Below are positions 1-64,000 of a DNA stretch of 64,000 bases, piece after piece. The translations under genes and the position numbers were made by a program. The stretch lies in contig NZ_JAROAV010000028.1 of NCBI RefSeq assembly GCF_029439465.1, positions 62,001 through 126,000 of the forward strand, written 5' to 3'. The notes under the pieces were generated by a model, which saw nothing but the letters and a program-made list of their open reading frames with translations, made no database searches and had not been told where the DNA came from. Each line of letters starts with the position of its first letter. Position 1 is the stretch's first letter. This DNA comes from Luteipulveratus flavus (GTDB taxonomy: Bacteria > Actinomycetota > Actinomycetes > Actinomycetales > Dermatophilaceae).

Positions 1-545
1 ACCGGCACGGAGTGCACGAGGACCTGCAGCGTGCCCTCGACGACGTGCAGCCACGCCGGGATCGGACGGTCGCCGTAGGTCTCCCGGGCCAGCTGGATCG
101 GGAACGCCTCGCGCGACTTCTCGCGGACCGTGATGATGTCGTACTGCGACACGCGGTAGGACGGGACATCGACGCGCTGGCCGTTGACCTCGAAGTGACC
201 GTGGGTCACCAGCTGGCGGGCCGCACGACGGGTGCGGGCCAGGCCGGCGCGGTAGATCACGTTGTCGAGACGGGTCTCGAGGATGACGAGCAGGTTGCTA
301 CCGGTCTTGCCGGGGCGGCGGGCCGCCTCCTTGTAGTACCGGACGAACTGCTTCTCCATGACGCCGTAGGTGAAGCGAGCCTTCTGCTTCTCCTGCAGCT
401 GCGTCAGGTACTCCTTCTCCTGAATGCGACCGCGGCCGTGCTGGCCGGGCGGGAAGGGACGCATCTCGAAGTTCTTGTCACCGCCGACGAGGTCGGTCTT
501 GAGGCGACGCGACTTCTTGGTGATGGGGCCGGTGTAACGGGCCAT
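1..545 (-). CDS. rpsD: 30S ribosomal protein S4, C-terminus cut by window edge
   Basis: Primary 16S rRNA binder that nucleates 30S body assembly. The first 181 residues are visible; the frame is still open at base 1, so roughly the last 20-27 residues of a typical ~205-residue S4 are missing. The N-terminus has the S4 signature with GQHGRGR and RRPGKTGSN. The S4 RNA-binding domain follows from about residue 92 (TRLDNVIYRAGLARTRR...). There is no N-terminal CxxC zinc pair, so this is the zinc-free form. ATG at 545 is preceded by GGAG and lies 32 bp after rpsK, so it is co-transcribed as the last visible gene of the alpha-type block; rpoA and rplQ would be expected beyond the left edge. Confidence 0.97.
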   Translation of the reverse strand, partial: MARYTGPITKKSRRLKTDLVGGDKNFEMRPFPPGQHGRGRIQEKEYLTQLQEKQKARFTYGVMEKQFVRYYKEAARRPGKTGSNLLVILETRLDNVIYRAGLARTRRAARQLVTHGHFEVNGQRVDVPSYRVSQYDIITVREKSREAFPIQLARETYGDRPIPAWLHVVEGTLQVLVHSVP

Positions 546-577
546 AGTTCAAACTCTCCTGGAAGTCCGGGTCGACG

Positions 578-985
578 TCAGACGCGACGGCGCTTGGGCT
601 GGCGAACGCCGTTGTGCGGCGTGGGGGTGACGTCCTGGATCGCGCCGACCTCGAGGCCGGTGGCGGTCAGGGAGCGGATCGCGGTCTCGCGACCCGAGCC
701 CGGACCCTTGACGAAGACGTCGACCTTGCGCATGCCGTGCTCCATGGCACGACGCGCGGCAGCCTCGGCGGCCATCTGCGCGGCGAACGGCGTGGACTTG
801 CGCGAGCCCTTGAAGCCGACCTGGCCGGCCGAGGCCCACGAGATCACCGCACCGGTCGGGTCGGTGATGGAAACGATGGTGTTGTTGAACGTGCTCTTGA
901 TGTGGGCCTGGCCCGCGGCGACGTTCTTCTTCTCCTTGCGGCGCACCTTCTTGGCGCCCGCAGCCGTCCGGCTCTTGGGAGGCAT
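578..985 (-). CDS. rpsK: 30S ribosomal protein S11
   Basis: Platform protein of the 30S subunit that lines the mRNA exit region with S7 and S18. It is 135 residues, the normal actinobacterial length. A basic N-terminal tail ([10 protein letters not shown]) precedes the core with [12 protein letters not shown], and the family motif [17 protein letters not shown] is near the C-terminus, ending RQPKRRRV. It sits between rpsM (97 bp upstream) and rpsD (32 bp downstream), all on the minus strand, as in the standard alpha operon order S13-S11-S4. Confidence 0.98.
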
Positions 986-1082
986 GTGGTGTTACTCCTT
1001 GATCGAAGAAAGGGGTGTGGTCCGGCTCTGCCAGATCACTGCTGTGGCGTACGACGACCGCGGGGCGGGCGTCGGAGCGGAC

Positions 1083-1460
1083 TTACTTACCGGCCTTCTT
1101 CTTGCCGGCGACGGTGCGCTTGGGGCCCTTGCGGGTACGCGCGTTGGTCTTGGTGCGCTGACCGTGGACGGGCAGGCCACGACGGTGGCGCAGACCCTGG
1201 TAGCTGCCGATCTCGACCTTGCGGCGGATGTCGGAAGCGACGTCGCGGCGCAGGTCACCCTCGAGGCGGAAGTTGCCCTCGAGGTGGTCGCGCAGCGTGA
1301 CGAGGTCTTCCTCGGTCAGGTCACGGACGCGGGTGTCGGGGTTGACACCGGTCGCGGTGAGCGTCTCCTGCGCGCGGGTACGACCGACGCCGAAGATGTA
1401 GGTGAGGGCGACCTCGACGCGCTTGTCGCGCGGCAGGTCGACACCGATCAGACGTGCCAT
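1083..1460 (-). CDS. rpsM: 30S ribosomal protein S13
   Basis: Head protein of the 30S subunit that contacts the 50S subunit and P-site tRNA. The product is 125 residues beginning [21 protein letters not shown] and ending in the lysine-rich tail KKKAGK. The reading frame stays open well upstream, but the conserved S13 N-terminus and the preceding GGAG fix the start at ATG 1460. [20 protein letters not shown] is the RNA-binding helix region. The gap to rpmJ upstream is 194 bp, unusually long for this cluster, and carries two strong hairpins described separately. Confidence 0.97.
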
Positions 1461-1534
1461 GTGGCATTTCTCCTGGATCTCGCGGAGGTCTGGCGCAGTA
1501 CCTGTCCCGTTGCCCGACCGGAGTGGTCGCGGGT

Positions 1535-1580
1535 CCCCGGCCTCCGCGCCGGGGGTGACGTCCTGACCGCGAGGGTCAGG
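1535..1580 (-). other. two tandem hairpins in the rpmJ-rpsM gap
   Basis: The 194-bp gap between rpmJ and rpsM holds two perfect stem-loops. CCCCGGC (1535-1541) pairs with GCCGGGG (1548-1554), and CCTGACC (1562-1568) pairs with GGTCAGG (1574-1580). Neither is followed by a T tract on the minus strand, so a simple intrinsic terminator is not obvious. They could be an attenuator, an RNA-processing site or a ribosomal-protein binding site governing S13-S11-S4; that role is inference. Confidence 0.5.
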
Positions 1581-1654
1581 GGCCGGGTACTGCGTGCTCT
1601 GTCTTGAGTTCTTGCGTCCTGGCGAAGAACGCGAGTCGTGCGGTGAGGCTCTGG

Positions 1655-1768
1655 TCAGCCCTGGCGCTGCTTGTGGCGCAGGTTCTCGCAGATCACCATG
1701 ACCCGCCCGTTGCGGCGGATCACCTTGCACTTGTCGCAGATCTTCTTGACGCTCGGCTGAACCTTCAT
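1655..1768 (-). CDS. rpmJ: 50S ribosomal protein L36 (zinc form)
   Basis: Smallest 50S protein, 37 residues ([19 protein letters not shown]...), binding domain V/helix 97 of 23S rRNA. The zinc ribbon is intact: Cys11 and Cys14 (CDKC), Cys27 and His32, so this is the zinc-containing C+ paralogue rather than the zinc-independent one. It lies 61 bp downstream of infA on the minus strand, the usual infA-rpmJ-rpsM order. Confidence 0.96.
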
Positions 1769-1829
1769 CTGCCTACTGTCTTGAAGTCGGGCCTCGCCCC
1801 GTGCGGGGTCCGGCGTGCGGTTGCTGGGC

Positions 1830-2051
1830 TCAGCGGTAGCGGAAGACGATGCGGCCGCGGGTCAGGTCATAAGGGCTGAGCTCGACCACGACCCGGTCCT
1901 CGGGGAGGATCCGGATGTAGTGCTGACGCATCTTCCCGGAGATGTGAGCGAGCACCTTGTGACCGTTGGTCAGCTCGACCCGGAACATCGCGTTCGGGAG
2001 AGCCTCGACGATCGTGCCCTCGATCTCGATGACACCGTCCTTCTTGGCCAT
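1830..2051 (-). CDS. infA: translation initiation factor IF-1
   Basis: OB-fold factor that occupies the ribosomal A site during initiation and helps IF-2 and IF-3. The product is 73 residues starting [12 protein letters not shown] and ending RGRIVFRYR, full length for the family. The frame is open further upstream, but the conserved N-terminus with GGAGG six bases before ATG 2051 decides the start. The 243-bp gap to map contains a plausible promoter and two hairpins, so infA probably has its own transcription start as well as read-through. Confidence 0.98.
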
Positions 2052-2161
2052 GTCCTCCACAATCTGCTGAGCGGGCTCACCCCGGATGGATGAGACCTGG
2101 TACTGAAGCGGCTCGAGAACCCCCGTGCCACCCGTGACGAACGCACGTCGACCCCGCCTCA

Positions 2162-2224
2162 CCGACGTGACGTCGGGGGGACCAGGTCGAGATGGGACGT
2201 ACGGCTGTCACGAGACGCTCGTGA
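2162..2224 (-). other. paired hairpins in the infA leader
   Basis: Two perfect short stem-loops lie in the transcribed leader of infA: CCGACG/CGTCGG with a 3-nt loop at 2162-2176, and TCACGAG/CTCGTGA with a 3-nt loop at 2208-2224. They follow the proposed promoter directly. They may shape the 5' end or tune infA expression. No conserved RNA family is recognised. Confidence 0.35.
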
Positions 2225-2235
2225 ACCGACGCACC

Positions 2236-2265
2236 AGCCTACCTCGCACCCCGATTCACGCCCAA
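2236..2265 (-). promoter_or_regulatory. candidate sigma-A promoter for infA
   Basis: Read on the minus strand, TTGGGC (2265-2260) and TAGGCT (2241-2236) are separated by 18 bp, a fair match to the actinobacterial housekeeping consensus. Transcription would start near 2229, about 180 nt before infA. It would make infA and the genes after it independent of the spc-block promoter. Confidence 0.45.
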
Positions 2266-2294
2266 ATCGGCGGTTCTCAGACAGGGCGGGCCCG

Positions 2295-3128
2295 TCAGTC
2301 GAGCGGCGCGTACCGGTCGCCGAGCTGCGCCCGGCCGCCGTCGAGCGCGGTCAGCACCCACAGGCCACCCTCGGTGACCGCCACGGTGTTCTCCCAGTGG
2401 GACGCCCGTGACCCGTCCTCGGTCACGACGGTCCACTCGTCGTCCAGCTCGTGCGACTCGTACGTGCCCAGCGTGACCATCGGCTCGATCGCGACGGTCG
2501 TGCCGACGGTGACGATCGGGCCCTTCTCACGGACTCGCTCGTTGTGAACGTTGGGGTCCTGGTGCATCTCGGTCCCGATGCCGTGGCCGGTGTAGCCGTC
2601 CACGATCGAGAGCGGACGCCCGAGGCGGCGCGCGCTCTCGGCGATGCTGTCCTCGACGGCGGCGCCGACGTCGAACAGCCGCTCCCCGGGCACCAGCGCC
2701 CGGATGCCGTCCCACATCGACGCCTCGGTGGCGGCGCTGAGGTCGAGGTCCTCGGGGCGGGCCGCCTCGTCGCCGCCGACGACGACCGTCATCGCGGCGT
2801 CGCCGTGCCAGCCCTCCACGATCGCACCGCAGTCGATCGACACCAGGTCGCCGTCCTGCAGCACGCGCGCGCCGGGGATGCCGTGGACGATCTCCTCGTT
2901 GACGCTCACGCAGATCGTCGCGGGGAAGCCGTGGTAGCCGAGGAAGCTCGGCGTCGCACCGCGGCCACGGATGGCCTTCTCGGCGACGGCGTCCAGGTCG
3001 GCCGTGGTGAGACCGGCCCGCACGGCGTCGGCCAGCTCGGCGAGGGTCTCCCCGACGACCAGGCCGGCGCGCCGCATCAGCAGCACCTGGTCGGTCGTCT
3101 TGGCGGGCACCCTGCCGCGGCCGAACAT
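2295..3128 (-). CDS. map: type I methionine aminopeptidase
   Basis: Cytosolic dimetal protease that removes the initiator methionine from nascent chains. The five metal ligands are present: Asp99 (SIDCGA), Asp110 (HGDAAM), His182 (GHGIG), Glu215 (AIEPM) and Glu246 (HWENT), plus the substrate His82 (VHGIPG). Length is 277 residues, with no N-terminal zinc-finger extension. Tandem ATGs occur at 3131 and 3128; the GAGG element lies 5 nt before the second but only 2 nt before the first, so 3128 is preferred. It lies 13 bp after adk, the classic secY-adk-map order. Confidence 0.96.
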   Translation of the reverse strand: MFGRGRVPAKTTDQVLLMRRAGLVVGETLAELADAVRAGLTTADLDAVAEKAIRGRGATPSFLGYHGFPATICVSVNEEIVHGIPGARVLQDGDLVSIDCGAIVEGWHGDAAMTVVVGGDEAARPEDLDLSAATEASMWDGIRALVPGERLFDVGAAVEDSIAESARRLGRPLSIVDGYTGHGIGTEMHQDPNVHNERVREKGPIVTVGTTVAIEPMVTLGTYESHELDDEWTVVTEDGSRASHWENTVAVTEGGLWVLTALDGGRAQLGDRYAPLD

Positions 3129-3141
3129 CATCGCCTCGGGG

Positions 3142-3723
3142 TCAGCCCGCGTGGGCGGTCAGGCCGTCGAGGACCTGGGTGATCCGGCCGCTCACGTCGT
3201 CGACCGCACCCATGCCGTCGATCTCGACCAGGATCCCGCGCTCGCGGTACGTCGCGGCCAGCGGCGCGGTCTCCCGGTTGTAGATGCCCTGCCGCTCCCG
3301 GATGACCTCCTCGGTGTCGTCCGCGCGACCCGAGGTCTGGGCCCGCTTGAGCAGCCGGGCGACGAGCTCCTCGTCGTCGACGGTGAGCTGCAGGACCGCG
3401 TCCAGCGCGTGACCGTCGGCCGCGAGCATCTCGTCCAGCGCCGCCACCTGGGGCATCGTGCGCGGGTACCCGTCCAGCAGGAAGCCCTGCTGCGCGTCGG
3501 GCCAGGTGAGCCGGTCCTTGACGATCTCGTTGGTGATCTCGTCGGTGACGTACCCGCCGGCGTCCAGGATGCCCTTCACCTGCAGCCCCAGCGGGGTCTC
3601 CTCCTTGATGTTCTGGCGGAAGATGTCGCCGGTGGAGATGTGCGGGATGCCGCGCGCGGATGTCAGCCGCTGCGCCTGCGTGCCCTTACCGGCACCGGGC
3701 GGACCCAGGATGATCAGACGCAT
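3142..3723 (-). CDS. adk: adenylate kinase (short form)
   Basis: Interconverts ATP and AMP with two ADP. The product is 193 residues with P-loop GPPGAGKGT (residues 7-15), the AMP-site segment STGDIFR and DGYPRT. The LID is the short type with no zinc cysteines, as in other actinobacteria. ATG 3723 overlaps the secY stop by one base (TGATG), indicating translational coupling; the family N-terminus [10 protein letters not shown] confirms this start although the frame is open upstream. Confidence 0.97.
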
Positions 3724-5048
3724 CAGCGCAGGAACCCTTCGTAGTGGTGCTGCTGGAGCTTGGAGTCGATCTGCTTGACCGTCTCCAGGCCGACCCCGAC
3801 CAGGATGATGATGGACGCGCCACCGAACGGGAAGTTCTGGTCGGCTCCGACCATCGCCAGCGCGATCAGCGGGATCAGCGCGAGGATCGAGAGGTAGATC
3901 GCACCGACGACCGTGATGCGGGTCAGCACGTAGCTGAGGTACTGCGCCGTCGCCTGGCCGGCTCGCACGCCGGGGATGAAGCTGCCGGCCTGCTTGAGGT
4001 TGTCGGCGACCTCGTCCGGCTGGTAGGTGATCGACACGTAGAAGAACGTGAAGAACAGGATCAGCACGGTGAACAGCAGCATGTAGAACGGGTGGTCGCC
4101 CTTGGACAGGTTGTTCGTGACCCACTCGACCCACGCCGAGGGACGCTCACCCGAACCCGGGTCCGGCCGGTTGAACGAGGCGAGCAGCACCGGCAGCGAC
4201 AGCAGCGAGCTGGCGAAGATCAGCGGGATCACGTTCGCCATGTTGACCTTGAGCGGGATGTAGGTGCTCGTCCCGCCGTACGAGCGCCGGCCGATCATCC
4301 GCTTGGCGTACTGGACCGGGATCCGGCGCTGGGCGTTCTCGACGAACACGACGGCCGTGATGATGATCAGGCCCATCACCACGACGAGGATGAACTTGCC
4401 CCAGCCCTGGTTGTGGATGGCCCACACCGACGCCGGCACGCTGGCGGCGATCGAGGTGAGGATCAGCAGCGACATGCCGTTGCCGACGCCGCGCTCGGTG
4501 ACCTGCTCGCCCAGCCACATGATCAGGCCGGTGCCGGCGGTCAGCGTGAGGATCATGATCAGCATCGTGGGGACGCTCTGGTCGTTCATGATCGTCGGGC
4601 ACGTCGCCGAGGACCCGCCGAGCAGGTTCCACGGGTTGCGCGCGGTGGTGATCAGGGTCGAGGACTGCAGGACGGCCAGACCGATCGTCAGATAACGCGT
4701 GTACTGCGTCATCTTCGTCTGGCCGGACTGGCCCTCCTTCTTCAGCTGCTCGAACCGCGGGATGACCACGGTGAGCAGCTGGATGATGATGCTGGCCGTG
4801 ATGTACGGCATGATCCCGAGCGCGAAGATCGACAGCTGCAGCAACGCGCCGCCGCTGAAGAGGTTCGCCAGGCCCAGCAGGCTGCCCTGCGGGCCTGCGG
4901 CCTTCTGGCACTGGTGCACCAGCTCATAGCTGATGCCCGGCGTCGGGACGTGGGAGCCAAGGCGGAACACCGCCATGATCGCCAGCGTGAACAGCAGCTT
5001 CTTGCGCAGGTCCGGCGTGGTGAACGCGCGGCCGAAGGCGGTGAGCAC
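3723..5048 (-). CDS. secY: preprotein translocase channel subunit SecY
   Basis: Ten-helix pore of the Sec translocon, working with SecE, SecG and SecA to export or insert proteins. The 441-residue product has the N-terminal [18 protein letters not shown], the plug region after TM1 (HVPTPGI), and the conserved cytosolic loop near [21 protein letters not shown]. The frame extends to a GTG at 5066, but a perfect AGGAGG at 5053-5058 sits four bases before GTG 5048. That is also the usual family N-terminus, so 5048 is chosen. It is the first gene of the secY-adk-map group, 154 bp after rplO. Confidence 0.97.
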
Positions 5049-5052
5049 TGAT

Positions 5053-5058
5053 CCTCCT
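5053..5058 (-). promoter_or_regulatory. Shine-Dalgarno that decides the secY start
   Basis: AGGAGG (reverse complement of 5053-5058) lies four bases upstream of GTG 5048. It falls inside the reading frame that begins at the alternative GTG 5066, and so argues against that longer start. Confidence 0.8.
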
Positions 5059-5121
5059 GCTGCCACCTGGGGTGGCCCGTTTGTTCTCTACGAAACTTGG
5101 ACGACGATACCTGAGAGCAGC

Positions 5122-5171
5122 TACGCCCCGGACGATCGGTCCCATGACGGGGGCCGGTCGGCCGGGGCGTA
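5122..5171 (-). other. inverted repeat between rplO and secY
   Basis: TACGCCCCGG (5122-5131) is perfectly complementary to CCGGGGCGTA (5162-5171), with 30 nt between the arms. The structure begins 31 bp after the rplO stop and ends about 75 bp before secY. With no T tract it could be an RNA structure that adjusts secY relative to the ribosomal genes, or an operator; function is inferred only from position. Confidence 0.45.
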
Positions 5172-5202
5172 GGTCAGCTCCACGAGGCCGGGACGAGCAC
5201 CG

Positions 5203-5658
5203 TCACGCAGTGGTGACGGAGCCTCCCGCGGCCTCGATCTTCTCCTTGGCGGTGCTGGAGAACTTGGTCGCCGTGACGTTCACCGAGACGGTGATCTCGC
5301 CGGTGCCGAGCACCTTGACGGGACGGCCCTTGCGGACCGCGCCCTTCTCGACGAGCGCGTCGACGGTGACGTCGCCGCCGTCGGGGAACAGGCTGGAGAG
5401 CTTGTCCAGGTTCACGACCTGGTACTCCACCTTGTTCGGGTTCTTGAAGCCGCGCAGCTTGGGCAGACGCATGTGCAGCGGCGTCTGACCACCCTCGAAG
5501 CTCTCCGGAACCTGGTAACGGGCACTGGTGCCCTTGGTGCCACGACCAGCGGTCTTGCCCTTGGAGCCCTCACCACGACCGACTCGGGTCTTGGCGGTCT
5601 TGGCGCCGGGGGCAGGACGCAGGTGGTGGACCTTCAGCGCGTGTGTCTTCTCAGCCAT
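5203..5658 (-). CDS. rplO: 50S ribosomal protein L15
   Basis: Late-assembly 50S protein with an extended basic N-terminal arm reaching into 23S rRNA. It has 151 residues with the typical [10 protein letters not shown]-like start and the [17 protein letters not shown] arm. Its ATG at 5658 overlaps the rpmD stop by one base (TGATG), with GGAGG just upstream. It is the last ribosomal gene before secY. Confidence 0.97.
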
Positions 5659-5840
5659 CAGTCAACCTCCTCCACGGTCACCAGGTGGGCGACGTGACGG
5701 ACCATGCCGCGGAACTCCGGGCGGTCCTCCTTGACGACGGTGTCGCCGATGCGCTTGAGACCGAGCGAACGCAGGGTCTCACGAGCCTTCGGCTTGCCAC
5801 CGATCTCCGAACGGATCTGGGTCACCTTGAGGTTCGCCAT
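5658..5840 (-). CDS. rpmD: 50S ribosomal protein L30
   Basis: Small 50S protein, 60 residues ([20 protein letters not shown]...), full length for the bacterial family with the [13 protein letters not shown] signature. It is coupled on both sides: its start overlaps the rpsE stop and its stop overlaps the rplO start, each by one base. The order rpsE-rpmD-rplO is the normal spc arrangement. Confidence 0.97.
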
Positions 5841-6514
5841 CACTCCCCCGTCCTGGGCTTGGCCGCGGCCTCGGCCGCGCCAGCAGCCATCGCGTGCTGC
5901 ATCGCGACCGGGGCGACCCGGTCCAGCGGCAGACCGCGGCGGGCCGCGACGGCCTCCGGACGCTCCAGGCCGCGCAGGGCCTCGACGGTCGCGTGGACGA
6001 TGTTGATCGCGTTGTCCGAGCCGAGCGACTTGGACAGCACGTCGTGGATACCGGCGCACTCCAGGACGGCGCGCACCGGACCACCGGCGATGACACCGGT
6101 ACCGGGCGACGCCGGACGGAGCAGCACGACGCCGGCCGCGGCCTCACCCTGGATCGGGTGCGGGATCGTGCCCTGGATGCGCGGGACGCGGAAGAAGTTC
6201 TTCTTCGCCTCCTCGACACCCTTGGCGATCGCGGCCGGGACCTCCTTGGCCTTGCCGTAGCCGACGCCCACCGTGCCGTCACCGTCGCCGACGACCACCA
6301 GGGCCGTGAAGCTGAAGCGACGTCCACCCTGGACGACCTTCGCGACACGGTTGATGGTCACGACGCGCTCGACGTACTGGTTGCGGTCGTCGCCACCGCG
6401 ACGGTTGTCGCGGCCACCGTCACGCCCGCCGCGGCCACCGCGACGGTCGTTGCTGTTGCTGTCGTTCGGGCCGCTGGCCGAGCCAGCGGCGCCTCGACGC
6501 TGGGGTCCAGCCAT
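5840..6514 (-). CDS. rpsE: 30S ribosomal protein S5
   Basis: 30S protein at the mRNA entry site, important for decoding fidelity and helicase action. The 224-residue product has an actinobacterial Arg/Gly/Asp-rich N-terminal extension (about residues 1-45, with [11 protein letters not shown]). Then come the double-stranded-RNA-binding fold ([21 protein letters not shown]) and the C-terminal ribosomal S5 domain containing [15 protein letters not shown]. It lies 34 bp after rplR. Confidence 0.97.
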
Positions 6515-6548
6515 CAGAAGTTCCTCTTCTCAGCGGTTTTGTTGTTCA

Positions 6549-6923
6549 TCACAGGGTCAGCCCACCCTCGCGAGCACCGTCCGCGATCGCGGCGACGCGA
6601 CCGGCGTACCGGTTGCCACCACGGTCGAACACGACGGCCTCGACGCCGGCACCCTTGGCGCGCTCGGCGAGCAGCTCGCCCACGCGCTTGGCCTTGGCGG
6701 TCTTGTCGCCGTCGAACGAGCGCAGGTCGGCCTCCATGGTCGACGCCGACGCGAGGGTCTTGCCCACCGTGTCGTCGACGATCTGCACGAAGACGTGGCG
6801 GCTCGAGCGGGAGACGACCAGGCGCGGACGCACCGTCGTACCGCTGATCCGCTTGCGCAGCCGCAGGTGACGACGACCGCGCGCGGCCGACTTCGTCGTG
6901 GAACGCTTGACGATCTTTGCCAT
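6549..6923 (-). CDS. rplR: 50S ribosomal protein L18
   Basis: 5S rRNA-binding protein of the 50S central protuberance. It has 124 residues with a basic N-terminus ([18 protein letters not shown]) and the family motifs [16 protein letters not shown] and [14 protein letters not shown]. It starts three bases after the rplF stop and continues the L6-L18-S5 order. Confidence 0.97.
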
Positions 6924-6926
6924 CGC

Positions 6927-7466
6927 TTACTTACCAGCCTTTCCGACCTTGCGGCGGATGTGCTCGCCTTCGTAGCGGACACCCTTCGCCTTGTACGGGT
7001 CGGGCTTGCGGAGCTTGCGGATGTTGGCCGAGACCTCACCGACGAGCTGCTTGTCGATACCCGAGACCGAGAACCGCGTGGGGTTCTCGACCGAGAACTG
7101 GATGCCCTCGGGGGCCTTCACCAGGATCGGGTGGCTGTAACCGAGGGCGAACTCCAGGTCCGAACCCTTGGCGGTCACGCGGTAACCCGTGCCGTGGATC
7201 TCCAGCTTCTTGGTGTAGCCCTCGGTGACACCGACGACCATGTTGTTGATGAGGCTGCGAGTCAGGCCGTGCAGCGCACGGGACTCACGCTCGTCGTTGG
7301 GTCGAGTCACCTCGACCGCACCGTTGTCGCCCTGGGCGACAGCGATCGGCTCCGAAACGGTGAGCGCCAGCTGACCCTTGGGGCCCTTCACGCTCACGTC
7401 GCGACCGTCGATTGTCACCTCGACACCGTTCGGCACCGCGACCGGAAGACGTCCAATACGAGACAT
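6927..7466 (-). CDS. rplF: 50S ribosomal protein L6
   Basis: 50S protein near the factor-binding centre. The 179-residue product contains the two repeated L6 folds. Its C-terminal signature is [24 protein letters not shown] (shortened here to the GEVSANIR and PDPYKAKG elements that define it). The start [12 protein letters not shown] is standard. The gene lies between rpsH (26 bp upstream) and rplR (3 bp downstream). Confidence 0.97.
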
Positions 7467-7492
7467 CGTCGAATCTCCTCCTCGTCCTCAGG

Positions 7493-7891
7493 TCACCAGA
7501 CGTAGGCGAGGACTTCCCCGCCTACACCCTTGACGGCAGCCTGCTTGTCAGTCAGGAGGCCGGACGACGTGGACAGAATGGCGACGCCGAGACCACCGAG
7601 CACCTTGGGCAGGTTGGTGGACTTGGCGTACACGCGCAGACCCGGCTTGGACACCCGGCGAACGCCCGCGATGGAGCGCTCACGGTTGGGGCCGTACTTC
7701 AGGTCGATGGTCAGGGTCTTGCCCACCTCGGCGTCCTCGACGCGCCAGCCGGCGATGTAGCCCTCGGCCTCGAGAATCTCTGCGATGTGGGACTTCAGCT
7801 TCGAGAACGGCATGGACGTCGCGTCGTGGTGCGCCGAGTTGGCGTTCCGGACGCGGGTCAGCATGTCCGCAATCGGGTCAGTCATGGTCAT
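7493..7891 (-). CDS. rpsH: 30S ribosomal protein S8
   Basis: Central-domain 16S rRNA binder; in enterobacteria it is also the translational repressor of the spc operon. It is 132 residues starting [17 protein letters not shown] and ending with [10 protein letters not shown], with the C-terminal [12 protein letters not shown] element that contacts rRNA. A short alternative start at the second Met (MTDPIAD) is possible. The gene follows rpsN by 75 bp. Confidence 0.97.
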
Positions 7892-7966
7892 GGGGCTTGT
7901 CGGCCCTTCCTCACCGGGGTTTCAGCCTGCGGCCGACCTACGGTGTAGATGCTTCGGAGGGTTGGG

Positions 7967-8152
7967 TTACCAGCTGCTCTTGGTGACGCCGGGCAGCTCG
8001 CCGCGGTGCGCCATCTCGCGCAGGCAGATCCGGCACAGGCCGAACTTGCGGTAGACCGAGTGGGGACGGCCGCAGCGCTGGCAGCGCGTGTAGGCACGCA
8101 CCCCGAACTTCGGCTTCTTGTTCGCCTTGTTGACGAGCGCGGTCTTGGCCAC
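7967..8152 (-). CDS. rpsZ: 30S ribosomal protein S14, zinc type (S14 type Z)
   Basis: Short S14 of the 30S head, 61 residues, with two CxxC pairs: Cys24/Cys27 (CQRC) and Cys40/Cys43 (CRIC). This marks the zinc-containing form rather than the longer zinc-independent paralogue. The start is GTG 8152 with GGAG upstream, two bases after the rplE stop; the frame is open further upstream but lacks family similarity there. Position between L5 and S8 is the normal spc place. Confidence 0.97.
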
Positions 8153-8154
8153 GA

Positions 8155-8724
8155 TCAGTTCTCCTTGAACGGGAAGCCCAGGTGCTTCAGCAGCGCCCGG
8201 CCCTCGTCGTCGTTGCGGGCGGTGGTGACGACCGTGATGTCCATCCCGCGAACGCGGTCGATCCGGTCCTGGTCGATCTCGTGGAACATCGACTGCTCCG
8301 TGAGACCGAAGGTGTAGTTGCCATTCCCGTCGAACTGCTTGCCCGAGAGGCCGCGGAAGTCGCGGATACGCGGGAGCGCGATCGAGGTGAGGCGGTCCAG
8401 GAACTCCCACATGCGGTCGCCGCGCAGCGTGGTGTGCGCACCGATCGGCATGCCCTCGCGCAGCTTGAACTGCGCGATGGACTTGCGGGCCTTCGTCACC
8501 GCCGGCTTCTGACCGGTGATGGCGGACAGGTCGCGGATCGCGCCGTCGATGAGCTTGGAGTCACGCGCCGCGTCACCCACACCCATGTTGACGACGACCT
8601 TGGTCACCGTCGGCACCTGCATGACGTTGGCGAAGGTGAACTCGCCCTGCAGCGCCTCGCGGATCTCGTCCTGGTACTTCTGCTTCAGGCGCGGGAGCGC
8701 CTTGGTCTCGGTCTGGGTGCTCAT
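8155..8724 (-). CDS. rplE: 50S ribosomal protein L5
   Basis: 5S rRNA-binding protein that contacts P-site tRNA and S13 through bridge B1b. It has 189 residues from ATG 8724, with the signatures [15 protein letters not shown] and [15 protein letters not shown] at 8727 immediately precedes this ATG; the AAGGA element is 6 nt from the ATG and only 3 nt from the GTG, so the ATG is preferred. The ATG overlaps the rplX stop by one base. Confidence 0.97.
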
Positions 8725-9089
8725 CACAGGTCCTTACCCGAGCGCACGGCCACGCGAGTACGGACCGTCTTGGTCCGGCCGTCGCGCTCCACGGTCTCGA
8801 CGCGGGTCTTGATCCGGCTCGGCTTGCCCGTCTCCGGGTCCACGACGGCCACGTTGCTCACGTGGATCGGGGCCTCGACGACCTCGATGCCACCGCTGCT
8901 GCTCTGGCCGGGCTGGCCCGCCTTGACGTGCTTGGTCACCCGGTTGATGCCCTCGACGAGGACGCGCTGCGTCTCGGGGTACACGGCGATGACCTTGCCC
9001 TGCTTGCCCTTGTCGCCGCCCTTGTCCTGGGACCGACCGGTGATGACCTGCACGAGGTCGTTCTTCTTGATCTTCATCTTGCCTGCCAT
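8724..9089 (-). CDS. rplX: 50S ribosomal protein L24
   Basis: Early assembly initiator of the 50S subunit with a KOW motif. The 121-residue product starts [21 protein letters not shown]; the KOW core is followed by a segment with [20 protein letters not shown]. It lies two bases after rplN and overlaps rplE. Confidence 0.97.
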
Positions 9090-9091
9090 GG

Positions 9092-9460
9092 TCAGAGCAC
9101 CTCCGGCGCGAGCGAGATGATCTTCATGAACTTCTTGTCGCGCAGCTCACGGCCCACCGGGCCGAAGATGCGGGTGCCACGCGGGTCGCCGTCGGCCTTG
9201 AGGATGACGGCGGCGTTCTCGTCGAACTTGATGTACGAGCCGTCCGGGCGGCGCTTCTCCTTGACGGTGCGGACGATGACGGCCTTGACCACATCGCCCT
9301 TCTTCACGTTGCCACCAGGGATCGCGTCCTTGACGGTCGCGACGATGGTGTCACCGATGCCGGCGTAGCGACGGCCCGAGCCGCCGAGCACACGGATGCA
9401 CAAGATTTCCTTGGCTCCGGTGTTGTCGGCGACGCGAAGTCGCGACTCCTGCTGGATCAC
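9092..9460 (-). CDS. rplN: 50S ribosomal protein L14
   Basis: 50S protein at the intersubunit face that contacts L19 and 16S rRNA. It is 122 residues, beginning [19 protein letters not shown] and containing [19 protein letters not shown], a near-invariant family signature. A 115-bp gap with a hairpin separates it from rpsQ upstream. A standard L14 in its standard place (S17-L14-L24-L5). Confidence 0.98.
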
Positions 9461-9540
9461 AGTTTCACTCCTGTCGTCTCACTGGTTCTCGCCTCCGCAG
9501 CGGGGTGCGAGCCTTGCGGAACGGATACTGGGTTAGGGGT

Positions 9541-9571
9541 TCGTACGCACGGGCGGGAGCCCGGCGTACGA
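9541..9571 (-). other. hairpin between rpsQ and rplN
   Basis: TCGTACGC (9541-9548) pairs perfectly with GCGTACGA (9564-9571), with an inner GGGC/GCCC stem around a GGGA loop. It lies in the 115-bp gap downstream of rpsQ. No T tract follows on the minus strand, so it is more likely a partial attenuator, processing site or protein-binding RNA than a full terminator. Confidence 0.45.
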
Positions 9572-9575
9572 GACA

Positions 9576-9866
9576 TCACTTGGCGCGCTCGAGGATCTCG
9601 ACGATGCGCCAGCGCTTGGTCGCCGACATGGGGCGGGTCTCCATGATGAGGACACGGTCGCCGATGCCGGCGGCGTTCTCCTCGTCGTGGGCCTTGACCT
9701 TGCTGCTGCGACGCATGACCTTGCCGTAGAGCGCGTGCTTGACGCGGTCCTCGACCTCGACCACGACCGTCTTGTCCATCTTGTCGCTCACCACGTAACC
9801 CTGACGGGTCTTGCGGTCGTTGCGCTCGGCCTGCTCCGCCACTGCCTTCTCCTGCTTGTCAGTCAT
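9576..9866 (-). CDS. rpsQ: 30S ribosomal protein S17
   Basis: OB-fold primary binder of 16S rRNA helices 7 and 11. The 96-residue product has a short charged actinobacterial N-terminal extension followed by the conserved [20 protein letters not shown] and the C-terminal [14 protein letters not shown]. It starts two bases after the rpmC stop. The 115 bp after it is one of the larger gaps in the S10-spc junction. Confidence 0.97.
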
Positions 9867-9868
9867 GC

Positions 9869-10126
9869 TCAGACCGCCTTCTCGGCAGTCTCGTCAGCCT
9901 GCGGCGCACGGCCGATGCTGAGCTCGCGCTCACGCATCTCGGTGTAGATCCGCGCGATGTCCTTGCGGACCGCACGCAGCCGCGAGTTGTTCTCCAGCTG
10001 GCCGGTGGCCGACTGGAACCGCAGGTTGAACAGCTCCTGCTTGGACTCGGCCAGCTTCTCGGCGAGAGCAGAGTCGTCCAGGCCGCGCAGCTGCTCCGGC
10101 ATCAGGTCCTGGGAACCGATAGCCAT
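9869..10126 (-). CDS. rpmC: 50S ribosomal protein L29
   Basis: Two-helix coiled 50S protein at the tunnel exit, near the SRP and trigger-factor docking site. It has 85 residues; the core [20 protein letters not shown] is the family motif, with an acidic tail ending ETAEKAV. ATG 10126 overlaps the rplP stop by one base. Confidence 0.97.
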
Positions 10127-10545
10127 CAGAAGTCACCACCCTCACGCGCGACGAAGCGGCACTTCATCGGCAGCTTGTGCATCGCCAGGCGCATGGCCTC
10201 GCGAGCGACATCCTCGGAAACACCGGACAGCTCGAACATCATCCGACCCGGCTTGACGTTGGCGACCCACCACTCGGGGGAACCCTTACCGGAACCCATG
10301 CGGGTCTCGGCCGGCTTCTTGGTGAGCGGGCGGTCCGGGTAGATGTTGATCCAGACCTTTCCGCCACGCTTCATGTAGCGGGTCATCGCGATACGAGCGG
10401 ACTCGATCTGACGGTTGGTGACGTAGGCCGGCTCGAGAGCCTGCAGGCCGTAGTCACCGAACGCCACGGTGGTGCCGCCCTTGGCAGCGCCGCCCCGCTT
10501 GGGGTGGTGCTGCTTGCGGTGCTTCACACGACGGGGAATCAACAT
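10126..10545 (-). CDS. rplP: 50S ribosomal protein L16
   Basis: 50S protein near the A-site tRNA and the peptidyl-transferase centre. It is 139 residues starting [19 protein letters not shown], with the conserved loop [20 protein letters not shown]. Coupled by one-base overlaps to rpsC upstream and rpmC downstream. Confidence 0.98.
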
Positions 10546-11390
10546 CAGGACTGCGCTCCCTGCTCGGTCGCCGGGGCGGCCTGCGCGGGCGCCTCGGTGG
10601 CCGGGGTGTCGGACTGGGGAGCCTGCTGCTCGCCACGGCCGCCACGGCGTGCGCCGCGGTCACCACGGTCGCCGCGGCCCGGACGGTCGCCGTCACGGCG
10701 GCCGCGGGACGGGCGCGACGGAGCAGCAGCCTGCTCGCGAGCCAGCTCCTTGGCGGTCAGGTCGCCCTTGTAGATCCAAACCTTCACGCCGATGCGGCCG
10801 AAGGTCGTCTTGGCCTCGTAGAAGCCGTAGTCGATGTTCGCGCGCAGCGTGTGCAGCGGAACGCGACCCTCGCGGTAGAACTCCGTGCGGCTCATCTCCG
10901 CGCCGCCGAGGCGACCGGAGACCTGCACGCGGATGCCCTTGACGCCGGCGCGCGTGGCGGACTGCATGCCCTTGCGCATCGCACGACGGAAGGAGACGCG
11001 GGCAGCGAGCTGCTCGGCGATGCCCTGGGCGACCAGCTGGGAGTCGGCCTCGGGGTTCTTGACCTCGAGGATGTTCAGCTGGACCTGCTTGCCGGTGAGC
11101 TTCTCCAGCTCACTGCGCAGGCGGTCGGCCTCGGCGCCGCGGCGGCCGATGACGATGCCCGGGCGGGCGGTGTGGATGTCGACGCGGACCCGGTCACGGG
11201 TGCGCTCGATCTCGACGCGGCTGATGCCGGCGCGCTCCATGCCCGTGGACATGAGACGGCGGATCGCGACGTCCTCCTTGACGTAGTCGCGGTAGCGCTG
11301 ACCCTGCTTGTTGCTGTCAGCGAACCAGCGGCTCCGGTGCTCGGTGGTGATACCGAGCCGGAAGCCGTTCGGGTTGACCTTCTGACCCAT
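10545..11390 (-). CDS. rpsC: 30S ribosomal protein S3
   Basis: 30S head protein at the mRNA entry tunnel. The 281-residue product starts [19 protein letters not shown] type II KH domain carries the GxxG loop IGRRG (around residue 80), and the S3 C-terminal domain includes [10 protein letters not shown]. From about residue 215 there is a low-complexity tail rich in Arg, Gly, Asp, Ala, Pro and Gln, longer than the ~233-residue enterobacterial protein but usual in actinobacteria. Its ATG overlaps the rplV stop (TAATG). Confidence 0.97.
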
Positions 11391-11758
11391 TAGTTCTGGC
11401 CTCCCTTGGAGCTCGGCTGTGCGACAGCCACAGTGATGTGGCTCGTACGCTTGAGGATTCGGCTCGCGCGGCCCTGCGCCCTGGGGCGGAACCGCTTCAT
11501 CGTCGGACCCTCGTCGACGTACGCCGCGCTGACGACGAGCGTGCGCTCGTCGAACGGCTGCGACGCCTGGTCGGCTGCGTAGCGCGCGTTGGCAATGGCG
11601 CTCTCGAGCACCTTGCGGATCGGCTCGCTCGCACCCTGCGGCGCGAACTGCAGCACGGCGACGGCCTCCGAGGCCTGCTTGCCACGGATCAGGTCCACGA
11701 CGCGGCGGGCCTTCTGCGGCGTCACGCGGACGAACCGCGCCTGCGCCTTGGCTTCCAT
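11390..11758 (-). CDS. rplV: 50S ribosomal protein L22
   Basis: Lines the peptide exit tunnel with its extended beta hairpin. From ATG 11758 the product is 122 residues, [19 protein letters not shown]..., matching the usual family N-terminus, with AAGGGA five bases upstream. An in-frame ATG at 11794 would add 12 residues ([12 protein letters not shown]) with a weaker ribosome-binding site; both starts are possible. The C-terminal hairpin motif [20 protein letters not shown] is intact. Confidence 0.93.
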
Positions 11759-11814
11759 CGCTGTCCCTTTGCTGTCAATCGTCTTCTCTGCCATGGGTTC
11801 TCACTGCCACCGCG

Positions 11815-12096
11815 TCAGCGGCGGCGACCCCTCTTGTCGTCCTTCTCGTGACCCTTGAAGGTCCGAGTGGGAGCGAACTCACCGAGCTTGTGGCCGACCA
11901 TGGCCTCGGTCACGAAGACCGGGACGTGCTTGCGACCGTCGTGGACGGCGAGCGTGTGGCCGAGCATGTCGGGGCTGATCATCGACCGGCGCGACCACGT
12001 CTTGATGACGTTCTTGGTGCCGGCTTCGTTCTGGGCGTCCACCTTCTTGGCGAGGTGGTCGTCGATGAACGGACCCTTCTTCAGGCTACGAGGCAT
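11815..12096 (-). CDS. rpsS: 30S ribosomal protein S19
   Basis: 30S head protein next to S13, contacting the 50S through bridge B1a. From ATG 12096 it is 93 residues, [15 protein letters not shown]..., the family start, with GGAG nine bases upstream. A TTG two codons earlier is in frame but less likely. The motif [17 protein letters not shown] is present. It lies 15 bp after rplB. Confidence 0.96.
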
Positions 12097-12111
12097 TTCC
12101 AAAGGCTCCTA

Positions 12112-12948
<837 letters not shown>

Positions 12949-12965
12949 CGTCTACGTCCTTACCC

Positions 12966-13265
12966 TCAGCCGACCTGGCCGAAGATGTCGATCGAGCCCT
13001 CGCGCAGCGAGACGATCGCGCGCTTGGTGTCCTTGCGCTTGCCCACGCCGAAGCGGGTGCGGCGCGACTTGCCCTGACGGTTCATGGTGTGGACCGACTC
13101 GACCTTGACGTCGAAGATCTTCTCGACGGCGATTCGGATCTCGGTCTTGTTCGCCCGCGGGTCGACGAGGAAGGTGTACTTGCCCTCGTCGAGCAGGCTG
13201 TAGCTCTTCTCCGAGACGACCGGGGCGATCAGGATGTCGCGCGGGTCCTTGTGGATGTTCGTCAT
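12966..13265 (-). CDS. rplW: 50S ribosomal protein L23
   Basis: Tunnel-exit protein, docking site for trigger factor and SRP. It has 99 residues from ATG 13265, which overlaps the rplD stop by one base; a GTG just before it (13268) is an alternative. GAGGA lies upstream at suitable spacing for the ATG. Family motifs [19 protein letters not shown] and [16 protein letters not shown]-like segment are present. Confidence 0.96.
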
Positions 13266-13912
13266 CACTTGTCCTCAGCGGTCTTCTGCTCGTCCTTGCC
13301 GAGGAAGCCGTTCAGCGCGGCCTCGGTGAAGACGATGTCGTCGGCGCAGAGCACGTCGTAGGTGTTGAGCTGGTCGGCCCACAGCACGTGGACGTCGGCC
13401 AGGTTGCGCACGCTCATCAGCGAAAGCTCGTCCGCGCGGTGAAGCACGACCAGCAGGTTCTTGCGCTCGCTCACGTTGCCGAGCAGCCCGGCAGCCGTAC
13501 GAGTCGACGGAACGTCACCCTCGACCAGCGAGGAGTACACGTGGATGCGGCCGTGGCGCGCCCGGTCGGACAGGGCACCGCGCAGGGCGGCGGCCTTCAT
13601 CTTCTTCGGGGTGCGCTGGGAGTAGTCGCGCGGCTGCGGGCCGTGGACGACGCCACCACCGGCGAACTGCGGCGCCCGGGTCGAGCCCTGGCGGGCGCGG
13701 CCGGTGCCCTTCTGGCGGTACGGCTTGCGGCCACCACCGCGGACCTCGCCGCGGGTCTTGGTCGCGTGCGTGCCCTGACGGGCCGCGGCCAGCTGGGCCA
13801 CGACGACCTGGTGGATCAGCGGGACGTTCGTCTGCACGTCGAAGACCTCGGCGGGCAGCTCGACCGAGCCGGCCTTGTCGCCCGAGGGCTTGAGGATGTC
13901 AACGGAAGTCAT
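13265..13912 (-). CDS. rplD: 50S ribosomal protein L4
   Basis: 50S tunnel-constriction protein; in E. coli it represses its own S10 operon. It has 215 residues with the tunnel loop [20 protein letters not shown] followed by [14 protein letters not shown]. The start [15 protein letters not shown] lies 5 bp after rplC. Whether this protein regulates the operon here cannot be read from the sequence. Confidence 0.97.
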
Positions 13913-13917
13913 GAAGC

Positions 13918-14580
13918 TCAGGCCTCCTGCTTCGACTTGGCCGCCGTCTTGACGAGCACGATGCTGCCGCGAGGACCGGGCACAGCGCCCTTGATCAGCA
14001 GCAGACCCTTCTCGGCGTCGACGGAGTGGACCGTGAGGTTCTGGGTGGTCTGGCGCACGCCGCCCATCCGACCGGCCATCCGCATGCCCTTGAACACGCG
14101 GCCCGGGGTGGCGCAGCCACCGATGGAACCCGGCTTGCGGTGGTTCTTGTGCGCACCGTGCGAGGAGCTCACGCCGTGGAAGCCGTGACGCTTCATGACA
14201 CCGGCGAAGCCCTTGCCCTTGGTGGTGCCGACGACGTCGATCGTGGCGCCGGCCTCGAAGGCCTCCGCGGTGATCTCCTGGCCGGCCTCGTACGAAGCGG
14301 CGTCGGAGGTGCGGACCTCGACCAGGTGGCGGCGCGGGGTCACGCCGGCCTTGTCGAAGTGGCCCTTCATCGGCTGGTTGACCTTGCGCGGGTCGATGGT
14401 GCCGTAGGCGAGCTGGACGGCGTGGTAGCCCTCGCCCTCACCGCGCACCTGGGTCACGACGCAGGGGCCGGCCTGGACCACGGTGACCGGGATCAGGCGG
14501 TTGTCGGCGTCCCAGACCTGGGTCATGCCGAGCTTCTCGCCCAGCAGGCCCTTGACCGGGCGCTCAGTGATGTGAGTCAT
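13918..14580 (-). CDS. rplC: 50S ribosomal protein L3
   Basis: 50S assembly initiator that reaches the peptidyl-transferase centre. The 220-residue product has the N-terminus [14 protein letters not shown] and the central loop [16 protein letters not shown]. In the segment [15 protein letters not shown] the glutamine methylated by PrmB in enterobacteria (NQTPG) is replaced by Ala, which I recall as usual in this phylum. It is 18 bp after rpsJ. Confidence 0.98.
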
Positions 14581-14598
14581 GGTGAGTCATTCCCCCGA

Positions 14599-14907
14599 TC
14601 AGAGCTTGATCTCGATGTTGACGTCGGCCGGGAGGTCCAGACGCATCAGCGAGTCGACGGCCTTCGGAGTGGGGTCCACGATGTCGATGAGGCGCTTGTG
14701 GGTGCGCATCTCGAAGTGCTCGCGGCTGTCCTTGTACTTGTGAGGCGACCGGATGACGCAGAAGACGTTCTTCTCCGTCGGGAGCGGCACCGGGCCCACC
14801 ACCGTCGCACCGGCACGGGTCACCGTGTCGACAATCTTGCGCGCCGAGCTGTCGATGACCTCATGGTCGTACGACTTCAGCCGGATGCGGATCTTCTGTC
14901 CCGCCAT
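14599..14907 (-). CDS. rpsJ: 30S ribosomal protein S10 (first gene of the S10 operon)
   Basis: 30S head protein and, in other bacteria, NusE of the antitermination complex. It has 102 residues, [19 protein letters not shown]..., ending [11 protein letters not shown], exactly the family length. The frame is open farther upstream, but no similarity extends there and the conserved start is ATG 14907. It opens the S10 cluster; the 326 bp before it is gene-free and must hold the operon promoter. Confidence 0.97.
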
Positions 14908-15233
14908 TCGCGTGCGTCTCTCTCTCGCGTCCATCTGACCTGACCTTGGCCGGTCCTCCAGGAGTGATCCTCCGACCCCCGCGCTCGGGTGTGTCGCGGC
15001 TGCTTCGCAGCGCACGGCACACAATTCATCCGCGTGGTGGATCGGTGGTCCTGGTGGACCGGGGCTTGCGCTTCCCAGTGCTGCGCCGCGGCCCCGACTC
15101 GGGTCCTGCAAGGCGTACATCACCGGGACGGTGGAACCGACATGGGTCAGCGCCACGCGTCAAGCAACCTGAACAGTGTGCCAGAGCCCGGACGGCACTA
15201 CCAAATCCGCCCGGGCCCCGACTGCTGATCGAC
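14908..15233 (-). promoter_or_regulatory. S10 operon upstream region and leader
   Basis: This 326-bp stretch between rpsJ and the ppsA stop has no gene I can support. On the minus strand it contains weak -35/-10-like segments around 15150-15205 (TTGGTA and CACACT, then TTGACG), none decisive. Two small hairpins are present: GCTGC/GCAGC at 14999-15011 and GGTCC/GGACC at 15047-15060. It presumably holds the S10 promoter and a long leader; I cannot place the start site. Confidence 0.4.
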
Positions 15234-17621
<2,388 letters not shown>

Positions 17622-17657
17622 CGTCAATTCTCTCCTCGCGGTGTGCACCGGCGCCCG

Positions 17658-18497
17658 CTAGCGCCGGCCGTTCTCCATGGACTGCAGGATGACCGCCGCC
17701 ATCTCCTCGACCGACATCGAGGCGGAGCTGACGGACGGGATGCGGTGCATGGCGTAGAGGGCCTCGGCGCGGCGCAGCTCGTAGGTGACCTGCGGCAGGG
17801 AGGCGTACCGGGAGCCGGGGCGACGCTCGCCGCGCACCTGGCTGAGCCGGGCGGCGGTCGAGGTGAGGCCGAAGCACTTACCGGCGTACGGACGGATCGG
17901 CGCGGGCAGCTGGTGGGAGTCGAAGTCCTCCTCCACCAGCGGGTAGTTCGCGACCTTCAGGCCCTGCTGGAGCGCGAGGTACATCGAGGTGGGCGTCTTG
18001 CCGCAGCGCGACGGGGCGATGAGGATCAGGTCGGCCTGGTCCAGCGCCTTGATGCTCTGGGCGTCGTCGTGCTCCATGGCGTAGTCGACGGCCTTCATCC
18101 GGGCCTCGTACCGGCCGCGGTCGCCGAGACCGTGGACGCTGCCCACGTTGTGCGCCGCGTTGACGTGCAGCACCCGCTCGACGGTGTCCAGGTGGGTGCC
18201 GAACAGGTCGATGAACGCGCACTCCGTCTTGATCAGCTCGGCCCGCACCGCCTCGTCGGCCACCGTCGAGAAGACCAGCGGCTTCATCTCGTCGGTGTGG
18301 ATCGCATCCATCTGCGCGACCACCTCGCGAGCCCGCTCCACCGTGGTGATGAACGGGATCTTGCGCGCCCGGAACGGCACCCCGGGGAACTGGCCGATGA
18401 GCATGTTGCCCAGCGTCTCGGCGGAGATTCCGGTGCCGCCGGCCAGGAAGAAGACCGGGGTGGGAACCCCGGACGCAGGCGGCGACGGCTGGGTCAT
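17658..18497 (-). CDS. ppsR: PEP synthase regulatory kinase/phosphatase (DUF299 family)
   Basis: Bifunctional enzyme that inactivates PEP synthase by ADP-dependent threonine phosphorylation next to the catalytic histidine and reactivates it by phosphate-dependent dephosphorylation. The 279-residue product has the family N-terminus FFLAGGTGISAETLGNM, the P-loop APSRCGKTPTSMYLA, and a C-terminal segment RPGSRYASLPQVTYELRRAE. It is directly upstream of ppsA, which supports the substrate. ATG 18497 has GGGAG nine bases upstream; a GTG at 18506 is too close to that element. Confidence 0.94.
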   Translation of the reverse strand: MTQPSPPASGVPTPVFFLAGGTGISAETLGNMLIGQFPGVPFRARKIPFITTVERAREVVAQMDAIHTDEMKPLVFSTVADEAVRAELIKTECAFIDLFGTHLDTVERVLHVNAAHNVGSVHGLGDRGRYEARMKAVDYAMEHDDAQSIKALDQADLILIAPSRCGKTPTSMYLALQQGLKVANYPLVEEDFDSHQLPAPIRPYAGKCFGLTSTAARLSQVRGERRPGSRYASLPQVTYELRRAEALYAMHRIPSVSSASMSVEEMAAVILQSMENGRR

Positions 18498-18521
18498 GGC
18501 GCACACTCTCCCAGGTGGCGC

Positions 18522-19343
18522 TCAGAAGATCGACGCCACCCACTCCGGGTGGTCCACGAACGGGTTCCGGTTGTGCTGCCAGGTCGTGAAGATGACCTCG
18601 TTGCGACGCTGCTCGAACGCGTCCGGCGGGTCCTGCTGGCTCCACGCCTTGAGCGTCGACAACGTGCCGATGTTCGGAGCGGTGCCGTTGCCGACCCGGT
18701 CGTTGACCTCGAGGTTCGCGAACGCGTCGTCCCCCTCGTAGCGGACGGCCATGTAGAAGATCATCCGGGCGACGTCGCCCTTCACCGCGTCGCGCGGCTC
18801 CCAGGAGTCGGCGTCGGAGAAGCAGTCCGCGCACTGGTCGACCGCGCTGCCGCCGTTGTCGAAGTCGAGGTTGCCGCGGTCGGCGTTGACCGACACGTCC
18901 TCCGGCCGCAGGTGGTGCACGTCGGTCCCCGGCCCGGGGACCGTGTCGAAGCCGCCGTGGCTCTTGGCCCACACGTGCTCGCGGTTCCAGTTGTCCGGGT
19001 CACCGCCGTTGTTGGTCTTCGGCGTGGACCTGCCGGAGTAGATCTCGATGACGTTGCTGCTGTTGGCCGGGTCCTGGTCGGTGTCCTTCAGCGCGTCCCA
19101 CACCCCGTCGTAGGACAGGACCGTCTGCTTGCTGATGATCTCGTGCAGCTTGGCCTTCAGCGCGGCGCCGGACAGTCCGTCGGTGCCGGCGTAGTAGTCG
19201 CCGGGGTCGGCCGGCGGGTCCGCGTGGGCGACCGCCGGGTGGGACGCCGCGTACGACGGTCCGGCGACGACGGCGGGGGTGACGGCCAGGGCGCCGACGC
19301 CGAGTCCGGCGACAGCGCGAAGCAGGGTGGAGCGCGTCCGCAT
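18522..19343 (-). CDS. secreted endonuclease I family nuclease
   Basis: Probable extracellular nuclease of the Endonuclease_1 (BsnI/EndA-like) ββα-metal family. The 273-residue precursor has a signal peptide (RTRSTLLRAVAGLGVGALAV...SYAAS, cleavage near residue 33). The catalytic region is NREHVWAKSHGG, followed by TDVHHLRPEDVSVNADRGN and the late motif NRNPFVDHPEWV. Two cysteines (DQCADCFS) could form a disulfide. GGAGG lies upstream of ATG 19343. It is followed 24 bp later by the ppsR start on the same strand, but a functional link is unlikely. It may scavenge nucleic acid; the exact substrate is not shown. Confidence 0.88.
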   Translation of the reverse strand: MRTRSTLLRAVAGLGVGALAVTPAVVAGPSYAASHPAVAHADPPADPGDYYAGTDGLSGAALKAKLHEIISKQTVLSYDGVWDALKDTDQDPANSSNVIEIYSGRSTPKTNNGGDPDNWNREHVWAKSHGGFDTVPGPGTDVHHLRPEDVSVNADRGNLDFDNGGSAVDQCADCFSDADSWEPRDAVKGDVARMIFYMAVRYEGDDAFANLEVNDRVGNGTAPNIGTLSTLKAWSQQDPPDAFEQRRNEVIFTTWQHNRNPFVDHPEWVASIF

Positions 19344-19531
19344 GTGATTCCTCCGGGGGCTGGGTGCGGATGGGCGCTCTCGATCCTGGCGAGCGACCGG
19401 GGCGCGATGGGAGAACGTCGGTTAAAGGCTCGGTCAACGTCGGGAACCTCGGGTGTGCCGGATCCGTCACGGTGCGGGCGCGGAGTGCATAGGCTCCCGC
19501 TCGATCGATCCACTGATGAGAGAAGAGAGAC

Positions 19532-19954
19532 ATGGCCCTGCGTGACAAGCTCGTCGACCGAGCCCAGCCCTACCTCGAGCCCGGCGAGCGGGTGCAGGCC
19601 GTGTTCCAGGCGCAGAGCGGCCCGTCGCCGTACTGGTCGTTCCTGACCTACCTGATGTTCTTCTGGTTCCAGCCGGTGATCGTCGTCGTGACCGACCGGG
19701 CGGTCGTGGTCCTCAACGCGGGCAAGCTGCGGGTGACGTTCCCGAAGAGCCTGCGGCTGCGCGGGCCACGCGAGGTGTGGTTCGGTGAGCCGAGCGGCCT
19801 GTGGGGCAACATCCAGCTCGACACGAAGTACTACGTGCACAAGCGCTTCCACAAGGACGTGCGCGCCGCCGACGAGGCGCTGCGGCAGATGTACCCGCAC
19901 GGCCTTCCGGGCGCCCCGCTGCAGTCCGCACCGGGCGCGCCGTTCAACGGCTGA
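19532..19954 (+). CDS. uncharacterised membrane-associated small protein
   Basis: A 140-residue protein I cannot assign. A hydrophobic stretch at about residues 35-62 (YWSFLTYLMFFWFQPVIVVV) suggests one hairpin or a membrane-embedded segment. It is followed by a beta-rich basic region with TDRAVVVLNAGKLRVTFPKS, reminiscent of PH-like/bacterial YdbT-type domains, and a Pro/Gly/Ala-rich tail. ATG 19532 has GAGAG upstream. It is divergent from the secreted nuclease and its last 11 bp overlap the end of the VOC gene on the other strand. Confidence 0.75.
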   Translation: MALRDKLVDRAQPYLEPGERVQAVFQAQSGPSPYWSFLTYLMFFWFQPVIVVVTDRAVVVLNAGKLRVTFPKSLRLRGPREVWFGEPSGLWGNIQLDTKYYVHKRFHKDVRAADEALRQMYPHGLPGAPLQSAPGAPFNG

Positions 19955-20708
19955 GCAGCCTCCCCGACGCGGGCTCACGCATCGTCAGGCAGTACGTCCG
20001 GCCCGCCGGGTCGGTCATCACCTGCCAGTGGTCGAGGCGTGGGCCCGCGGTCGCGCCCAGCCGGAGATGCTCCTGCACGGCGACGGCCACGTCGTCCATG
20101 GTCGGGCCTGCGGCGAGGTCGACGTGCGCGCTGACCTGGTCGCCCGACTTCTCGGTCCGCTGCAGAAGCAGGCGGACCGGCTGCCCATCGCCACCGGGCA
20201 TCCAGGAGAACTCCGGCAGCACACCCTGACGGACCGACCAGCCCGTGAGCACCGACCAGAACGCCACCTCGGCGTCGTACACCCCGGCCGGGATGTCGAG
20301 GCAGACCTGGTCGAGCCGGGCCAGGGACGCGCCGAGCCGGACCGGCGGCGGCGTCTCCCGCTCGCCCTCCCACTCCACCAGACAGAACGGCATGCCGTGG
20401 GGTGACCGCAGGACGTCCAGCCCGGGCTCGCGGTGCACCACGGTCGCGCCGTGCCGGGTCGCAGCGGCGGACCACGCGGGGACGTCCTCGACGTGCAGGT
20501 CGACGTGGACGCCGGCAGGGCCGCTGCGCGTCACCTGGGCGCGCCAGCAGGCGTCACCCGTCGGCGGGAGGAGCGTGACGAACACACCGTCGCCGCGCCG
20601 GGTCGAGGGATGCGTACCGGTCGCGGCGAACCAGAACGCCTCGGCGGCGGCCGATCGAGCAGCGGGCGTGTCGAGGAAACCGGTGACCCAGCGGATACCC
20701 GGCGCCAT
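19944..20708 (-). CDS. VOC (glyoxalase/bleomycin-resistance) superfamily protein
   Basis: A 254-residue protein with two βαβββ vicinal-oxygen-chelate modules in tandem (about residues 1-120 and 130-245). It shows the typical segments HVDLHVEDVPAWSAAATRHGA, DVLRSPHGMPFCLVEW in the first half and QVCLDIPAGVYDAEVAFWS, DPAGRTYCL in the second. Substrate unknown; such double-module proteins include dioxygenases, lyases and binding proteins. It starts at ATG 20708 (GTG 20711 also possible), 6 bp after the aminotransferase stop, so it is probably co-transcribed with it. Confidence 0.85.
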   Translation of the reverse strand: MAPGIRWVTGFLDTPAARSAAAEAFWFAATGTHPSTRRGDGVFVTLLPPTGDACWRAQVTRSGPAGVHVDLHVEDVPAWSAAATRHGATVVHREPGLDVLRSPHGMPFCLVEWEGERETPPPVRLGASLARLDQVCLDIPAGVYDAEVAFWSVLTGWSVRQGVLPEFSWMPGGDGQPVRLLLQRTEKSGDQVSAHVDLAAGPTMDDVAVAVQEHLRLGATAGPRLDHWQVMTDPAGRTYCLTMREPASGRLLSR

Positions 20709-20714
20709 CACGGA

Positions 20715-22028
20715 TCACACCGTGGCGTACTTCTCGGCGGCGGCCAGCAGCACGCAGGTCGCGACCGCCTCCATCGCGGCGGTGACCTCCTCGACGGGCG
20801 GCATCGTGGGCGCCAGCCGGATGTTGGTGTCCTTCGGGTCCTTGCCGTACGGGTACGAGGCACCGGCCGGCGTCAGCGCGACACCCGCGGCCTTGGCGAG
20901 CTCGACGACGCGGCTGGCGGTGCCCTCGACCACGTCGAGGTTGACGAAGTAGCCGCCCGCCGGGTCGTTCCAGGTCGCGACCTCCTGCGTCCCGAGCCGC
21001 TCGGTCAGGACGCGCTGCACCTCCGCGAACTTCGGCGCGATGATGTCGCGGTGGCGGCGCATGTGCTCGCGCACCCCGTCGGCGGTCTTGAACAGCTGCA
21101 CGTGCCGCAGGTGGTTGACCTTGTCCGGCCCGATCGAGCCGGTACCGAGGTGCTTGACGTACCAGGCGATGTTCTCCGGCGACGCGGCGAGGAAGGCCAC
21201 GCCGGCGCCGGCGAAGGTGATCTTGGAGGTCGAGGCGAACTCCAGCGGCCGGTGCGGGTGCCCGGCCGCCGAGGCGAGCTTGACGATGTCCGCGCTCTTG
21301 GCCTCGTCCTCGGTGAGGTGATGGAACGCGTACGCGTTGTCCCAGAAGATCTTGAAGTCCGGGGCGGCGGTCGGCATCGAGGCCAGGCGCGCGGCCACGT
21401 CCTGGGAGCAGACCGAGCCGGCCGGGTTGGCGTACGTCGGGACGATCCACATGCCCTTGATGCTCGGGTCGTCCTTCACCAGGGCGGCGACCGCGTCGGC
21501 GTCCGGGCCGTCGTCGTACATCGGGACGGTGACCATCTCGATGCCGAGCGACTCCAGCAGGGTGAAGTGCCGGTCGTACCCGGGGACGGGGCAGACGAAA
21601 GTGACCTTCTCCTCCTGCGACCACGGACGCTCGGAGTCGACGCCGCCGTGCAGCAGCAGGTCGACCAGGCAGTCCTTCATCATCGTCAGGCTGGAGTTGC
21701 CGCCCGCGACGAGCTGCTCGGGATCGACCCACAGCAGCTCGGCGAAGATCTCCCGCAGCTCGGGCAGACCCTTGAGGCCGCCGTAGTTGCGCACGTCCGT
21801 GCCGTCGGCAGCGGTGAACCCCTGCGGCAGGCGCAGCAGCTCGTTCGAGAGGTCGAGCTGGGCCGCCGAGGGCTTGCCGCGGGTGAGGTCCAGCTTCAGC
21901 CCCTGCGTGACCAGCCGGTCGTACGCCGTTCGCTGGGTCTGCAGGAACGCGTCGATCTCACTCGGGGACTTCTCGGACAGGGCCACGGTCTCACCCATCT
22001 GCTGAGGTGCGTACGGAACGTCTGGCAT
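20715..22028 (-). CDS. aspartate-type aminotransferase (PF12897 / AspT-like)
   Basis: PLP-dependent fold-type I aminotransferase, 437 residues, of the actinobacterial AspT-like class that carries most aspartate/glutamate transamination in corynebacteria. It has VAGGNSSLTMMKD, CPVPGYDRHF, PTYANPAGSVCS, FWDNAYAFHHL and the Schiff-base lysine in ASTSKITFAG (Lys269). The C-terminal arginine region is DTNIRLAPTMPP. The start MPDVPYAPQQMGETVAL is a choice; neither this ATG nor the one at 21998 has a strong ribosome-binding site. It lies 64 bp downstream of the HNH gene and just before the VOC gene. Confidence 0.9.
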   Translation of the reverse strand: MPDVPYAPQQMGETVALSEKSPSEIDAFLQTQRTAYDRLVTQGLKLDLTRGKPSAAQLDLSNELLRLPQGFTAADGTDVRNYGGLKGLPELREIFAELLWVDPEQLVAGGNSSLTMMKDCLVDLLLHGGVDSERPWSQEEKVTFVCPVPGYDRHFTLLESLGIEMVTVPMYDDGPDADAVAALVKDDPSIKGMWIVPTYANPAGSVCSQDVAARLASMPTAAPDFKIFWDNAYAFHHLTEDEAKSADIVKLASAAGHPHRPLEFASTSKITFAGAGVAFLAASPENIAWYVKHLGTGSIGPDKVNHLRHVQLFKTADGVREHMRRHRDIIAPKFAEVQRVLTERLGTQEVATWNDPAGGYFVNLDVVEGTASRVVELAKAAGVALTPAGASYPYGKDPKDTNIRLAPTMPPVEEVTAAMEAVATCVLLAAAEKYATV

Positions 22029-22092
22029 TGTCGCAAGGCCGCACCCGGGCTGCGCCGCCGGTCCGAGGTACGGGCGGCGGATGACACGCGCG

Positions 22093-23505
22093 TTATGCGG
22101 CGACGGCAGCGCGCAGCTGCCGTCGGACGACATCGGGGTCGTCCCGCAGCGTGCCGGCCGAGAACCGCAGGATGCTCATCGGGCGCCGTCGCGCGCCCGG
22201 GCCGAGCGCCGGCGGCGGCTGTGAGGAGTAGCGGTGCCCGGTCGGCGTCACGACCTCGACCTCGTGCGGTCGGTCCGCCGTCACCCGCGCCCGCCAGCCG
22301 GGCATCTGCTTGGCGTGGTTGGCGCGCTCGCAGAGCCCCTGACCGTTGGCGACGACGGTCTCGCCGCCGCCGGCGTTCGGGACGACGTGGTCGCGGTGCC
22401 GGATCGGGGCGTCACAGAACGGCGTGCGGCACACCTGGTCGCGGACGTCGATGTGCCGGCGCAGGTGGCCGTCGAACAACCGGCGCCGCGGGTCGACCGA
22501 CCGCACCGAGTCGTCGACCGGGTCGGTGAAGATGCGTCGCACCCACGCCTGTGCGCGCTCGGACGAACGCGGGTCGCCATCGGTACCGTCACCGCGGCCA
22601 CCGGCGATCACGGCGCGAGCGAGCGCCGCCGGCATCGGGCCGTGCCCGCGCAGCGTGGCCGGCTCGTCCCCGTCGTCGAGCAGGGCCTCGGGCGTCATGA
22701 CCAGCCCGACCTCCACGGGAACCCCGTCCGCGGACGAACGACCGGTGAGTCGCTCGGTGAGGAGATCGGCGCGCAGCTGGTCGAGGGTCCGTGGGTCGCC
22801 GCCACGGCGACGGTCGCGAGCCGCCCGGTCGAGCGCCTCGTAGGCGGTCAGCCCCTCCACCGCCGGCAGCATCGCCGTGACCTTGACCATGCAGTCGGCC
22901 GCCGGCCTCATCCACATACCCCGCTCGCGCGCCGCCTCATCCGCACGCCGCACGGCCCCGCCCGGATCCCGCTCGAGCGCCAGCCGGCGTACAGCCTGGT
23001 CGGCCTCGGGTGCAGACATCCGTGGCAGATGGGCTGCGACGACGTCGTCGACGGCCCGCCGGTCGGCGGCGTCCAGGTGCGTGGTCTGCCGCACGGCTGC
23101 GTCGGCCACCCGCTCACCGATCTGCCCGGTGGCCAGCAGCGCACCAGTGGCAGGCAGGTCGGCCAGGAGAGTGCGCGCCCGCCCGAGACGTCGGGCGGCG
23201 GCCTGCGGTGAGGTCTTGCAGGCGAGCCCGATCTGGTCGGCCACGCCACGACCGCGTTCACGCACCGGCACGCCGAGCGCTTCCTGGGCCGCGACCTGGG
23301 AGTCGGCGAACTCGACCATGACGCGCGCCTGGGCGGCCACGCACGCCGCGCGGATCTGCTCCAGCAGGGCGAGCTGGTCGACGCGATCGGCGTCGCCCAC
23401 GTCGGCGACTGCGGCGCCGAGCGAGGAAAGAAGGTCGAGGAACGCACGCAGCTCGGCAACACCGACCGCCGTTGCGGTGCTGCCGAGCTGTGGCGTCTTC
23501 CCCAT
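22093..23505 (-). CDS. DUF222 domain HNH endonuclease
   Basis: A 470-residue protein of a family abundant in actinobacteria. The N-terminal ~320 residues form the DUF222 helical region. A C-terminal HNH nuclease follows with CRTPFCDAPIRHRDHVVP and the GLCERANHAKQMPGW helix; the cysteine pair and histidines give a metal-binding ββα site. Many genomes carry multiple copies, and a biological role has not been settled. I see no inverted repeats or target duplication that would mark it as mobile here. Start ATG 23505, MGKTPQLGSTATAVGVA. Confidence 0.9.
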   Translation of the reverse strand: MGKTPQLGSTATAVGVAELRAFLDLLSSLGAAVADVGDADRVDQLALLEQIRAACVAAQARVMVEFADSQVAAQEALGVPVRERGRGVADQIGLACKTSPQAAARRLGRARTLLADLPATGALLATGQIGERVADAAVRQTTHLDAADRRAVDDVVAAHLPRMSAPEADQAVRRLALERDPGGAVRRADEAARERGMWMRPAADCMVKVTAMLPAVEGLTAYEALDRAARDRRRGGDPRTLDQLRADLLTERLTGRSSADGVPVEVGLVMTPEALLDDGDEPATLRGHGPMPAALARAVIAGGRGDGTDGDPRSSERAQAWVRRIFTDPVDDSVRSVDPRRRLFDGHLRRHIDVRDQVCRTPFCDAPIRHRDHVVPNAGGGETVVANGQGLCERANHAKQMPGWRARVTADRPHEVEVVTPTGHRYSSQPPPALGPGARRRPMSILRFSAGTLRDDPDVVRRQLRAAVAA

Positions 23506-23553
23506 GCAGATATCGTACAGGTGTTCGAATGTGGGTGCAATGCCTGCCGCCGG

Positions 23554-24789
23554 TCAGGTCAGGGCGCGGATGAGCGGTCGGGTCGCGAACCAGAGACACA
23601 TCGCCGTCATCGCCGCACCGAAGATCCCGATGGCGGAACTCACTCCGACGCCGCTCACGAAGGCACCGAACACCGGTGTGGTCACCGGCAGGATCAGCAG
23701 GTCGCCCAGCTGGTTGAGCGAGGAGACCCGGCCGAGATGGGAGACCGCGACAGCTCGTTGATAGGCCGTGCTGATCCACACCGACGCCAGGCCCGCCGCA
23801 ACACCGATCCCGGCCATGCCGGCGAGCAGCAGCGCCCGCGCCGGCATCGCCACCGCGACGATCGCCACGCCCTGCCCCACCAGTACCCAGAACCCCGCCC
23901 GCGCCAGGTGGGCCGGCCGTACGCGGATCGCGAGCGCGCTCCCGGCGATGGCGCCCGCGCCGAACACCGCCTCGGCGAGACCGACCCACGTGGCGGCCCA
24001 CCCGGAGTGGGTGACGCGCAGGGCGACCCCGATCCCGATGACCGGTCCGATGAAGACGTTCAGCGCGCAGATGCCCACGACGAGGGTCCGCGCGGCCGGC
24101 GCCCGGCGCAGGTAGGACAGCCCGCCGCCGAGTGAGGACCGCCAGCCCTCGTGCGGCGTGCGCGGCATCCGGAACCGCGGCCGGACCACGACGAGCAGGA
24201 GGACGGCCATCGCCGCGAACGACACCGCATCCATCAGCATCGCCGCGCCCATGCCGGCCTGCGCGACGACGACGGCGCCGACGGGCGCGCCCGCCAGCCG
24301 CGCGAGCCGTCCCAGGATCTGCGACCAGCCGGACACCGTCGCGAGGTCGTCGACGTGGACCAGCTGCCGCGCGAGGGTCGCCCCGGCCGGCATCGTGAGG
24401 CCCGCGATCACCCCGAACGACAGCGCGACCCCGGCGAGCACGACCGGCGAGGGGCCGACCTGCGACCACAGCACCGCGCCGACGACCAGGACCGCGGCCC
24501 GGCCGATGTGTCCCAGGACCAGGAGCCGGCGCGTGTCGACCCGGTCGGCCAGCACGCCACCCACCAGTACCAGCAGCGCCTGCGGGACCATCTCGACCGC
24601 GACGACCAGCCCCGCGAGGGCTGGCGACACCAGGTGCACGGCCGTCCAGGCGAGCGCGACGGCGAAGACGGCGTCGCCGAACCACGACAGCGCCGCGGTG
24701 AGCAGCCACACCTGCACCATGCGGTCCCGGCGGACCGGTGGTGGCGGCTGGGCGATGAGGGCCGGCGCCTCGGTCACGGCGGCGGTCAC
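23554..24789 (-). CDS. major facilitator superfamily exporter
   Basis: A 411-residue integral membrane transporter with about 12 predicted helices, resembling the EntS/MFS_3 drug or siderophore exporter group. It has WFGDAVFAVALAWT in TM1, GGVLADRVDTRRLLV in the first cytoplasmic loop and a central loop RPRFRMPRTPHEGWR. GTG 24789 overlaps the regulator stop (GTGA) with GGAG six bases upstream, so the two are translationally coupled. The frame extends far upstream in antisense-like sequence, but this start fits the family. Substrate not known; the paired regulator suggests inducible efflux. Confidence 0.9.
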   Translation of the reverse strand: MTAAVTEAPALIAQPPPPVRRDRMVQVWLLTAALSWFGDAVFAVALAWTAVHLVSPALAGLVVAVEMVPQALLVLVGGVLADRVDTRRLLVLGHIGRAAVLVVGAVLWSQVGPSPVVLAGVALSFGVIAGLTMPAGATLARQLVHVDDLATVSGWSQILGRLARLAGAPVGAVVVAQAGMGAAMLMDAVSFAAMAVLLLVVVRPRFRMPRTPHEGWRSSLGGGLSYLRRAPAARTLVVGICALNVFIGPVIGIGVALRVTHSGWAATWVGLAEAVFGAGAIAGSALAIRVRPAHLARAGFWVLVGQGVAIVAVAMPARALLLAGMAGIGVAAGLASVWISTAYQRAVAVSHLGRVSSLNQLGDLLILPVTTPVFGAFVSGVGVSSAIGIFGAAMTAMCLWFATRPLIRALT

Positions 24790-25436
24790 CGCTCGCTCCA
24801 GGTCGGGTCGCTCGGAAAGCCCCGCACGACCACGCGTACGGGCAGGCGGTCGGGGGTCGGATGCGCGGCCTCGTCCGCCGTACAGCTCGCCCGCCACTCC
24901 TGCAGCACCTGATCGAGCCGCTCCTCCAGGTCGTCCAGCTGCTCGGGCGTGGCGCGGACGAACATGTCGCTGGAGAAGCCGGTCTCGTTCCACGGCGCGG
25001 GCAGCGCGTGCCGGTGGCGTCGCCAGGCGACGACCGCCCGGGTCTGGTGCTCGAAGTTGGCGCGCTCGGCGATCTCGCCGACCTCTCGGGCGGCCGAGCC
25101 GGCCTCGAAGTCGTCTCCGCTCCAGGCCAGCCGGCGGCGCGAGGCGCGCCACCACGACTCCCGGGTGTCGCGGGCCTCGTCCGGGGCCGCCTCGATGAAC
25201 CCGTGCCGGTGCAGCGGCTTGAGGTGGTGACTCACCGAGCCGGGAGCCAGTCCGGTCAGCTCGGCGAGCCGGCCCACGCTGCACGGCCCGTGGGCGAGCA
25301 GCACCTCGTACAGCTGTCGTCGGACGGGGTGGTGGAAGGCCGTCAGCGCCTCGACCAGGGCTGCGCCTCGCGGCGGCCACTCCGAGGAGCCGGGCTCGGT
25401 GTCGCGGTGTCTCTCAGCGGCGGTACGACGAGTCAT
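24786..25436 (-). CDS. ArsR-like winged-helix transcriptional regulator
   Basis: A 216-residue regulator with an N-terminal winged helix-turn-helix (HHPVRRQLYEVLLAHGPCSV, GLAPGSVSHHLKPLHRHGF; about residues 30-90) and a longer C-terminal effector region with a Trp-rich segment (ESWWRASRRRLAW) and an acidic coiled stretch (EQLDDLEERLDQVLQEW). There is no cysteine metal site of the classic ArsR type. It is the first gene of a two-gene unit with the MFS exporter. A palindrome 31 bp upstream (25467-25482) is a likely autoregulatory operator. Its ligand is unknown. Confidence 0.88.
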   Translation of the reverse strand: MTRRTAAERHRDTEPGSSEWPPRGAALVEALTAFHHPVRRQLYEVLLAHGPCSVGRLAELTGLAPGSVSHHLKPLHRHGFIEAAPDEARDTRESWWRASRRRLAWSGDDFEAGSAAREVGEIAERANFEHQTRAVVAWRRHRHALPAPWNETGFSSDMFVRATPEQLDDLEERLDQVLQEWRASCTADEAAHPTPDRLPVRVVVRGFPSDPTWSER

Positions 25437-25466
25437 GCGTCGATCCTCACGACGCCGCCCCAGTCG

Positions 25467-25482
25467 TACAAGGCCTCTTGTA
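25467..25482. promoter_or_regulatory. operator-like palindrome TACAAG-N4-CTTGTA
   Basis: A perfect 6-bp inverted repeat (TACAAG at 25467-25472, CTTGTA at 25477-25482) lies in the 70-bp divergent space between the winged-helix regulator and cobQ. Its AT-rich sequence stands out in this GC-rich DNA. On the plus strand TATAAC (25481-25486) overlaps the right arm and could be the cobQ -10. The palindrome could therefore let the regulator control its own operon and also affect cobQ. Confidence 0.55.
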
Positions 25483-25506
25483 TAACTCCCCGACTACAGT
25501 GCCCGG

Positions 25507-27003
25507 GTGCCAGGAAGCCTTCTCGTCGCCGGGACGACGTCCGACGCCGGCAAGTCCGTGGTGACCGCAGGGGTCTGCCGCCTGCTGTCGAGGCGGGGCG
25601 TCAAGGTCGCGCCGTTCAAGGCGCAGAACATGTCGAACAACTCGATGGTGACCGCCGCCGGCGCCGAGATCGGGCGGGCCCAGTGGGTGCAAGCGGTCGC
25701 CGCGGGCGCCGAGCCGGAGCCCGCCATGAACCCCGTTTTGCTCAAGCCCAGCAGCGACCGCCGGTCGCACGTCGTCGTCATGGGCGAACCCGCCGGACGG
25801 CTCGAGGCGAACGAGTACGCCGGTGGCCGCGCGCACCTCGCGGAGGCGGCGTTCGCGGCGTACGACGATCTGCGCTCGCGGTACGACGTGGTGGTCTGCG
25901 AGGGCGCGGGCGGCATCGCCGAGATCAACCTGCGCGCGTGGGACTACGTCAACCTCGGGCTGGCGCAGCACGACGCGATCCCGACGGTCGTCGTCGCGGA
26001 CATCGACCGGGGCGGTGTGTTCGCGCAGCTGTACGGGTCGCTCGCCCTGCTCGACCGGGCGGACCAGGCACTGGTGGCCGGGTTCGTGGTCAACAAGTTC
26101 CGAGGCGACGTGTCGCTCCTCGCGCCAGGGACCACCGAGCTGGAACGCCTCACCGGTCGCCCCGTCCTCGGTGTCCTGCCGTGGCAGCACGGGCTGTGGC
26201 TGGACTCCGAGGACGCCGTCGCGCTCGACCAGCGTCCGCTCCCCCGGGACGCCGGCGACGCCCTGCGGGTGGCTGTGCTCGCCTTCCCGCGCATCAGCAA
26301 CTTCACCGACGTCGACGCGCTCTCGTTGGAGCCGGACGTCGACGTGCGCTTCGCGTCGCGGCCCGAGGACGTCGACGCCGCCGACCTCGTGGTCCTGCCC
26401 GGCACCCGTTCCACGCTCGGCGACCTGGCCTGGGCGCGCGAGCGTGGGCTGGACGAGGCCGTACGTCGGGTAGCCGCGTCCGGACGCCACGTGCTCGGCA
26501 TCTGCGGCGGCTGCCAGATGCTGGGCCATCACATCGCGGATCCTGCTGGTGTGGAAGGCGATCCGGGTTCTCGCGCCGACGGGCTGGGGTTACTCGACAT
26601 CACCACGACCTTTGGGGCGGACAAGGCCCTGGCCCTCGTGAGCGACACCTGGGACGGCCACCCCGTCGGTGGCTACGTCATCCACCACGGCCGCATCACC
26701 ACGGGACCGGCCGCCGAGCCGTTCCTCGACGGCGCCGCGACCGGCGGTGTACGAGGCACGATGTGGCACGGGTCGTTGGAGCACGACGCGTTCCGGCGTG
26801 CCGTGCTGACCGACGCCGCGCGGGCAGCCGGCCGGACCACGTTCGTGCCCGATCCGACACTGACCTTCGCGGAGGCCCGGATGCGGCGTCTTGACCTGCT
26901 CGCCGACCTGGTCGAGGAGCACATCGGCGGTGACCGCCTGGTCGAGCTCATCGACGGTGGCGCGCCGAGCGGCCTCCCCTTCGTGCCGGCGGGTCCGCGA
27001 TGA
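25507..27003 (+). CDS. cobQ: cobyric acid synthase
   Basis: ATP-dependent amidotransferase that amidates four side chains of adenosylcobyrinic a,c-diamide to give adenosylcobyric acid. The 498-residue product has an N-terminal dethiobiotin-synthetase-like domain (AGTTSDAGKS; FKAQNMSNNSMV) and a C-terminal class I glutaminase with catalytic Cys333 in GICGGCQMLG and a His in the HHGRITTG region. It starts at GTG 25507 with no clear ribosome-binding site and a candidate -10 only ~20 bp upstream, so the leader would be very short. Its stop overlaps cobK (ATGA). No cobalamin riboswitch precedes it. Confidence 0.95.
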   Translation: MPGSLLVAGTTSDAGKSVVTAGVCRLLSRRGVKVAPFKAQNMSNNSMVTAAGAEIGRAQWVQAVAAGAEPEPAMNPVLLKPSSDRRSHVVVMGEPAGRLEANEYAGGRAHLAEAAFAAYDDLRSRYDVVVCEGAGGIAEINLRAWDYVNLGLAQHDAIPTVVVADIDRGGVFAQLYGSLALLDRADQALVAGFVVNKFRGDVSLLAPGTTELERLTGRPVLGVLPWQHGLWLDSEDAVALDQRPLPRDAGDALRVAVLAFPRISNFTDVDALSLEPDVDVRFASRPEDVDAADLVVLPGTRSTLGDLAWARERGLDEAVRRVAASGRHVLGICGGCQMLGHHIADPAGVEGDPGSRADGLGLLDITTTFGADKALALVSDTWDGHPVGGYVIHHGRITTGPAAEPFLDGAATGGVRGTMWHGSLEHDAFRRAVLTDAARAAGRTTFVPDPTLTFAEARMRRLDLLADLVEEHIGGDRLVELIDGGAPSGLPFVPAGPR

Positions 27004-27755
27004 CGGTCCTGCTGCTCGGAGGCACGGGCGAGGCGCGTGACCTGGCACGGCTGCTGGTCGCCCGTGACATCGATGTCGTGTCGTCGCTGGCCGGAGCCGT
27101 GCAGGCACCCCGGCTGCCCGAAGGCGTGACGCGCGTCGGTGGGTTCGGCGGGGTCGACGGACTGTCGAGATACCTCCTGACACAGCACATATCGGCCGTC
27201 GTGGACGCGACTCACCCGTTCGCGGCGCGGATCTCGGCCAACGCGGTCGTCGCCTGCCGTCAGGTCGGGGTGCGCCTCCTTCGGGTCGCGCGCCGAGGCT
27301 GGACCGACCACCCGGCAGCGGCCGGCTGGCACTGGGTCGACGACCATGTCGCCGCCGGCGCGGCGGCGGCCCGCCTCGGTCGCCGCGTCCTGCTCACCAC
27401 CGGACGCCAGCACCTGACCGACTTCCTGCCGTCCCTGCGCCAGCACGACGTGCTCGCCCGGGTCGTCGACGACCCGGCGATCGCCCTCCCCACCGGGTGG
27501 CGCGTCATCCGGAGCCGCGGCCCGTTCCACCTCGACGGTGAACGAGAGCTGTTGCAGCGCAACCAGATCGACGTGCTCGTGACGAAGGACTCCGGCGGTA
27601 GCCACACCGAGCCGAAGCTCGACGCGGCCCGCGACCTGGGCGTACCCGTGGTGGTCGTGCGCCGACCTGCGTGGCCGGGCGGGGACGACGTGCCGGTCGT
27701 GGCGTCGTCGGATGCCGCGCTGGACTGGGTGCTCAGCGAGGGCGGCCCAGCCTGA
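27000..27755 (+). CDS. cobK: precorrin-6A reductase
   Basis: NADPH-dependent reduction of precorrin-6A to precorrin-6B. It has 251 residues. The N-terminus VLLLGGTGEARDLARLL is the family dinucleotide motif; DATHPFAARISANAV and TKDSGGSHTEPKLDAA are the CobK/CbiJ signatures. It is coupled to cobQ by a 4-bp overlap and its last 23 bp overlap the 3' end of cbiB on the opposite strand. The CobF and CobG genes nearby place it in the aerobic branch. Confidence 0.95.
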   Translation: MTVLLLGGTGEARDLARLLVARDIDVVSSLAGAVQAPRLPEGVTRVGGFGGVDGLSRYLLTQHISAVVDATHPFAARISANAVVACRQVGVRLLRVARRGWTDHPAAAGWHWVDDHVAAGAAAARLGRRVLLTTGRQHLTDFLPSLRQHDVLARVVDDPAIALPTGWRVIRSRGPFHLDGERELLQRNQIDVLVTKDSGGSHTEPKLDAARDLGVPVVVVRRPAWPGGDDVPVVASSDAALDWVLSEGGPA

Positions 27756-28659
27756 CGGCCAGCGCCACGGTCAGAGCAGCCGCTGCGGCGTCCACCCGCC
27801 GGGCCAGGTGCGTGGCCCGACGGATGTCCGGCACGTCGGCGCCGGGCCCGTCCCCCAGCTCGCCGCGGTCCTCGACCGCTCCGTCGTAGGAGTTGCGCCC
27901 GCCCAGCCGGACGCCGAGACCGCCGGCGAACGCCGCCTCCACCGGCCCGGCGTTCGGGCTCGGATGCTGGCTCGCGTCGCGCCGCCACACCCGGACGGCC
28001 TCGGCGGGTCGGCCGCTCGTCACCCCGGCGAGAAGGGCCGTGGCACGGGCCGGTGCGAGGTTCGCCACGTCGTCGAGTCGCGCGCTCCCCCAACCGAACT
28101 CGACATAGCGCTCAGTGCGATGACCGACCATCGCATCCAGCGTGTTGATCGCTCGGTAACCGAGCAGGCCGGGCACGCCCGCGACCGCGCCCCAGAGCAA
28201 CGGCGCCACGACGGCGTCGGAGGTGTTCTCCGCGACCGATTCCACGGCCGCGCGCGCGACCTCCTGAGCCGACAACCGGTCGGGCGTACGGCCGACCAGG
28301 TGAGTCACCCGGCGCCGCGCGCCCGGCAGGTCATCCGCCTCCAGCAGCGCGGCGACCGCGTGCGCCTCGCGTTCGAGTGTGCGCCCGCCGAGGACGACGT
28401 ACGTGGCCGCGGCCGTCACCAGCGCTGCGGCCACCGGCCGGTGCCGTACGGATCGTTCGAGCAGGACGCCCACGACGACCGGACCGCCGGCCAGGACCCC
28501 CGCGAACGTCGCCCCCCTGAGCCGACGTTGCGCGTAGGTCCTGGCCTCCAGCCGCCGCGCGAGTGAGCCGAACAGCGCGACCGGATGGCCGCGGCTCGGG
28601 TCGCCCAGCAGCCGATCGAGTGCGAAGCCGAGCAGCAGCCCGGCCGCGCGTGCGCTCAC
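27733..28659 (-). CDS. cbiB: adenosylcobinamide-phosphate synthase
   Basis: Membrane enzyme (CbiB/CobD of the aerobic nomenclature) that joins aminopropanol or its phosphate to cobyric acid. It has 308 residues with several hydrophobic helices, the N-terminal LDRLLGDPSRGHPVALFG, the signature ESVAENTSDAVVAPLLWG and the loop QHPSPNAGPVEAAFAGGLG. GTG 28659 overlaps the cobT stop (GTGA). It is the fourth gene of the riboswitch-controlled cbtB-cbtA-cobT-cbiB unit and converges with cobK. Confidence 0.94.
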   Translation of the reverse strand: MSARAAGLLLGFALDRLLGDPSRGHPVALFGSLARRLEARTYAQRRLRGATFAGVLAGGPVVVGVLLERSVRHRPVAAALVTAAATYVVLGGRTLEREAHAVAALLEADDLPGARRRVTHLVGRTPDRLSAQEVARAAVESVAENTSDAVVAPLLWGAVAGVPGLLGYRAINTLDAMVGHRTERYVEFGWGSARLDDVANLAPARATALLAGVTSGRPAEAVRVWRRDASQHPSPNAGPVEAAFAGGLGVRLGGRNSYDGAVEDRGELGDGPGADVPDIRRATHLARRVDAAAAALTVALAVRLGRPR

Positions 28660-29693
28660 GAACCCAGCACGTCCGCGAGCAGTGCGACCTCCGACAGCAG
28701 CACAGCGGCAGAACGCAGCAGCGGCAGCGCCGCCACGGCGCCGGAGCCCTCGCCGAGCCGCATGCCGACGTCGAGCAGCGGCTGCAGGCCGAGCTTGTCC
28801 AGGGCGAGGGTCTGCGCCGGCTCGGGCGAGCGGTGACCGGCCGCGAACCAGGCGACGCAGCCCGGCTGGAGGTCCTCGGCGACCAGAGCGCAGGCGACCG
28901 AGATGACACCGTCCAGGAGCACCGGGACGCCGCGCTCGGCCGCTCGGGCGAGGAACGCGGTGTGCGCGGCGAGGTCCGCCCCACCCAGCGCGGCGAGCCG
29001 TACGAGCGGGTCGTCGGCACGGTCACCGACGCGCCGCAGCGCTCGGTCGATCACGTCCTGCTTGCGGGCCAGCCCCTCGTCGTCGACACCCGTACCGCGA
29101 CCGACGACCTGCTCGGCGGCCATGCCCAGGGACGCCGCGATCAGGGCGGCGGACGGGGTGGTGTTGCCGATGCCCATGTCACCGCCGATGAGCAGGTCGG
29201 CGCCGTCGTCGATGGCCTCGTCGGCCAGGCGTGCCCCGAGCGCAAGTGCCTGCTCGCAGGCCTGCGGGCTGACCGCGTCCTCCAGGTGGATCGGCCGGCT
29301 GCCTCGCACGACCTTGCCGGCTGTGACCTCCGCCGGCAGGCCGGCCAGGTCGTCGTCGACCGACACGTCCACGACGCGCACCTGGGCACCGTGCTGCCGC
29401 GCCAGTGACGACACACCCGCCGTGCCGTCGACGAACGCCCGCACCATGAGCGGGGTCACGCTGGACGGGAACGCGGTGACTCCGTGCTGCGCCACGCCGT
29501 GGTCGCCGGCGAGGACGACGACGCGGACGTCCGAGGGCGGCCGCGGCGGACAGGTGCCCTGGACGCCGCTGAGCCACACGGCCGCCTCACCGAGGCGGCC
29601 GAGCGCGCCGGGCGGAGTGGCCAGCCCGGCCAGCCGCTCGCGAGCCTCCCCGACCGCACGCCGGTCGACCGCGGCGGCGACGCGCGCGCTCAT
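28656..29693 (-). CDS. cobT: nicotinate-nucleotide:dimethylbenzimidazole phosphoribosyltransferase
   Basis: Activates the lower-ligand base by transferring phosphoribose from nicotinate mononucleotide. It has 345 residues with VLAGDHGVAQHGVTAFP, the signature LLIGGDMGIGNTTPSAAL and the catalytic glutamate in MRLGEGSGA (Glu315). ATG 29693 overlaps the cbtA stop by 4 bp (ATGA); the frame is open farther upstream but runs through cbtA. Grouping with cobalt transport and cbiB suggests a late-pathway/uptake unit. Confidence 0.95.
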   Translation of the reverse strand: MSARVAAAVDRRAVGEARERLAGLATPPGALGRLGEAAVWLSGVQGTCPPRPPSDVRVVVLAGDHGVAQHGVTAFPSSVTPLMVRAFVDGTAGVSSLARQHGAQVRVVDVSVDDDLAGLPAEVTAGKVVRGSRPIHLEDAVSPQACEQALALGARLADEAIDDGADLLIGGDMGIGNTTPSAALIAASLGMAAEQVVGRGTGVDDEGLARKQDVIDRALRRVGDRADDPLVRLAALGGADLAAHTAFLARAAERGVPVLLDGVISVACALVAEDLQPGCVAWFAAGHRSPEPAQTLALDKLGLQPLLDVGMRLGEGSGAVAALPLLRSAAVLLSEVALLADVLGS

Positions 29694-30475
29694 GCCGGCT
29701 GGAGCTCGCGAGGAGCAACCGACGTGCGGGCCGTCCGGGTGGCGCGTACCAGCAGCAGACCGAGCACGACGGCGATGCCCGCCCACAGCGTCAGCTGGGT
29801 CGCGAACGAGGCGAACCGGAAGTCGTACAGCGTCGTCGCGGGGAAGTCGTGCGGCACCTCGTGGTACGTCGGCATGAGCCGCGCCGCGACCAGCATGACC
29901 ACGCCGTACGCGGCGGATCCGGCTGCGACGCCGACGAATCCGCCATGACGACGGGACAGGTACGTGGCGAGGTACACCGCCGCGACCGCGACCACGACGC
30001 TGAGCGCGATGAACCCGAAGAAGGTCGTGGTGCGCTCGGCGATGGTGTCGGGGTCGCCCACGGCGGGCGGGTTCGGCGGGTACTTCGCGAACGGGACCGC
30101 GTACGCCGCGACGAAGCCGACCGCGACCGTCACAGCGGTGGTGACCTCCGAGCGCAACCGGCCCATGCGACCCATCGCGAGGGCGGACATCAGGCCGGCG
30201 AGACCGCCGAGGGCGGTGCCGAAGACCTGAGTGGCCGTGAGCAGCCCCCAGGTCGACTGGGTGCCGCGGGAGAAGAGCTCGTCCTCGTCCCCGTGATCGT
30301 GAGGAGCAGCAGGGGAGCTCGTGTGCGAGTGCGTGGTCGAGGGGGCGCCTTCCTCGACCGCGATCGCGGCGTTGACGGAGGGCTCACCGACGGTCCGGGC
30401 CACGCCGAAGGCCAGCAGGCCTGCGACGAACCCGGCGATGAGCCCGTAGACCAGGAGCTGACGGGCCGACAGCAA
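29690..30475 (-). CDS. cbtA: CbtA family predicted cobalt transporter subunit
   Basis: Predicted cobalt permease partner of CbtB, a pair known from genomic context under cobalamin riboswitches. The 261-residue protein has about five hydrophobic helices and, between TM1 and TM2, a histidine/acid-rich loop (SHTSSPAAPHDHGDEDE) that may bind metal. The start is TTG 30475, in frame with the cbtB stop just upstream and without a strong ribosome-binding site, so translation probably depends on cbtB; 12 bp separate them. Confidence 0.85.
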   Translation of the reverse strand: MLSARQLLVYGLIAGFVAGLLAFGVARTVGEPSVNAAIAVEEGAPSTTHSHTSSPAAPHDHGDEDELFSRGTQSTWGLLTATQVFGTALGGLAGLMSALAMGRMGRLRSEVTTAVTVAVGFVAAYAVPFAKYPPNPPAVGDPDTIAERTTTFFGFIALSVVVAVAAVYLATYLSRRHGGFVGVAAGSAAYGVVMLVAARLMPTYHEVPHDFPATTLYDFRFASFATQLTLWAGIAVVLGLLLVRATRTARTSVAPRELQPA

Positions 30476-30487
30476 CGTCTGCCGCGC

Positions 30488-30709
30488 TCAGTGGCAGGGG
30501 AAGCCGAGCAGGTGACGTCCGTCGTGGACCCACTCGTGCACGCCGGCGCCGGAGATCAGGTGCGTCGCACCCTGCTCGGCACCGACGAAGTACATCGCGA
30601 TCAGGGCGACCAGGCCGAAGAACGCGAGCCAGGGAAGCGTCTGGCGCACGGAGATCGTGGGGACCTCGACGGCGGTGGTGGGGGTGCTGACAGCGGCAGG
30701 CTGAGCCAT
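30488..30709 (-). CDS. cbtB: CbtB family predicted cobalt transporter subunit
   Basis: A 73-residue protein with one transmembrane helix (LPWLAFFGLVALIAMYFVG) and the diagnostic C-terminal metal-like motif HEWVHDGRHLLGFPCH. It is the first gene after a cobalamin riboswitch and ahead of cbtA, as in other predicted CbtAB systems. ATG 30709 has AGGAGG six bases upstream (30715-30720). The frame is open farther upstream only through the riboswitch. Confidence 0.92.
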   Translation of the reverse strand: MAQPAAVSTPTTAVEVPTISVRQTLPWLAFFGLVALIAMYFVGAEQGATHLISGAGVHEWVHDGRHLLGFPCH

Positions 30710-30734
30710 GGTGACCTCCTGGGATGGTGCGTCC

Positions 30735-30864
30735 CAAAGAATCGGATCGGGCACCGGTCGGTGCGCGATGTCTGCCGCGGACGGGGTCTGACTCGGCCCT
30801 GGAAAGGGCCACACAGTAGCGCCACTGCGCCGGATTCCCACCGGCTTCCCGTGGTCGCGGGCAG
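30735..30864 (-). promoter_or_regulatory. cobalamin riboswitch ahead of cbtB
   Basis: On the minus strand the leader shows the cobalamin aptamer elements in order: GGGAAGCCGGTGGGAATCC, then the B12-box-like GGCGCTACTGTG (a GCTACTG variant of the usual GCCACTG), then CCGAGTCAGA. The ends close in a P1-like helix (CTGCCCGCG near 30856-30864 with CGCGGCAG at 30772-30779). Downstream are a GCACCG/CGGTGC hairpin (30751-30764) and a GGGA/TCCC stem (30721-30735) abutting the AGGAGG of cbtB, consistent with translational control. Adenosylcobalamin should repress cobalt uptake. Confidence 0.88.
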
Positions 30865-30868
30865 GGTC

Positions 30869-30898
30869 AACCTATGCTCTGCCGAGCCGCGCGGTCAA
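30869..30898 (-). promoter_or_regulatory. sigma-A promoter of the cbtB riboswitch transcript
   Basis: On the minus strand TTGACC (30898-30893) and TAGGTT (30874-30869) are separated by 18 bp. This is a good housekeeping match that would start transcription at about 30862, exactly at the 5' strand of the riboswitch P1 helix. Confidence 0.7.
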
Positions 30899-30930
30899 TG
30901 CGCGCCGCGACCTGCTGAGGAGGAACGACG

Positions 30931-31545
30931 ATGGGGTCCCGACTGCTCGCCGTCGCGCACGCTCCGACGGCCGCGACGCGCACCGCGCGCTTCCCGCTGG
31001 ACGAGGACGAGCTGTCGCCGGTACCGGAGCTGGGCCCGCTCTCACGGCGCCTCACCTGGGCGACGTCGGGTCCCGAACGGCGTTGCTCAACAACGGCATC
31101 CGTCCTCGGCGTGAATGCATCGGGCGACGTCGCGTGGGCCGACCTCGACGCCGGTCGCTGGTCCGGGAAGAGCCTGGAGGAGGTCGTGGCGACCGACGGC
31201 GCGCAGGCACTCCAACGCTGGCTCGGCGACCCCGCGTACGACGGCCACGGCGGTGAGAGCGTCGCCGCGCTGCACGAGCGCGTACGCGGGTCGCTGGACC
31301 TCCACGAGGGCGACGGACTCGCGATCGTGGTCACCTCGCCCGCGGTGCTCCGGGCTCTCGTGGTGGTCGCGCTGGGAGCGCCCGCGGAGGCTCACCGGCA
31401 GGTCAGCGCCGGCCCGCTGGACGGGGTCGAGCTGAGCCGCGAGCGCCCGGGTGGGTCAGGCTGGAGTCTCGTGCGCCTGCGGCCGTACCCCCAGTGGCTC
31501 CAGGCCCGCGACCTCGCCGACGACCGTGATGGCGGGAGCGCCTAG
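30931..31545 (+). CDS. degenerate histidine-phosphatase family protein in the cob cluster
   Basis: A 204-residue protein with the phosphoglycerate-mutase-like fold by pattern: ATSGPERRCSTTA (where the family has A-SP-RC-QTA), the acidic DLDAGRWSGKSLEEV and GGESVAALHERV. The nucleophile motif RHG reads AHAP (LLAVAHAPTAAT) and the second histidine motif THG reads TSP (VVTSPAVLRA). A normal phosphohistidine mechanism therefore looks impaired. Context suggests a role like alpha-ribazole phosphatase or a non-catalytic cob factor. ATG 30931 has GAGGAGG eight bases upstream. Its last 90 bp overlap the 3' end of cobA in antisense. Confidence 0.82.
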   Translation: MGSRLLAVAHAPTAATRTARFPLDEDELSPVPELGPLSRRLTWATSGPERRCSTTASVLGVNASGDVAWADLDAGRWSGKSLEEVVATDGAQALQRWLGDPAYDGHGGESVAALHERVRGSLDLHEGDGLAIVVTSPAVLRALVVVALGAPAEAHRQVSAGPLDGVELSRERPGGSGWSLVRLRPYPQWLQARDLADDRDGGSA

Positions 31546-32535
31546 GCCGTTCGCCTGGACCGTCTCCGCCAGATGGGCGACCGTCGAGCGCACCACGCGC
31601 TGGGACGGCAGTCCGGCGTCGGCCACCGTCGCGGCCGGCGTCGTGGGGGGCAGGCCGGCGTCCCGCAGCGCCTCGAGGATCGCCGGCAGCGTGGCGACGG
31701 CCATGAGCAGCACGAGGGTCGTCCCGGACCGCGCCAGAGCCCCGTAGTCGACGGTGCTCGCGGGATCGTCGGGTGCGACGTGCCCGGAAACGACAGAGAA
31801 CCCCTGCGACAGACCGCGATGCGTGAGCGGGATGCCACCCAGCGCAGGTCCGGCGATGGCCGAGGAGACGCCGGGGACGACCACGACCTCGACGCTCGCG
31901 GCCGCGCAGGCGATCGCCTCCTCACCGCCCCGGCCGAACACGTAACCGTCCCCGCCCTTGAGTCGGACGACGTGCTGACCGGAACGCGCCCGTTCGACGA
32001 GCAGCGCGTTGATCGCCTCCTGGGACGTGGACCGCCCGCGCGGGACCTTGGCGACGTCGACGACCTCGACGTCCAGGCCGGCGAGCGCAGAGACGGGAGC
32101 GAGGCGGTCGCAGACCACCACGTCGGCGGCGGCGAGCGCGTCGCGTCCAGCCACGGTGAGCAGCCCGGGGTCGCCTGGTCCACCGCCGACGAGCGTGACG
32201 CGGCCGGCTCCGTTCCGACGGCGCGGCGAAGCCGTCCGGCGGTGCACGAGCCAGACCCGCGCCGTCCGGCACGCTGCGTCGAGAGCGGGGTCCGATGTCG
32301 TCGCGACGACCAGGTCGGCCGTGTCGAGATCAGGGATGCCCCAGCCGGCTCCGGTCCAGATGAGGAGTCCGCGGCTCGCCAGGTCCTCGACCGTGGCCGG
32401 TACGGCGGGAGCCGCGATCGTGAGCCGGGCGCCGGCGGCGAGCAGGCCCGTGGCCTCACCGACCAGCGACGCGCCCTCGCCGACCAGCAGCACCCGCCGC
32501 CCCTCGACGTCCAGCTCTGCGGTGTACGTCGTCAC
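31456..32535 (-). CDS. cobA: uroporphyrinogen-III C-methyltransferase with N-terminal precorrin-2 dehydrogenase-like domain
   Basis: Makes precorrin-2 by two SAM methylations, the branch point to cobalamin and sirohaem. The C-terminal ~245 residues are a full SUMT: VTLVGGGPGDPGLLTVAG, VVDVAKVPRGRSTSQE, RLKGGDGYVFGRGGEE, VVPGVSSAIAGPAL and GIPLTHRGLSQGF. The N-terminal ~108 residues resemble the CysG NAD domain but are short and lack the NVVD-type segment and dimerisation region. GTG 32535 overlaps the cobB/C stop (GTGA) with AGGAGG seven bases upstream. Total 359 residues; last gene of the chlID riboswitch operon. Confidence 0.93.
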   Translation of the reverse strand: MTTYTAELDVEGRRVLLVGEGASLVGEATGLLAAGARLTIAAPAVPATVEDLASRGLLIWTGAGWGIPDLDTADLVVATTSDPALDAACRTARVWLVHRRTASPRRRNGAGRVTLVGGGPGDPGLLTVAGRDALAAADVVVCDRLAPVSALAGLDVEVVDVAKVPRGRSTSQEAINALLVERARSGQHVVRLKGGDGYVFGRGGEEAIACAAASVEVVVVPGVSSAIAGPALGGIPLTHRGLSQGFSVVSGHVAPDDPASTVDYGALARSGTTLVLLMAVATLPAILEALRDAGLPPTTPAATVADAGLPSQRVVRSTVAHLAETVQANGLGAPAITVVGEVAGLEPLGVRPQAHETPA

Positions 32536-35003
32536 GACGCGGCCTCCTGTCGTGGGAGGGCCCGGACGAGCGCCCGTCCGAGACGTCGGGACGTGGCGGG
32601 CTCGCGGACGGCGATGCGGACCCAGGTGTCGTCCAGACCCGGGAACGTGTCCCCTCGCCGCAGGGCAAACCCGTTGTCTCGCAGCTTTTCTCGTACGCCA
32701 GAACCAGGTCGGGCGAGGACGAACGGCGCCTGCGAACCGGGGACGAACGGGACGCCCGCGTCGGCGAGGACCTGCTCCAGGACCTGCCGGTGCTCGACCA
32801 CCAGCGCGGCCCGTCGTTCGCTCTCCTGGACGGCGGCGTCGGACGAGCACGCAACCAGCGCGGCCAGGGCCGGCGCGCTCACCGACCAGTGCGGCTGCTG
32901 CTCCGCGAAGGCCCTCACGAGCTCGGGCTCGGCGACGAGGTAGCCGGCTCGGATGCCGGGGATGGCCCAGGTCTTGGTGAGGCTGCGTACGACCACGAGT
33001 CCCGAGCGCTGCTCTGCTGCAACGCTTTCCGGCTCACCTGGCACCGCGTCGAGGAACGCCTCGTCCACGACGACCACCCGGCCGGGCCGGAGCAGGGCGT
33101 GCAGGTCAGCGCGCTCGTGCAGGCGGCCGGTCGGGTTGGTGGGGTTGCCGACCAGGACGAGGTCGGCGTCGGCGGGTACGAGCGCCGGGTCGAGCGCGAA
33201 CCCGTCGGCGGCGTGCAGGACGACGTGCTCGGGCCGGCGTCCTGCTGCCTGCAGTGCCCGGTCCGGCTCGCTGAACTGCGGGTGCACGACGACGGGGCGA
33301 CGCCAGGAGCGCGCGCGGGCGATCAGCGTGAACGCCTCGGCGGCACCGGCGGTCGGCAGCACCTGGTCGCCGGGCCGGCGGTGCCGTGCGGCGATCGCGT
33401 CGACCGCGCGGGCCGGGCTCGGGTACGCGCGCTCCGCCAGCGCGGCGTGGAGAGCCTCCTCGAGCCACGGCGGCCGGTCGGCGTGCTGCACGTTGACCGC
33501 GAGGTCGACCAGGCCCGGTCCGACCTCCTCGTCCCCGTGGTGCCACGCCGAGACCGCCGGTCGAGTGCGCGTGTCCTGCTGGTTCACCCGGTCCGGATCC
33601 AGCAGGACACGCGCACTCGGCGAGGCAGGGGAGGTCAGTGCGGCGGGTGCGGCGGCTGCGGCGACGAACTGCTCGGCCGTCGACGGGTGGCCGGCCCAGT
33701 GAGTGTGCAGGTACGACGCGTGCACGGTCGGGCGGCCGACGCCGGCCGGGTCGAGCGCGAAGCCCTCCGGCGAGCCGTCCAGCAGCCACGCGGGCTCGGC
33801 ACCCGCTCGCTCGCTCACCGTGGTCCGGTGGAACTCGTGGCCGACGACAACGCCCTCATCGCCGGACGTCCTCGCGTGCCGGTAGCCCAGGGTGAGGCGC
33901 GTCGTCATCCGCGCGGTCACGGGCACCGCTCCGACCATCGGCGTCCCGTCCAGGGACTCGCACAGGTAGAGCAGGCCGGCGCACTCGGCGACGACGGGAA
34001 CTCCCGCCGCGACCGCCGTACGGACCGCGCGCAGCATCGGCTCGTTCGCCGCGAGCTCGGCGGCGTGGGTCTCGGGGAAGCCACCGCCCAGATAGATGCC
34101 ACGAGTGCCGTCGGGCAGCGCGTCGTCGGTCAGCGGGTCGAACTCGACCACGCGAGCCCCTGCTGCGCGCAGCAGCTCGTCCGTCTCGGCGTACCGAAAG
34201 GTGAAGGCCCGGCCGGCGGCGACGGCGACGACCGGTGCACCGGCGACCGGTGCACCGGCGACCGGTGCGACCTGCGCCGAGGCGTCCCACGGCTCGGCAT
34301 CCAGGTCCGGCGCGGTCGCGGCGATGCGCAGCACGGCGTCGAGGTCGACGTGCTCGGCGACGCGGCCGGCGAGCCGGTCGATCGTGGCCGCGGCCGACGG
34401 TTGCTCGGCGACCGGGACCAGGCCGAGGTGCCGGCTGGGCGCGACCACCCCGGCGTCCCGAGGCAGGACGCCGATGAGGGGAAAGCCCCTGTCCGCCAGG
34501 GCATCTCGGATCTCCTGCGTGTGCCGCGGTGAACCCACCTTGTTGAGGATCACGCCGGCGACAGCGACACCCGGCTCGAACGTCGCCAGCCCGTGGACCA
34601 CCGCCGCCACGGAGCGAGCGGCGTGCGAGGCGTCGACCACGAGCACGACCGGCGCTCCGATCAGCCCGGCCACGTGCGCGGTCGAGGCGAACCCCCGTCG
34701 TCCGGTCGCGCCGTCGTACAGACCCATGACGCCCTCGACGACGGCGACGTCCGCGTCGCGAGCGCCGTTCAGCAGCAGCGGGACGATGCGCTCCTCCCCG
34801 ACCAGCTGGGGGTCGAGGTTGCGCCCTGGCCGGCCGGTCGCGAGCGCGTGGTAGCCGGGGTCGATGTAGTCCGGCCCGATCTTGTGGCCCGCGACGGCGA
34901 GCCCGCGGCCGCGCAGCGCGGCCATCAGACCGGTGGCGACGGTGGTCTTGCCGTGGCCGGACGCGGGCGCGGCCACGACGAGCCGAGGCAGCCGGATCAC
35001 CAC
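32532..35003 (-). CDS. cobB: cobyrinic acid a,c-diamide synthase fused to a CobC-like aminotransferase
   Basis: An 823-residue two-enzyme protein. Residues 1 to ~455 are CobB (ATP-dependent a,c-diamidation): P-loop PASGHGKTT, KIGPDYIDPGYH, EGVMGLYDG and the glutaminase cysteine in VVAECAGLLYL. Residues ~490-823 are a PLP fold-type I enzyme of the CobC/CobD group (threonine-phosphate decarboxylase or aminotransferase for the aminopropanol arm), with GNPTNPTGRLHE, VVVDEAF and Lys677 in RSLTKTWAIPG. The linker includes a perfect palindrome (33562-33619) and CobB contains a 15-bp tandem repeat. GTG 35003 overlaps cobO by 7 bp; GTG 35000 is also possible. Confidence 0.93.
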   Translation of the reverse strand: MVIRLPRLVVAAPASGHGKTTVATGLMAALRGRGLAVAGHKIGPDYIDPGYHALATGRPGRNLDPQLVGEERIVPLLLNGARDADVAVVEGVMGLYDGATGRRGFASTAHVAGLIGAPVVLVVDASHAARSVAAVVHGLATFEPGVAVAGVILNKVGSPRHTQEIRDALADRGFPLIGVLPRDAGVVAPSRHLGLVPVAEQPSAAATIDRLAGRVAEHVDLDAVLRIAATAPDLDAEPWDASAQVAPVAGAPVAGAPVVAVAAGRAFTFRYAETDELLRAAGARVVEFDPLTDDALPDGTRGIYLGGGFPETHAAELAANEPMLRAVRTAVAAGVPVVAECAGLLYLCESLDGTPMVGAVPVTARMTTRLTLGYRHARTSGDEGVVVGHEFHRTTVSERAGAEPAWLLDGSPEGFALDPAGVGRPTVHASYLHTHWAGHPSTAEQFVAAAAAPAALTSPASPSARVLLDPDRVNQQDTRTRPAVSAWHHGDEEVGPGLVDLAVNVQHADRPPWLEEALHAALAERAYPSPARAVDAIAARHRRPGDQVLPTAGAAEAFTLIARARSWRRPVVVHPQFSEPDRALQAAGRRPEHVVLHAADGFALDPALVPADADLVLVGNPTNPTGRLHERADLHALLRPGRVVVVDEAFLDAVPGEPESVAAEQRSGLVVVRSLTKTWAIPGIRAGYLVAEPELVRAFAEQQPHWSVSAPALAALVACSSDAAVQESERRAALVVEHRQVLEQVLADAGVPFVPGSQAPFVLARPGSGVREKLRDNGFALRRGDTFPGLDDTWVRIAVREPATSRRLGRALVRALPRQEAAS
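33562..33619. repeat. perfect 21-bp-arm palindrome at the CobB-CobC junction
   Basis: Positions 33562-33582 are exactly the reverse complement of 33599-33619 (arms start CGAGTGCG and end CGCACTCG) around a 16-nt loop. It is in frame in the fusion gene and encodes about residues 462-481 (SARVLLDP...QDTRTRP), between the two enzyme domains. A perfect 42-nt pairing inside coding sequence is far beyond chance and suggests an inserted palindromic element or a retained intergenic hairpin. Confidence 0.85.
34231..34268. repeat. 15-bp tandem repeat in the CobB domain
   Basis: Two and a half copies of the unit ACCGGTGCACCGGCG (34231-34245, 34246-34260, partial to 34268). They encode a repeated Val-Ala-Gly-Ala-Pro stretch (APVAGAPVAGAPV) in the linker between the ATPase and glutaminase halves of CobB. 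A candidate length-variable site. Confidence 0.85.
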
Positions 35004-35611
35004 TCGATCCCCCGCTGGCCCTTCTGGCCGGCGTCCATCGGGTGGCGGACCTTGGTCATCTCGGTGACCAGGTCGGCGACCTCCAGGAGCCGGGGGTGCG
35101 CCCGCCGTCCGGTGATGACGACGTGCTGCTGGCCGGGCCGGTCGGCCAGGGTCGAGGCGACGTCCTCGGCGTCCACCCAGCCCCAGTGGATCGGGTAGGT
35201 GAACTCGTCCAGCACGTACAGCGTGTGGGTCTCGGCCGCGAGGCGGCGCTTGATCTCCGCCCAGCCCTCGGCGGCGGCCGCGGCGTGCTCGTCCTCGCTA
35301 CCGGCCTTGCGCGACCACGACCAGCCGGAGCCCATCTTGTGCCACTCGACCGGCCCGCCGACGCCCTCCTGCTCGTGCAGCGCGCCGAGGCGTTCGAGGA
35401 CGGCCTGCTCGCCGATGCGCCACTTCGCCGACTTCACGAACTGGAACACCCCGATCGACCAGCCCTGGTTCCAGCCGCGCAGCGCGAGTCCGAACGCGGC
35501 CGTGGACTTCCCCTTGCCGTCGCCGGTGTGGACCATGACGAGTGGCCGGTTGCGCCGCTGCCGGGTGGTGAGCTGGTCGTCGGGGACGACGGTCGGCTGC
35601 CCCTTCGGCAT
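34997..35611 (-). CDS. cobO: cob(I)yrinic acid a,c-diamide adenosyltransferase (CobO/CobA type)
   Basis: Transfers the 5'-deoxyadenosyl group of ATP to cobalt. It has 204 residues with the P-loop GDGKGKST (residues 30-37), AFGLALRGWNQGW, VLDEFTYPIHWGW and VITGRRAHPRLLEVADLVTEM, all family signatures. ATG 35611 overlaps the chlID stop by one base (TGATG) and its end overlaps the cobB/C start, so the operon is tightly coupled. Confidence 0.96.
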   Translation of the reverse strand: MPKGQPTVVPDDQLTTRQRRNRPLVMVHTGDGKGKSTAAFGLALRGWNQGWSIGVFQFVKSAKWRIGEQAVLERLGALHEQEGVGGPVEWHKMGSGWSWSRKAGSEDEHAAAAAEGWAEIKRRLAAETHTLYVLDEFTYPIHWGWVDAEDVASTLADRPGQQHVVITGRRAHPRLLEVADLVTEMTKVRHPMDAGQKGQRGIEW

Positions 35612-37644
35612 CAGGAGGCCCTCCGTCCGGCCGCGGCGACCAGGTGCTCGGCCGCCACCTCCCCGACGGCGACGTGCTCGGCACCGAGGTGCGCCGCGAG
35701 GTCGCGCGCGAGCCCCATGGTGAATCTCCCTGTCTCGCAGTCGATCACGACGGACGCGATGCCCGAGCTCGCGAGGTACGCGGCGGCCTGCTGCGACCGG
35801 CGTACGGCGTCGGCGCCGGCGGTGGCGCGACCGTCGGTCACCACGATGAGCAGCGGGCGCCGACGTGGGTCACGCAGCGACTCCAGGCGCAGCGTCTCCG
35901 CCGCGCGCAGCAGCCCCTCGGCGAGCGGTGTACGGCCGCCGGCGGGCATCTCCTGCAGACGCCGCGCCGCCACATCGACCGACGACGTCGGCGGCAGCAG
36001 CAGCTCGGCGTCGTCGCCGCGGAACGTCACCAGCCCGACCTTGTCGCGCCGCTGGTAGGCGTCCAGCAGCAGCGACAGCACGGCCGTCTTGACCTGCTCC
36101 ATCCGCCGACGGGCCGCCATCGAGCCGCTCGCGTCGACGCAGAGCAGCACGAGGTTGGACTCGCGGCCGATCCGCCTGGCGTACCGCAGGTCGGTCGGGG
36201 TGACGCGCAGCCGGCCGGCGCCGGGCGTACGGCGTCCGGCGGCTGCGTGGATCGTCGAGACCAGGTGCACGGACGAGCCGTCGCCGGGGGTACGCCGCGC
36301 GCCGGCCGTCCGTCCGCGGCTCGACTCCGCCGGCGAGCGACGGCCCACCTCGCCCGCTCCGGTACCCGACACGCTGAACAGCCGCGCGCGGTAGGGCGTG
36401 CCGGCGCCGGTGAGCGTCGACCCGCCGGACCCGGCCGGGGCCTGCGCCGGGGCGCGTTCCGGGGCGCGTTCCGGGGCCGCCTCCGAGGGCCCGTCGCCGG
36501 GCGCGTCCTCCCCCCCGACCGGGTCGGCGGTCGGTCCGTCGTTCGGCCCGCTGTCGCCACCCGACGGCCCGTTCCCGGGCCCGCTCTCCGGCTCGGGCTC
36601 GCCCCCGCCGGGCGGTGGCGGCGGCGGCTCCTCCTCGCCCAGGATCTGGTCGAGCAGGTCCTCGTCCAGGCCGGGCGCGTCGAACGGGTTACGACGGCGA
36701 CGGTGCGGGATGGAGAGCCGAGCGGCCGCGCGGATGTCCTCGATCGTCACCCGGTCCCGTCCGTGCCAGGCAGCGTGCGCGCTCGCGGCCCGCGCGGTGA
36801 CGATGTCGGCGCGCATGCCGTCGACCTCGAACGCTGCACAGACCTCGGCGATCTTGATCAGCGCAGCGTCGGACAGCTCGACCGAGCCGACCGCCGCCCT
36901 GGCCTGCTGCACCCGTCGGGCCAGGTCGCTCTCCCGCTCCTGCCAGTCCGCGACGAACCCGGCCGGGTCGGCGTCGTACGCCAGCCGCCGCCGTACGACG
37001 TCGACGCGGGTCCGCGGGTCCCTAGGCGCCGCGACCTCGACAGTGAGCCCGAACCGGTCCAGCAGCTGGGGCCGCAGCTCGCCCTCCTCGGGGTTCATCG
37101 TGCCGACGAGCACGAACCGCGACGCGTGGGAGACCGAGACGCCGTCCCGCTCGACGGTGGACCGGCCCATCGCCGCGGCGTCGAGCAGCACGTCGACCAG
37201 GTGGTCCTGCAGCAGGTTGACCTCGTCGACGTACAGCAGGCCGCGGTGCGCCGCGGCGAGCAGGCCGGGGTCGTACTCCGCGACGCCCTCCGCGAGGGCC
37301 TTGTGCAGGTGCAGCGAGCCGAGCAGACGGTCCTCGCTGGCCCCGACGGGCAGCTCGACGAGGCGTGCCGGGCGGCTGGAGGTGCCGATAGCGGTGTGCG
37401 GACCGTCCGGGCAGCGCGGGTCGGGAGCGGCCGGGTCGCACGAGAAGCGGCAGCCGGCGACGACGTCCACCGGCGGCAGCAGCGCGGTGAGCCCGCGGAC
37501 GGTGGTGGACTTGGCGGTGCCCTTCTCGCCGCGGACCAGGACGCCGCCGACGTCCGGCGCGACGGCCGTGATCAGCAGGGCGAGCGACATGTCGTCGGCG
37601 CCGACGACCGCGCTGAAGGGGAAGGTGGGTAGGGCTGCATGCAT
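35611..37644 (-). CDS. cobaltochelatase ATPase subunit, ChlI-ChlD fusion
   Basis: AAA+ plus VWA subunit that, with CobN, inserts cobalt into hydrogenobyrinic a,c-diamide. The ChlI half (residues 1 to ~335) has Walker A GEKGTAKST (39-47), the Walker B LLYVDEVNLL and the sensor VGTMNPEEGELRPQLLDRF. A Pro/Gly/Glu-rich linker (~340-470, with small APER repeats) leads to the ChlD/VWA half with MIDAS motif DASGS (Asp504). It resembles magnesium chelatase BchI-BchD rather than CobS/CobT, the usual actinobacterial solution. It is preceded by a cobalamin riboswitch; GGGAG lies six bases before ATG 37644. Confidence 0.93.
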   Translation of the reverse strand: MHAALPTFPFSAVVGADDMSLALLITAVAPDVGGVLVRGEKGTAKSTTVRGLTALLPPVDVVAGCRFSCDPAAPDPRCPDGPHTAIGTSSRPARLVELPVGASEDRLLGSLHLHKALAEGVAEYDPGLLAAAHRGLLYVDEVNLLQDHLVDVLLDAAAMGRSTVERDGVSVSHASRFVLVGTMNPEEGELRPQLLDRFGLTVEVAAPRDPRTRVDVVRRRLAYDADPAGFVADWQERESDLARRVQQARAAVGSVELSDAALIKIAEVCAAFEVDGMRADIVTARAASAHAAWHGRDRVTIEDIRAAARLSIPHRRRRNPFDAPGLDEDLLDQILGEEEPPPPPPGGGEPEPESGPGNGPSGGDSGPNDGPTADPVGGEDAPGDGPSEAAPERAPERAPAQAPAGSGGSTLTGAGTPYRARLFSVSGTGAGEVGRRSPAESSRGRTAGARRTPGDGSSVHLVSTIHAAAGRRTPGAGRLRVTPTDLRYARRIGRESNLVLLCVDASGSMAARRRMEQVKTAVLSLLLDAYQRRDKVGLVTFRGDDAELLLPPTSSVDVAARRLQEMPAGGRTPLAEGLLRAAETLRLESLRDPRRRPLLIVVTDGRATAGADAVRRSQQAAAYLASSGIASVVIDCETGRFTMGLARDLAAHLGAEHVAVGEVAAEHLVAAAGRRAS

Positions 37645-37687
37645 GCTGGACTCCCGCGGAACGTGCCGGGACCACGCGGCACGGTCG

Positions 37688-37850
37688 TTCGGCGTGAGGC
37701 CGGTCTTCGGACTTCCGAGCCCATCGACGCGCCTTCCCGGTCACCCAGTGGCCGGCGTCCGTACGCCGTGCGTCGATGGCATCCTCGGTCACCGCAGCGG
37801 GTCCTGTGCCGGAGTCTCACCGGCTTCCCGTGCACCTCACGTCTGCCGCT
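37688..37850 (-). promoter_or_regulatory. cobalamin riboswitch ahead of chlID
   Basis: On the minus strand all core elements are present: GGGAAGCCGGTGAGACTCC, a B12 box GGCCACTGGG, then GGAAGTCCGAAGACCGGCC. P1 closes between CCTCACG (37835-37841) and CGTGAGG (37693-37699). A later perfect hairpin CGTGCCG/CGGCACG (37662-37683) sits between the aptamer and the chlID ribosome-binding site and is the likely expression platform. It should shut off chelatase, cobO, cobB/C and cobA when adenosylcobalamin is plentiful. Confidence 0.93.
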
Positions 37851-37854
37851 GGGC

Positions 37855-37884
37855 ACCCTAACCGACGTTGCCCACTAGGGTCAG
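37855..37884 (-). promoter_or_regulatory. candidate promoter of the chlID riboswitch transcript
   Basis: On the minus strand CTGACC (37884-37879) and TAGGGT (37860-37855) are separated by 18 bp, the same spacing as in the cbtB promoter. The predicted start, near 37848, falls right at the riboswitch 5' end. The -35 abuts the cobL start codon on the other strand. Confidence 0.55.
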
Positions 37885-37889
37885 CCGCT

Positions 37890-39086
37890 GTGAGCACCGT
37901 GACTGTGGTCGGCATCGGCGCGGACGGCTGGGGAGGCCTTCCGCGCAACAGCCAGGACATCGTGACCGCGGCCGAGGTCGTCGTCGGCGGACAGCGCCAC
38001 CTCGACCTGGTCCCGGAGGTCCCTCGCCAGGTACGCCGCACCTGGCCCTCTCCCCTGCGCGACGGGCTGGCCGCACTGCTGGCGCAGTACGACGGGCGCA
38101 ACTTGGTCGCGCTGGCGTCCGGCGACCCGCTGCTGTCCGGTGTCGGTACGACCCTGGTCGAGCTGCTGGGCGCCGAGCGGGTCGACATCGTCCCCGCGGT
38201 CTCGTCGGTGGCCCTGGCGCACGCCCGGATGGGCTGGTCGTACGAGAGCACCACCATCGTGTCGCTCGTCGGCCGCCCGGTCGACCGGCTCGCGCGCCAT
38301 CTCGCGCCGGGCCGACGGCTCATCGTGCTGTCCGCGGACGAGACGACGCCGGCGGCGGTCGCGGCCCTCCTGGACGAGCACGGCATGGGCGAGGCGGAGG
38401 TGGTCGCCTGGTCCCGACTCGGTGCACCGGACGAGTGGCGCGAGCGCGGGAGCGCTGCGGGCTGGTCGGCGGAGGTGGCCACCCTCAACCTGCTGTGCAT
38501 CACCTGCCCCGCCGACGCACCGTCGTACGGCCTGACGCCCGGCCTGCCCGACGAGGCGTTCGAGCACGACGGCCAGCTCACCAAGCGCGACGTCCGGGCC
38601 ACCGCGCTCGCCCGGCTGGAGCCGCGCCCCGGGCAGCTGCTGTGGGACGTCGGAGCCGGGGCCGGGTCGATCGCCATCGAGTGGATGCGCGCGCACCCGA
38701 CCTGCGAGGCGGTCGCCGTCGAAGCGAGTCCTGAACGCGCGCAACGCATCTCGCGCAACGCCACCCGTCTCGGCCAGCCGCAGCTGCGGGTCGTCACGGG
38801 TGCGGCACCGGACGCCCTCACCGACCTACCGACCCCGGACGCGATCTTCATCGGCGGGGGCGCCGGGCGCGACGGCGTGCTCGACGCGTGCCTGGCCGCG
38901 CTCGAGCCCGGCGGCCGGCTGGTCGCCCACGCGGTGACGATCGAGACCGAGACCCTGCTCGTCGCGGCGCAGCGCGAGCACGGCGGCCAGCTCACCCGCA
39001 TCTGGATCGAGAGCGCCGAGCCGCTGGGCAGCATGAGCGGCTGGCGACCGTCGCGCGCCGTCATCCAGTGGAGCCTGCAGCGATGA
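37890..39086 (+). CDS. cobL: precorrin-6Y C5,15-methyltransferase (decarboxylating), CbiE-CbiT fusion
   Basis: Methylates C5 and C15 and decarboxylates the C12 acetate to give precorrin-8x. It has 398 residues. The CbiE-like half (1 to ~205) has VVGIGADGWGGLP, ALASGDPLLSGVGTTL and PAVSSVALAHARMG. The CbiT half (~215-398) has the SAM motif DVGAGAGSIAIEW and PDAIFIGGG. Start GTG 37890 is only 5 bp from the -35 of the divergent chlID promoter, so its own promoter must overlap the antisense riboswitch region. Its stop overlaps cobM (ATGA). Confidence 0.95.
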   Translation: MSTVTVVGIGADGWGGLPRNSQDIVTAAEVVVGGQRHLDLVPEVPRQVRRTWPSPLRDGLAALLAQYDGRNLVALASGDPLLSGVGTTLVELLGAERVDIVPAVSSVALAHARMGWSYESTTIVSLVGRPVDRLARHLAPGRRLIVLSADETTPAAVAALLDEHGMGEAEVVAWSRLGAPDEWRERGSAAGWSAEVATLNLLCITCPADAPSYGLTPGLPDEAFEHDGQLTKRDVRATALARLEPRPGQLLWDVGAGAGSIAIEWMRAHPTCEAVAVEASPERAQRISRNATRLGQPQLRVVTGAAPDALTDLPTPDAIFIGGGAGRDGVLDACLAALEPGGRLVAHAVTIETETLLVAAQREHGGQLTRIWIESAEPLGSMSGWRPSRAVIQWSLQR

Positions 39087-39829
39087 CCGTCCACTTCGTC
39101 GGCGCCGGACCGGGCGCCGCTGACCTGCTCACCGTGCGCGCCGTCCGGCTGCTGGAGTCGGCCGGGACCGTGCTCTACCCCGGCACGTACCTCGACGAGG
39201 AGGTGCTGTCGTACGCGCGGGACGCCGAGCTCGTCGACACCCAGGACCTCGACCTGGACCAGATCACCAAGCACCTGGTCGCGGCGCACGAGCGCGGCGA
39301 GGACGTCGTCCGGCTGTGCTCGGGCGACCCGTCGGTGTACTCCGCGCTGACCGAGCAGAAGGCGCGGCTCGACGTGGCGGGCGTGCCGTGGGACGTCGTG
39401 CCGGGTGTCCCCGCGTACGCCGCGGCCGCCGCGCTGCTGCGGGCCGAGCTGACCGTTCCGGAGGTCGCGCAGTCGGTCGTCCTCACCCGGACCCAGCAGC
39501 GCTCGACGGTGATGCCGGAGGCCGAGGAGCTGGAGCGGTTCGCCGCGACCGGCTCGACGCTGGTGCTGCACCTGTCGGTGCGCCGGACCACGGAGCTGGC
39601 CGAGCGGCTCACCCCGTACTACGGCGCGGCGTGCCCGGTGGCGGTGGTGTACCGCGCGTCGCAGCCGGGCCAGCAGGTGCTGATCGGCGCGCTGGCGACC
39701 ATCGGTGAGCAGGTCGAGCGGGCCGGCCTCACGCAGGCCGCCCTGATCCTGGTCGGCCCGGCACTCGCCGCGCGGACGTCCCGAGGCTCCTTCCTCTACG
39801 ACCCCGCCCGCGAGCGCCGGACGCGCTGA
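39083..39829 (+). CDS. cobM: precorrin-4 C11-methyltransferase
   Basis: SAM-dependent C11 methylation giving precorrin-5. It has 248 residues with VGAGPGAADLLTVRAVRLL, LYPGTYL, VVRLCSGDPSVYSALTEQ and VPGVPAYAAAAALL. ATG 39083 overlaps the cobL stop; the frame is open farther upstream within cobL but the family start is unambiguous. Its stop lies inside a hairpin shared with the converging hydrolase. Confidence 0.95.
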   Translation: MTVHFVGAGPGAADLLTVRAVRLLESAGTVLYPGTYLDEEVLSYARDAELVDTQDLDLDQITKHLVAAHERGEDVVRLCSGDPSVYSALTEQKARLDVAGVPWDVVPGVPAYAAAAALLRAELTVPEVAQSVVLTRTQQRSTVMPEAEELERFAATGSTLVLHLSVRRTTELAERLTPYYGAACPVAVVYRASQPGQQVLIGALATIGEQVERAGLTQAALILVGPALAARTSRGSFLYDPARERRTR

Positions 39830-39842
39830 GATCGCTCAGCGC
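39823..39842. terminator. compact bidirectional hairpin across two stop codons
   Basis: GCGCTGAG (39823-39830) pairs perfectly with CTCAGCGC (39835-39842) around ATCG. The palindrome contains the cobM stop (39827-39829) and the stop of the convergent hydrolase (39836-39838), symmetrically. There is no long T tract, so it may be a weak or Rho-assisted terminator. Confidence 0.45.
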
Positions 39843-40657
39843 TGCAGGAAGTCCAGCAGCGCGCTGTGGAACGCGCCCTGGTGGGAGACGTTGATCCCGT
39901 GCGGACCACCCTCGACCAGGACGAGCTCGCTGCCGGGCAGCGACTCGTGGGTACGCCGGCCGCTGCCCTTGAACGGCACGGTCGCGTCGGCGTCGCCGTG
40001 GATGACCAGGGCCGGGACGGTCACCGCGGCGAGGTCGTCGCGGAAGTCGGTGGTGCCGAACGCGGTCATCGCCTGCAGCGCTGCGACCTTGCTCGCCTGC
40101 CGGCACAGCTCGATCGCTTCCTGCCGCTGGTCCTCGCTGACCACCAGCTCGCCGTGGGCGGAGAAGAAGTCCGTGATGAACCCGTCGTAGAACGTGTCGC
40201 TGCTCGTGGTGAGGGACGCCGCCATCTTCGCGGCCTCGGCCTTGGTCAGCGGGCCGTCCGGGTTGTCGCCGCCCTTCATGAGGTACGGCGTCACGGCCGA
40301 GGCGAGCACCACGGAGTGCACCCGCTCGGCGCCGTGCCGGGCGAGGTAGCGGACGACCTCGCCGCCGCCCATGGAGAAGCCCACGAGCGTCACGTCCCGC
40401 AGGTCCAGCTCGGTCATCAGGTTCGCGAGGTCGTCGGCGAGGTCGTCGTAGCCGTACCCGGTGGCGGGCTTGTCCGACTGACCGAAACCGCGCCGGTCGT
40501 AGGCGATCACCCGGTAGCCGCCGTCCCGCAGCACGGGGATGTTGTCCTTCCACGCCTCACCGCTCAGCGGCCAGCCGTGGATCAGGACGACCGGACGCCC
40601 GGAGCCACCGGTGTCCTGGTAGTGCAGCGTCACTGAGCCGGTCGTGGTCGTCGTCAT
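39836..40657 (-). CDS. alpha/beta hydrolase (non-haem chloroperoxidase/esterase type)
   Basis: A 273-residue soluble hydrolase with a complete catalytic triad: Ser95 in GFSMGG, Asp224 in HGDADATVP and His253 in GGPHGINV; oxyanion segment HGWPLSGEAW. Closest in pattern to bacterial non-haem haloperoxidases, arylesterases and related hydrolases. No pathway link to cobalamin is known for this family; it sits between cobM and cobIJ as a single gene on the minus strand. ATG 40657 lacks an obvious strong ribosome-binding site nearby. The natural substrate cannot be deduced. Confidence 0.92.
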   Translation of the reverse strand: MTTTTTGSVTLHYQDTGGSGRPVVLIHGWPLSGEAWKDNIPVLRDGGYRVIAYDRRGFGQSDKPATGYGYDDLADDLANLMTELDLRDVTLVGFSMGGGEVVRYLARHGAERVHSVVLASAVTPYLMKGGDNPDGPLTKAEAAKMAASLTTSSDTFYDGFITDFFSAHGELVVSEDQRQEAIELCRQASKVAALQAMTAFGTTDFRDDLAAVTVPALVIHGDADATVPFKGSGRRTHESLPGSELVLVEGGPHGINVSHQGAFHSALLDFLQR

Positions 40658-40708
40658 CTGCGCGTCCTCTCGTGTGCCCCTGGACTCGGCTACCCAGGAG
40701 GTGCCGCC

Positions 40709-42229
40709 TCAAACGCGCCGCTCACCGTCCACGAACCGAGGCGTCCACACCTGACCCGCCGCGGTCACGCGGGTGCTCGAGGCTCCGACGATCACGAGGC
40801 ACTTCATGTCGATCGACGCAGGGTCGAGCTCGCCGATGGTGGTGACGCAGAGCGACTCCTCGGCCCGTCCCACGTCACGTCCGATGACGACGACAGTGCC
40901 GGCGTCCTTGTGCTGCAGCAGGATTCGCTGGGCCCGGGCCATCTGGTCGGGTCGGGCGTTCGACCGCGGGTTGTAGATCGCGAGCACCAGGTCGGCGGCG
41001 GCGATGGCCGCCAGCCGCTCCTCGACGACGGACCAGGGCTTGAGCCGGTCGGACAGGCTGACGACCGCGAAGTCGGCGCCGATCGGCGCACCCGCCCGCG
41101 CGGCCACCGCCTGCACCGCCGACACGCCGGGAAGGACCCGGACCGGCACGACGTCGTACGCAGGATCGGTCGCCTGGGCCTCGAACACGGCCGCGGCCAT
41201 ACCGAAGACACCCGCGTCCCCGCCCGAGACGACGGCGACTCGCTCGCCACGACGCGCGAGGTCGAGCGCGAGGCGAGCCCGGTCGACCTCGACAGTGTTG
41301 CCGCTCGCGTGCCGCTGGAGGCCGGACCGCTGTGGGACCCGGTTGACGTACGGCGCGTACCCCACGACGTGCTCGACCTCCGCGAGCGCCGCGGCGACCT
41401 CCGGCGTCAACCAGCGGTCCGGGCCCGGGCCGAGCCCGACGACGAGCACCTCGGCAACCTGCTTCGGCTGCAGAGGTTCTCCAGACACCTCGCCGTGACG
41501 GGTGCGGGTCGGTGAGGTGTCGCCGTCGACCAGGACGATCGAGAAGTACGGCACGGTGGCCGGGTCGACGTCCGCCACCGGCAGGCGACGCTCGCGTCCG
41601 GTGGAGGCTCGCTCGACGTACACGGCGTCGTCCAGCCGTCCGGCGGACTCCAGCGCGCGGCGTACGGCGGGGAACGTCCGGCCGAGCTTCATGATCACCG
41701 CGCCGTCGGTGTCGGCGAGGCGTCGCGCCAGCTCGGGCTCCGGCAGCGTGCCGGGGAGCACCGTGAGCACGTCGGTCTGCCGGACGAGCGGCAGCGCAGC
41801 CGACGCGGTCGCACCGGCCATCGAGGTCACGCCGGGCACGATCTCGACCGGGCGGTGAGGGGCGATGCGGTCGAGCATGTACATGAACGAGCCGTAGAAC
41901 AGCGGGTCACCCTCGGACAGCAGCACCACGTCCCGGCCGGCGTCGAGGTGAGCGATCAGACGTGCGGCGGACTCGGTGTAGAAGTCTTCCATCGCGCCCG
42001 CGTAACCGCCCGGGTGCTCGGTGGCGCCGGTCGTGACCGGGTAGACCAGCTCCTCCTCCGTCGCGTGTCCGAGCAGGTCGGCGACGACGGCCCGCGCGTT
42101 GGACGACCCAGGACGACCCGCGTGGTAGGCGACCACGTCGGCGGCGCCGATCAGCCGAGCGGCTTTGAGGGTCAACAGCTCCGGGTCGCCCGGCCCGACG
42201 CCGACCCCGTACAGCGTGCCTCGGCTCAT
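40709..42229 (-). CDS. cobIJ: precorrin-2 C20- and precorrin-3B C17-methyltransferase fusion
   Basis: Carries out two separate ring methylations. The 506-residue fusion matches the mycobacterial CobIJ length. The CobI half (1 to ~245) has GVGVGPGDPELLTLKAARL, LSEGDPLFYGSFMYML and PGVTSMAGATASAALPL. The CobJ half (~258-506) has VVGLGPGPDRWLTPEV, VVSGGDAGVFGMAAAVFE and LAIYNPRSNARPDQM. ATG 42229 overlaps the cobH stop (ATGA), with GGCGAG-like sequence upstream; the frame is open farther up within cobH only by chance. It is last in the cobG-cobH-cobIJ operon. Confidence 0.95.
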   Translation of the reverse strand: MSRGTLYGVGVGPGDPELLTLKAARLIGAADVVAYHAGRPGSSNARAVVADLLGHATEEELVYPVTTGATEHPGGYAGAMEDFYTESAARLIAHLDAGRDVVLLSEGDPLFYGSFMYMLDRIAPHRPVEIVPGVTSMAGATASAALPLVRQTDVLTVLPGTLPEPELARRLADTDGAVIMKLGRTFPAVRRALESAGRLDDAVYVERASTGRERRLPVADVDPATVPYFSIVLVDGDTSPTRTRHGEVSGEPLQPKQVAEVLVVGLGPGPDRWLTPEVAAALAEVEHVVGYAPYVNRVPQRSGLQRHASGNTVEVDRARLALDLARRGERVAVVSGGDAGVFGMAAAVFEAQATDPAYDVVPVRVLPGVSAVQAVAARAGAPIGADFAVVSLSDRLKPWSVVEERLAAIAAADLVLAIYNPRSNARPDQMARAQRILLQHKDAGTVVVIGRDVGRAEESLCVTTIGELDPASIDMKCLVIVGASSTRVTAAGQVWTPRFVDGERRV

Positions 42230-42888
42230 CGGACGCTCGCCCCGATCTCGTCGTCCTGGGCGAGTGCGTTGAGCGCGGCGACCGCCATGGCCGAACCGCC
42301 GCGCCGGCCGTGCACGACCAGGTGCGGGATCCGCGGGGCGTACGCCGCGAGCGCCTCCTTGGACTCGGCCGCGCCGATGAACCCGACGGGTACGCCGACC
42401 ACGGCGGCCGGACGCGGCGCGCCGTCGGCCAGCAGCTCCAGCAGGTGGAAGAGCGCGGTCGGGGCGTTGCCGATCGCGACCACCGCCCCTTCCAGGCGCT
42501 CGGTCCACAGCGACACCGCTGCGGCCGATCGCGTCGTCCCGAAGTCCCTCGCCAGCAACGGGACTCGCTCGTCGCGCAGGAGGCAGACCACGTCGTTGTC
42601 GCGCGGCAGGCGGGGGCGCGTGACGCCCGCGGCGATCATCTGCGCGTCCGTCAGGATCGGCGCGCCGGCGCGCAGGGCGGCGCGCGCGGCGCCGACGAAG
42701 TCCTCGGTGACGTGCAGGTCGGTCGCCAGGTCCGGCTGCCCGCAGGCGTGGATCATCCGGACGGCGACCTTCTCCGCGTCACCCGGCAGGTGCGCGGTGT
42801 CGGCCTCCCGCCGGATCGTCGCGAACGAGGCGCGGTAGATCGCCGCGCCGTCCGTCTCGTACTCGTAGCGTCGGGTGGGCGGCTTCAC
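42226..42888 (-). CDS. cobH: precorrin-8x methylmutase
   Basis: Moves the C11 methyl group to C12, forming hydrogenobyrinic acid. It has 220 residues, the usual length, with the catalytic histidine in VRMIHACGQPDL (His47), the substrate segment PRDNDVVCLL and the loop AIGNAPTALFHLLEL, GVPVGFIGAAESK. GTG 42888 overlaps the cobG stop (GTGA) with GGAGGA six bases upstream, which decides the start although the frame continues into cobG. Confidence 0.95.
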   Translation of the reverse strand: MKPPTRRYEYETDGAAIYRASFATIRREADTAHLPGDAEKVAVRMIHACGQPDLATDLHVTEDFVGAARAALRAGAPILTDAQMIAAGVTRPRLPRDNDVVCLLRDERVPLLARDFGTTRSAAAVSLWTERLEGAVVAIGNAPTALFHLLELLADGAPRPAAVVGVPVGFIGAAESKEALAAYAPRIPHLVVHGRRGGSAMAVAALNALAQDDEIGASVR

Positions 42889-43751
42889 GCGAGGTCCTCC
42901 GGGCGGTGCTTCAGGTTCGTGGCGATCAGGCCTCGCCAGGGCGTGACGACGAGCTCCGTTGCCAGAGAGATGATCTCGCGTACCCCGGCGCTGGGTACGA
43001 CGCCGTCCGGCCAGGTGCGGTGGTAAGCCCAACGGCCGTCGTCCTGGGCCAGGGAGCCCGGCAGCGGAGGCGCTGCCTGCGGCAGAGGGACGGGCGTGGT
43101 CGCCCCGAGCTCGTCACGGCCGTGGGCGAGCTCGTGGACGTGCCAGGCCGCGCTTCGCCCCTCGCCACGTACGGCGAGGAACCGGTGCGCCAGAGCGATC
43201 AGCGCCGGCACCACGTCCGCCAGCACGACGTCCCGGTGGGCTCGTCCGTCGATCAGCACGAGCGCTCGGTCCGGGCCGGTCGCGACGGCGCCGAGGTCGT
43301 GCGACGCGCCGACGACGTCGCCGCGCCCGTCGTCCAGCAAGAACAGGAACTTCCCGGGCAGGGCCGCGAGCGCGTCGTCGGCGAGCAGGGCGGTGTCCAG
43401 GTCGGCGAGCACCCCGCGCAGGTCGGCCACTCCCCCTGCCAGCCCGGTCAGCGGCGTACACACGATGTTGCGCACCAGGTCGTGCGCCGGGCTCGGCAGC
43501 AGCCCCGCCCCGGCGATGCGGTCGGCCGCGGCGGCGTCGTCCCGAACGCCGCGGATCTGCACGTTGGCCCGCGACGTGAGGTGCAGGTGCCCGTCACCGA
43601 GGTCGTCGGCGACGTCGGCCAGCGCCGTGAGCGCCGGCGCTGCGACCCGTCCACCCGGCAGCCGGACCCGCAGCACGCCACCGTCGTCCGCCGGCCAGGG
43701 CCGGGTGATCCCGGGGCAGCGGTCGGGTCGGGTGCGCGTCACGGCGCACAT
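42885..43751 (-). CDS. cobG: precorrin-3B synthase, short form
   Basis: Oxygen-dependent oxidation and lactone formation on precorrin-3A; its presence marks the aerobic route. The 288-residue product has the nitrite/sulfite-reductase half-repeat GVLRVRLPGGRVAAPALTAL with LTSRANVQIRGV, then HDLVRNIVCTPLTGLAGG, PGKFLFLLDDGRGDV and a second partial half ending with ELVVTPWRGLIATNL. It is shorter than the ~360-460 residues of better-known members and I see no CxxxxxC/CxxxC iron-sulfur pattern (three cysteines in all). ATG 43751 starts the operon, only ~35 bp from the divergent cobN riboswitch. Confidence 0.86.
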   Translation of the reverse strand: MCAVTRTRPDRCPGITRPWPADDGGVLRVRLPGGRVAAPALTALADVADDLGDGHLHLTSRANVQIRGVRDDAAAADRIAGAGLLPSPAHDLVRNIVCTPLTGLAGGVADLRGVLADLDTALLADDALAALPGKFLFLLDDGRGDVVGASHDLGAVATGPDRALVLIDGRAHRDVVLADVVPALIALAHRFLAVRGEGRSAAWHVHELAHGRDELGATTPVPLPQAAPPLPGSLAQDDGRWAYHRTWPDGVVPSAGVREIISLATELVVTPWRGLIATNLKHRPEDLA

Positions 43752-43784
43752 GCTCGCACGGGACCGTCCAGTACCCTGAGCCCG

Positions 43785-43890
43785 CACGTCCTCGCGTGAC
43801 CCAGGAACCCGGTGAGAGTCCGGGGCGGTTCCGCCACTGTGACGCCGACGCCACCCGCGCCGGCCAGCCAGACACTGACCGTGAGGACCT
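43785..43890 (+). promoter_or_regulatory. cobalamin riboswitch ahead of cobN
   Basis: On the plus strand: P1 arm GTCCTC (43788-43793) pairing with GAGGAC (43883-43888), GGAACCCGGTGAGAGTCC, the perfect B12 box CCGCCACTGTGA, and GCCAGCCAGACACTGACCG. A CGGGG/CCCCG hairpin (43901-43916) just ahead of AAGGAG is the probable expression platform. A -10-like TACCCT (43772-43777) is upstream; no clear -35. It should repress cobN-cobF when adenosylcobalamin is abundant. Confidence 0.93.
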
Positions 43891-43933
43891 CCGACCACTA
43901 CGGGGCGCGAACCCCGCGAAGGAGTTCCCGGCG

Positions 43934-46900
43934 ATGACCCGCATCCTGCTGCTGTCCACCTCGGACACCGACCTGCTGTCCGCTCGCTCCAGCGGTGCCT
44001 CGTACGACCTGGGCAACCCCAGCCGTACGCCGCCGGAGGGCCTCCCCGACCGGCTCGCCGGCGTCGACCTCGTCGTCGTACGGATCCTCGGCACGGCCCG
44101 CACCTGGCAGGAGGGGCTGGACGCGATCACCGCCTCGGGCACCCCCACCGTCGTCCTCGGCGGTGAGCAGACGCCCGACGCCGAGCTGATGTCGCTGTCC
44201 ACCGTCCCGGTCGGCATCGCCGCTCAGGCGCACGCCTACCTCGCCCAGGGCGGCCCGGCGAACCTAGCCCAGCTGCACGCCTTCTTGTCCGACACCGTCC
44301 TGCTCACCGGCGAGGGGTTCGAGCCGCCGGCCGTCACGCCCGAGTGGGGTCGGCTGGACCGGCCCGCCGTGGAGGGCGACCGGGTGCGGATCGGCGTCCT
44401 CTTCTACCGCGCCCACGAGACCAGCGGGAACACCGCGTTCGTCCACACGCTCGCCGATGCGATCGACGCGACCGGCGAGGCGGTCGGGCTGCCGATCTTC
44501 TCCTCCTCGCTGCGCACCGCGCCGGCCGATCTGATCCAGGAGTTCGGCACGCTGGACGCGTTGATCGTGACCGTCCTCGCCGCCGGCGGATCGCGGCCGG
44601 CGGCCGTCAGCGCCGGCGAGGACGACGAGGCCTGGGACGTCGCCGCGATGGCCGCGCTCGACATCCCGGTGCTGCAGGGCCTCTGCCTCACCTGGTCCCG
44701 CGAGGACTGGGCGGACTCCGACGACGGCGTCTCGCCGCTGGACTCGGCGACGCAGGTGGCCATCCCCGAGTTCGACGGGCGCATCATCACGGTGCCGTTC
44801 TCGTTCAAGGAGATCGACGAGGACGGCCTGCCCTCCTACGTCGCCGACGACGAGCGCTGCGCCCGGCTCGCGGGCATCGCGGTCGGGCACGCCCGGCTGC
44901 GCCGGCTCCCCGCGAAGGACCGCAAGATCGCGCTGATGCTGTCGGCGTACCCGACGAAGCACAGCCGGATCGGCAACGCCGTCGGTCTCGACACCCCGGT
45001 CTCGGCGATCCGGCTGCTGCGCGCGATGCGGGATGCCGGGTACGACCTCGGCACCGACAACACCATCACTCGCCTTCTCGACACCCCCGCCGGTCGAGCC
45101 GGGCGGAGCGCTAGCGGAGTCCGTGTCGAGACCCCCGCAGCCGCGGACGCCGAGTCTCCCCGTACGGCAACGGGTTTCGACTCGGACTCGCCTAGCGGCT
45201 CGTCCGGCTCAACCAGCGATGGTGGGGACACTGCGGCGGGGAACGCGCTGATCCATGCGTTGATCGACGCGGGCGGGCAGGACGAGGAATGGCTGACCCA
45301 CGCCCAGCTGACCGACGGCACGGTCCGCATCGCCGCCGACGACTACCGCCGCTGGACCGCGCACCTGCCGGACGAGCTCACCGACGCGATGCGCGAGACC
45401 TGGGGCGAGGCGCCGGGCGAGCTGTTCGTCAACGACGCCGGCGAGATCGTCCTGGCGACGTTGCAGGCCGGGAACGTGATCGTGATGATCCAGCCGCCGC
45501 GCGGCTTCGGTGAGAACCCGGTCGCGATCTACCACGACCCGGACATGCCGCCGTCGCATCACTACCTCGCGGCGTACCGCTGGCTGGAGCACGGCTTCGG
45601 CGCGCACGCGGTCGTCCACCTCGGCAAGCACGGCTCGATGGAGTGGCTGCCCGGCAAGAACGCCGCCCTCTCCGCGGCGTGCGCGACCGACGCGGCGATC
45701 GGCTCCATGCCGCTCATCTACCCGTTCCTGGTCAACGACCCGGGCGAGGGGGCGCAGGCCAAGCGCCGGGCGCACGCCACGATCGTCGACCACCTCATCC
45801 CGCCGATGGCGCGGGCGGAGTCGTACGGCGACATCGCCCGGCTGGAACAGCTGCTGGACGAGTACGCCAACATCGCGGCGATGGACCCGGCCAAGCTGCC
45901 CGCGATCCGCGCGCAGATCTGGACCCTCATGCAGGCCGCGCGGATGGACCACGACCTTGGGCTGACCGACCGGCCGGAGGACGAGCAGTTCGACGACTTC
46001 CTGCTGCACGTCGACGGCTGGCTGTGCGAGGTCAAGGACGCTCAGATCCGCGACGGCCTGCACGTCCTCGGCGCCGCGCCCACCGGCGAGGCACGGGTCA
46101 ACCTCGTGCTGTCGATCCTGCGCGCCTCCCAGGTGTGGTCCGGTCAGGCCGGCGCGTTGCCCGGTCTGCGAACGGCGCTGGGACTCAAGGAAGGTGGAGC
46201 CGACACGCGCTCCGTCGACGCCGTCGAGCAGCACGCCCGATCCCTCGTCCAGGCCATGGAGGACGCCGACTGGTCGCCGGCCGCGGTGGAGGGCGTCGTG
46301 GCCGAGCACGCCCCGACCGCCGAGCCGGACGTACGCCGCGTGCTCACCTTCGCGGCGACCGAGGTCGTGCCACGGCTCGCGCGCACCACCGACGAGCTCG
46401 ACCACGTGCTCCACGCCCTCGACGGCGGCTACGTCCCGGCGGGCCCGTCCGGCTCGCCACTGCGCGGGCTGGTCAACGTCCTGCCGACCGGGCGCAACTT
46501 CTACACCGTCGACCCGAAGGCCGTCCCGAGCCGGCTCGCCTTCGAGACCGGGCAGCACCTCGCGTCCTCCCTGCTGGAGCGCTACCTCGCCGACACCGGC
46601 GAGTACCCGCGCTCCGTCGGCCTGTCCGTCTGGGGCACGTCGGCGATGCGTACCTCCGGCGACGACGTGGCCGAGGTGCTCGCCCTGCTCGGCGTCCGGC
46701 CGGTCTGGGACGAGGCCTCCCGCCGCGTCACCGACCTGCAGGTCGTCCCGCTGGACGAGCTCGACCGGCCGCGCATCGACGTCACCGTCCGCATCTCCGG
46801 GTTCTTCCGGGACGCCTTCCCGCACGTCGTCGGGATCCTGGACGACGCCGTCCGCCTCGTGGCCGCCCTCGACGAGCCGGCCGAGCAGAACTTCGTCCGG

Positions 46901-47680
46901 GCGCACGCGCAGGCCGACCTCGCCGAGCACGGTGACGAACGCCGTTCCACCACCAGGATCTTCGGCTCCAAGCCCGGGGCGTACGGCGCCGGCATCCTGC
47001 CGCTGATCGAGTCCGGCTCGTGGCGGGACGACGCCGACCTGGCCGAGGTCTACACGACCTGGGGCGGGTACGCGTACGGCCGGGACCTGGACGGCGCCCC
47101 GGCGCAGGACGACATGCGCTCGGCGTACCGGCGGATCGCGGTGGCGGCCAAGAACACCGACACCCGCGAGCACGACATCGCCGACTCCGACGACTACTTC
47201 CAGTACCACGGCGGCATGGTCGCGACCGTCCGCGCGCTGACCGGGCAGGACCCGGCGGCGTACATCGGCGACTCGACCTCTCCCGACGTCGTCCGGACCC
47301 GCTCGCTGGACCAGGAGACGTCGCGGGTCTTCCGCTCGCGCGTGGTCAACCCGCGCTGGATCTCTGCGATGCAGCGGCACGGGTACAAGGGCGCGTTCGA
47401 GCTCGCCGCGACCGTCGACTACCTGTTCGGGTACGACGCGACCACCGGCGTGGTCACCGACCACATGTACGAGACGCTCGCGCAGACGTACGCCCTGGAC
47501 GAGCAGAACCAGCAGTTCATGCGCCAGGCGAACCCGTGGGCGCTGCGCGGCATCATCGAGCGGCTGCACGAGGCGCACGACCGGCAGCTGTGGGAACAGC
47601 CGGAGCCGGGCACGCTGGAGGCTCTCCAGCAGGTGTACCTCGACCTGGAGGGCGACCTCGAAGACCGCGAGCAGCGGTGA
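43934..47680 (+). CDS. cobN: cobaltochelatase subunit CobN
   Basis: Large catalytic subunit that binds hydrogenobyrinic a,c-diamide and cobalt; works with the ChlI-ChlD ATPase. It has 1248 residues, the normal size, with VLGICLTWSRED-like core around LQGLCLTWSREDWADSD, AHLGKHGSMEWLPGKN-type motif (VHLGKHGSMEWLPGKN), PSYVADDERCARLAG and GGYAYGRDLDGAPA. ATG 43934 has AGGAG nine bases upstream; the open frame before it runs through the riboswitch and is not coding. Residues ~380-436 are a low-complexity insert made of two inverted palindromic repeats (see repeats). Its stop overlaps cobF (GTGA). Confidence 0.95.
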   Translation: MTRILLLSTSDTDLLSARSSGASYDLGNPSRTPPEGLPDRLAGVDLVVVRILGTARTWQEGLDAITASGTPTVVLGGEQTPDAELMSLSTVPVGIAAQAHAYLAQGGPANLAQLHAFLSDTVLLTGEGFEPPAVTPEWGRLDRPAVEGDRVRIGVLFYRAHETSGNTAFVHTLADAIDATGEAVGLPIFSSSLRTAPADLIQEFGTLDALIVTVLAAGGSRPAAVSAGEDDEAWDVAAMAALDIPVLQGLCLTWSREDWADSDDGVSPLDSATQVAIPEFDGRIITVPFSFKEIDEDGLPSYVADDERCARLAGIAVGHARLRRLPAKDRKIALMLSAYPTKHSRIGNAVGLDTPVSAIRLLRAMRDAGYDLGTDNTITRLLDTPAGRAGRSASGVRVETPAAADAESPRTATGFDSDSPSGSSGSTSDGGDTAAGNALIHALIDAGGQDEEWLTHAQLTDGTVRIAADDYRRWTAHLPDELTDAMRETWGEAPGELFVNDAGEIVLATLQAGNVIVMIQPPRGFGENPVAIYHDPDMPPSHHYLAAYRWLEHGFGAHAVVHLGKHGSMEWLPGKNAALSAACATDAAIGSMPLIYPFLVNDPGEGAQAKRRAHATIVDHLIPPMARAESYGDIARLEQLLDEYANIAAMDPAKLPAIRAQIWTLMQAARMDHDLGLTDRPEDEQFDDFLLHVDGWLCEVKDAQIRDGLHVLGAAPTGEARVNLVLSILRASQVWSGQAGALPGLRTALGLKEGGADTRSVDAVEQHARSLVQAMEDADWSPAAVEGVVAEHAPTAEPDVRRVLTFAATEVVPRLARTTDELDHVLHALDGGYVPAGPSGSPLRGLVNVLPTGRNFYTVDPKAVPSRLAFETGQHLASSLLERYLADTGEYPRSVGLSVWGTSAMRTSGDDVAEVLALLGVRPVWDEASRRVTDLQVVPLDELDRPRIDVTVRISGFFRDAFPHVVGILDDAVRLVAALDEPAEQNFVRAHAQADLAEHGDERRSTTRIFGSKPGAYGAGILPLIESGSWRDDADLAEVYTTWGGYAYGRDLDGAPAQDDMRSAYRRIAVAAKNTDTREHDIADSDDYFQYHGGMVATVRALTGQDPAAYIGDSTSPDVVRTRSLDQETSRVFRSRVVNPRWISAMQRHGYKGAFELAATVDYLFGYDATTGVVTDHMYETLAQTYALDEQNQQFMRQANPWALRGIIERLHEAHDRQLWEQPEPGTLEALQQVYLDLEGDLEDREQR
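45092..45133 (-). repeat. palindromic element copy A inside cobN
   Basis: A 42-bp imperfect palindrome centred on CGCTAGCG (45109-45116). Read on the minus strand it matches copy B (45173-45214) at 33 of 42 positions by my direct comparison. A further arm TCTCGACAC (45076-45084) pairs with GTGTCGAGA (45123-45131). It is in frame and encodes part of a Ser/Thr/Asp/Gly/Ala-rich insert in CobN. Confidence 0.8.
45173..45214 (+). repeat. palindromic element copy B inside cobN
   Basis: Second 42-bp copy, opposite orientation to copy A, 39 bp away. It starts GGTTTCGACTCGG and ends CCGGCTCAACC around a TAGC centre; its halves are imperfectly complementary. The pair resembles dispersed REP-like palindromes but lies within a gene without breaking the frame. 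Confidence 0.8.
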
Positions 47681-48444
47681 CCCCGCCCGTCCGGGTCAGC
47701 GTGATCGGCATCGGCTGCGGCAGCCCGGATCATCTGACGCTGCAGGCGGTTCGCGCGCTCGGATCGCTCGACGTCGTCGTCCTGACCGACAAGCGGCGGG
47801 GTGACGACCCGCTGGTCCACGTCCGTGAGCGGATGCTGGCCGAGCACGTCGCCGGCGTTCAGACCGTCGTCGTCCACGACCCGCCCCGCGAGCGGCGCGC
47901 CGAGCACGTCGGCGACCAGCGCTCCTACGAGCGGGCGGTCGAGGACTGGCACGACGCACGTGCCAGCGCGTACGCGGACGCCCTCGCGCCGTACCGCGGC
48001 CGGCAGGTCGGGTTCCTGGTGTGGGGCGACCCGGCGTTCTACGACTCGACGCTGCGGATCCTCGGCCGGGTGGCGGCCGCCGGTCTGCCCCTGGACATCG
48101 AGGTCGTTCCCGGCGTCAGCGCCGTCCAGCTGCTGGCAGCCCGGCACCGGTTGGTGCTGAACGACATCGGGGCGCCGATCACCGTCACGACCGGGCGCCG
48201 GCTGGCCGAGGAGGCCGACCGCGGCACCGACAACATCGTCGTCATGCTCAACCGGTCCCTCGACGCGGTCGAGCTCGGCGACGACTGGCACATCTGGTGG
48301 GGAGCCAACCTCGGCACGGCGCACGAGTCGCTGCTGTCCGGCGACCTGCGCACGACAGCGCCGCAGATCGACGGCGAGCGCAACCGGGTCCGCGCGGCGG
48401 CGGGCTGGGTGATGGACGTCTACCTGCTCCGCCGCCGCGCCTGA
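47677..48444 (+). CDS. cobF: precorrin-6A synthase (deacetylating)
   Basis: SAM-dependent C1 methylation with loss of acetate, producing precorrin-6A; specific to the aerobic pathway. It has 255 residues with VIGIGCGSPDHLTLQAVRAL, VLTDKRRGDDPLV, GFLVWGDPAFYDSTLRIL and VPGVSAVQLLAARH. GTG 47677 overlaps the cobN stop by 4 bp, so expression follows the cobN riboswitch. It converges with the RCC1 gene, with only 3 bp between stops and no terminator hairpin visible. Confidence 0.95.
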   Translation: MTPPVRVSVIGIGCGSPDHLTLQAVRALGSLDVVVLTDKRRGDDPLVHVRERMLAEHVAGVQTVVVHDPPRERRAEHVGDQRSYERAVEDWHDARASAYADALAPYRGRQVGFLVWGDPAFYDSTLRILGRVAAAGLPLDIEVVPGVSAVQLLAARHRLVLNDIGAPITVTTGRRLAEEADRGTDNIVVMLNRSLDAVELGDDWHIWWGANLGTAHESLLSGDLRTTAPQIDGERNRVRAAAGWVMDVYLLRRRA

Positions 48445-48447
48445 CGA

Positions 48448-50994
48448 TCACGCCGCGGGCAGCACCACCCGTACCGGCAGCGCGGACGGTGCGGTCGTCC
48501 CCGTACCGAGCTGACCGGCCGCGTTGTCACCCCAGCACCAGACCTCATCCGGTCGGGCCGCGCAGGTGTGCGTCGCGCCGACCGCGACACTCACGGCGGT
48601 GGACGGCAGTGCGGTCAGGACGCCGACCAACGAGGCGTCGGTCGATCCGTTGCCGAGCTGACCGAGGTCGTTGCGGCCGGAGCAGGACAACGCGTCGCTG
48701 TTCCCGCCCGCACAGGCGTGCCCGGTCCCGACCGCGAGGGTCGGGTAGAGGTGAGTGCCACCCAGCTTCGCGCGCGTCCCGACGAGGTGGTCGGCGGTCG
48801 TGCCGTCCGCCAGCTGGCCGCTGTCGTTCTGCCCGGTGCAGTCCACCAAGGACGCGTCGGCGACGCAGGTGCTGTCGCCTCCCGCGGCCAGGACGTAGGT
48901 CGCCCGCGCCACGCTGCCGACCATCTTCCGCGGCGTGCTCGAGCCCGTCGTCGTCCGGTCGCCCAGCTGGCCCTTGTCGTTGGCGCCCCAGCACCACACG
49001 GACCCGTCCATCACCACGGCGCAGGAGTGGGCAGCACCGACCGCGACCTGGTTGGCGCTCGACGGCAGGCCGGTCACGCGCGACGGCTTGGACGACCCGG
49101 TCCCGTTGGTGCCCGTCTGCCCCTGGTCGCCGGCCCCCCAGCAGCTCACCGCACCGTCCTCCAGGGCGGCGCAGGCGTGCGAGGGACCCACGGCGATGTG
49201 GACGGCCTTCGCACCGAGTCCGTCGACGGTCGCCGGCGTCGTCGTGTCCGGGCCGGGGACCTGGCCCCAGCAGGACACCTCGCCGGTGGACAGCAGCGCG
49301 CAGCTCTGCTGACCGCCGGCGGCGACCTGCACCACGCCGCTCGAGAGACCCTGCGGCTGCACCGGCGCGGTGGCCGAGGTGGTGGAGCCGTCGCCCAGCT
49401 GCCCCTGGGTGTTGTCGCCCCAGCACCACACCGAGCCTCCACGGGCGCGCGCACAGCTGTGCTGGTCACCCGCGGCGACGTCCCAGTCGGCCGCCCCGAA
49501 GTCCTGGACCGTGAGCTCGTAGGAGCGGGTGGCCCGCTGGCCGGACCCGTCCGTCAGCAGCACCGTGAACGTCCAGGTGCCCTGGCGCAGCGGCGTGCCG
49601 ATGAGCACGCCGCTGCCGGTGAGGGACATGCCCGGCGGCAGGACCCCGGCGTCGACCGAGAAGTGCTCGGGGTCGGTGCCGCCGGTCCGGGGCACCGACC
49701 AGCCGGCGTACCGGCTCTTGAGCCACCCGGACGTCACGGGACGGTCCAGCAGCACGAGTGGACGGACGACGTCCGGCAGGTAGCCCACCACGTCGACCAG
49801 CAGGTCCGTCTGCGCCGAGCTGTAGATGCTCAGCCGGCCCTGGGTGTCGAGCGTCGCGGTCAGGGAGTTCGCGAAGGTCTTGCTCGCCGGGAAGTTCAGC
49901 ACCGACGTCGGCGCTCCCGAGGCGTTCGTCGCGGCGGCCGAGACGTAACCCGAGGTCGCCGGGTTCACCGCGGCGAGGGTCAGCTCGACCGCGGCCACGC
50001 CGGTGGTCGGCACGCCGCCACGTCCGGCGACCTGCAGGGTCACGCTTCCGCGGGCGGGTACCCGGGCGCGCGGAGCGCCCAGACCGGTGCGGGTGTCCAT
50101 CAGCCGGGAGGGGTTGAGCGCCACGTACGCCGGGCTGCTCTGCGGTACCCAGCCGATGACGTCGACCAGCAGGTGGGTCGAGGCCGAGCTGTAGACGCTG
50201 AACGAGCCGTCCGACCCGACCTTCAGCACCGCCATGGCCGCTCGCGTCGCGCCCGCGTAGTTGAGCGTCGAGGAGGAGGGCCGCGTCTGGCCGGTCGGAT
50301 AGGCCGTCAGCCAGCCCGAGCTCGTCGACACCGCGGTGAGGTTGACGATGACCGCGGCCACGCCGCTGGCGGGAACGCCGCCCTTGCCCGCGACCGGGAC
50401 CTGCCGCGTCTCACCGGCGCTCACTGCTGCGCTCGGACGGGTGTCGAGCACGCGCGCGGAGTCGAGCGGCTCGACGAGCGCGTCCTTCTCGACGTAGCCG
50501 ACGACGTCGATCAGCAGGTCCGCGGCCGTCGACGCGGTCACGTCCACGGCGCCCGCACTTCCCGGGCGAACGATGACCTGGTTCGGCACGGCCTGGCCGG
50601 CCGGGAAGTTCACCGCCGAGCCCGACGCACTCGATGCCCCGCTGGGCACCAGCGACAGCCAGCCGCTCTGCGCGGCGCTGAGGACGGTGACGTTGAGAAC
50701 CACCGCCTTCGCGTCGGCCGGCACCCAGGAGTCGAGTCCGACGGGAACCGCGACGCTCACGCCGGCCACCAGCCTGGACGCGCCGCGCCCGACGCGGGTG
50801 TCGACCGTGCGCTGCGGCGAGACGAGCGGCGCGTAGCCGTACCCGATCGGCGTCGACGCGGTCGCGACGGCGCTTCCCGGTGCGGCGGAGGCGAGCGACG
50901 TGGTGACGAGTGACCCGGCGACCAGCGCCAGGATGGTGCCGAGAATCGCTATGTACCACCGTGATTCGCGACGACGGCGCGCGCCGGCGACCAT
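48448..50994 (-). CDS. secreted protein with three DTR-type beta repeats and a seven-bladed RCC1 propeller
   Basis: An 848-residue exported protein of unknown function. A basic N-terminus and hydrophobic segment (WYIAILGTILALVAGSLVTT, cleavage after ASAA) form the signal. Three ~110-residue repeats follow (residues ~48-385), each running from an R..DTR motif through VAG.GGVP..GV.AV to DV.GY/W. Next is an immunoglobulin-like or putative adhesion module (~386-478), then seven RCC1-like blades (~479-848) with H.CA...VWCWG.N..GQLGDG. Each blade has a cysteine pair, so extracellular disulfides are likely. ATG 50994 has GGGGAG five bases upstream. No catalytic motif seen; a surface binding role is inference. 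Confidence 0.85.
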   Translation of the reverse strand: MVAGARRRRESRWYIAILGTILALVAGSLVTTSLASAAPGSAVATASTPIGYGYAPLVSPQRTVDTRVGRGASRLVAGVSVAVPVGLDSWVPADAKAVVLNVTVLSAAQSGWLSLVPSGASSASGSAVNFPAGQAVPNQVIVRPGSAGAVDVTASTAADLLIDVVGYVEKDALVEPLDSARVLDTRPSAAVSAGETRQVPVAGKGGVPASGVAAVIVNLTAVSTSSGWLTAYPTGQTRPSSSTLNYAGATRAAMAVLKVGSDGSFSVYSSASTHLLVDVIGWVPQSSPAYVALNPSRLMDTRTGLGAPRARVPARGSVTLQVAGRGGVPTTGVAAVELTLAAVNPATSGYVSAAATNASGAPTSVLNFPASKTFANSLTATLDTQGRLSIYSSAQTDLLVDVVGYLPDVVRPLVLLDRPVTSGWLKSRYAGWSVPRTGGTDPEHFSVDAGVLPPGMSLTGSGVLIGTPLRQGTWTFTVLLTDGSGQRATRSYELTVQDFGAADWDVAAGDQHSCARARGGSVWCWGDNTQGQLGDGSTTSATAPVQPQGLSSGVVQVAAGGQQSCALLSTGEVSCWGQVPGPDTTTPATVDGLGAKAVHIAVGPSHACAALEDGAVSCWGAGDQGQTGTNGTGSSKPSRVTGLPSSANQVAVGAAHSCAVVMDGSVWCWGANDKGQLGDRTTTGSSTPRKMVGSVARATYVLAAGGDSTCVADASLVDCTGQNDSGQLADGTTADHLVGTRAKLGGTHLYPTLAVGTGHACAGGNSDALSCSGRNDLGQLGNGSTDASLVGVLTALPSTAVSVAVGATHTCAARPDEVWCWGDNAAGQLGTGTTAPSALPVRVVLPAA

Positions 50995-51169
50995 GGGTTC
51001 TCCCCCTGCTGACATTGAAATGGCGGCGAACATTAACACGGTCAGAGCCGGTCGGGGGCGTGAAGAACGCAAGGTTCACCCTGGGCCCGATCGGGTAGGA
51101 GCACGGCCAGGTTCGCTCCGCGATCGTCGGGAGCGGCGTAGCGTGGTCAGCCCGGCACGAAGGAGTGCG

Positions 51170-52552
51170 ATGCGACGACGACGGGTCGCTGCCATGAGCG
51201 CAGCCATCGCCCTGGTTGCCACGGGTCTGTCCGCGTGCGCCGGATCCTCGGCGCGGCCGGCCGACAGGCTGCTGGTCTGGAGCCTGGAGGCCCAGCCGGA
51301 CCGGGTGGCCGTGCAGCAGCGGATGCTGGCCGCCTTCACCAAGGCCACCGGCATCAGGACCGAGCTGGTCGCCGTCGACGAGGGCCAGCTGCCGCAGCTG
51401 ATCGCGAGCGCCGCGCAGACCGGTGACCTGCCCGACGTCGTGGGCTCGCTCCCCCTCGGCTTCGTCCGCCAGCTCGACCACTTCGACGTCCTCGACCGCA
51501 GCGTCGCGACGCAGGTGCTGGACCGGCTCGGTCGCGGCACGTTCGCCCCTCGCACCGTGCAGATGGTCACCGAGGGCAGGCAGGCGCTGGCGGTGCCGTC
51601 GGACGGGTGGGCGCAGGTGCTGGTCTACCGCAAGGACCTGTTCCAGCAGGCGGGGCTGCCCGCACCGACCACCTACGACGCGATGATGCGGGCCGCGACC
51701 CGTCTCACCACCGGGAAGCAGTACGGCATCAGCATCGCCACCGACCCGGCCGACGTCTTCACCCAGCAGACCTTCGAGTCGCTCGCGCTCGGCAACGGGT
51801 GCCAGCTCATCGACGCCAAGGGCACGGCGCAGATCGACTCGCCGCGCTGCCTGCGCACGTGGCGCACCTACCGGCAGCTGGCCGGCAAGGTCTCACCCGA
51901 GGGCCTGCAGGACGTCGACTCCACCCGCGCCAGCTACTTCGCCGGCCAGTCGGCGATGGTGCTGTGGTCGACCTTCATCCTGGACGAGCTGGCCGGGCTG
52001 CGCAACGACGCCGTCCCGACCTGCGGCCCGTGCAAGAGGGACAAGACCTGGCTGGCCAAGCACAGCGGGGTGGTCACCGCGATCACCGGGCCCGACGGCG
52101 GCAGCGGCGGTTTCGGGGAGGTGTCCTCGTGGGCCGCGATCAAGGGCGGCAACACCAAGGGCGCCGCCGCGCTGATGGGCTACGCCCTGGGCCCGGGGTA
52201 CACGACCTGGCTCGGCATGGCCCCCGAGGGCAAGTTCCCCGCCCGGCTCGGCCCGCAGCCGGGCTCGCGCCAGTACGTCCAGGACTGGTCGCGGCTGAAG
52301 TCCGGTGTCGACACCAAGAAGGTGCTCAGCACGGTGTACGACGCGCAGACCATGCAGCAGGTGACCGGCGTCTGGGACCACTTGGACCGCTGGGCGATCC
52401 CCGAGAACCAGGGCGCGGTCCTTGGTCCCACCTCGGCCGAGCTGCCGATCGCCAAGGCGGTCGCGGAGATGTCCAACGGGTCGCAGTCCGCCGACGGCGC
52501 AGCCCGCGACGCGCGGGACGCGGTCGATGAGATCGCGACCTCGGTGAGCTGA
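51170..52552 (+). CDS. ABC transporter extracellular solute-binding lipoprotein (family 1, sugar type)
   Basis: A 460-residue substrate-binding protein anchored by a lipid: signal MRRRRVAAMSAAIALVATG with lipobox LSAC, lipidated Cys23. It shows the family 1 pattern of sugar binders (LVWSLEAQPDRVAVQQRMLAAF, GLPAPTTYDAMMRAATRL, YFAGQSAMVLWSTF). A CGPCKRDK pair may form a disulfide. ATG 51170 has AAGGAG four bases upstream. It is the first gene of a three-gene importer operon. The sugar or other solute is not identifiable. Confidence 0.92.
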   Translation: MRRRRVAAMSAAIALVATGLSACAGSSARPADRLLVWSLEAQPDRVAVQQRMLAAFTKATGIRTELVAVDEGQLPQLIASAAQTGDLPDVVGSLPLGFVRQLDHFDVLDRSVATQVLDRLGRGTFAPRTVQMVTEGRQALAVPSDGWAQVLVYRKDLFQQAGLPAPTTYDAMMRAATRLTTGKQYGISIATDPADVFTQQTFESLALGNGCQLIDAKGTAQIDSPRCLRTWRTYRQLAGKVSPEGLQDVDSTRASYFAGQSAMVLWSTFILDELAGLRNDAVPTCGPCKRDKTWLAKHSGVVTAITGPDGGSGGFGEVSSWAAIKGGNTKGAAALMGYALGPGYTTWLGMAPEGKFPARLGPQPGSRQYVQDWSRLKSGVDTKKVLSTVYDAQTMQQVTGVWDHLDRWAIPENQGAVLGPTSAELPIAKAVAEMSNGSQSADGAARDARDAVDEIATSVS

Positions 52553-52563
52553 GGAGGCCGACC

Positions 52564-53532
52564 ATGAGCTCTCGGGCACTCGACGCGCCGGACCGGCAGG
52601 ACGACACCGCATCCCCACCCGTGCGCCCTCCGCGCCGCAACCGGCTGCGGCGCAAGGAGAACCGCGACGGTCTGCTGATGGTCGGCCCGACCGTCGTCAT
52701 CGTCGTGGCGGTCGTGGTCATCCCGGTGCTGTGGAACATCGTGCTGGCCTTCCAGCACCTGTCCTTCCTGGAGATCCGCGACGCCAGCCCGTTCCGGCCG
52801 TTCACGCTGGACAACTTCCGCGAGGTCCTCGGGGCTCGCGGGTTCTGGGCGTCGCTGCGGACCACCGTCGTGTACAGCATCGGCGCCACCCTCGGCTCCA
52901 TCGCCCTCGGCCTGGTCGCGGCGCTCGCCCTGCGCGACTCCTTCCGCGGCCGCGGCCTCGTACGGGCCGCCATGCTCCTGCCGTACGTCGCACCCGTGGT
53001 CGCGGTGACCTTCGTCTGGCAAGTCCTGCTCAACCCGCAGTTCGGCATCGTCAACGCCTGGGGCCAGCGCTACCTCGGTTGGGACCACCCGCAGGACTTC
53101 CTCGGCACCGAGCCGAACGCCCTGCTGACGGTCATCGCGTTCGAGATCTGGCGCTACTTCCCGTTCGCGTTCATGTTCCTGATCGCGCGGCTGCAGGCCG
53201 TGCCCGGCGACGTCATCGAGGCCGCCGTCGTCGACGGCGCCACGCCGTGGCAGCGTTTCCGATACATCATCCTGCCCGAGCTCGCCTCGGTGATCGCGCT
53301 GCTGACGGTGCTGCGCCTGATCATGACGTTCAACAAGTTCGACGACGTCTACCTGCTGACCGGCGGCACGGCCGGTACGGAGGTCGTCGCCGTCCGCGTC
53401 TTCAACTACCTGACCGGCCGGTTCGACGCCGGCAGCGCCGCCGCCCAGGCGGTCGTGCTCTCGCTGGTGATGGCGGTCTTCCTGCTGATCTACCTCAAGT
53501 GGCTGGCCCGGACCGAGAGCGAGGAGTCATGA
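52564..53532 (+). CDS. ABC sugar-type permease, MalF-like
   Basis: A 322-residue membrane permease with a long basic cytoplasmic N-terminus (RNRLRRKENRD) and about six helices (VGPTVVIVVAVVVIPVLWNIV is the first). The EAA loop for ATPase docking is EAAVVDGATPWQRFRYIILP. It lies 11 bp after the binding-protein gene and overlaps the second permease by 4 bp (ATGA). Family members form heterodimers with MalG-like partners. Confidence 0.93.
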   Translation: MSSRALDAPDRQDDTASPPVRPPRRNRLRRKENRDGLLMVGPTVVIVVAVVVIPVLWNIVLAFQHLSFLEIRDASPFRPFTLDNFREVLGARGFWASLRTTVVYSIGATLGSIALGLVAALALRDSFRGRGLVRAAMLLPYVAPVVAVTFVWQVLLNPQFGIVNAWGQRYLGWDHPQDFLGTEPNALLTVIAFEIWRYFPFAFMFLIARLQAVPGDVIEAAVVDGATPWQRFRYIILPELASVIALLTVLRLIMTFNKFDDVYLLTGGTAGTEVVAVRVFNYLTGRFDAGSAAAQAVVLSLVMAVFLLIYLKWLARTESEES

Positions 53533-54395
53533 GTCGGCACGCACTGCAGGAGCGCGTCTTCGGCATCGGTCGCTGGGTCGTCATCGCGCTGCTGCTGGTG
53601 GTGACGCTGTTCCCGTTCCTCTACATGGTGCTGCTGTCGTTCGTCCCGATCGAGCGCCTGCTGGAGGACCCCGCGCGGCTGTGGTACCCGCTGAAGGACT
53701 TCACCACCGACACCTACCGCACCGTCCTGAAGCCCGAGGACGAGGGCGGCCAGGGGTTCACAGCCTTCATCCGCAACTCGCTGATCGTCGCCGGCCTGGC
53801 CACGATCATCACCCTGGTGGTGTCGATCCTCGGCGCGTACGCCGTCGCCCGGCTGAGCTTCTTCGGGCGCCGGACGATCAGCGCGCTGTTCCTGTCGGTC
53901 TACCTCTTCCCGGTCATCGTGCTGGCCATCCCGCTGGTGATCCTGTTCTCCAAGGTCGGGCTGGCCGGCTCCCTGGTCGGGCTGATGCTGGTCTACGTCG
54001 TGCAGACGATCCCGATCTCGATCCACATGCTGCGCAACTACTTCAGGACGATCCCGCAGAGCGTCGAGGAGTCCGCGGCCATCGACGGCGCCGGCCGGTT
54101 CCAGGTCCTCACCCGGATCACGCTCCCGCTCGCGATGCCCTCGATCATGTCGACCGCCCTGTTCGTCTTCATGATCGCCTGGAACGAGTTCCTCTTCGCG
54201 CTGCTGTTCCTGGCCGCCAAGCGCGAGGACTGGACCGTCTCGCTCGGGCTGTCGCAGCTGGCCAACGGCGTCGAGGTGCCCAAGACCGTCCTGATGGCCG
54301 GGTCCGTCGTGCTGACCCTGCCGATCATCGTGCTGTACCTGGCGGCGGAGCGCTGGCTCACCGAGGGCCTGACCAGCGGCGCCGACAAGGGCTGA
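53529..54395 (+). CDS. ABC sugar-type permease, MalG-like
   Basis: A 288-residue partner permease with six helices (WVVIALLLVVTLFPFLYMVL first) and the EAA motif ESAAIDGAGRFQVLTRITLP. ATG 53529 overlaps the preceding stop, GGAG nearby; the upstream open frame runs inside the first permease. No ATP-binding gene follows: the operon ends in a terminator, so it probably borrows a shared ATPase of the MsiK/UgpC type. Confidence 0.93.
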   Translation: MSRHALQERVFGIGRWVVIALLLVVTLFPFLYMVLLSFVPIERLLEDPARLWYPLKDFTTDTYRTVLKPEDEGGQGFTAFIRNSLIVAGLATIITLVVSILGAYAVARLSFFGRRTISALFLSVYLFPVIVLAIPLVILFSKVGLAGSLVGLMLVYVVQTIPISIHMLRNYFRTIPQSVEESAAIDGAGRFQVLTRITLPLAMPSIMSTALFVFMIAWNEFLFALLFLAAKREDWTVSLGLSQLANGVEVPKTVLMAGSVVLTLPIIVLYLAAERWLTEGLTSGADKG

Positions 54396-54430
54396 CCCTC
54401 CTCCGGCGCCAACGTACCGCGGGTACGCGA

Positions 54431-54462
54431 AAGGGCCCGAGTCCATGCGGACTCGGGCCCTT
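54431..54462. terminator. bidirectional terminator between the ABC permease and tuf
   Basis: AAGGGCCCGAGTCC (54431-54444) pairs perfectly over 14 bp with 54449-54462 around a 4-base ATGC loop. It lies between convergent genes, 35 bp after the permease stop and 26 bp after the tuf stop, so it can end transcription from both sides. Confidence 0.88.
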
Positions 54463-54488
54463 CCTCGCGCTGCCTCAGCAGCGTGAGA

Positions 54489-55682
54489 TCACTTCAGGAT
54501 CTTGACGACCCGGCCGGCGCCGACGGTACGGCCGCCCTCGCGGATGGCGAAGCGCAGGCCCTCCTCCATGGCGATGGGCTGGATGAGCTCGACGCGCATG
54601 TCGGTGTTGTCACCCGGCATGACCATCTCGACACCCTCGGGCAGGTGCACGACACCGGTGACGTCCGTGGTCCGGAAGTAGAACTGCGGACGGTAGTTGT
54701 CGTAGAACGGCGTGTGACGGCCACCCTCGTCCTTGCCCAGGATGTAGACCTGAGCCTCGAACTCGGTGTGCGGGGTGATCGAGCCCGGCTTCACGACGAC
54801 CTGGCCGCGCTCGACGTCCTCGCGCTTGGTGCCGCGCAGCAGCAGACCGACGTTCTCGCCCGCGCGACCCTCGTCGAGCAGCTTGCGGAACATCTCGATG
54901 CCCGTGACGGTGGTCTTCTGCGACGCCTCGCGGATGCCGACGATCTCGACCTCCTCGTTGACGTTCAGGACGCCACGCTCGATACGACCGGTGACGACGG
55001 TGCCACGACCGGTGATCGTGAAGACGTCCTCGATCGGCATCAGGAAGGGCTTCTCGATGTCGCGGACCGGGTCCGGGATGGACTCGTCGACCGCGTCCAT
55101 GAGCTCCTCGACCGTCTTGGTCCACTCCGGGTCGCCCTCGAGCGCCTTCAGAGCCGAGACCTTGACGACCGGCGCGTTGTCACCGTCGAACTCCTGGCTC
55201 GACAGCAGCTCGCGGACCTCCATCTCGACGAGCTCGAGGATCTCCTCGTCGTCGACCATGTCGGCCTTGTTCAGCGCCACCAGGATGTAGGGCACGCCCA
55301 CCTGGCGGGCGAGCAGAACGTGCTCGCGGGTCTGCGGCATCGGGCCGTCGGTGGCGGCGACCACGAGGATCGCGCCGTCCATCTGAGCCGCACCGGTGAT
55401 CATGTTCTTCACGTAGTCGGCGTGACCCGGAGCGTCGACGTGGGCGTAGTGACGCGCCTCGGTCTCGTACTCCTGGTGGGAGACGTTGATCGTGATACCG
55501 CGCTGCTTCTCCTCGGGCGCGTTGTCGATCTCGTCGAACGCCGACGCCTTGTTGAGCGTCGGGTACTTGTCCGCCAGCACCTTGGTAATGGCAGCCGTCA
55601 GCGTCGTCTTACCGTGGTCGACGTGACCGATGGTGCCGATGTTGACGTGCGGCTTGGTCCGCTCGAACTTGGCCTTAGCCAC
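54489..55682 (-). CDS. tuf: elongation factor Tu
   Basis: GTPase that delivers aminoacyl-tRNA to the ribosome. It has 397 residues with G1 GHVDHGKTT, switch [19 protein letters not shown] and SALKAL; domain 3 ends [20 protein letters not shown]. It starts at GTG 55682 with AAGGAGG upstream. It is the last gene of the str operon, 92 bp after fusA, and ends at a strong shared terminator. Confidence 0.99.
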
Positions 55683-55774
55683 TGGGGTCCTCCTTCAAGG
55701 ACTGTTTCGGACGCCGGGGCGGCGCCGGATGGGGTTTCTCTTTCCTTACCGGTGGGCTGACGCGAGGATACGCG

Positions 55775-57889
55775 TCACTCGCCCCGGATCTTCTTGATGA
55801 TCTCCTCCGCGACGTTCCGGGGAACCTCGGCGTAGGAGTCGAACTGCATCGTGTAGTTGGCACGACCCTGGGTCTTGGACCGCAGGTCACCGACATACCC
55901 GAACATCTCCGACAGCGGAACCAGGCCCTTGACGACCTTCGCACCGCTGATGTCCTCCATGGCCTGGATCTGGCCACGGCGGGAGTTGATGTCGCCGATC
56001 ACGTCGCCCATGTAGTCCTCGGGCGTACGGACCTCGACGGCCATCATCGGCTCGAGCAGGACCGGGTCGGCCTTGCGCACAGCCTCCTTGAGGACCATCG
56101 AACCGGCGATCTTGAACGCCATCTCCGAGGAGTCGACGTCGTGGTACGCACCGTCGAGCAGGATCGCCTTGACGCCCACCAGCGGGTAGCCCGCGAGCAC
56201 ACCCAGCTGCATCGCGTCCTGGATACCGGCGTCGACCGACGGGATGTACTCGCGCGGGATGCGGCCACCGGTGACGGCGTTCTCGAACTCGTACAGCTCG
56301 CCCTCGGAGGTGTCCAGCGGCTCGAAGGTGACCTGCACCTTCGCGAACTGGCCGGAACCACCGGTCTGCTTCTTGTGCGTGTAGTCGTACTTCTGCACCG
56401 CGCGGCGGATCGTCTCGCGGTAGGCGACCTGCGGGGCACCGACGTTCGCCTCGACCTTGAACTCCCGCTTCATGCGGTCGACCAGGATGTCGAGGTGGAG
56501 CTCGCCCATACCGCCGATGACGGTCTGGCCGGTCTCCTCGTCCAGGTGGACGGAGAAGGTCGGGTCCTCCTGCGCGAGCTTCTGGATCGCGGTGGAGAGC
56601 TTCTCCTGGTCACCCTTGGTCTTGGGCTCGATCGCCACGTGGATGACCGGCTCCGGGAAGCTCATCGACTCCAGGACGATCTGGTCGTTCGGGTCGCACA
56701 GCGTGTCGCCGGTCGTGGTGTCCTTCAGACCGATGGCCGCGTAGATGTGGCCGGCCACGGCCTCGTCGACCGGGTTCTCCTTGTTGGCGTGCATCTGGAA
56801 CAGCTTGCCGACGCGCTCCTTCTTGCCCTTCGTGGAGTTCACGACGGCGCTGCCGGCGGCGATGCGGCCGGAGTACACGCGGATGAAGGTCAGCGTTCCG
56901 AAGAACGGGTGCGAGGCGACCTTGAAGGCCAGGGCCGAGAACGGCTCGTCCTTGCTCGGCGCGCGAGTGATCTCCTCGTCCTCGGCACCCGGCTTGTGAC
57001 CGACCATCGGCGGCACGTCCATCGGCGAGGGCAGGTAGTCGATGACCGCGTCCAGCATCGGCTGCACACCGCGGTTCTTGAAGGCCGAGCCGCACAGGAT
57101 CGGGTAGAGCTCGGAGTTGACGGTGAGCTTGCGGATGCCGGCCTTGATCTCGGCAACGCTCAGCTCCTCGCCACCGAGGTACTTCTCCATCAGGTCATCG
57201 TCGGCCTCGGCCACGCGCTCGACCAGGGCCTGGTGGTACTCCTGCGCCTTGTCCTGCAGGTCCGCCGGGATCTCCTGGATCTCGTACTTGGCGCCCATGG
57301 TGACGTCACCCTTGGCGTCACCCGGCCACACCAGCGCGCGCATCTCGATCAGGTCGACGACACCGACGAAGTCGTTCTCGGAACCGATCGGGAGCTGCAG
57401 CACCAGCGGCTCGGCGCCGAGGCGGTCCTTGACCGTCTGCACGGTGAAGTAGAAGTCGGCACCCATCTTGTCCATCTTGTTGACGAACGCGATGCGGGGG
57501 ACGTCGTACTTGTCCGCCTGACGCCACACGGTCTCGGACTGGGGCTCGACGCCCTCCTTGCCGTCGAAGACGGCGACGGCACCGTCGAGGACGCGCAGCG
57601 AGCGCTCGACCTCGACCGTGAAGTCCACGTGACCGGGGGTGTCGATGATGTTGATCTGGTTGTTGTTCCAGAAGCTGGTCACCGCGGCAGAGGTGATCGT
57701 GATGCCGCGCTCCTTCTCCTGCTCCATCCAGTCGGTCGTGGACGCACCGTCGTGCGTCTCACCGATCTTGTGGTTGACGCCGGTGTAGAAGAGGATGCGC
57801 TCGGTGGTCGTGGTCTTACCGGCATCGATGTGCGCCATGATGCCGATGTTGCGGACCTTCTTCAGGTCAGTCAGCACGTCCTGTGCCAC
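55775..57889 (-). CDS. fusA: elongation factor G
   Basis: Translocase GTPase, 704 residues, with G1 [19 protein letters not shown], switch segment [26 protein letters not shown] and [10 protein letters not shown]. Domains IV-V are intact to the C-terminal EIIKKIRGE. It begins at GTG 57889. The 124 bp to rpsG contains two small hairpins. Standard str operon position. Confidence 0.99.
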
Positions 57890-57940
57890 GGTGGTCTCTC
57901 ATCTCTTCGTCGTTGTTCTGATGCCGAGTGATCGGTCGGT

Positions 57941-57968
57941 GCCGGCCGAGACCGGCGGGTGACCCGCC
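57941..57968 (-). other. small hairpins in the rpsG-fusA gap
   Basis: GCCGG/CCGGC (57941-57956) and GGCGGG/CCCGCC (57954-57968) overlap and could form alternative stems in the 124-bp transcript segment between rpsG and fusA. Function unknown. Confidence 0.3.
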
Positions 57969-58013
57969 GCCCGGACCGCCGTCACATGACAGCCGCCCGG
58001 GCGACGGAACGCG

Positions 58014-58483
58014 TCACCAGCGGTAGTGCGCGAAGGCCTTGTTGGACTCGGCCATCTTGTGGGTGTCCTCACGGCGCTTCACCGCGGCACCCAGGCCGTT
58101 GGAGGCGTCGAGGATCTCGTTCATGAGGCGCTCGGTCATGGTCTTCTCACGGCGCTGCCGGGAGTAGCCGACCAGCCAGCGCAGCGACAGGGTGGTCGCG
58201 CGGCCGGGCTTGACCTCGATCGGGACCTGGTAGGTCGCACCGCCGACGCGGCGGGACTTGACCTCCAGGGCCGGCTTGACGTTGTCCAGCGCGCGCTTGA
58301 GCGTGACGACCGGGTCCGTGCCGGTCTTGTCCTTGCAGCCCTCGAGGGCGCCGTAGACGATGCGCTCGGCGGTGGACTTCTTGCCGTCCATCAGGATCTT
58401 GTTGACCAGCTGGGTCACCAGCGGCGAGCCGTAGACCGGGTCGACGACCAGGGGGCGCTTCGGAGCAGGGCCCTTACGAGGCA

Positions 58484-58484
<1 letters not shown>
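58014..58484 (-). CDS. rpsG: 30S ribosomal protein S7
   Basis: Head-nucleating 30S protein, in E. coli also a str operon repressor. It is 156 residues, [20 protein letters not shown]..., with [19 protein letters not shown] and a C-terminus [12 protein letters not shown] 58484 overlaps the rpsL stop by one base (TAATG). Confidence 0.98.
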
Positions 58485-58858
<374 letters not shown>

Positions 58859-59103
58859 CCTGTTCTCCGACCTTGTCGTTGTCTTGTCGTGTCAGCGGGA
58901 TGGCGACATCCCGCTGGACTCCTTGTCTTTTCGGCCCTCCCCGACCCACGAGGTCGGGAGTGTCGGACCGGTGCCCTCCCCTGCACTCCGTACGGGGTGA
59001 ACCCGCAGGCGCCCGGCGAGGGAGTGTGCTGACCATCGGCACCTCGAGCCGAGAGGCCCGGGAACCGGTGGCTGGGCATGGAGAGACCCACGCACAAGCG
59101 TCC
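58859..59103 (-). promoter_or_regulatory. str operon leader
   Basis: This is the transcribed, gene-free part of the 372-bp space between rpsL and the secreted-protein gene; the rest of the space is covered by the promoter and terminator entries. It contains one perfect hairpin (58893-58916) about 35 nt before the rpsL start. A short CCCC/GGGG pair around 58978-59000 is also present. I see no coding sequence in it. Confidence 0.5.
58893..58916 (-). other. perfect leader hairpin ahead of rpsL
   Basis: CAGCGGGATG (58893-58902) pairs over 10 bp with CATCCCGCTG (58907-58916) around a four-base loop. It lies between the str promoter and the rpsL ribosome-binding site, a natural place for feedback by a str-encoded ribosomal protein, but no protein-binding motif is recognised. 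Confidence 0.5.
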
Positions 59104-59132
59104 AGCGTAGCGGCCCGCCAGAGGGCGTCCAA
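59104..59132 (-). promoter_or_regulatory. sigma-A promoter of the str operon
   Basis: On the minus strand TTGGAC (59132-59127) and TACGCT (59109-59104) are 17 bp apart, a strong actinobacterial housekeeping pattern. The start would be near 59097, giving a leader of about 240 nt to rpsL. Confidence 0.7.
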
Positions 59133-59156
59133 ATCGCGGGCCGTCCCCGGCAACGG

Positions 59157-59191
59157 CACACCCCGCAGGCGACAACGGCCTGCGGGGTGTG
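59157..59191 (-). terminator. terminator after the secreted repeat protein
   Basis: CACACCCCGCAGGC (59157-59170) pairs perfectly over 14 bp with 59178-59191 around a 7-nt loop. It is 40 bp downstream of the stop at 59231 and just upstream of the str promoter, insulating the two units. Confidence 0.8.
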
Positions 59192-59230
59192 GTCATTCCC
59201 ACGCCGGGGCGGGGAGGTGGTGAAGCCTGC

Positions 59231-60610
59231 TTATCGCGCCGGGCGGACCTGCACGGTGACCTTCTCGGGCGCCGGGCGCCGCTCGAGGCTCGTGGACGCC
59301 GGCGTCCGCGCGTTCGTCCCCTTCGCCGCGGGGTTCATCGCCGCGTCGGTGGCGTCCCAGCGACCGGTGACGTCCTCGATGAGGTCGACCGAGCCGTACC
59401 CGTTGTACGCGCTGACCTCACCGCTCTGGGTGGTGTCGTTCCAGCCCAGCATCGTCGACATGCCGTTGGACCGGTTGATGCCCTTGGCGACGTTGAGGTT
59501 GCTGGTCGTGGGTCGCGTGACCATCCCGTCCCATTGCGTGACGTAGGTGCCCGAGGTCGCGTTCGCGGCGGTGATCGTGCCCTCGATCGCGGCGGTGCGC
59601 TCGGCGTCGTACGCGGCGGCGATCTTCGTGAACGCCCGGGTCGAGCCCGTGCCGAGCTGGCCCTTCGGACCACCCAGGCCGCTGCGGGTGTCGATGACGC
59701 GGGTCGGGGTCATGGCCACGTGCTTGAGGCCCAGACCTGCCGGGTCTGCGAAGTAGGTTCCCTGGACGTCGGTCAGGACGTCCACCGCGGTCTGGCTGGT
59801 GTTGACGACCGAGAACTCGTACGTACCGGCCTCCTGACCGGGACGCACCGGCAGCACGGTGAGGACCGGCGCGACCTCGCCCTTGGCGAAGTTGACCACC
59901 GACGTGCTGGACACGGTGCCGTCCGCCCCGCGCGCCGTGAGCCACCCGCCGCCGGCCGCGTTGAGCGCGGTGAGGTTCACCTGGACGGCAGTGGGCACCT
60001 CGTTGTCCGCCGAGCTCTCGTAGGCGAAGTCGAAGACCAGCTCGTCGTCGGGCTGCAGCTTGCCCGTTCCGTCCGACCGGGTGTCGCCCCAGCGCTCCGG
60101 GTCCGACGGCACGAACACCGAGCCCAGCGCGGCCGTGGACGTCGCGTCGGAGTACCAGCCGAGCACGTCGACCGCGAGGTTCACGTCGGTGCTGCCGGCG
60201 TACAGGCTGATCGAGCCGTCGGCGCCCAGCGGGAGGGTGACGGTGGTCGCCCCGGTCCAGCCGGCCGGGAAGTTCAGGACCGACGTCGTCGGCCGGGTGG
60301 TGCCCGAGGGGTAGGCCGTGACCCAGCCCTTGGCCGAGGCCTTGATCGCGGTGAGGCTGACGACGACCGCGGACACCCCGCTGGTCGGGACGCCGCCCTG
60401 ACCCGCGACCTTGAGCGTCGCCGTCTTGCCGGCGAGCAGCGTGGCCTTCGGCAGGCCGAGGCCGGTGCGCGAGTCGGCGATGCGGGCCGAGCTGAGCTGG
60501 TGGAACAGACCGTCGTTGGACACACCGGCCGCGCGGGCGGGCGCCGTGGCGCCGGAGGCCAGGAGCGCGGCGGCAGTGAGGGCGACGGTGGCAGCGCAGA
60601 TGCGCTTCAT
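59231..60610 (-). CDS. secreted protein with DTR-type beta repeats
   Basis: A 459-residue exported protein, function unknown. Signal peptide MKRICAATVALTAAALLASG with cleavage after ARA (about residue 27). The mature part holds about three copies of the same ~110-residue repeat as the RCC1 protein at 48448-50994: SARIADSRTG...VAGQGGVPTSGVSAVV...DVLGWY; a more divergent middle copy with DTRSDG..VQGTYF; and PTRVIDTRSGLGGPKG...DVTGRW. The C-terminus is a basic, Pro-rich tail. ATG 60610 has GGGGGA upstream; the frame is open farther up without similarity. Likely surface or cell-wall protein by inference. Confidence 0.85.
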   Translation of the reverse strand: MKRICAATVALTAAALLASGATAPARAAGVSNDGLFHQLSSARIADSRTGLGLPKATLLAGKTATLKVAGQGGVPTSGVSAVVVSLTAIKASAKGWVTAYPSGTTRPTTSVLNFPAGWTGATTVTLPLGADGSISLYAGSTDVNLAVDVLGWYSDATSTAALGSVFVPSDPERWGDTRSDGTGKLQPDDELVFDFAYESSADNEVPTAVQVNLTALNAAGGGWLTARGADGTVSSTSVVNFAKGEVAPVLTVLPVRPGQEAGTYEFSVVNTSQTAVDVLTDVQGTYFADPAGLGLKHVAMTPTRVIDTRSGLGGPKGQLGTGSTRAFTKIAAAYDAERTAAIEGTITAANATSGTYVTQWDGMVTRPTTSNLNVAKGINRSNGMSTMLGWNDTTQSGEVSAYNGYGSVDLIEDVTGRWDATDAAMNPAAKGTNARTPASTSLERRPAPEKVTVQVRPAR

Positions 60611-60816
60611 GGGGATCCCCCGGAGGATGTGATGTCGCGGTGGCGACGAGGCGAAGATGCGCTCCGATGCGCAGCGCGCGCTCACTGTAGGGTCTGCCGA
60701 CGTCGCGCGCGGCGTCGTGACCCAACCGTGATGGCTCGCCGCCGCAGCCGATCGTGGTCCGACGGCCGCTGGATCCGTTGCTACCGTGGCGAGTGCCCCG
60801 CCCGATGAGGAGAACC

Positions 60817-61356
60817 GTGAACGCGGCAGTCGAGACCACGCCCCAGTCCACCAGCACGTCACGACAGCTCGTCGGCTTCGCCGTGGTGGGCGTGCTGGGG
60901 TTCGCGACGGACGTCGGCGGGTTCAACCTGCTGCGCTTCGCCGGCGGCGAGGGCCCGCTGCACGACTACCCGCTGACCGCGAAGATCGTCTCCGGTGTCG
61001 CGGCCACCGTCGTCGCCTGGCTCGGGAACCGGTACTGGACCTTCCGGCACAGCCGGCGCGCGGCCAAGCACCGCGAGTTCCTGCTGTTCGCCGCCGTCGC
61101 CGTCATGGGCACGCTCATCGCCCTGGGCTGCCTGTGGATCTCCCACTACCTGCTCGACCTGCGCTCACCGCTCGCGGACAACATCTCCGCCAACGGCATC
61201 GGCCTGGTCCTGGCCACCGTCTTCCGGTTCTGGGCCTACCGGGCGCACGTCTTCAGCGAGCACGGTGACCACAGCTCGCTGAGCGAGCTCGCGGAGCACG
61301 GCCACCACCACGCCGACTCCGAGGAGACGACGAAGCCGGCCGACGCGGACGGATGA
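60817..61356 (+). CDS. GtrA family membrane protein with histidine-rich tail
   Basis: A 179-residue protein with four helices (QLVGFAVVGVLGFATDVGGF first) and the conserved loop VAWLGNRYWTFRHSRRA, the GtrA/DPMS-flippase-like family thought to move or support polyprenyl-linked sugars. The soluble C-terminal tail (~residue 148 on) is rich in His, Asp and Glu (EHGDHSSL, EHGHHHADSEE). GTG 60817 has AGGAGA five bases upstream; an ATG at 60805 is an alternative. It converges with the GT2 gene and probably acts with it. Confidence 0.87.
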   Translation: MNAAVETTPQSTSTSRQLVGFAVVGVLGFATDVGGFNLLRFAGGEGPLHDYPLTAKIVSGVAATVVAWLGNRYWTFRHSRRAAKHREFLLFAAVAVMGTLIALGCLWISHYLLDLRSPLADNISANGIGLVLATVFRFWAYRAHVFSEHGDHSSLSELAEHGHHHADSEETTKPADADG

Positions 61357-61392
61357 GACCGCCTCGCGCCGACCGGCCGGAGGAGGTGTCGC

Positions 61393-62163
61393 TCAGCGCG
61401 AACGGGCGCGCAGACCGCGGTGACTCCCCCGCGGCGTCTGCAGTCCCTGCCGCAGCCGGCCGGCGCGGGCCCGCATCTTGAACGTGAGCGCGATCATCTC
61501 GCTCCCGAGCGAGATCGTCTTGCCGAGCTCGCCGGTGACGGAGGAGACCCCGACGCGGGGGTGGTAGTTCACCGGCACCTGCACCATGCGCGCTCGCGTG
61601 ATGACGCTGAGCAGCAGCATCTCCAGGCCGTACGCGGACCCGTCCAGCTCCGAGCGGTCCAGGATGCTCTGGGCCTGCTCCTTGGTCATGATCCGGAAGG
61701 TGCAGCCCACGTCGGAGAGGTAGGTCGTGTTGTAGAGGCCCTCGATCAGCTTCGCGACGCCCCAGTTGCCCCACTGCAGGAACCAGCCCATGTTCGCGCC
61801 GTCCCAGATGAAGTTGGACACGGTGCGTGAGCCGATGACGATGTCGCACTCGGACATGAACGCCAGCAGCTTGGTCAGGTCGGCCGGGTCGAACGTGCCG
61901 TCCGGCTCGCAGACCGCGATGAGGTCGGTGTCCGCCTCGCGCAGGCCCCGCTTGATGGCGGCGCCGTACCCCTGGGTCGTCTCGATGATCTCCTTGGCGC
62001 CGGTCGTGGCGACCTCCTCGGAGGTGCCCGCCGCGGCGTTGTTGTTGATCACGATGACCTGGTCGACCTCGGGCAGCGCCTCGAAGCGGCGGATGCACTC
62101 CGCGATGCTGTCCTTCTCGTTGTAGGTCGGCAGGACGACGGAGATGGTCTTGTCACGCCACAC
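61393..62163 (-). CDS. glycosyltransferase family 2
   Basis: A 256-residue GT-A enzyme resembling dolichol/polyprenyl-phosphate sugar transferases: SVVLPTYNEKDSIAECIRRF, VIVINNNAAAGTSEEV, QGYGAAIKRGLREADTD and the acidic CEPDGTFDPADL. No C-terminal membrane helices are apparent; the tail is very basic (RARAGRLRQ, RGSHRGLRARSR). It starts at GTG 62163, 6 bp after the methyltransferase stop, without a clear ribosome-binding site, suggesting coupling. Likely in envelope glycan or lipid-linked sugar synthesis. Confidence 0.9.
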   Translation of the reverse strand: MWRDKTISVVLPTYNEKDSIAECIRRFEALPEVDQVIVINNNAAAGTSEEVATTGAKEIIETTQGYGAAIKRGLREADTDLIAVCEPDGTFDPADLTKLLAFMSECDIVIGSRTVSNFIWDGANMGWFLQWGNWGVAKLIEGLYNTTYLSDVGCTFRIMTKEQAQSILDRSELDGSAYGLEMLLLSVITRARMVQVPVNYHPRVGVSSVTGELGKTISLGSEMIALTFKMRARAGRLRQGLQTPRGSHRGLRARSR

Positions 62164-62169
62164 GGGTCA

Positions 62170-62841
62170 TCACTTCTTCGGGTTGGCGACGACCAGCATC
62201 TGGCCGGCGAGCGGTTTGACGGGCGAGCGCAGGTACCACGGCACCAGGAAGGTCAGGCCCGAGCCCTTGGACTTCAGCGTGAGCGGCATGAACTTGGGGT
62301 ACGCCTGCTCGATCGTCCAGCCCTCGGAGACGAGGTAGTCCTGCAGCGACTGGTCGGTGTAGACGGCCACGTGAGTGAAGTCGTCGAAGTAGCGCCCCGG
62401 GTTGAGCCGGAAGTTCGGCTGCATCAGGATCAGCCGGCCGCCCGGGCGCAGGACCCGGCGCGCCTCGGCCAGGAGCGGGCCCGACTGGTCGCGCTGCAGG
62501 TGCTCCAGCAGGTTGCTGGCGAACACGACGTCGAAGCTGCCGTCCTCGAAGCGGGACAGGTCGGTGCAGTCACCGACCACCGCGGTGACACCGTCCTTCG
62601 CGGCCTTCTCCACGGTCGCGTCGATGTCCATCGCGACGACCCGCCGGGCGCGGATGTGGTTGGAGAAGTCGCACCAGCCGGCGCCGAGCTCGAGCACGTC
62701 GTCGTCCGGACCGACCCAGCGCGCGAAATACTCGCACAGGTGGCGCCAGACCTGCTCACGGCTGGCGTTCTGGGCCAGCCTCGTCTCGAAGTAACCCGGT
62801 GCGTAGACGCCAGCATTCTCGGGCGAGGGGGATTCGGGCAT
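62170..62841 (-). CDS. class I SAM-dependent methyltransferase
   Basis: A 223-residue methyltransferase with motif I VLELGAGWCDFSNHI, acidic VVAMDID, GDCTDLSRFEDGSFDVVFASN and the post-motif LAEARRVLRPGGRLILMQP, the pattern of small-molecule or sugar methyltransferases. The C-terminus PWYLRSPVKPLAGQMLVVA is less conserved. Start ATG 62841; no strong ribosome-binding site. It precedes the GT2 gene in an apparent two-gene unit and is divergent from the membrane protein at 63000. The substrate could be a glycan, lipid or quinone. Confidence 0.88.
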   Translation of the reverse strand: MPESPSPENAGVYAPGYFETRLAQNASREQVWRHLCEYFARWVGPDDDVLELGAGWCDFSNHIRARRVVAMDIDATVEKAAKDGVTAVVGDCTDLSRFEDGSFDVVFASNLLEHLQRDQSGPLLAEARRVLRPGGRLILMQPNFRLNPGRYFDDFTHVAVYTDQSLQDYLVSEGWTIEQAYPKFMPLTLKSKGSGLTFLVPWYLRSPVKPLAGQMLVVANPKK

Positions 62842-62999
62842 AGAAGGTCCACTCCGGTGCCGGGGGCGAAGGTCGCCCCGGACACTAACAGGCCCGTCGT
62901 CACCGAAAGGACATCCGGCGCCCGTAGACTGCCCGCCGTTGCGGGCCACGGTGCTGCGCACTCCTTTCCTCATCGACTGCCGAGGTCTCGACGAAACCC

Positions 63000-64000
63000 A
63001 TGAGCACGCTTGCGCCCACCCGACCTGCCGTGACCACGGCACCCGAGCGCCCGGCCGCGAGCCGTGCCAACCTCCTCAGCGCGGCGGTGCTGCTGCTCGC
63101 CCTCGCGGCGTACCTGCTGTACGCGGTCCGGGCCGGCCTCCCGGTCACGCACGCGCTCGCCGCCGCCGCGATGATCGCGCTGACGCAGGTCCTGCCGGGC
63201 GCCCTGGTGTGGCGGTCCATCCGGCCGTTGGACGGCTGGCTCGTCGAGGACGTGGTCATGGGCTTCGCCGTCGGCGTGGCCCTCGCCGTACCGGTCCAGA
63301 TCGTCGCCGGGTTGAGCCACCAGCGCTGGCTCGCGATCGTGCTACCGCTGCTGGTCGCGGTCGTCCTGCTGCTGGTCCCCGTCACCCGGCGCCGCATCAC
63401 GCAGGCGCGCTGGACGGGCCTGCCCTGGTGGTTCGTCCCCGTGACGTCGCTGGTCAGCATCCTGTTCTTCCCGCAGCTGCGGTCCTACTTCACCGCGAAC
63501 CGGCTCACCTGGGGCGACAGCCTCGGGCAGCCCCACATCGACACCTACCTGCACCAGGCGCTCGCCTCCCAGCTGCTGAACCGCGGCCCGGGGAGCTGGC
63601 CGACGGTCCTGGGTGAGGACCTCGGCTACCACTGGTTCGGCCACGCCTGGATCGCCCAGGTCACGGCATCGTCCGGCGTCGGTCTCGACGAGGTCCTGAT
63701 GCGGGTGCTGCCGTCCCTGATGCCGCTGACCCTCGTCCTCACGGTCGCCTTCCTCGCCCTGCGGCTGAGCCGTACGCCGTGGGTGGCCGTCCTCGCCGTC
63801 GTCATCACCGTCGTCGGCAGCCAGGGCAACATGCTCGCCCGGTCCACCAGCTCGCTGCCGCTCACGCCGGAGTCGCCGACCCTCGGCCTGGGCGTGCCCA
63901 CGCTGCTGGCGCTGGTGCTCGTCCTCACCATGCGCTGGCGTGGCGAGGCGCGCACCGGCGCGTTCGTCCTGGTGCCGCTGTTCGCGGTCGTCGCGTCCGG
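63000..64000 (+). CDS. large polytopic membrane protein, truncated by the window edge (possible GT-C type)
   Basis: The reading frame from ATG 63000 (MSTLAPTRPAVTTAPERP) runs open to the last base, at least 333 residues. It shows many helices (LLSAAVLLLALAAYLLYAV; IVLPLLVAVVLLLVPV; VAVLAVVITVVGS) and a large polar loop with HIDTYLHQALASQLLNR and LGYHWFGHAWIAQVTAS. The pattern of long extracytoplasmic loops with acidic and His residues between helices resembles GT-C glycosyltransferase-like proteins of actinobacterial envelopes; that is inference. It is divergent from the methyltransferase, with a -10-like TAGACT at 62925-62930. Confidence 0.8.
   Translation, partial: MSTLAPTRPAVTTAPERPAASRANLLSAAVLLLALAAYLLYAVRAGLPVTHALAAAAMIALTQVLPGALVWRSIRPLDGWLVEDVVMGFAVGVALAVPVQIVAGLSHQRWLAIVLPLLVAVVLLLVPVTRRRITQARWTGLPWWFVPVTSLVSILFFPQLRSYFTANRLTWGDSLGQPHIDTYLHQALASQLLNRGPGSWPTVLGEDLGYHWFGHAWIAQVTASSGVGLDEVLMRVLPSLMPLTLVLTVAFLALRLSRTPWVAVLAVVITVVGSQGNMLARSTSSLPLTPESPTLGLGVPTLLALVLVLTMRWRGEARTGAFVLVPLFAVVAS

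Follow-up and report, generated by a model that had tools for sequence, protein, structure and literature searches.

The cobBC gene of Luteipulveratus flavus carries a long palindrome between its two enzyme domains. What is this palindrome, and how did it come to lie there? The gene is located in the window, the whole 64,000-nucleotide stretch of DNA analysed here, which belongs to genome G000. As the first-pass annotation had stated, the palindrome arms (33562–33582 and 33599–33619) are fully complementary around a 16-nt loop. Arms lengthened to 24 nt still pair at 23 of 24 positions and leave a loop of 10 nt (Table 1). The CobB model TIGR00379 matches residues 7–450 of CobBC and the CobC model NF005915 residues 487–812, so the peptide that the element encodes on the minus strand (SARVLLDPDRVNQQDTRTRP, residues ~462–481) is a linker between the two domains, again as described.

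Table 1. Coordinates of the palindrome, its host gene and the bracketed gene (window positions unless a contig is given)
Feature	Location	Strand	Remarks
Palindromic repeat element, core	33562..33619	.	perfect 21-nt arms, 16-nt loop; copy = G000:C21:95562-95619
Extended arm 1, 24 nt	33562..33585	+	
Extended arm 2, 24 nt	33596..33619	-	23/24 complementary to arm 1
Covariance model R1 match, 72 nt	33555..33626	-	E 3.5e-14, not independent, this copy being among the 26 sequences used to build R1; RNA hairpin -55.3 kcal/mol
cobBC, hydrogenobyrinate a,c-diamide synthase (CobB) fused to CobC-type aminotransferase	32532..35003	-	823 aa
AbiEi-DUF559 chimeric protein gene	G000:C56:174847-175731		two near-identical palindrome copies, one each side

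We searched the 4.15-Mb G000 genome with the 21-nt arm, allowing up to 3 mismatches. The arm yielded 53 matches (25 on the plus and 28 on the minus strand) versus a single match for the reversed control pattern. The palindrome is therefore not a product of chance but a copy of a repeat family, and the earlier suggestion that a palindromic element had inserted into cobBC is borne out. G000 contains at least 32 copies, 31 placed by the model and one split by an IS30-type element. Two congeneric genomes have their own arm sequences: G001 carries 15 copies, and for G002 the count is about 21 (including element 777990, which has one clear arm and adjoins an IS30-type element). Each of the three genomes carries one copy in the CobBC linker, in frame. 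According to a home-made gene caller, the G000 copies are mostly intergenic (28/32), and 8 of the 32 lie between divergent genes, a context found for none of the G002 copies, so the setting differs between genomes. Four of the 32 lie in frame inside protein genes (cobBC, cydDC, the bioF tail and ispD).

The fold of the palindrome region as RNA (z = -9.0) was equalled by none of 200 shuffles. Among the 26 copies in the covariance model, 95% of cells were paired and 7 of 20 pairs showed changes on both sides; column pair 22-52 was unpaired in 8 copies. Read from the aligned sequences, these counts support conserved complementarity and are compatible with an RNA or a DNA function. An Rfam search with 15 loci gave 18 matches at E <=1, none at the family gathering score.

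We compared copy positions between genomes. Seven of the 15 G001 copies sit where G000 has one too, as judged from matching sequence on either flank, and an eighth is supported on one flank. For 24 of the 32 copies in G000, the G001 copies detected include no partner. Loops at these eight same or likely same positions are merely 0–0.64 alike. Arm identity within genomes is 0.92 (G000), 0.91 (G001) and 0.93 (G002); it is 0.83 for nine same-neighbourhood G000–G001 pairs (the seven true same-position pairs plus two cross pairs of gene-bracketing copies, see below) and 0.81 for all other G000–G001 pairs. Positions are partly kept and sequences are homogenised within each genome. One flagged common site (G000:C31:14829 and G002:1543278) was not counted as a same position because the two copies lie ~1.6 kb apart in their neighbourhood. 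No base-exact empty site was obtained for the palindrome copies. The G001 copy at 1232109 is closer to the G002 type than the others are.

Did the palindrome fuse cobB and cobC, or did a terminator once located between genes turn into coding sequence, as the first-pass annotation had proposed? The site exactly between two domains, the strong hairpin and the many G002 copies close behind genes (16 of 21 lie at most 15 nt from the stop of a gene called by the home-made caller) speak for these ideas. We tried 94 fused-gene loci and kept 59, dropping those where no single match spanned the query and L138, the window's own gene, for a stop at the piece end; with the window's own gene added, the sample comprised 60 full-length fused genes. 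A strong linker inverted repeat (score >=16) was present in 9 of them, the L. flavus gene included, and the other 51 had no comparable linker palindrome. Fused orthologues without a palindrome at the junction, the check set beforehand, were thus found, and fusion by the palindrome is rejected because most fused genes examined lack it. CobBC fusions form a curated family (NF053748). Separate cobB and cobC genes also occur, in genomes of the same bacterial family. One genome with separate genes (G018) has palindrome repeats within cobB, away from any junction. In G017 the CobBC linker has also received such an element. The terminator idea fares no better: none of 136 element flanks checked across the three genomes has 6 or more T in 12 nt, and the same palindrome family is found between genes and inside other genes. 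Both proposals are thus extremely improbable.

If the palindrome belongs to a mobile family, which protein acts on it? In all three genomes the most similar pair of copies, loops included, brackets a gene for a ~295-residue protein with an AbiEi-like part and a DUF559 domain. Loop identity of this pair is 0.95 in G000, 0.95 in G001 and 1.0 in G002, the top value in each (tied once in G002) among 29/32, 15/15 and 18/21 elements, respectively; elements split by insertions or with unplaceable arms were left out. In G001 and G002 it is the sole copy pair less than 5 kb apart. In G000, three other close pairs enclose unrelated genes (a GH16-type enzyme; an AadA-type and an HTH gene; an epimerase and a TetR gene), and bracketing by itself is not unique to the DUF559 gene in this genome.

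We extended the analysis to homologous genes in 30 genomes. Each genome contributed one to several loci, chosen as the top hits to the G000 protein or to its profile from a longer, capped list, and match edges served as gene edges. The 60 loci collapsed into 51 genes, of which 50 were analysed; the remaining one was dropped because its flanks were short. Flanks sharing at least 14 nt were found for 29 of these 50 genes versus 1 of 28 control genes (2 of 30 left out for short flanks) and 132 of 4,000 random placements. Such shared flanks were absent in 21 of the 50 genes, among them G001:C2:2012899 (L228), whose product has 50% identity with its G000 homologue. At 11 of the 50 genes a long palindrome lay on either side, and 9 of the 11 shared at least 10 nt, compared with none of 28 controls and none of 20,000 random placements. 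A control locus that did score in this palindrome comparison, L156, is the repeat insertion in G018 cobB and was retained as a control hit. Different repeats bracket DUF559 genes in many genera, and the two further bracket repeats tested are both dispersed (28 arm matches in G012 and 22 for a second family in G001). Plasmids and phages were rejected as carriers of the gene, which is nearly always absent from these collections (4 of 72,556 plasmid and 1 of 50,697 phage records matched at E <=1e-5).

The predicted model of the G000 protein points to a chimera of an N-terminal AbiEi-like part and a C-terminal DUF559/homing-endonuclease fold. Residues 2–188 resemble the AbiEi antitoxin (6y8q; Z 11.2, rmsd 5.1, 174 aligned), and the AbiEi HMM matches the paralogue L244 (E 1e-10) and L221 (E 0.0055) and gives no match at <=0.01 for L220. 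Residues 193–294 resemble I-Bth0305I (3r3p; Z 11.3, rmsd 2.4, 92 aligned) and Vsr (Z 9.0), a comparison in which RAP-type mitoribosomal proteins score as high (Z 11.1). The nuclease part matches solved structures weakly, both with Foldseek (3r3p E 0.18) and at the sequence level (3r3p E 0.35; 3hrl E 0.0023). These fold comparisons covered the families contained in the Foldseek and VIA lists. Residues E196, D229, E240, H246 and D255 do not vary across the 11 homologues aligned, a further likeness to I-Bth0305I and Vsr, whose fold is of the EDxHD type. The G000 gene is flanked by genes for a GAF-domain protein and a LuxR-type response regulator, and neither Pfam nor PADLOC placed an AbiEii toxin gene among its neighbours.

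The paired inverted repeats bound by AbiEi and Rv2827c are 23 bp long and separated by 3 or 13 bp (PMC7319586). These resemble the 23–24-nt arms and 10–12-nt gap of the L. flavus palindromes, and a paired ~23-nt inverted repeat precedes the G000 gene as it does in the AbiEi/Rv2827c promoters. Unlike in the AbiE type IV toxin-antitoxin system, the AbiEi-like part is here fused to a predicted nuclease-fold domain, AbiEii (DUF1814) is no neighbour in G000, and repeats also occur downstream of the gene and dispersed in the genome. AbiEi-type proteins autorepress through such repeats (PMC7319586), and in a different reading the palindromes could be ~30 operator sites of the AbiEi-DUF559 regulator (or a nucleoid-type protein), their sequences tracking a changing specificity by selection without any mobility. 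The copy ~70 nt upstream of the predicted gene start in G000 and the 7–8 positions common to G000 and G001 agree with this. However, coding linkers, a C-terminal tail, an IspD loop and the stop-proximal sites of G002 are poor places for operators; the loops of the bracketing sites are near-identical, though a pair of arm sites needs no loop; and the many G000 copies with no G001 counterpart also argue against it. We consider operators unlikely.

REP/RAYT systems offer another comparison. As described in PMC3733652, these consist of genome-dispersed short palindromes in species-specific sequence families with a copy-flanked gene for a DNA-processing protein. The L. flavus palindromes are likewise dispersed and genome-specific, with copies flanking the candidate partner gene, and they are hit by IS elements, as REP copies are targets of such elements (PMC1525189). 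They differ in their actinobacterial host (the word Actinobacteria does not occur in the main text of PMC3733652), in copy number (15–32 versus usually >100, per PMC2817692) and in lacking, by eye, an apparent GTAG or CGTC end in the consensus. They also differ in their candidate partner: a PF01797 (Y1/RAYT) search found no match in any of the three genomes and matches in 2 of 58 relatives, and a RAYT was rejected as the partner. CGTC-tagged REPs are likewise dispersed palindromes, some of them inside genes, but, as reported in PMC3733652, have no transposase dedicated to them, whereas the L. flavus family has a bracketed candidate enzyme. In-frame insertion into genes for unrelated proteins is also described for Rickettsia palindromic elements (PMC10969869) and is seen for 4 of the 32 G000 copies. 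Compared by description, however, the Rickettsia elements measure ~150 bp versus about 58 nt, and the L. flavus copies are mostly intergenic and have a candidate partner protein.

Could another transposase move the palindromes? Short dispersed inverted repeats without a gene of their own are typical of MITEs, and the DUF559 gene might be a frequent passenger or landing place. The three other close pairs in G000 fit this view, as does an element in a G000 palindrome loop that has HTH_38 and rve domains by Pfam, which we take to be IS30-type; related ones (~80–95%, tblastx) lie in or next to three G002 copies. However, this element has its own inverted ends (read by eye) and merely interrupts the palindrome, Y1 transposases are as scarce as noted above, and DUF559 genes are bracketed by different repeats in many genera. 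Non-autonomous elements of this kind are improbable, more so than operators. Two arms 1.2 kb apart at G000:C24 resembled the ends of a transposon, but this idea was rejected: the IS30-type element that separates them is bounded by ends of its own, located within the loop of the palindrome.

The data are best read as a system resembling REP/RAYT in which an unrelated protein with a predicted nuclease fold takes the place of the transposase. The palindrome is probably a copy of a REP-like family whose most likely trans-acting partner is the AbiEi-DUF559 protein; we infer that this protein is the agent, acting through DNA binding, cleavage and repair-driven copying. Its N-terminal part would bind each ~23-nt arm, and its C-terminal domain would nick or cut at or near the palindrome. 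Repair would then take sequence from another copy, homogenising the family and now and then creating new copies elsewhere. One copy would have inserted into the linker after cobB and cobC had fused; the simplest timing is before the three congeneric genomes diverged. Being in frame in a flexible linker, it would have been tolerated, and its sequence would then have changed along with the rest of the family in each genome. The three cobBC copies occupy the same linker and frame at a codon that is not identical, with spacers differing by at most 4 residues, and may instead have inserted independently.

More tentatively, such nucleases may constitute an undescribed repeat drive widespread in Actinobacteria, cutting or nicking their own operator-like repeats, spreading copies by repair and rewriting linkers in parallel. 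If so, dozens of sites per genome would be homogenised by a REP-like system that needs no HUH-type transposase. By the best reading given above, DUF559, of unknown function in Pfam, would gain a concrete, testable role and substrate, and palindromic repeats a candidate partner enzyme in a phylum where the cited literature describes none. Judged by titles and abstract openings, no paper in the collection searched links DUF559 or AbiEi-DUF559 to palindromes or to inverted repeats in a relevant way, and none treats RAYT in actinobacteria. Papers found there dealt with CRISPR/type VI secretion and NAD metabolism.

The repeat family visibly steers protein sequence. The linkers of CobBC and CydDC, two unrelated fused proteins, both read SARVLL..QQDTRTRP in G000 and SAHVV..DMRTRP in G001: they underwent identical amino acid changes between genomes because the inserted repeat changes. 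With the insertions in the G017 linker and in G018 cobB, cobBC is a recurrent landing place and could thereby provide a natural record of elements of this kind.

The inverted repeat in the cobBC gene was confirmed, with 21 perfect pairs around a 16-nt centre or, alternatively, 23/24 pairs around a 10-nt centre. As annotated in the first pass, the stretch codes for the linker joining the CobB domain to the CobC domain, in an ORF that scores 1187 bits against the bifunctional CobBC family (NCBIfam NF053748). Its RNA is predicted to fold at -55.3 kcal/mol (z = -9.0). A short tandem repeat, giving APVAGAPVAGAP, lies in the CobB part of the gene (window 34234-34268).

The first-pass annotation proposed that a palindromic element had inserted and fused the two genes. 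We compared 60 full-length fused cobBC genes (the window and 59 retained out of 94 loci): 51 had no linker inverted repeat scoring ≥16, nine had one (the window, L139, L140, L009, L019, L043, L044, L048 and L078); three of the 60 had one within the gene but outside the linker. G018 has separate cobB and cobC genes, and repeats there lie in-frame inside cobB at about residue 400 (L156), not at any fusion. The CobB-CobC fusion is independent of the palindrome. Long and different linker palindromes were found in Aeromicrobium ginsengisoli (L009), an Aeromicrobium sp. MAG (L019), Tessaracoccus caeni (L043), a Propionibacteriaceae MAG (L044) and two Nocardioides luteus strains (L048, L078).

The other half of the proposal, a palindromic element, held up. 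An arm search of the 4.15-Mb L. flavus genome (G000) returned 53 matches with ≤3 mismatches, versus one for a reversed control pattern. The consensus of 26 aligned copies reads GGCCGAGTGCGCGTGTCCTGC, then ∼20 nt, then the complement of GGCCGAGTGCGCGTGTCCTGC; some copies carry one or two extra arms. A covariance model trained on these 26 found 31 places, each matched on both strands (62 matches). One more copy is split within its loop by an IS30-type insertion element, bringing the total to at least 32; as the genomes were searched by a fast first look, copy numbers are minimum values. By a simple, home-made codon-based gene caller, 28 of the 32 copies are intergenic and four lie within genes. 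Three similar elements (L212, L214, L211) occur in the congeneric genome G002, two within palindrome loops and one beside a single arm. REP palindromes, the dispersed palindromes of the REP/RAYT system, are described as known targets of IS elements (PMC1525189).

Features discussed in the text, with their coordinates
Feature	Coordinates	Strand	Remarks
Palindrome in cobBC	window 33562-33619		
cobBC ORF	window 32532-35003	-	823 residues
cydDC-like fused ABC protein, copy in linker	L091:277-3714 (G000:C19)		G001: L171/L313
BioF-like aminotransferase, copy in C-terminal tail	G000		
IspD-like protein, copy in loop	L109:1029-2294 (G000:C31)		IspD-kinase-like fusion
IS30-type element in palindrome loop	L093:1435-2664 = G000:C24:24234-25463		HTH_38 + rve
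AbiEi-DUF559 gene between copies	G000:C56:174847-175731		
Second AbiEi-DUF559 gene of G001 (L244)	G001:C2:3030468-3031292		
Close pair (L098)	G000:C32:22796/24741		AadA-type nucleotidyltransferase + HTH gene
Close pair (L105)	G000:C21:524758/526544		epimerase + TetR gene
Close pair (L108)	G000:C16:18218/19396		GH16-type enzyme

The covariance model matched 4 of 58 genomes, L. flavus included: the congeneric G001 (15 places), G021 (23 matches over two strands) and G017 (once) were the others. G001 carries a distinct arm version, CGAGTGCGCATGTCGYGC, and G002 a more divergent one, CGACAGTGCAAGCCGCG, with 44 arm matches, a few of them weak, versus four with the control pattern. Both genomes have one copy in the cobBC linker, and all three translate the element in one and the same frame: SPSARVLLDPDRVNQQDTRTRP (G000), SPSAHVVSVAGPADQRDMRTRP (G001) and SPTVHAASLPEAGKRRGLHDRP (G002). 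The flanking linker spacers vary by as many as 4 residues, placing the element near, but not exactly at, the same codon.

G001 is also occupied at the sites in the CydDC-like and BioF-like proteins, as named from their Pfam domains. In the CydDC linker the element is translated in the same frame as in CobBC, as SARVLLRSHPERQQDTRTRP (G000) and SAHVVLVEAGPNQHDMRTRP (G001), and the replacements R to H and T to M between the two genomes are common to these unrelated proteins. The translated fused CydDC of G002 lacks an element-like stretch, and the arm matches of G002 all lie outside cydDC. The copy in the IspD-kinase-like fusion encodes a stretch within the IspD domain, apparently an extra loop. 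Such in-frame coding copies resemble the Rickettsia palindromic elements, as described in PMC10969869.

Seven of the 15 G001 copies sit at G000 copy positions by two-sided tblastx matches, and an eighth by a one-sided match. Arm likeness between G000 and G001 was 0.83 for nine flagged shared-neighbourhood pairs (two of them cross pairs of copies bracketing the gene described below) versus 0.81 for the others, while copies of one genome were 0.91-0.93 alike. The family thus undergoes concerted evolution.

We found one common gene with copies on either side, ∼1 kb apart, in G000, G001 and G002. No other two copies are <5 kb apart in G001 or G002; G000 has three additional close pairs, around unrelated genes. 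The product has ∼295 residues, the last third matching DUF559 (PF04480, E 5e-9). In G000 it lies between two regulator-like genes, neither of them for an AbiEii toxin. In G021, the palindrome with the highest score is 66 nt away from a gene for a relative of the protein. The G017 cobBC linker contains two arms in tandem, and the repeat they belong to also brackets a DUF559 gene of that genome (L143, L230). In G018, which belongs to another genus, cobB was invaded too, at a different place from the cobBC linker; its tandem and inverted copies are likewise found near the G018 DUF559 gene (L257).

We surveyed 60 loci of DUF559 genes (51 distinct, 50 usable, from 30 genomes), one to several best matches per genome out of a longer list. 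A long palindrome lay ≤450 nt from the gene on at least one side in 23/50 and on both sides in 11/50, the flanks having ≥10 nt in common in nine of these 11. The corresponding values were 1/28 and 0/28 for control genes (CobBC query) and 3.9% and 0% for 20,000 random placements within 400 kb. Palindromes not being required, flanks had ≥14 nt in common for 29/50 DUF559 genes, against 1/28 controls and 132/4,000 random placements; the remaining 21 homologues lacked such sequence. The bracketing repeats mostly differ from one gene to another. Dispersal was examined for two of them. That of G012 is dispersed in its own genome (28 arm matches, control 1), with no arm match in G000-G002. The second G001 gene has its own bracketing palindromes, with arms of 29-33 nt that match 22 times in G001, seven in G002 and once in both G000 and G021. 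In G036, a 20-kb piece chosen at random contained a palindrome like that bracketing a G036 gene (L292, L232). Three DUF559 genes (L237 in G036, L271 in G009, L231 in G014) lie between long inverted repeats of 25-36 nt, insertion-sequence-like, and no local palindrome was found for them.

An AlphaFold2 model of the product (mean pLDDT 88.7, pTM 0.83) resembles AbiEi antitoxin over residues 2-188 (6y8q, Z 11.2, rmsd 5.1) and the homing endonuclease I-Bth0305I over residues 193-294 (3r3p, Z 11.3, rmsd 2.4), the latter part scoring equally high with mitoribosomal proteins (Z 11.1). This part also resembles Vsr (Z 9.0) and, to a smaller degree, TnsA (Z 6.6). A Foldseek search by itself had no hit at E ≤0.001. 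Sequence-profile matches were weak to 3r3p (E 0.35), with E 0.0023 for 3hrl, an endonuclease-like protein. The AbiEi HMM matched the L244 paralogue (E 1e-10) and L221 (only 0.0055) but not L220. Residues E196, D229, E240, H246 and D255 are invariant across 11 aligned homologues and fit the EDxHD pattern.

Loops of the two bracketing copies are 0.95 (G000), 0.95 (G001) and 1.0 (G002) identical, the highest of all pairs in each genome, with one tie in G002; mean pair likeness is 0.37, 0.55 and 0.76, respectively. At eight same or likely same G000/G001 positions, loops are 0-0.64 alike. Selection on binding sites would keep arms alike but not, by itself, loops, which favours copying over selection alone. 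The simplest reading to account for bracketing, dispersal, the conserved positions and the identity of loops is homogenisation through gene conversion driven by a protein. From its association and modelled fold, we infer that the DUF559 protein may drive it.

Palindromes flanking a candidate partner gene recall REP/RAYT, since RAYT genes can have REPs on their flanks (PMC3733652), but the candidate enzyme family is unrelated to RAYT, and a search of G000-G002 for a RAYT-type transposase found none. Searches of one literature collection brought up no account of DUF559 paired with palindromes. At its own promoter, AbiEi is described as binding two inverted repeats of 23 bp with 3 bp between them, and Rv2827c, at its own, as binding paired 23-bp repeats separated by 13 bp (PMC7319586). 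One palindrome copy lies upstream of the AbiEi-DUF559 gene, and in the palindrome beside the G001 gene 12 nt separate arms of 23 nt, a nearly equal geometry.
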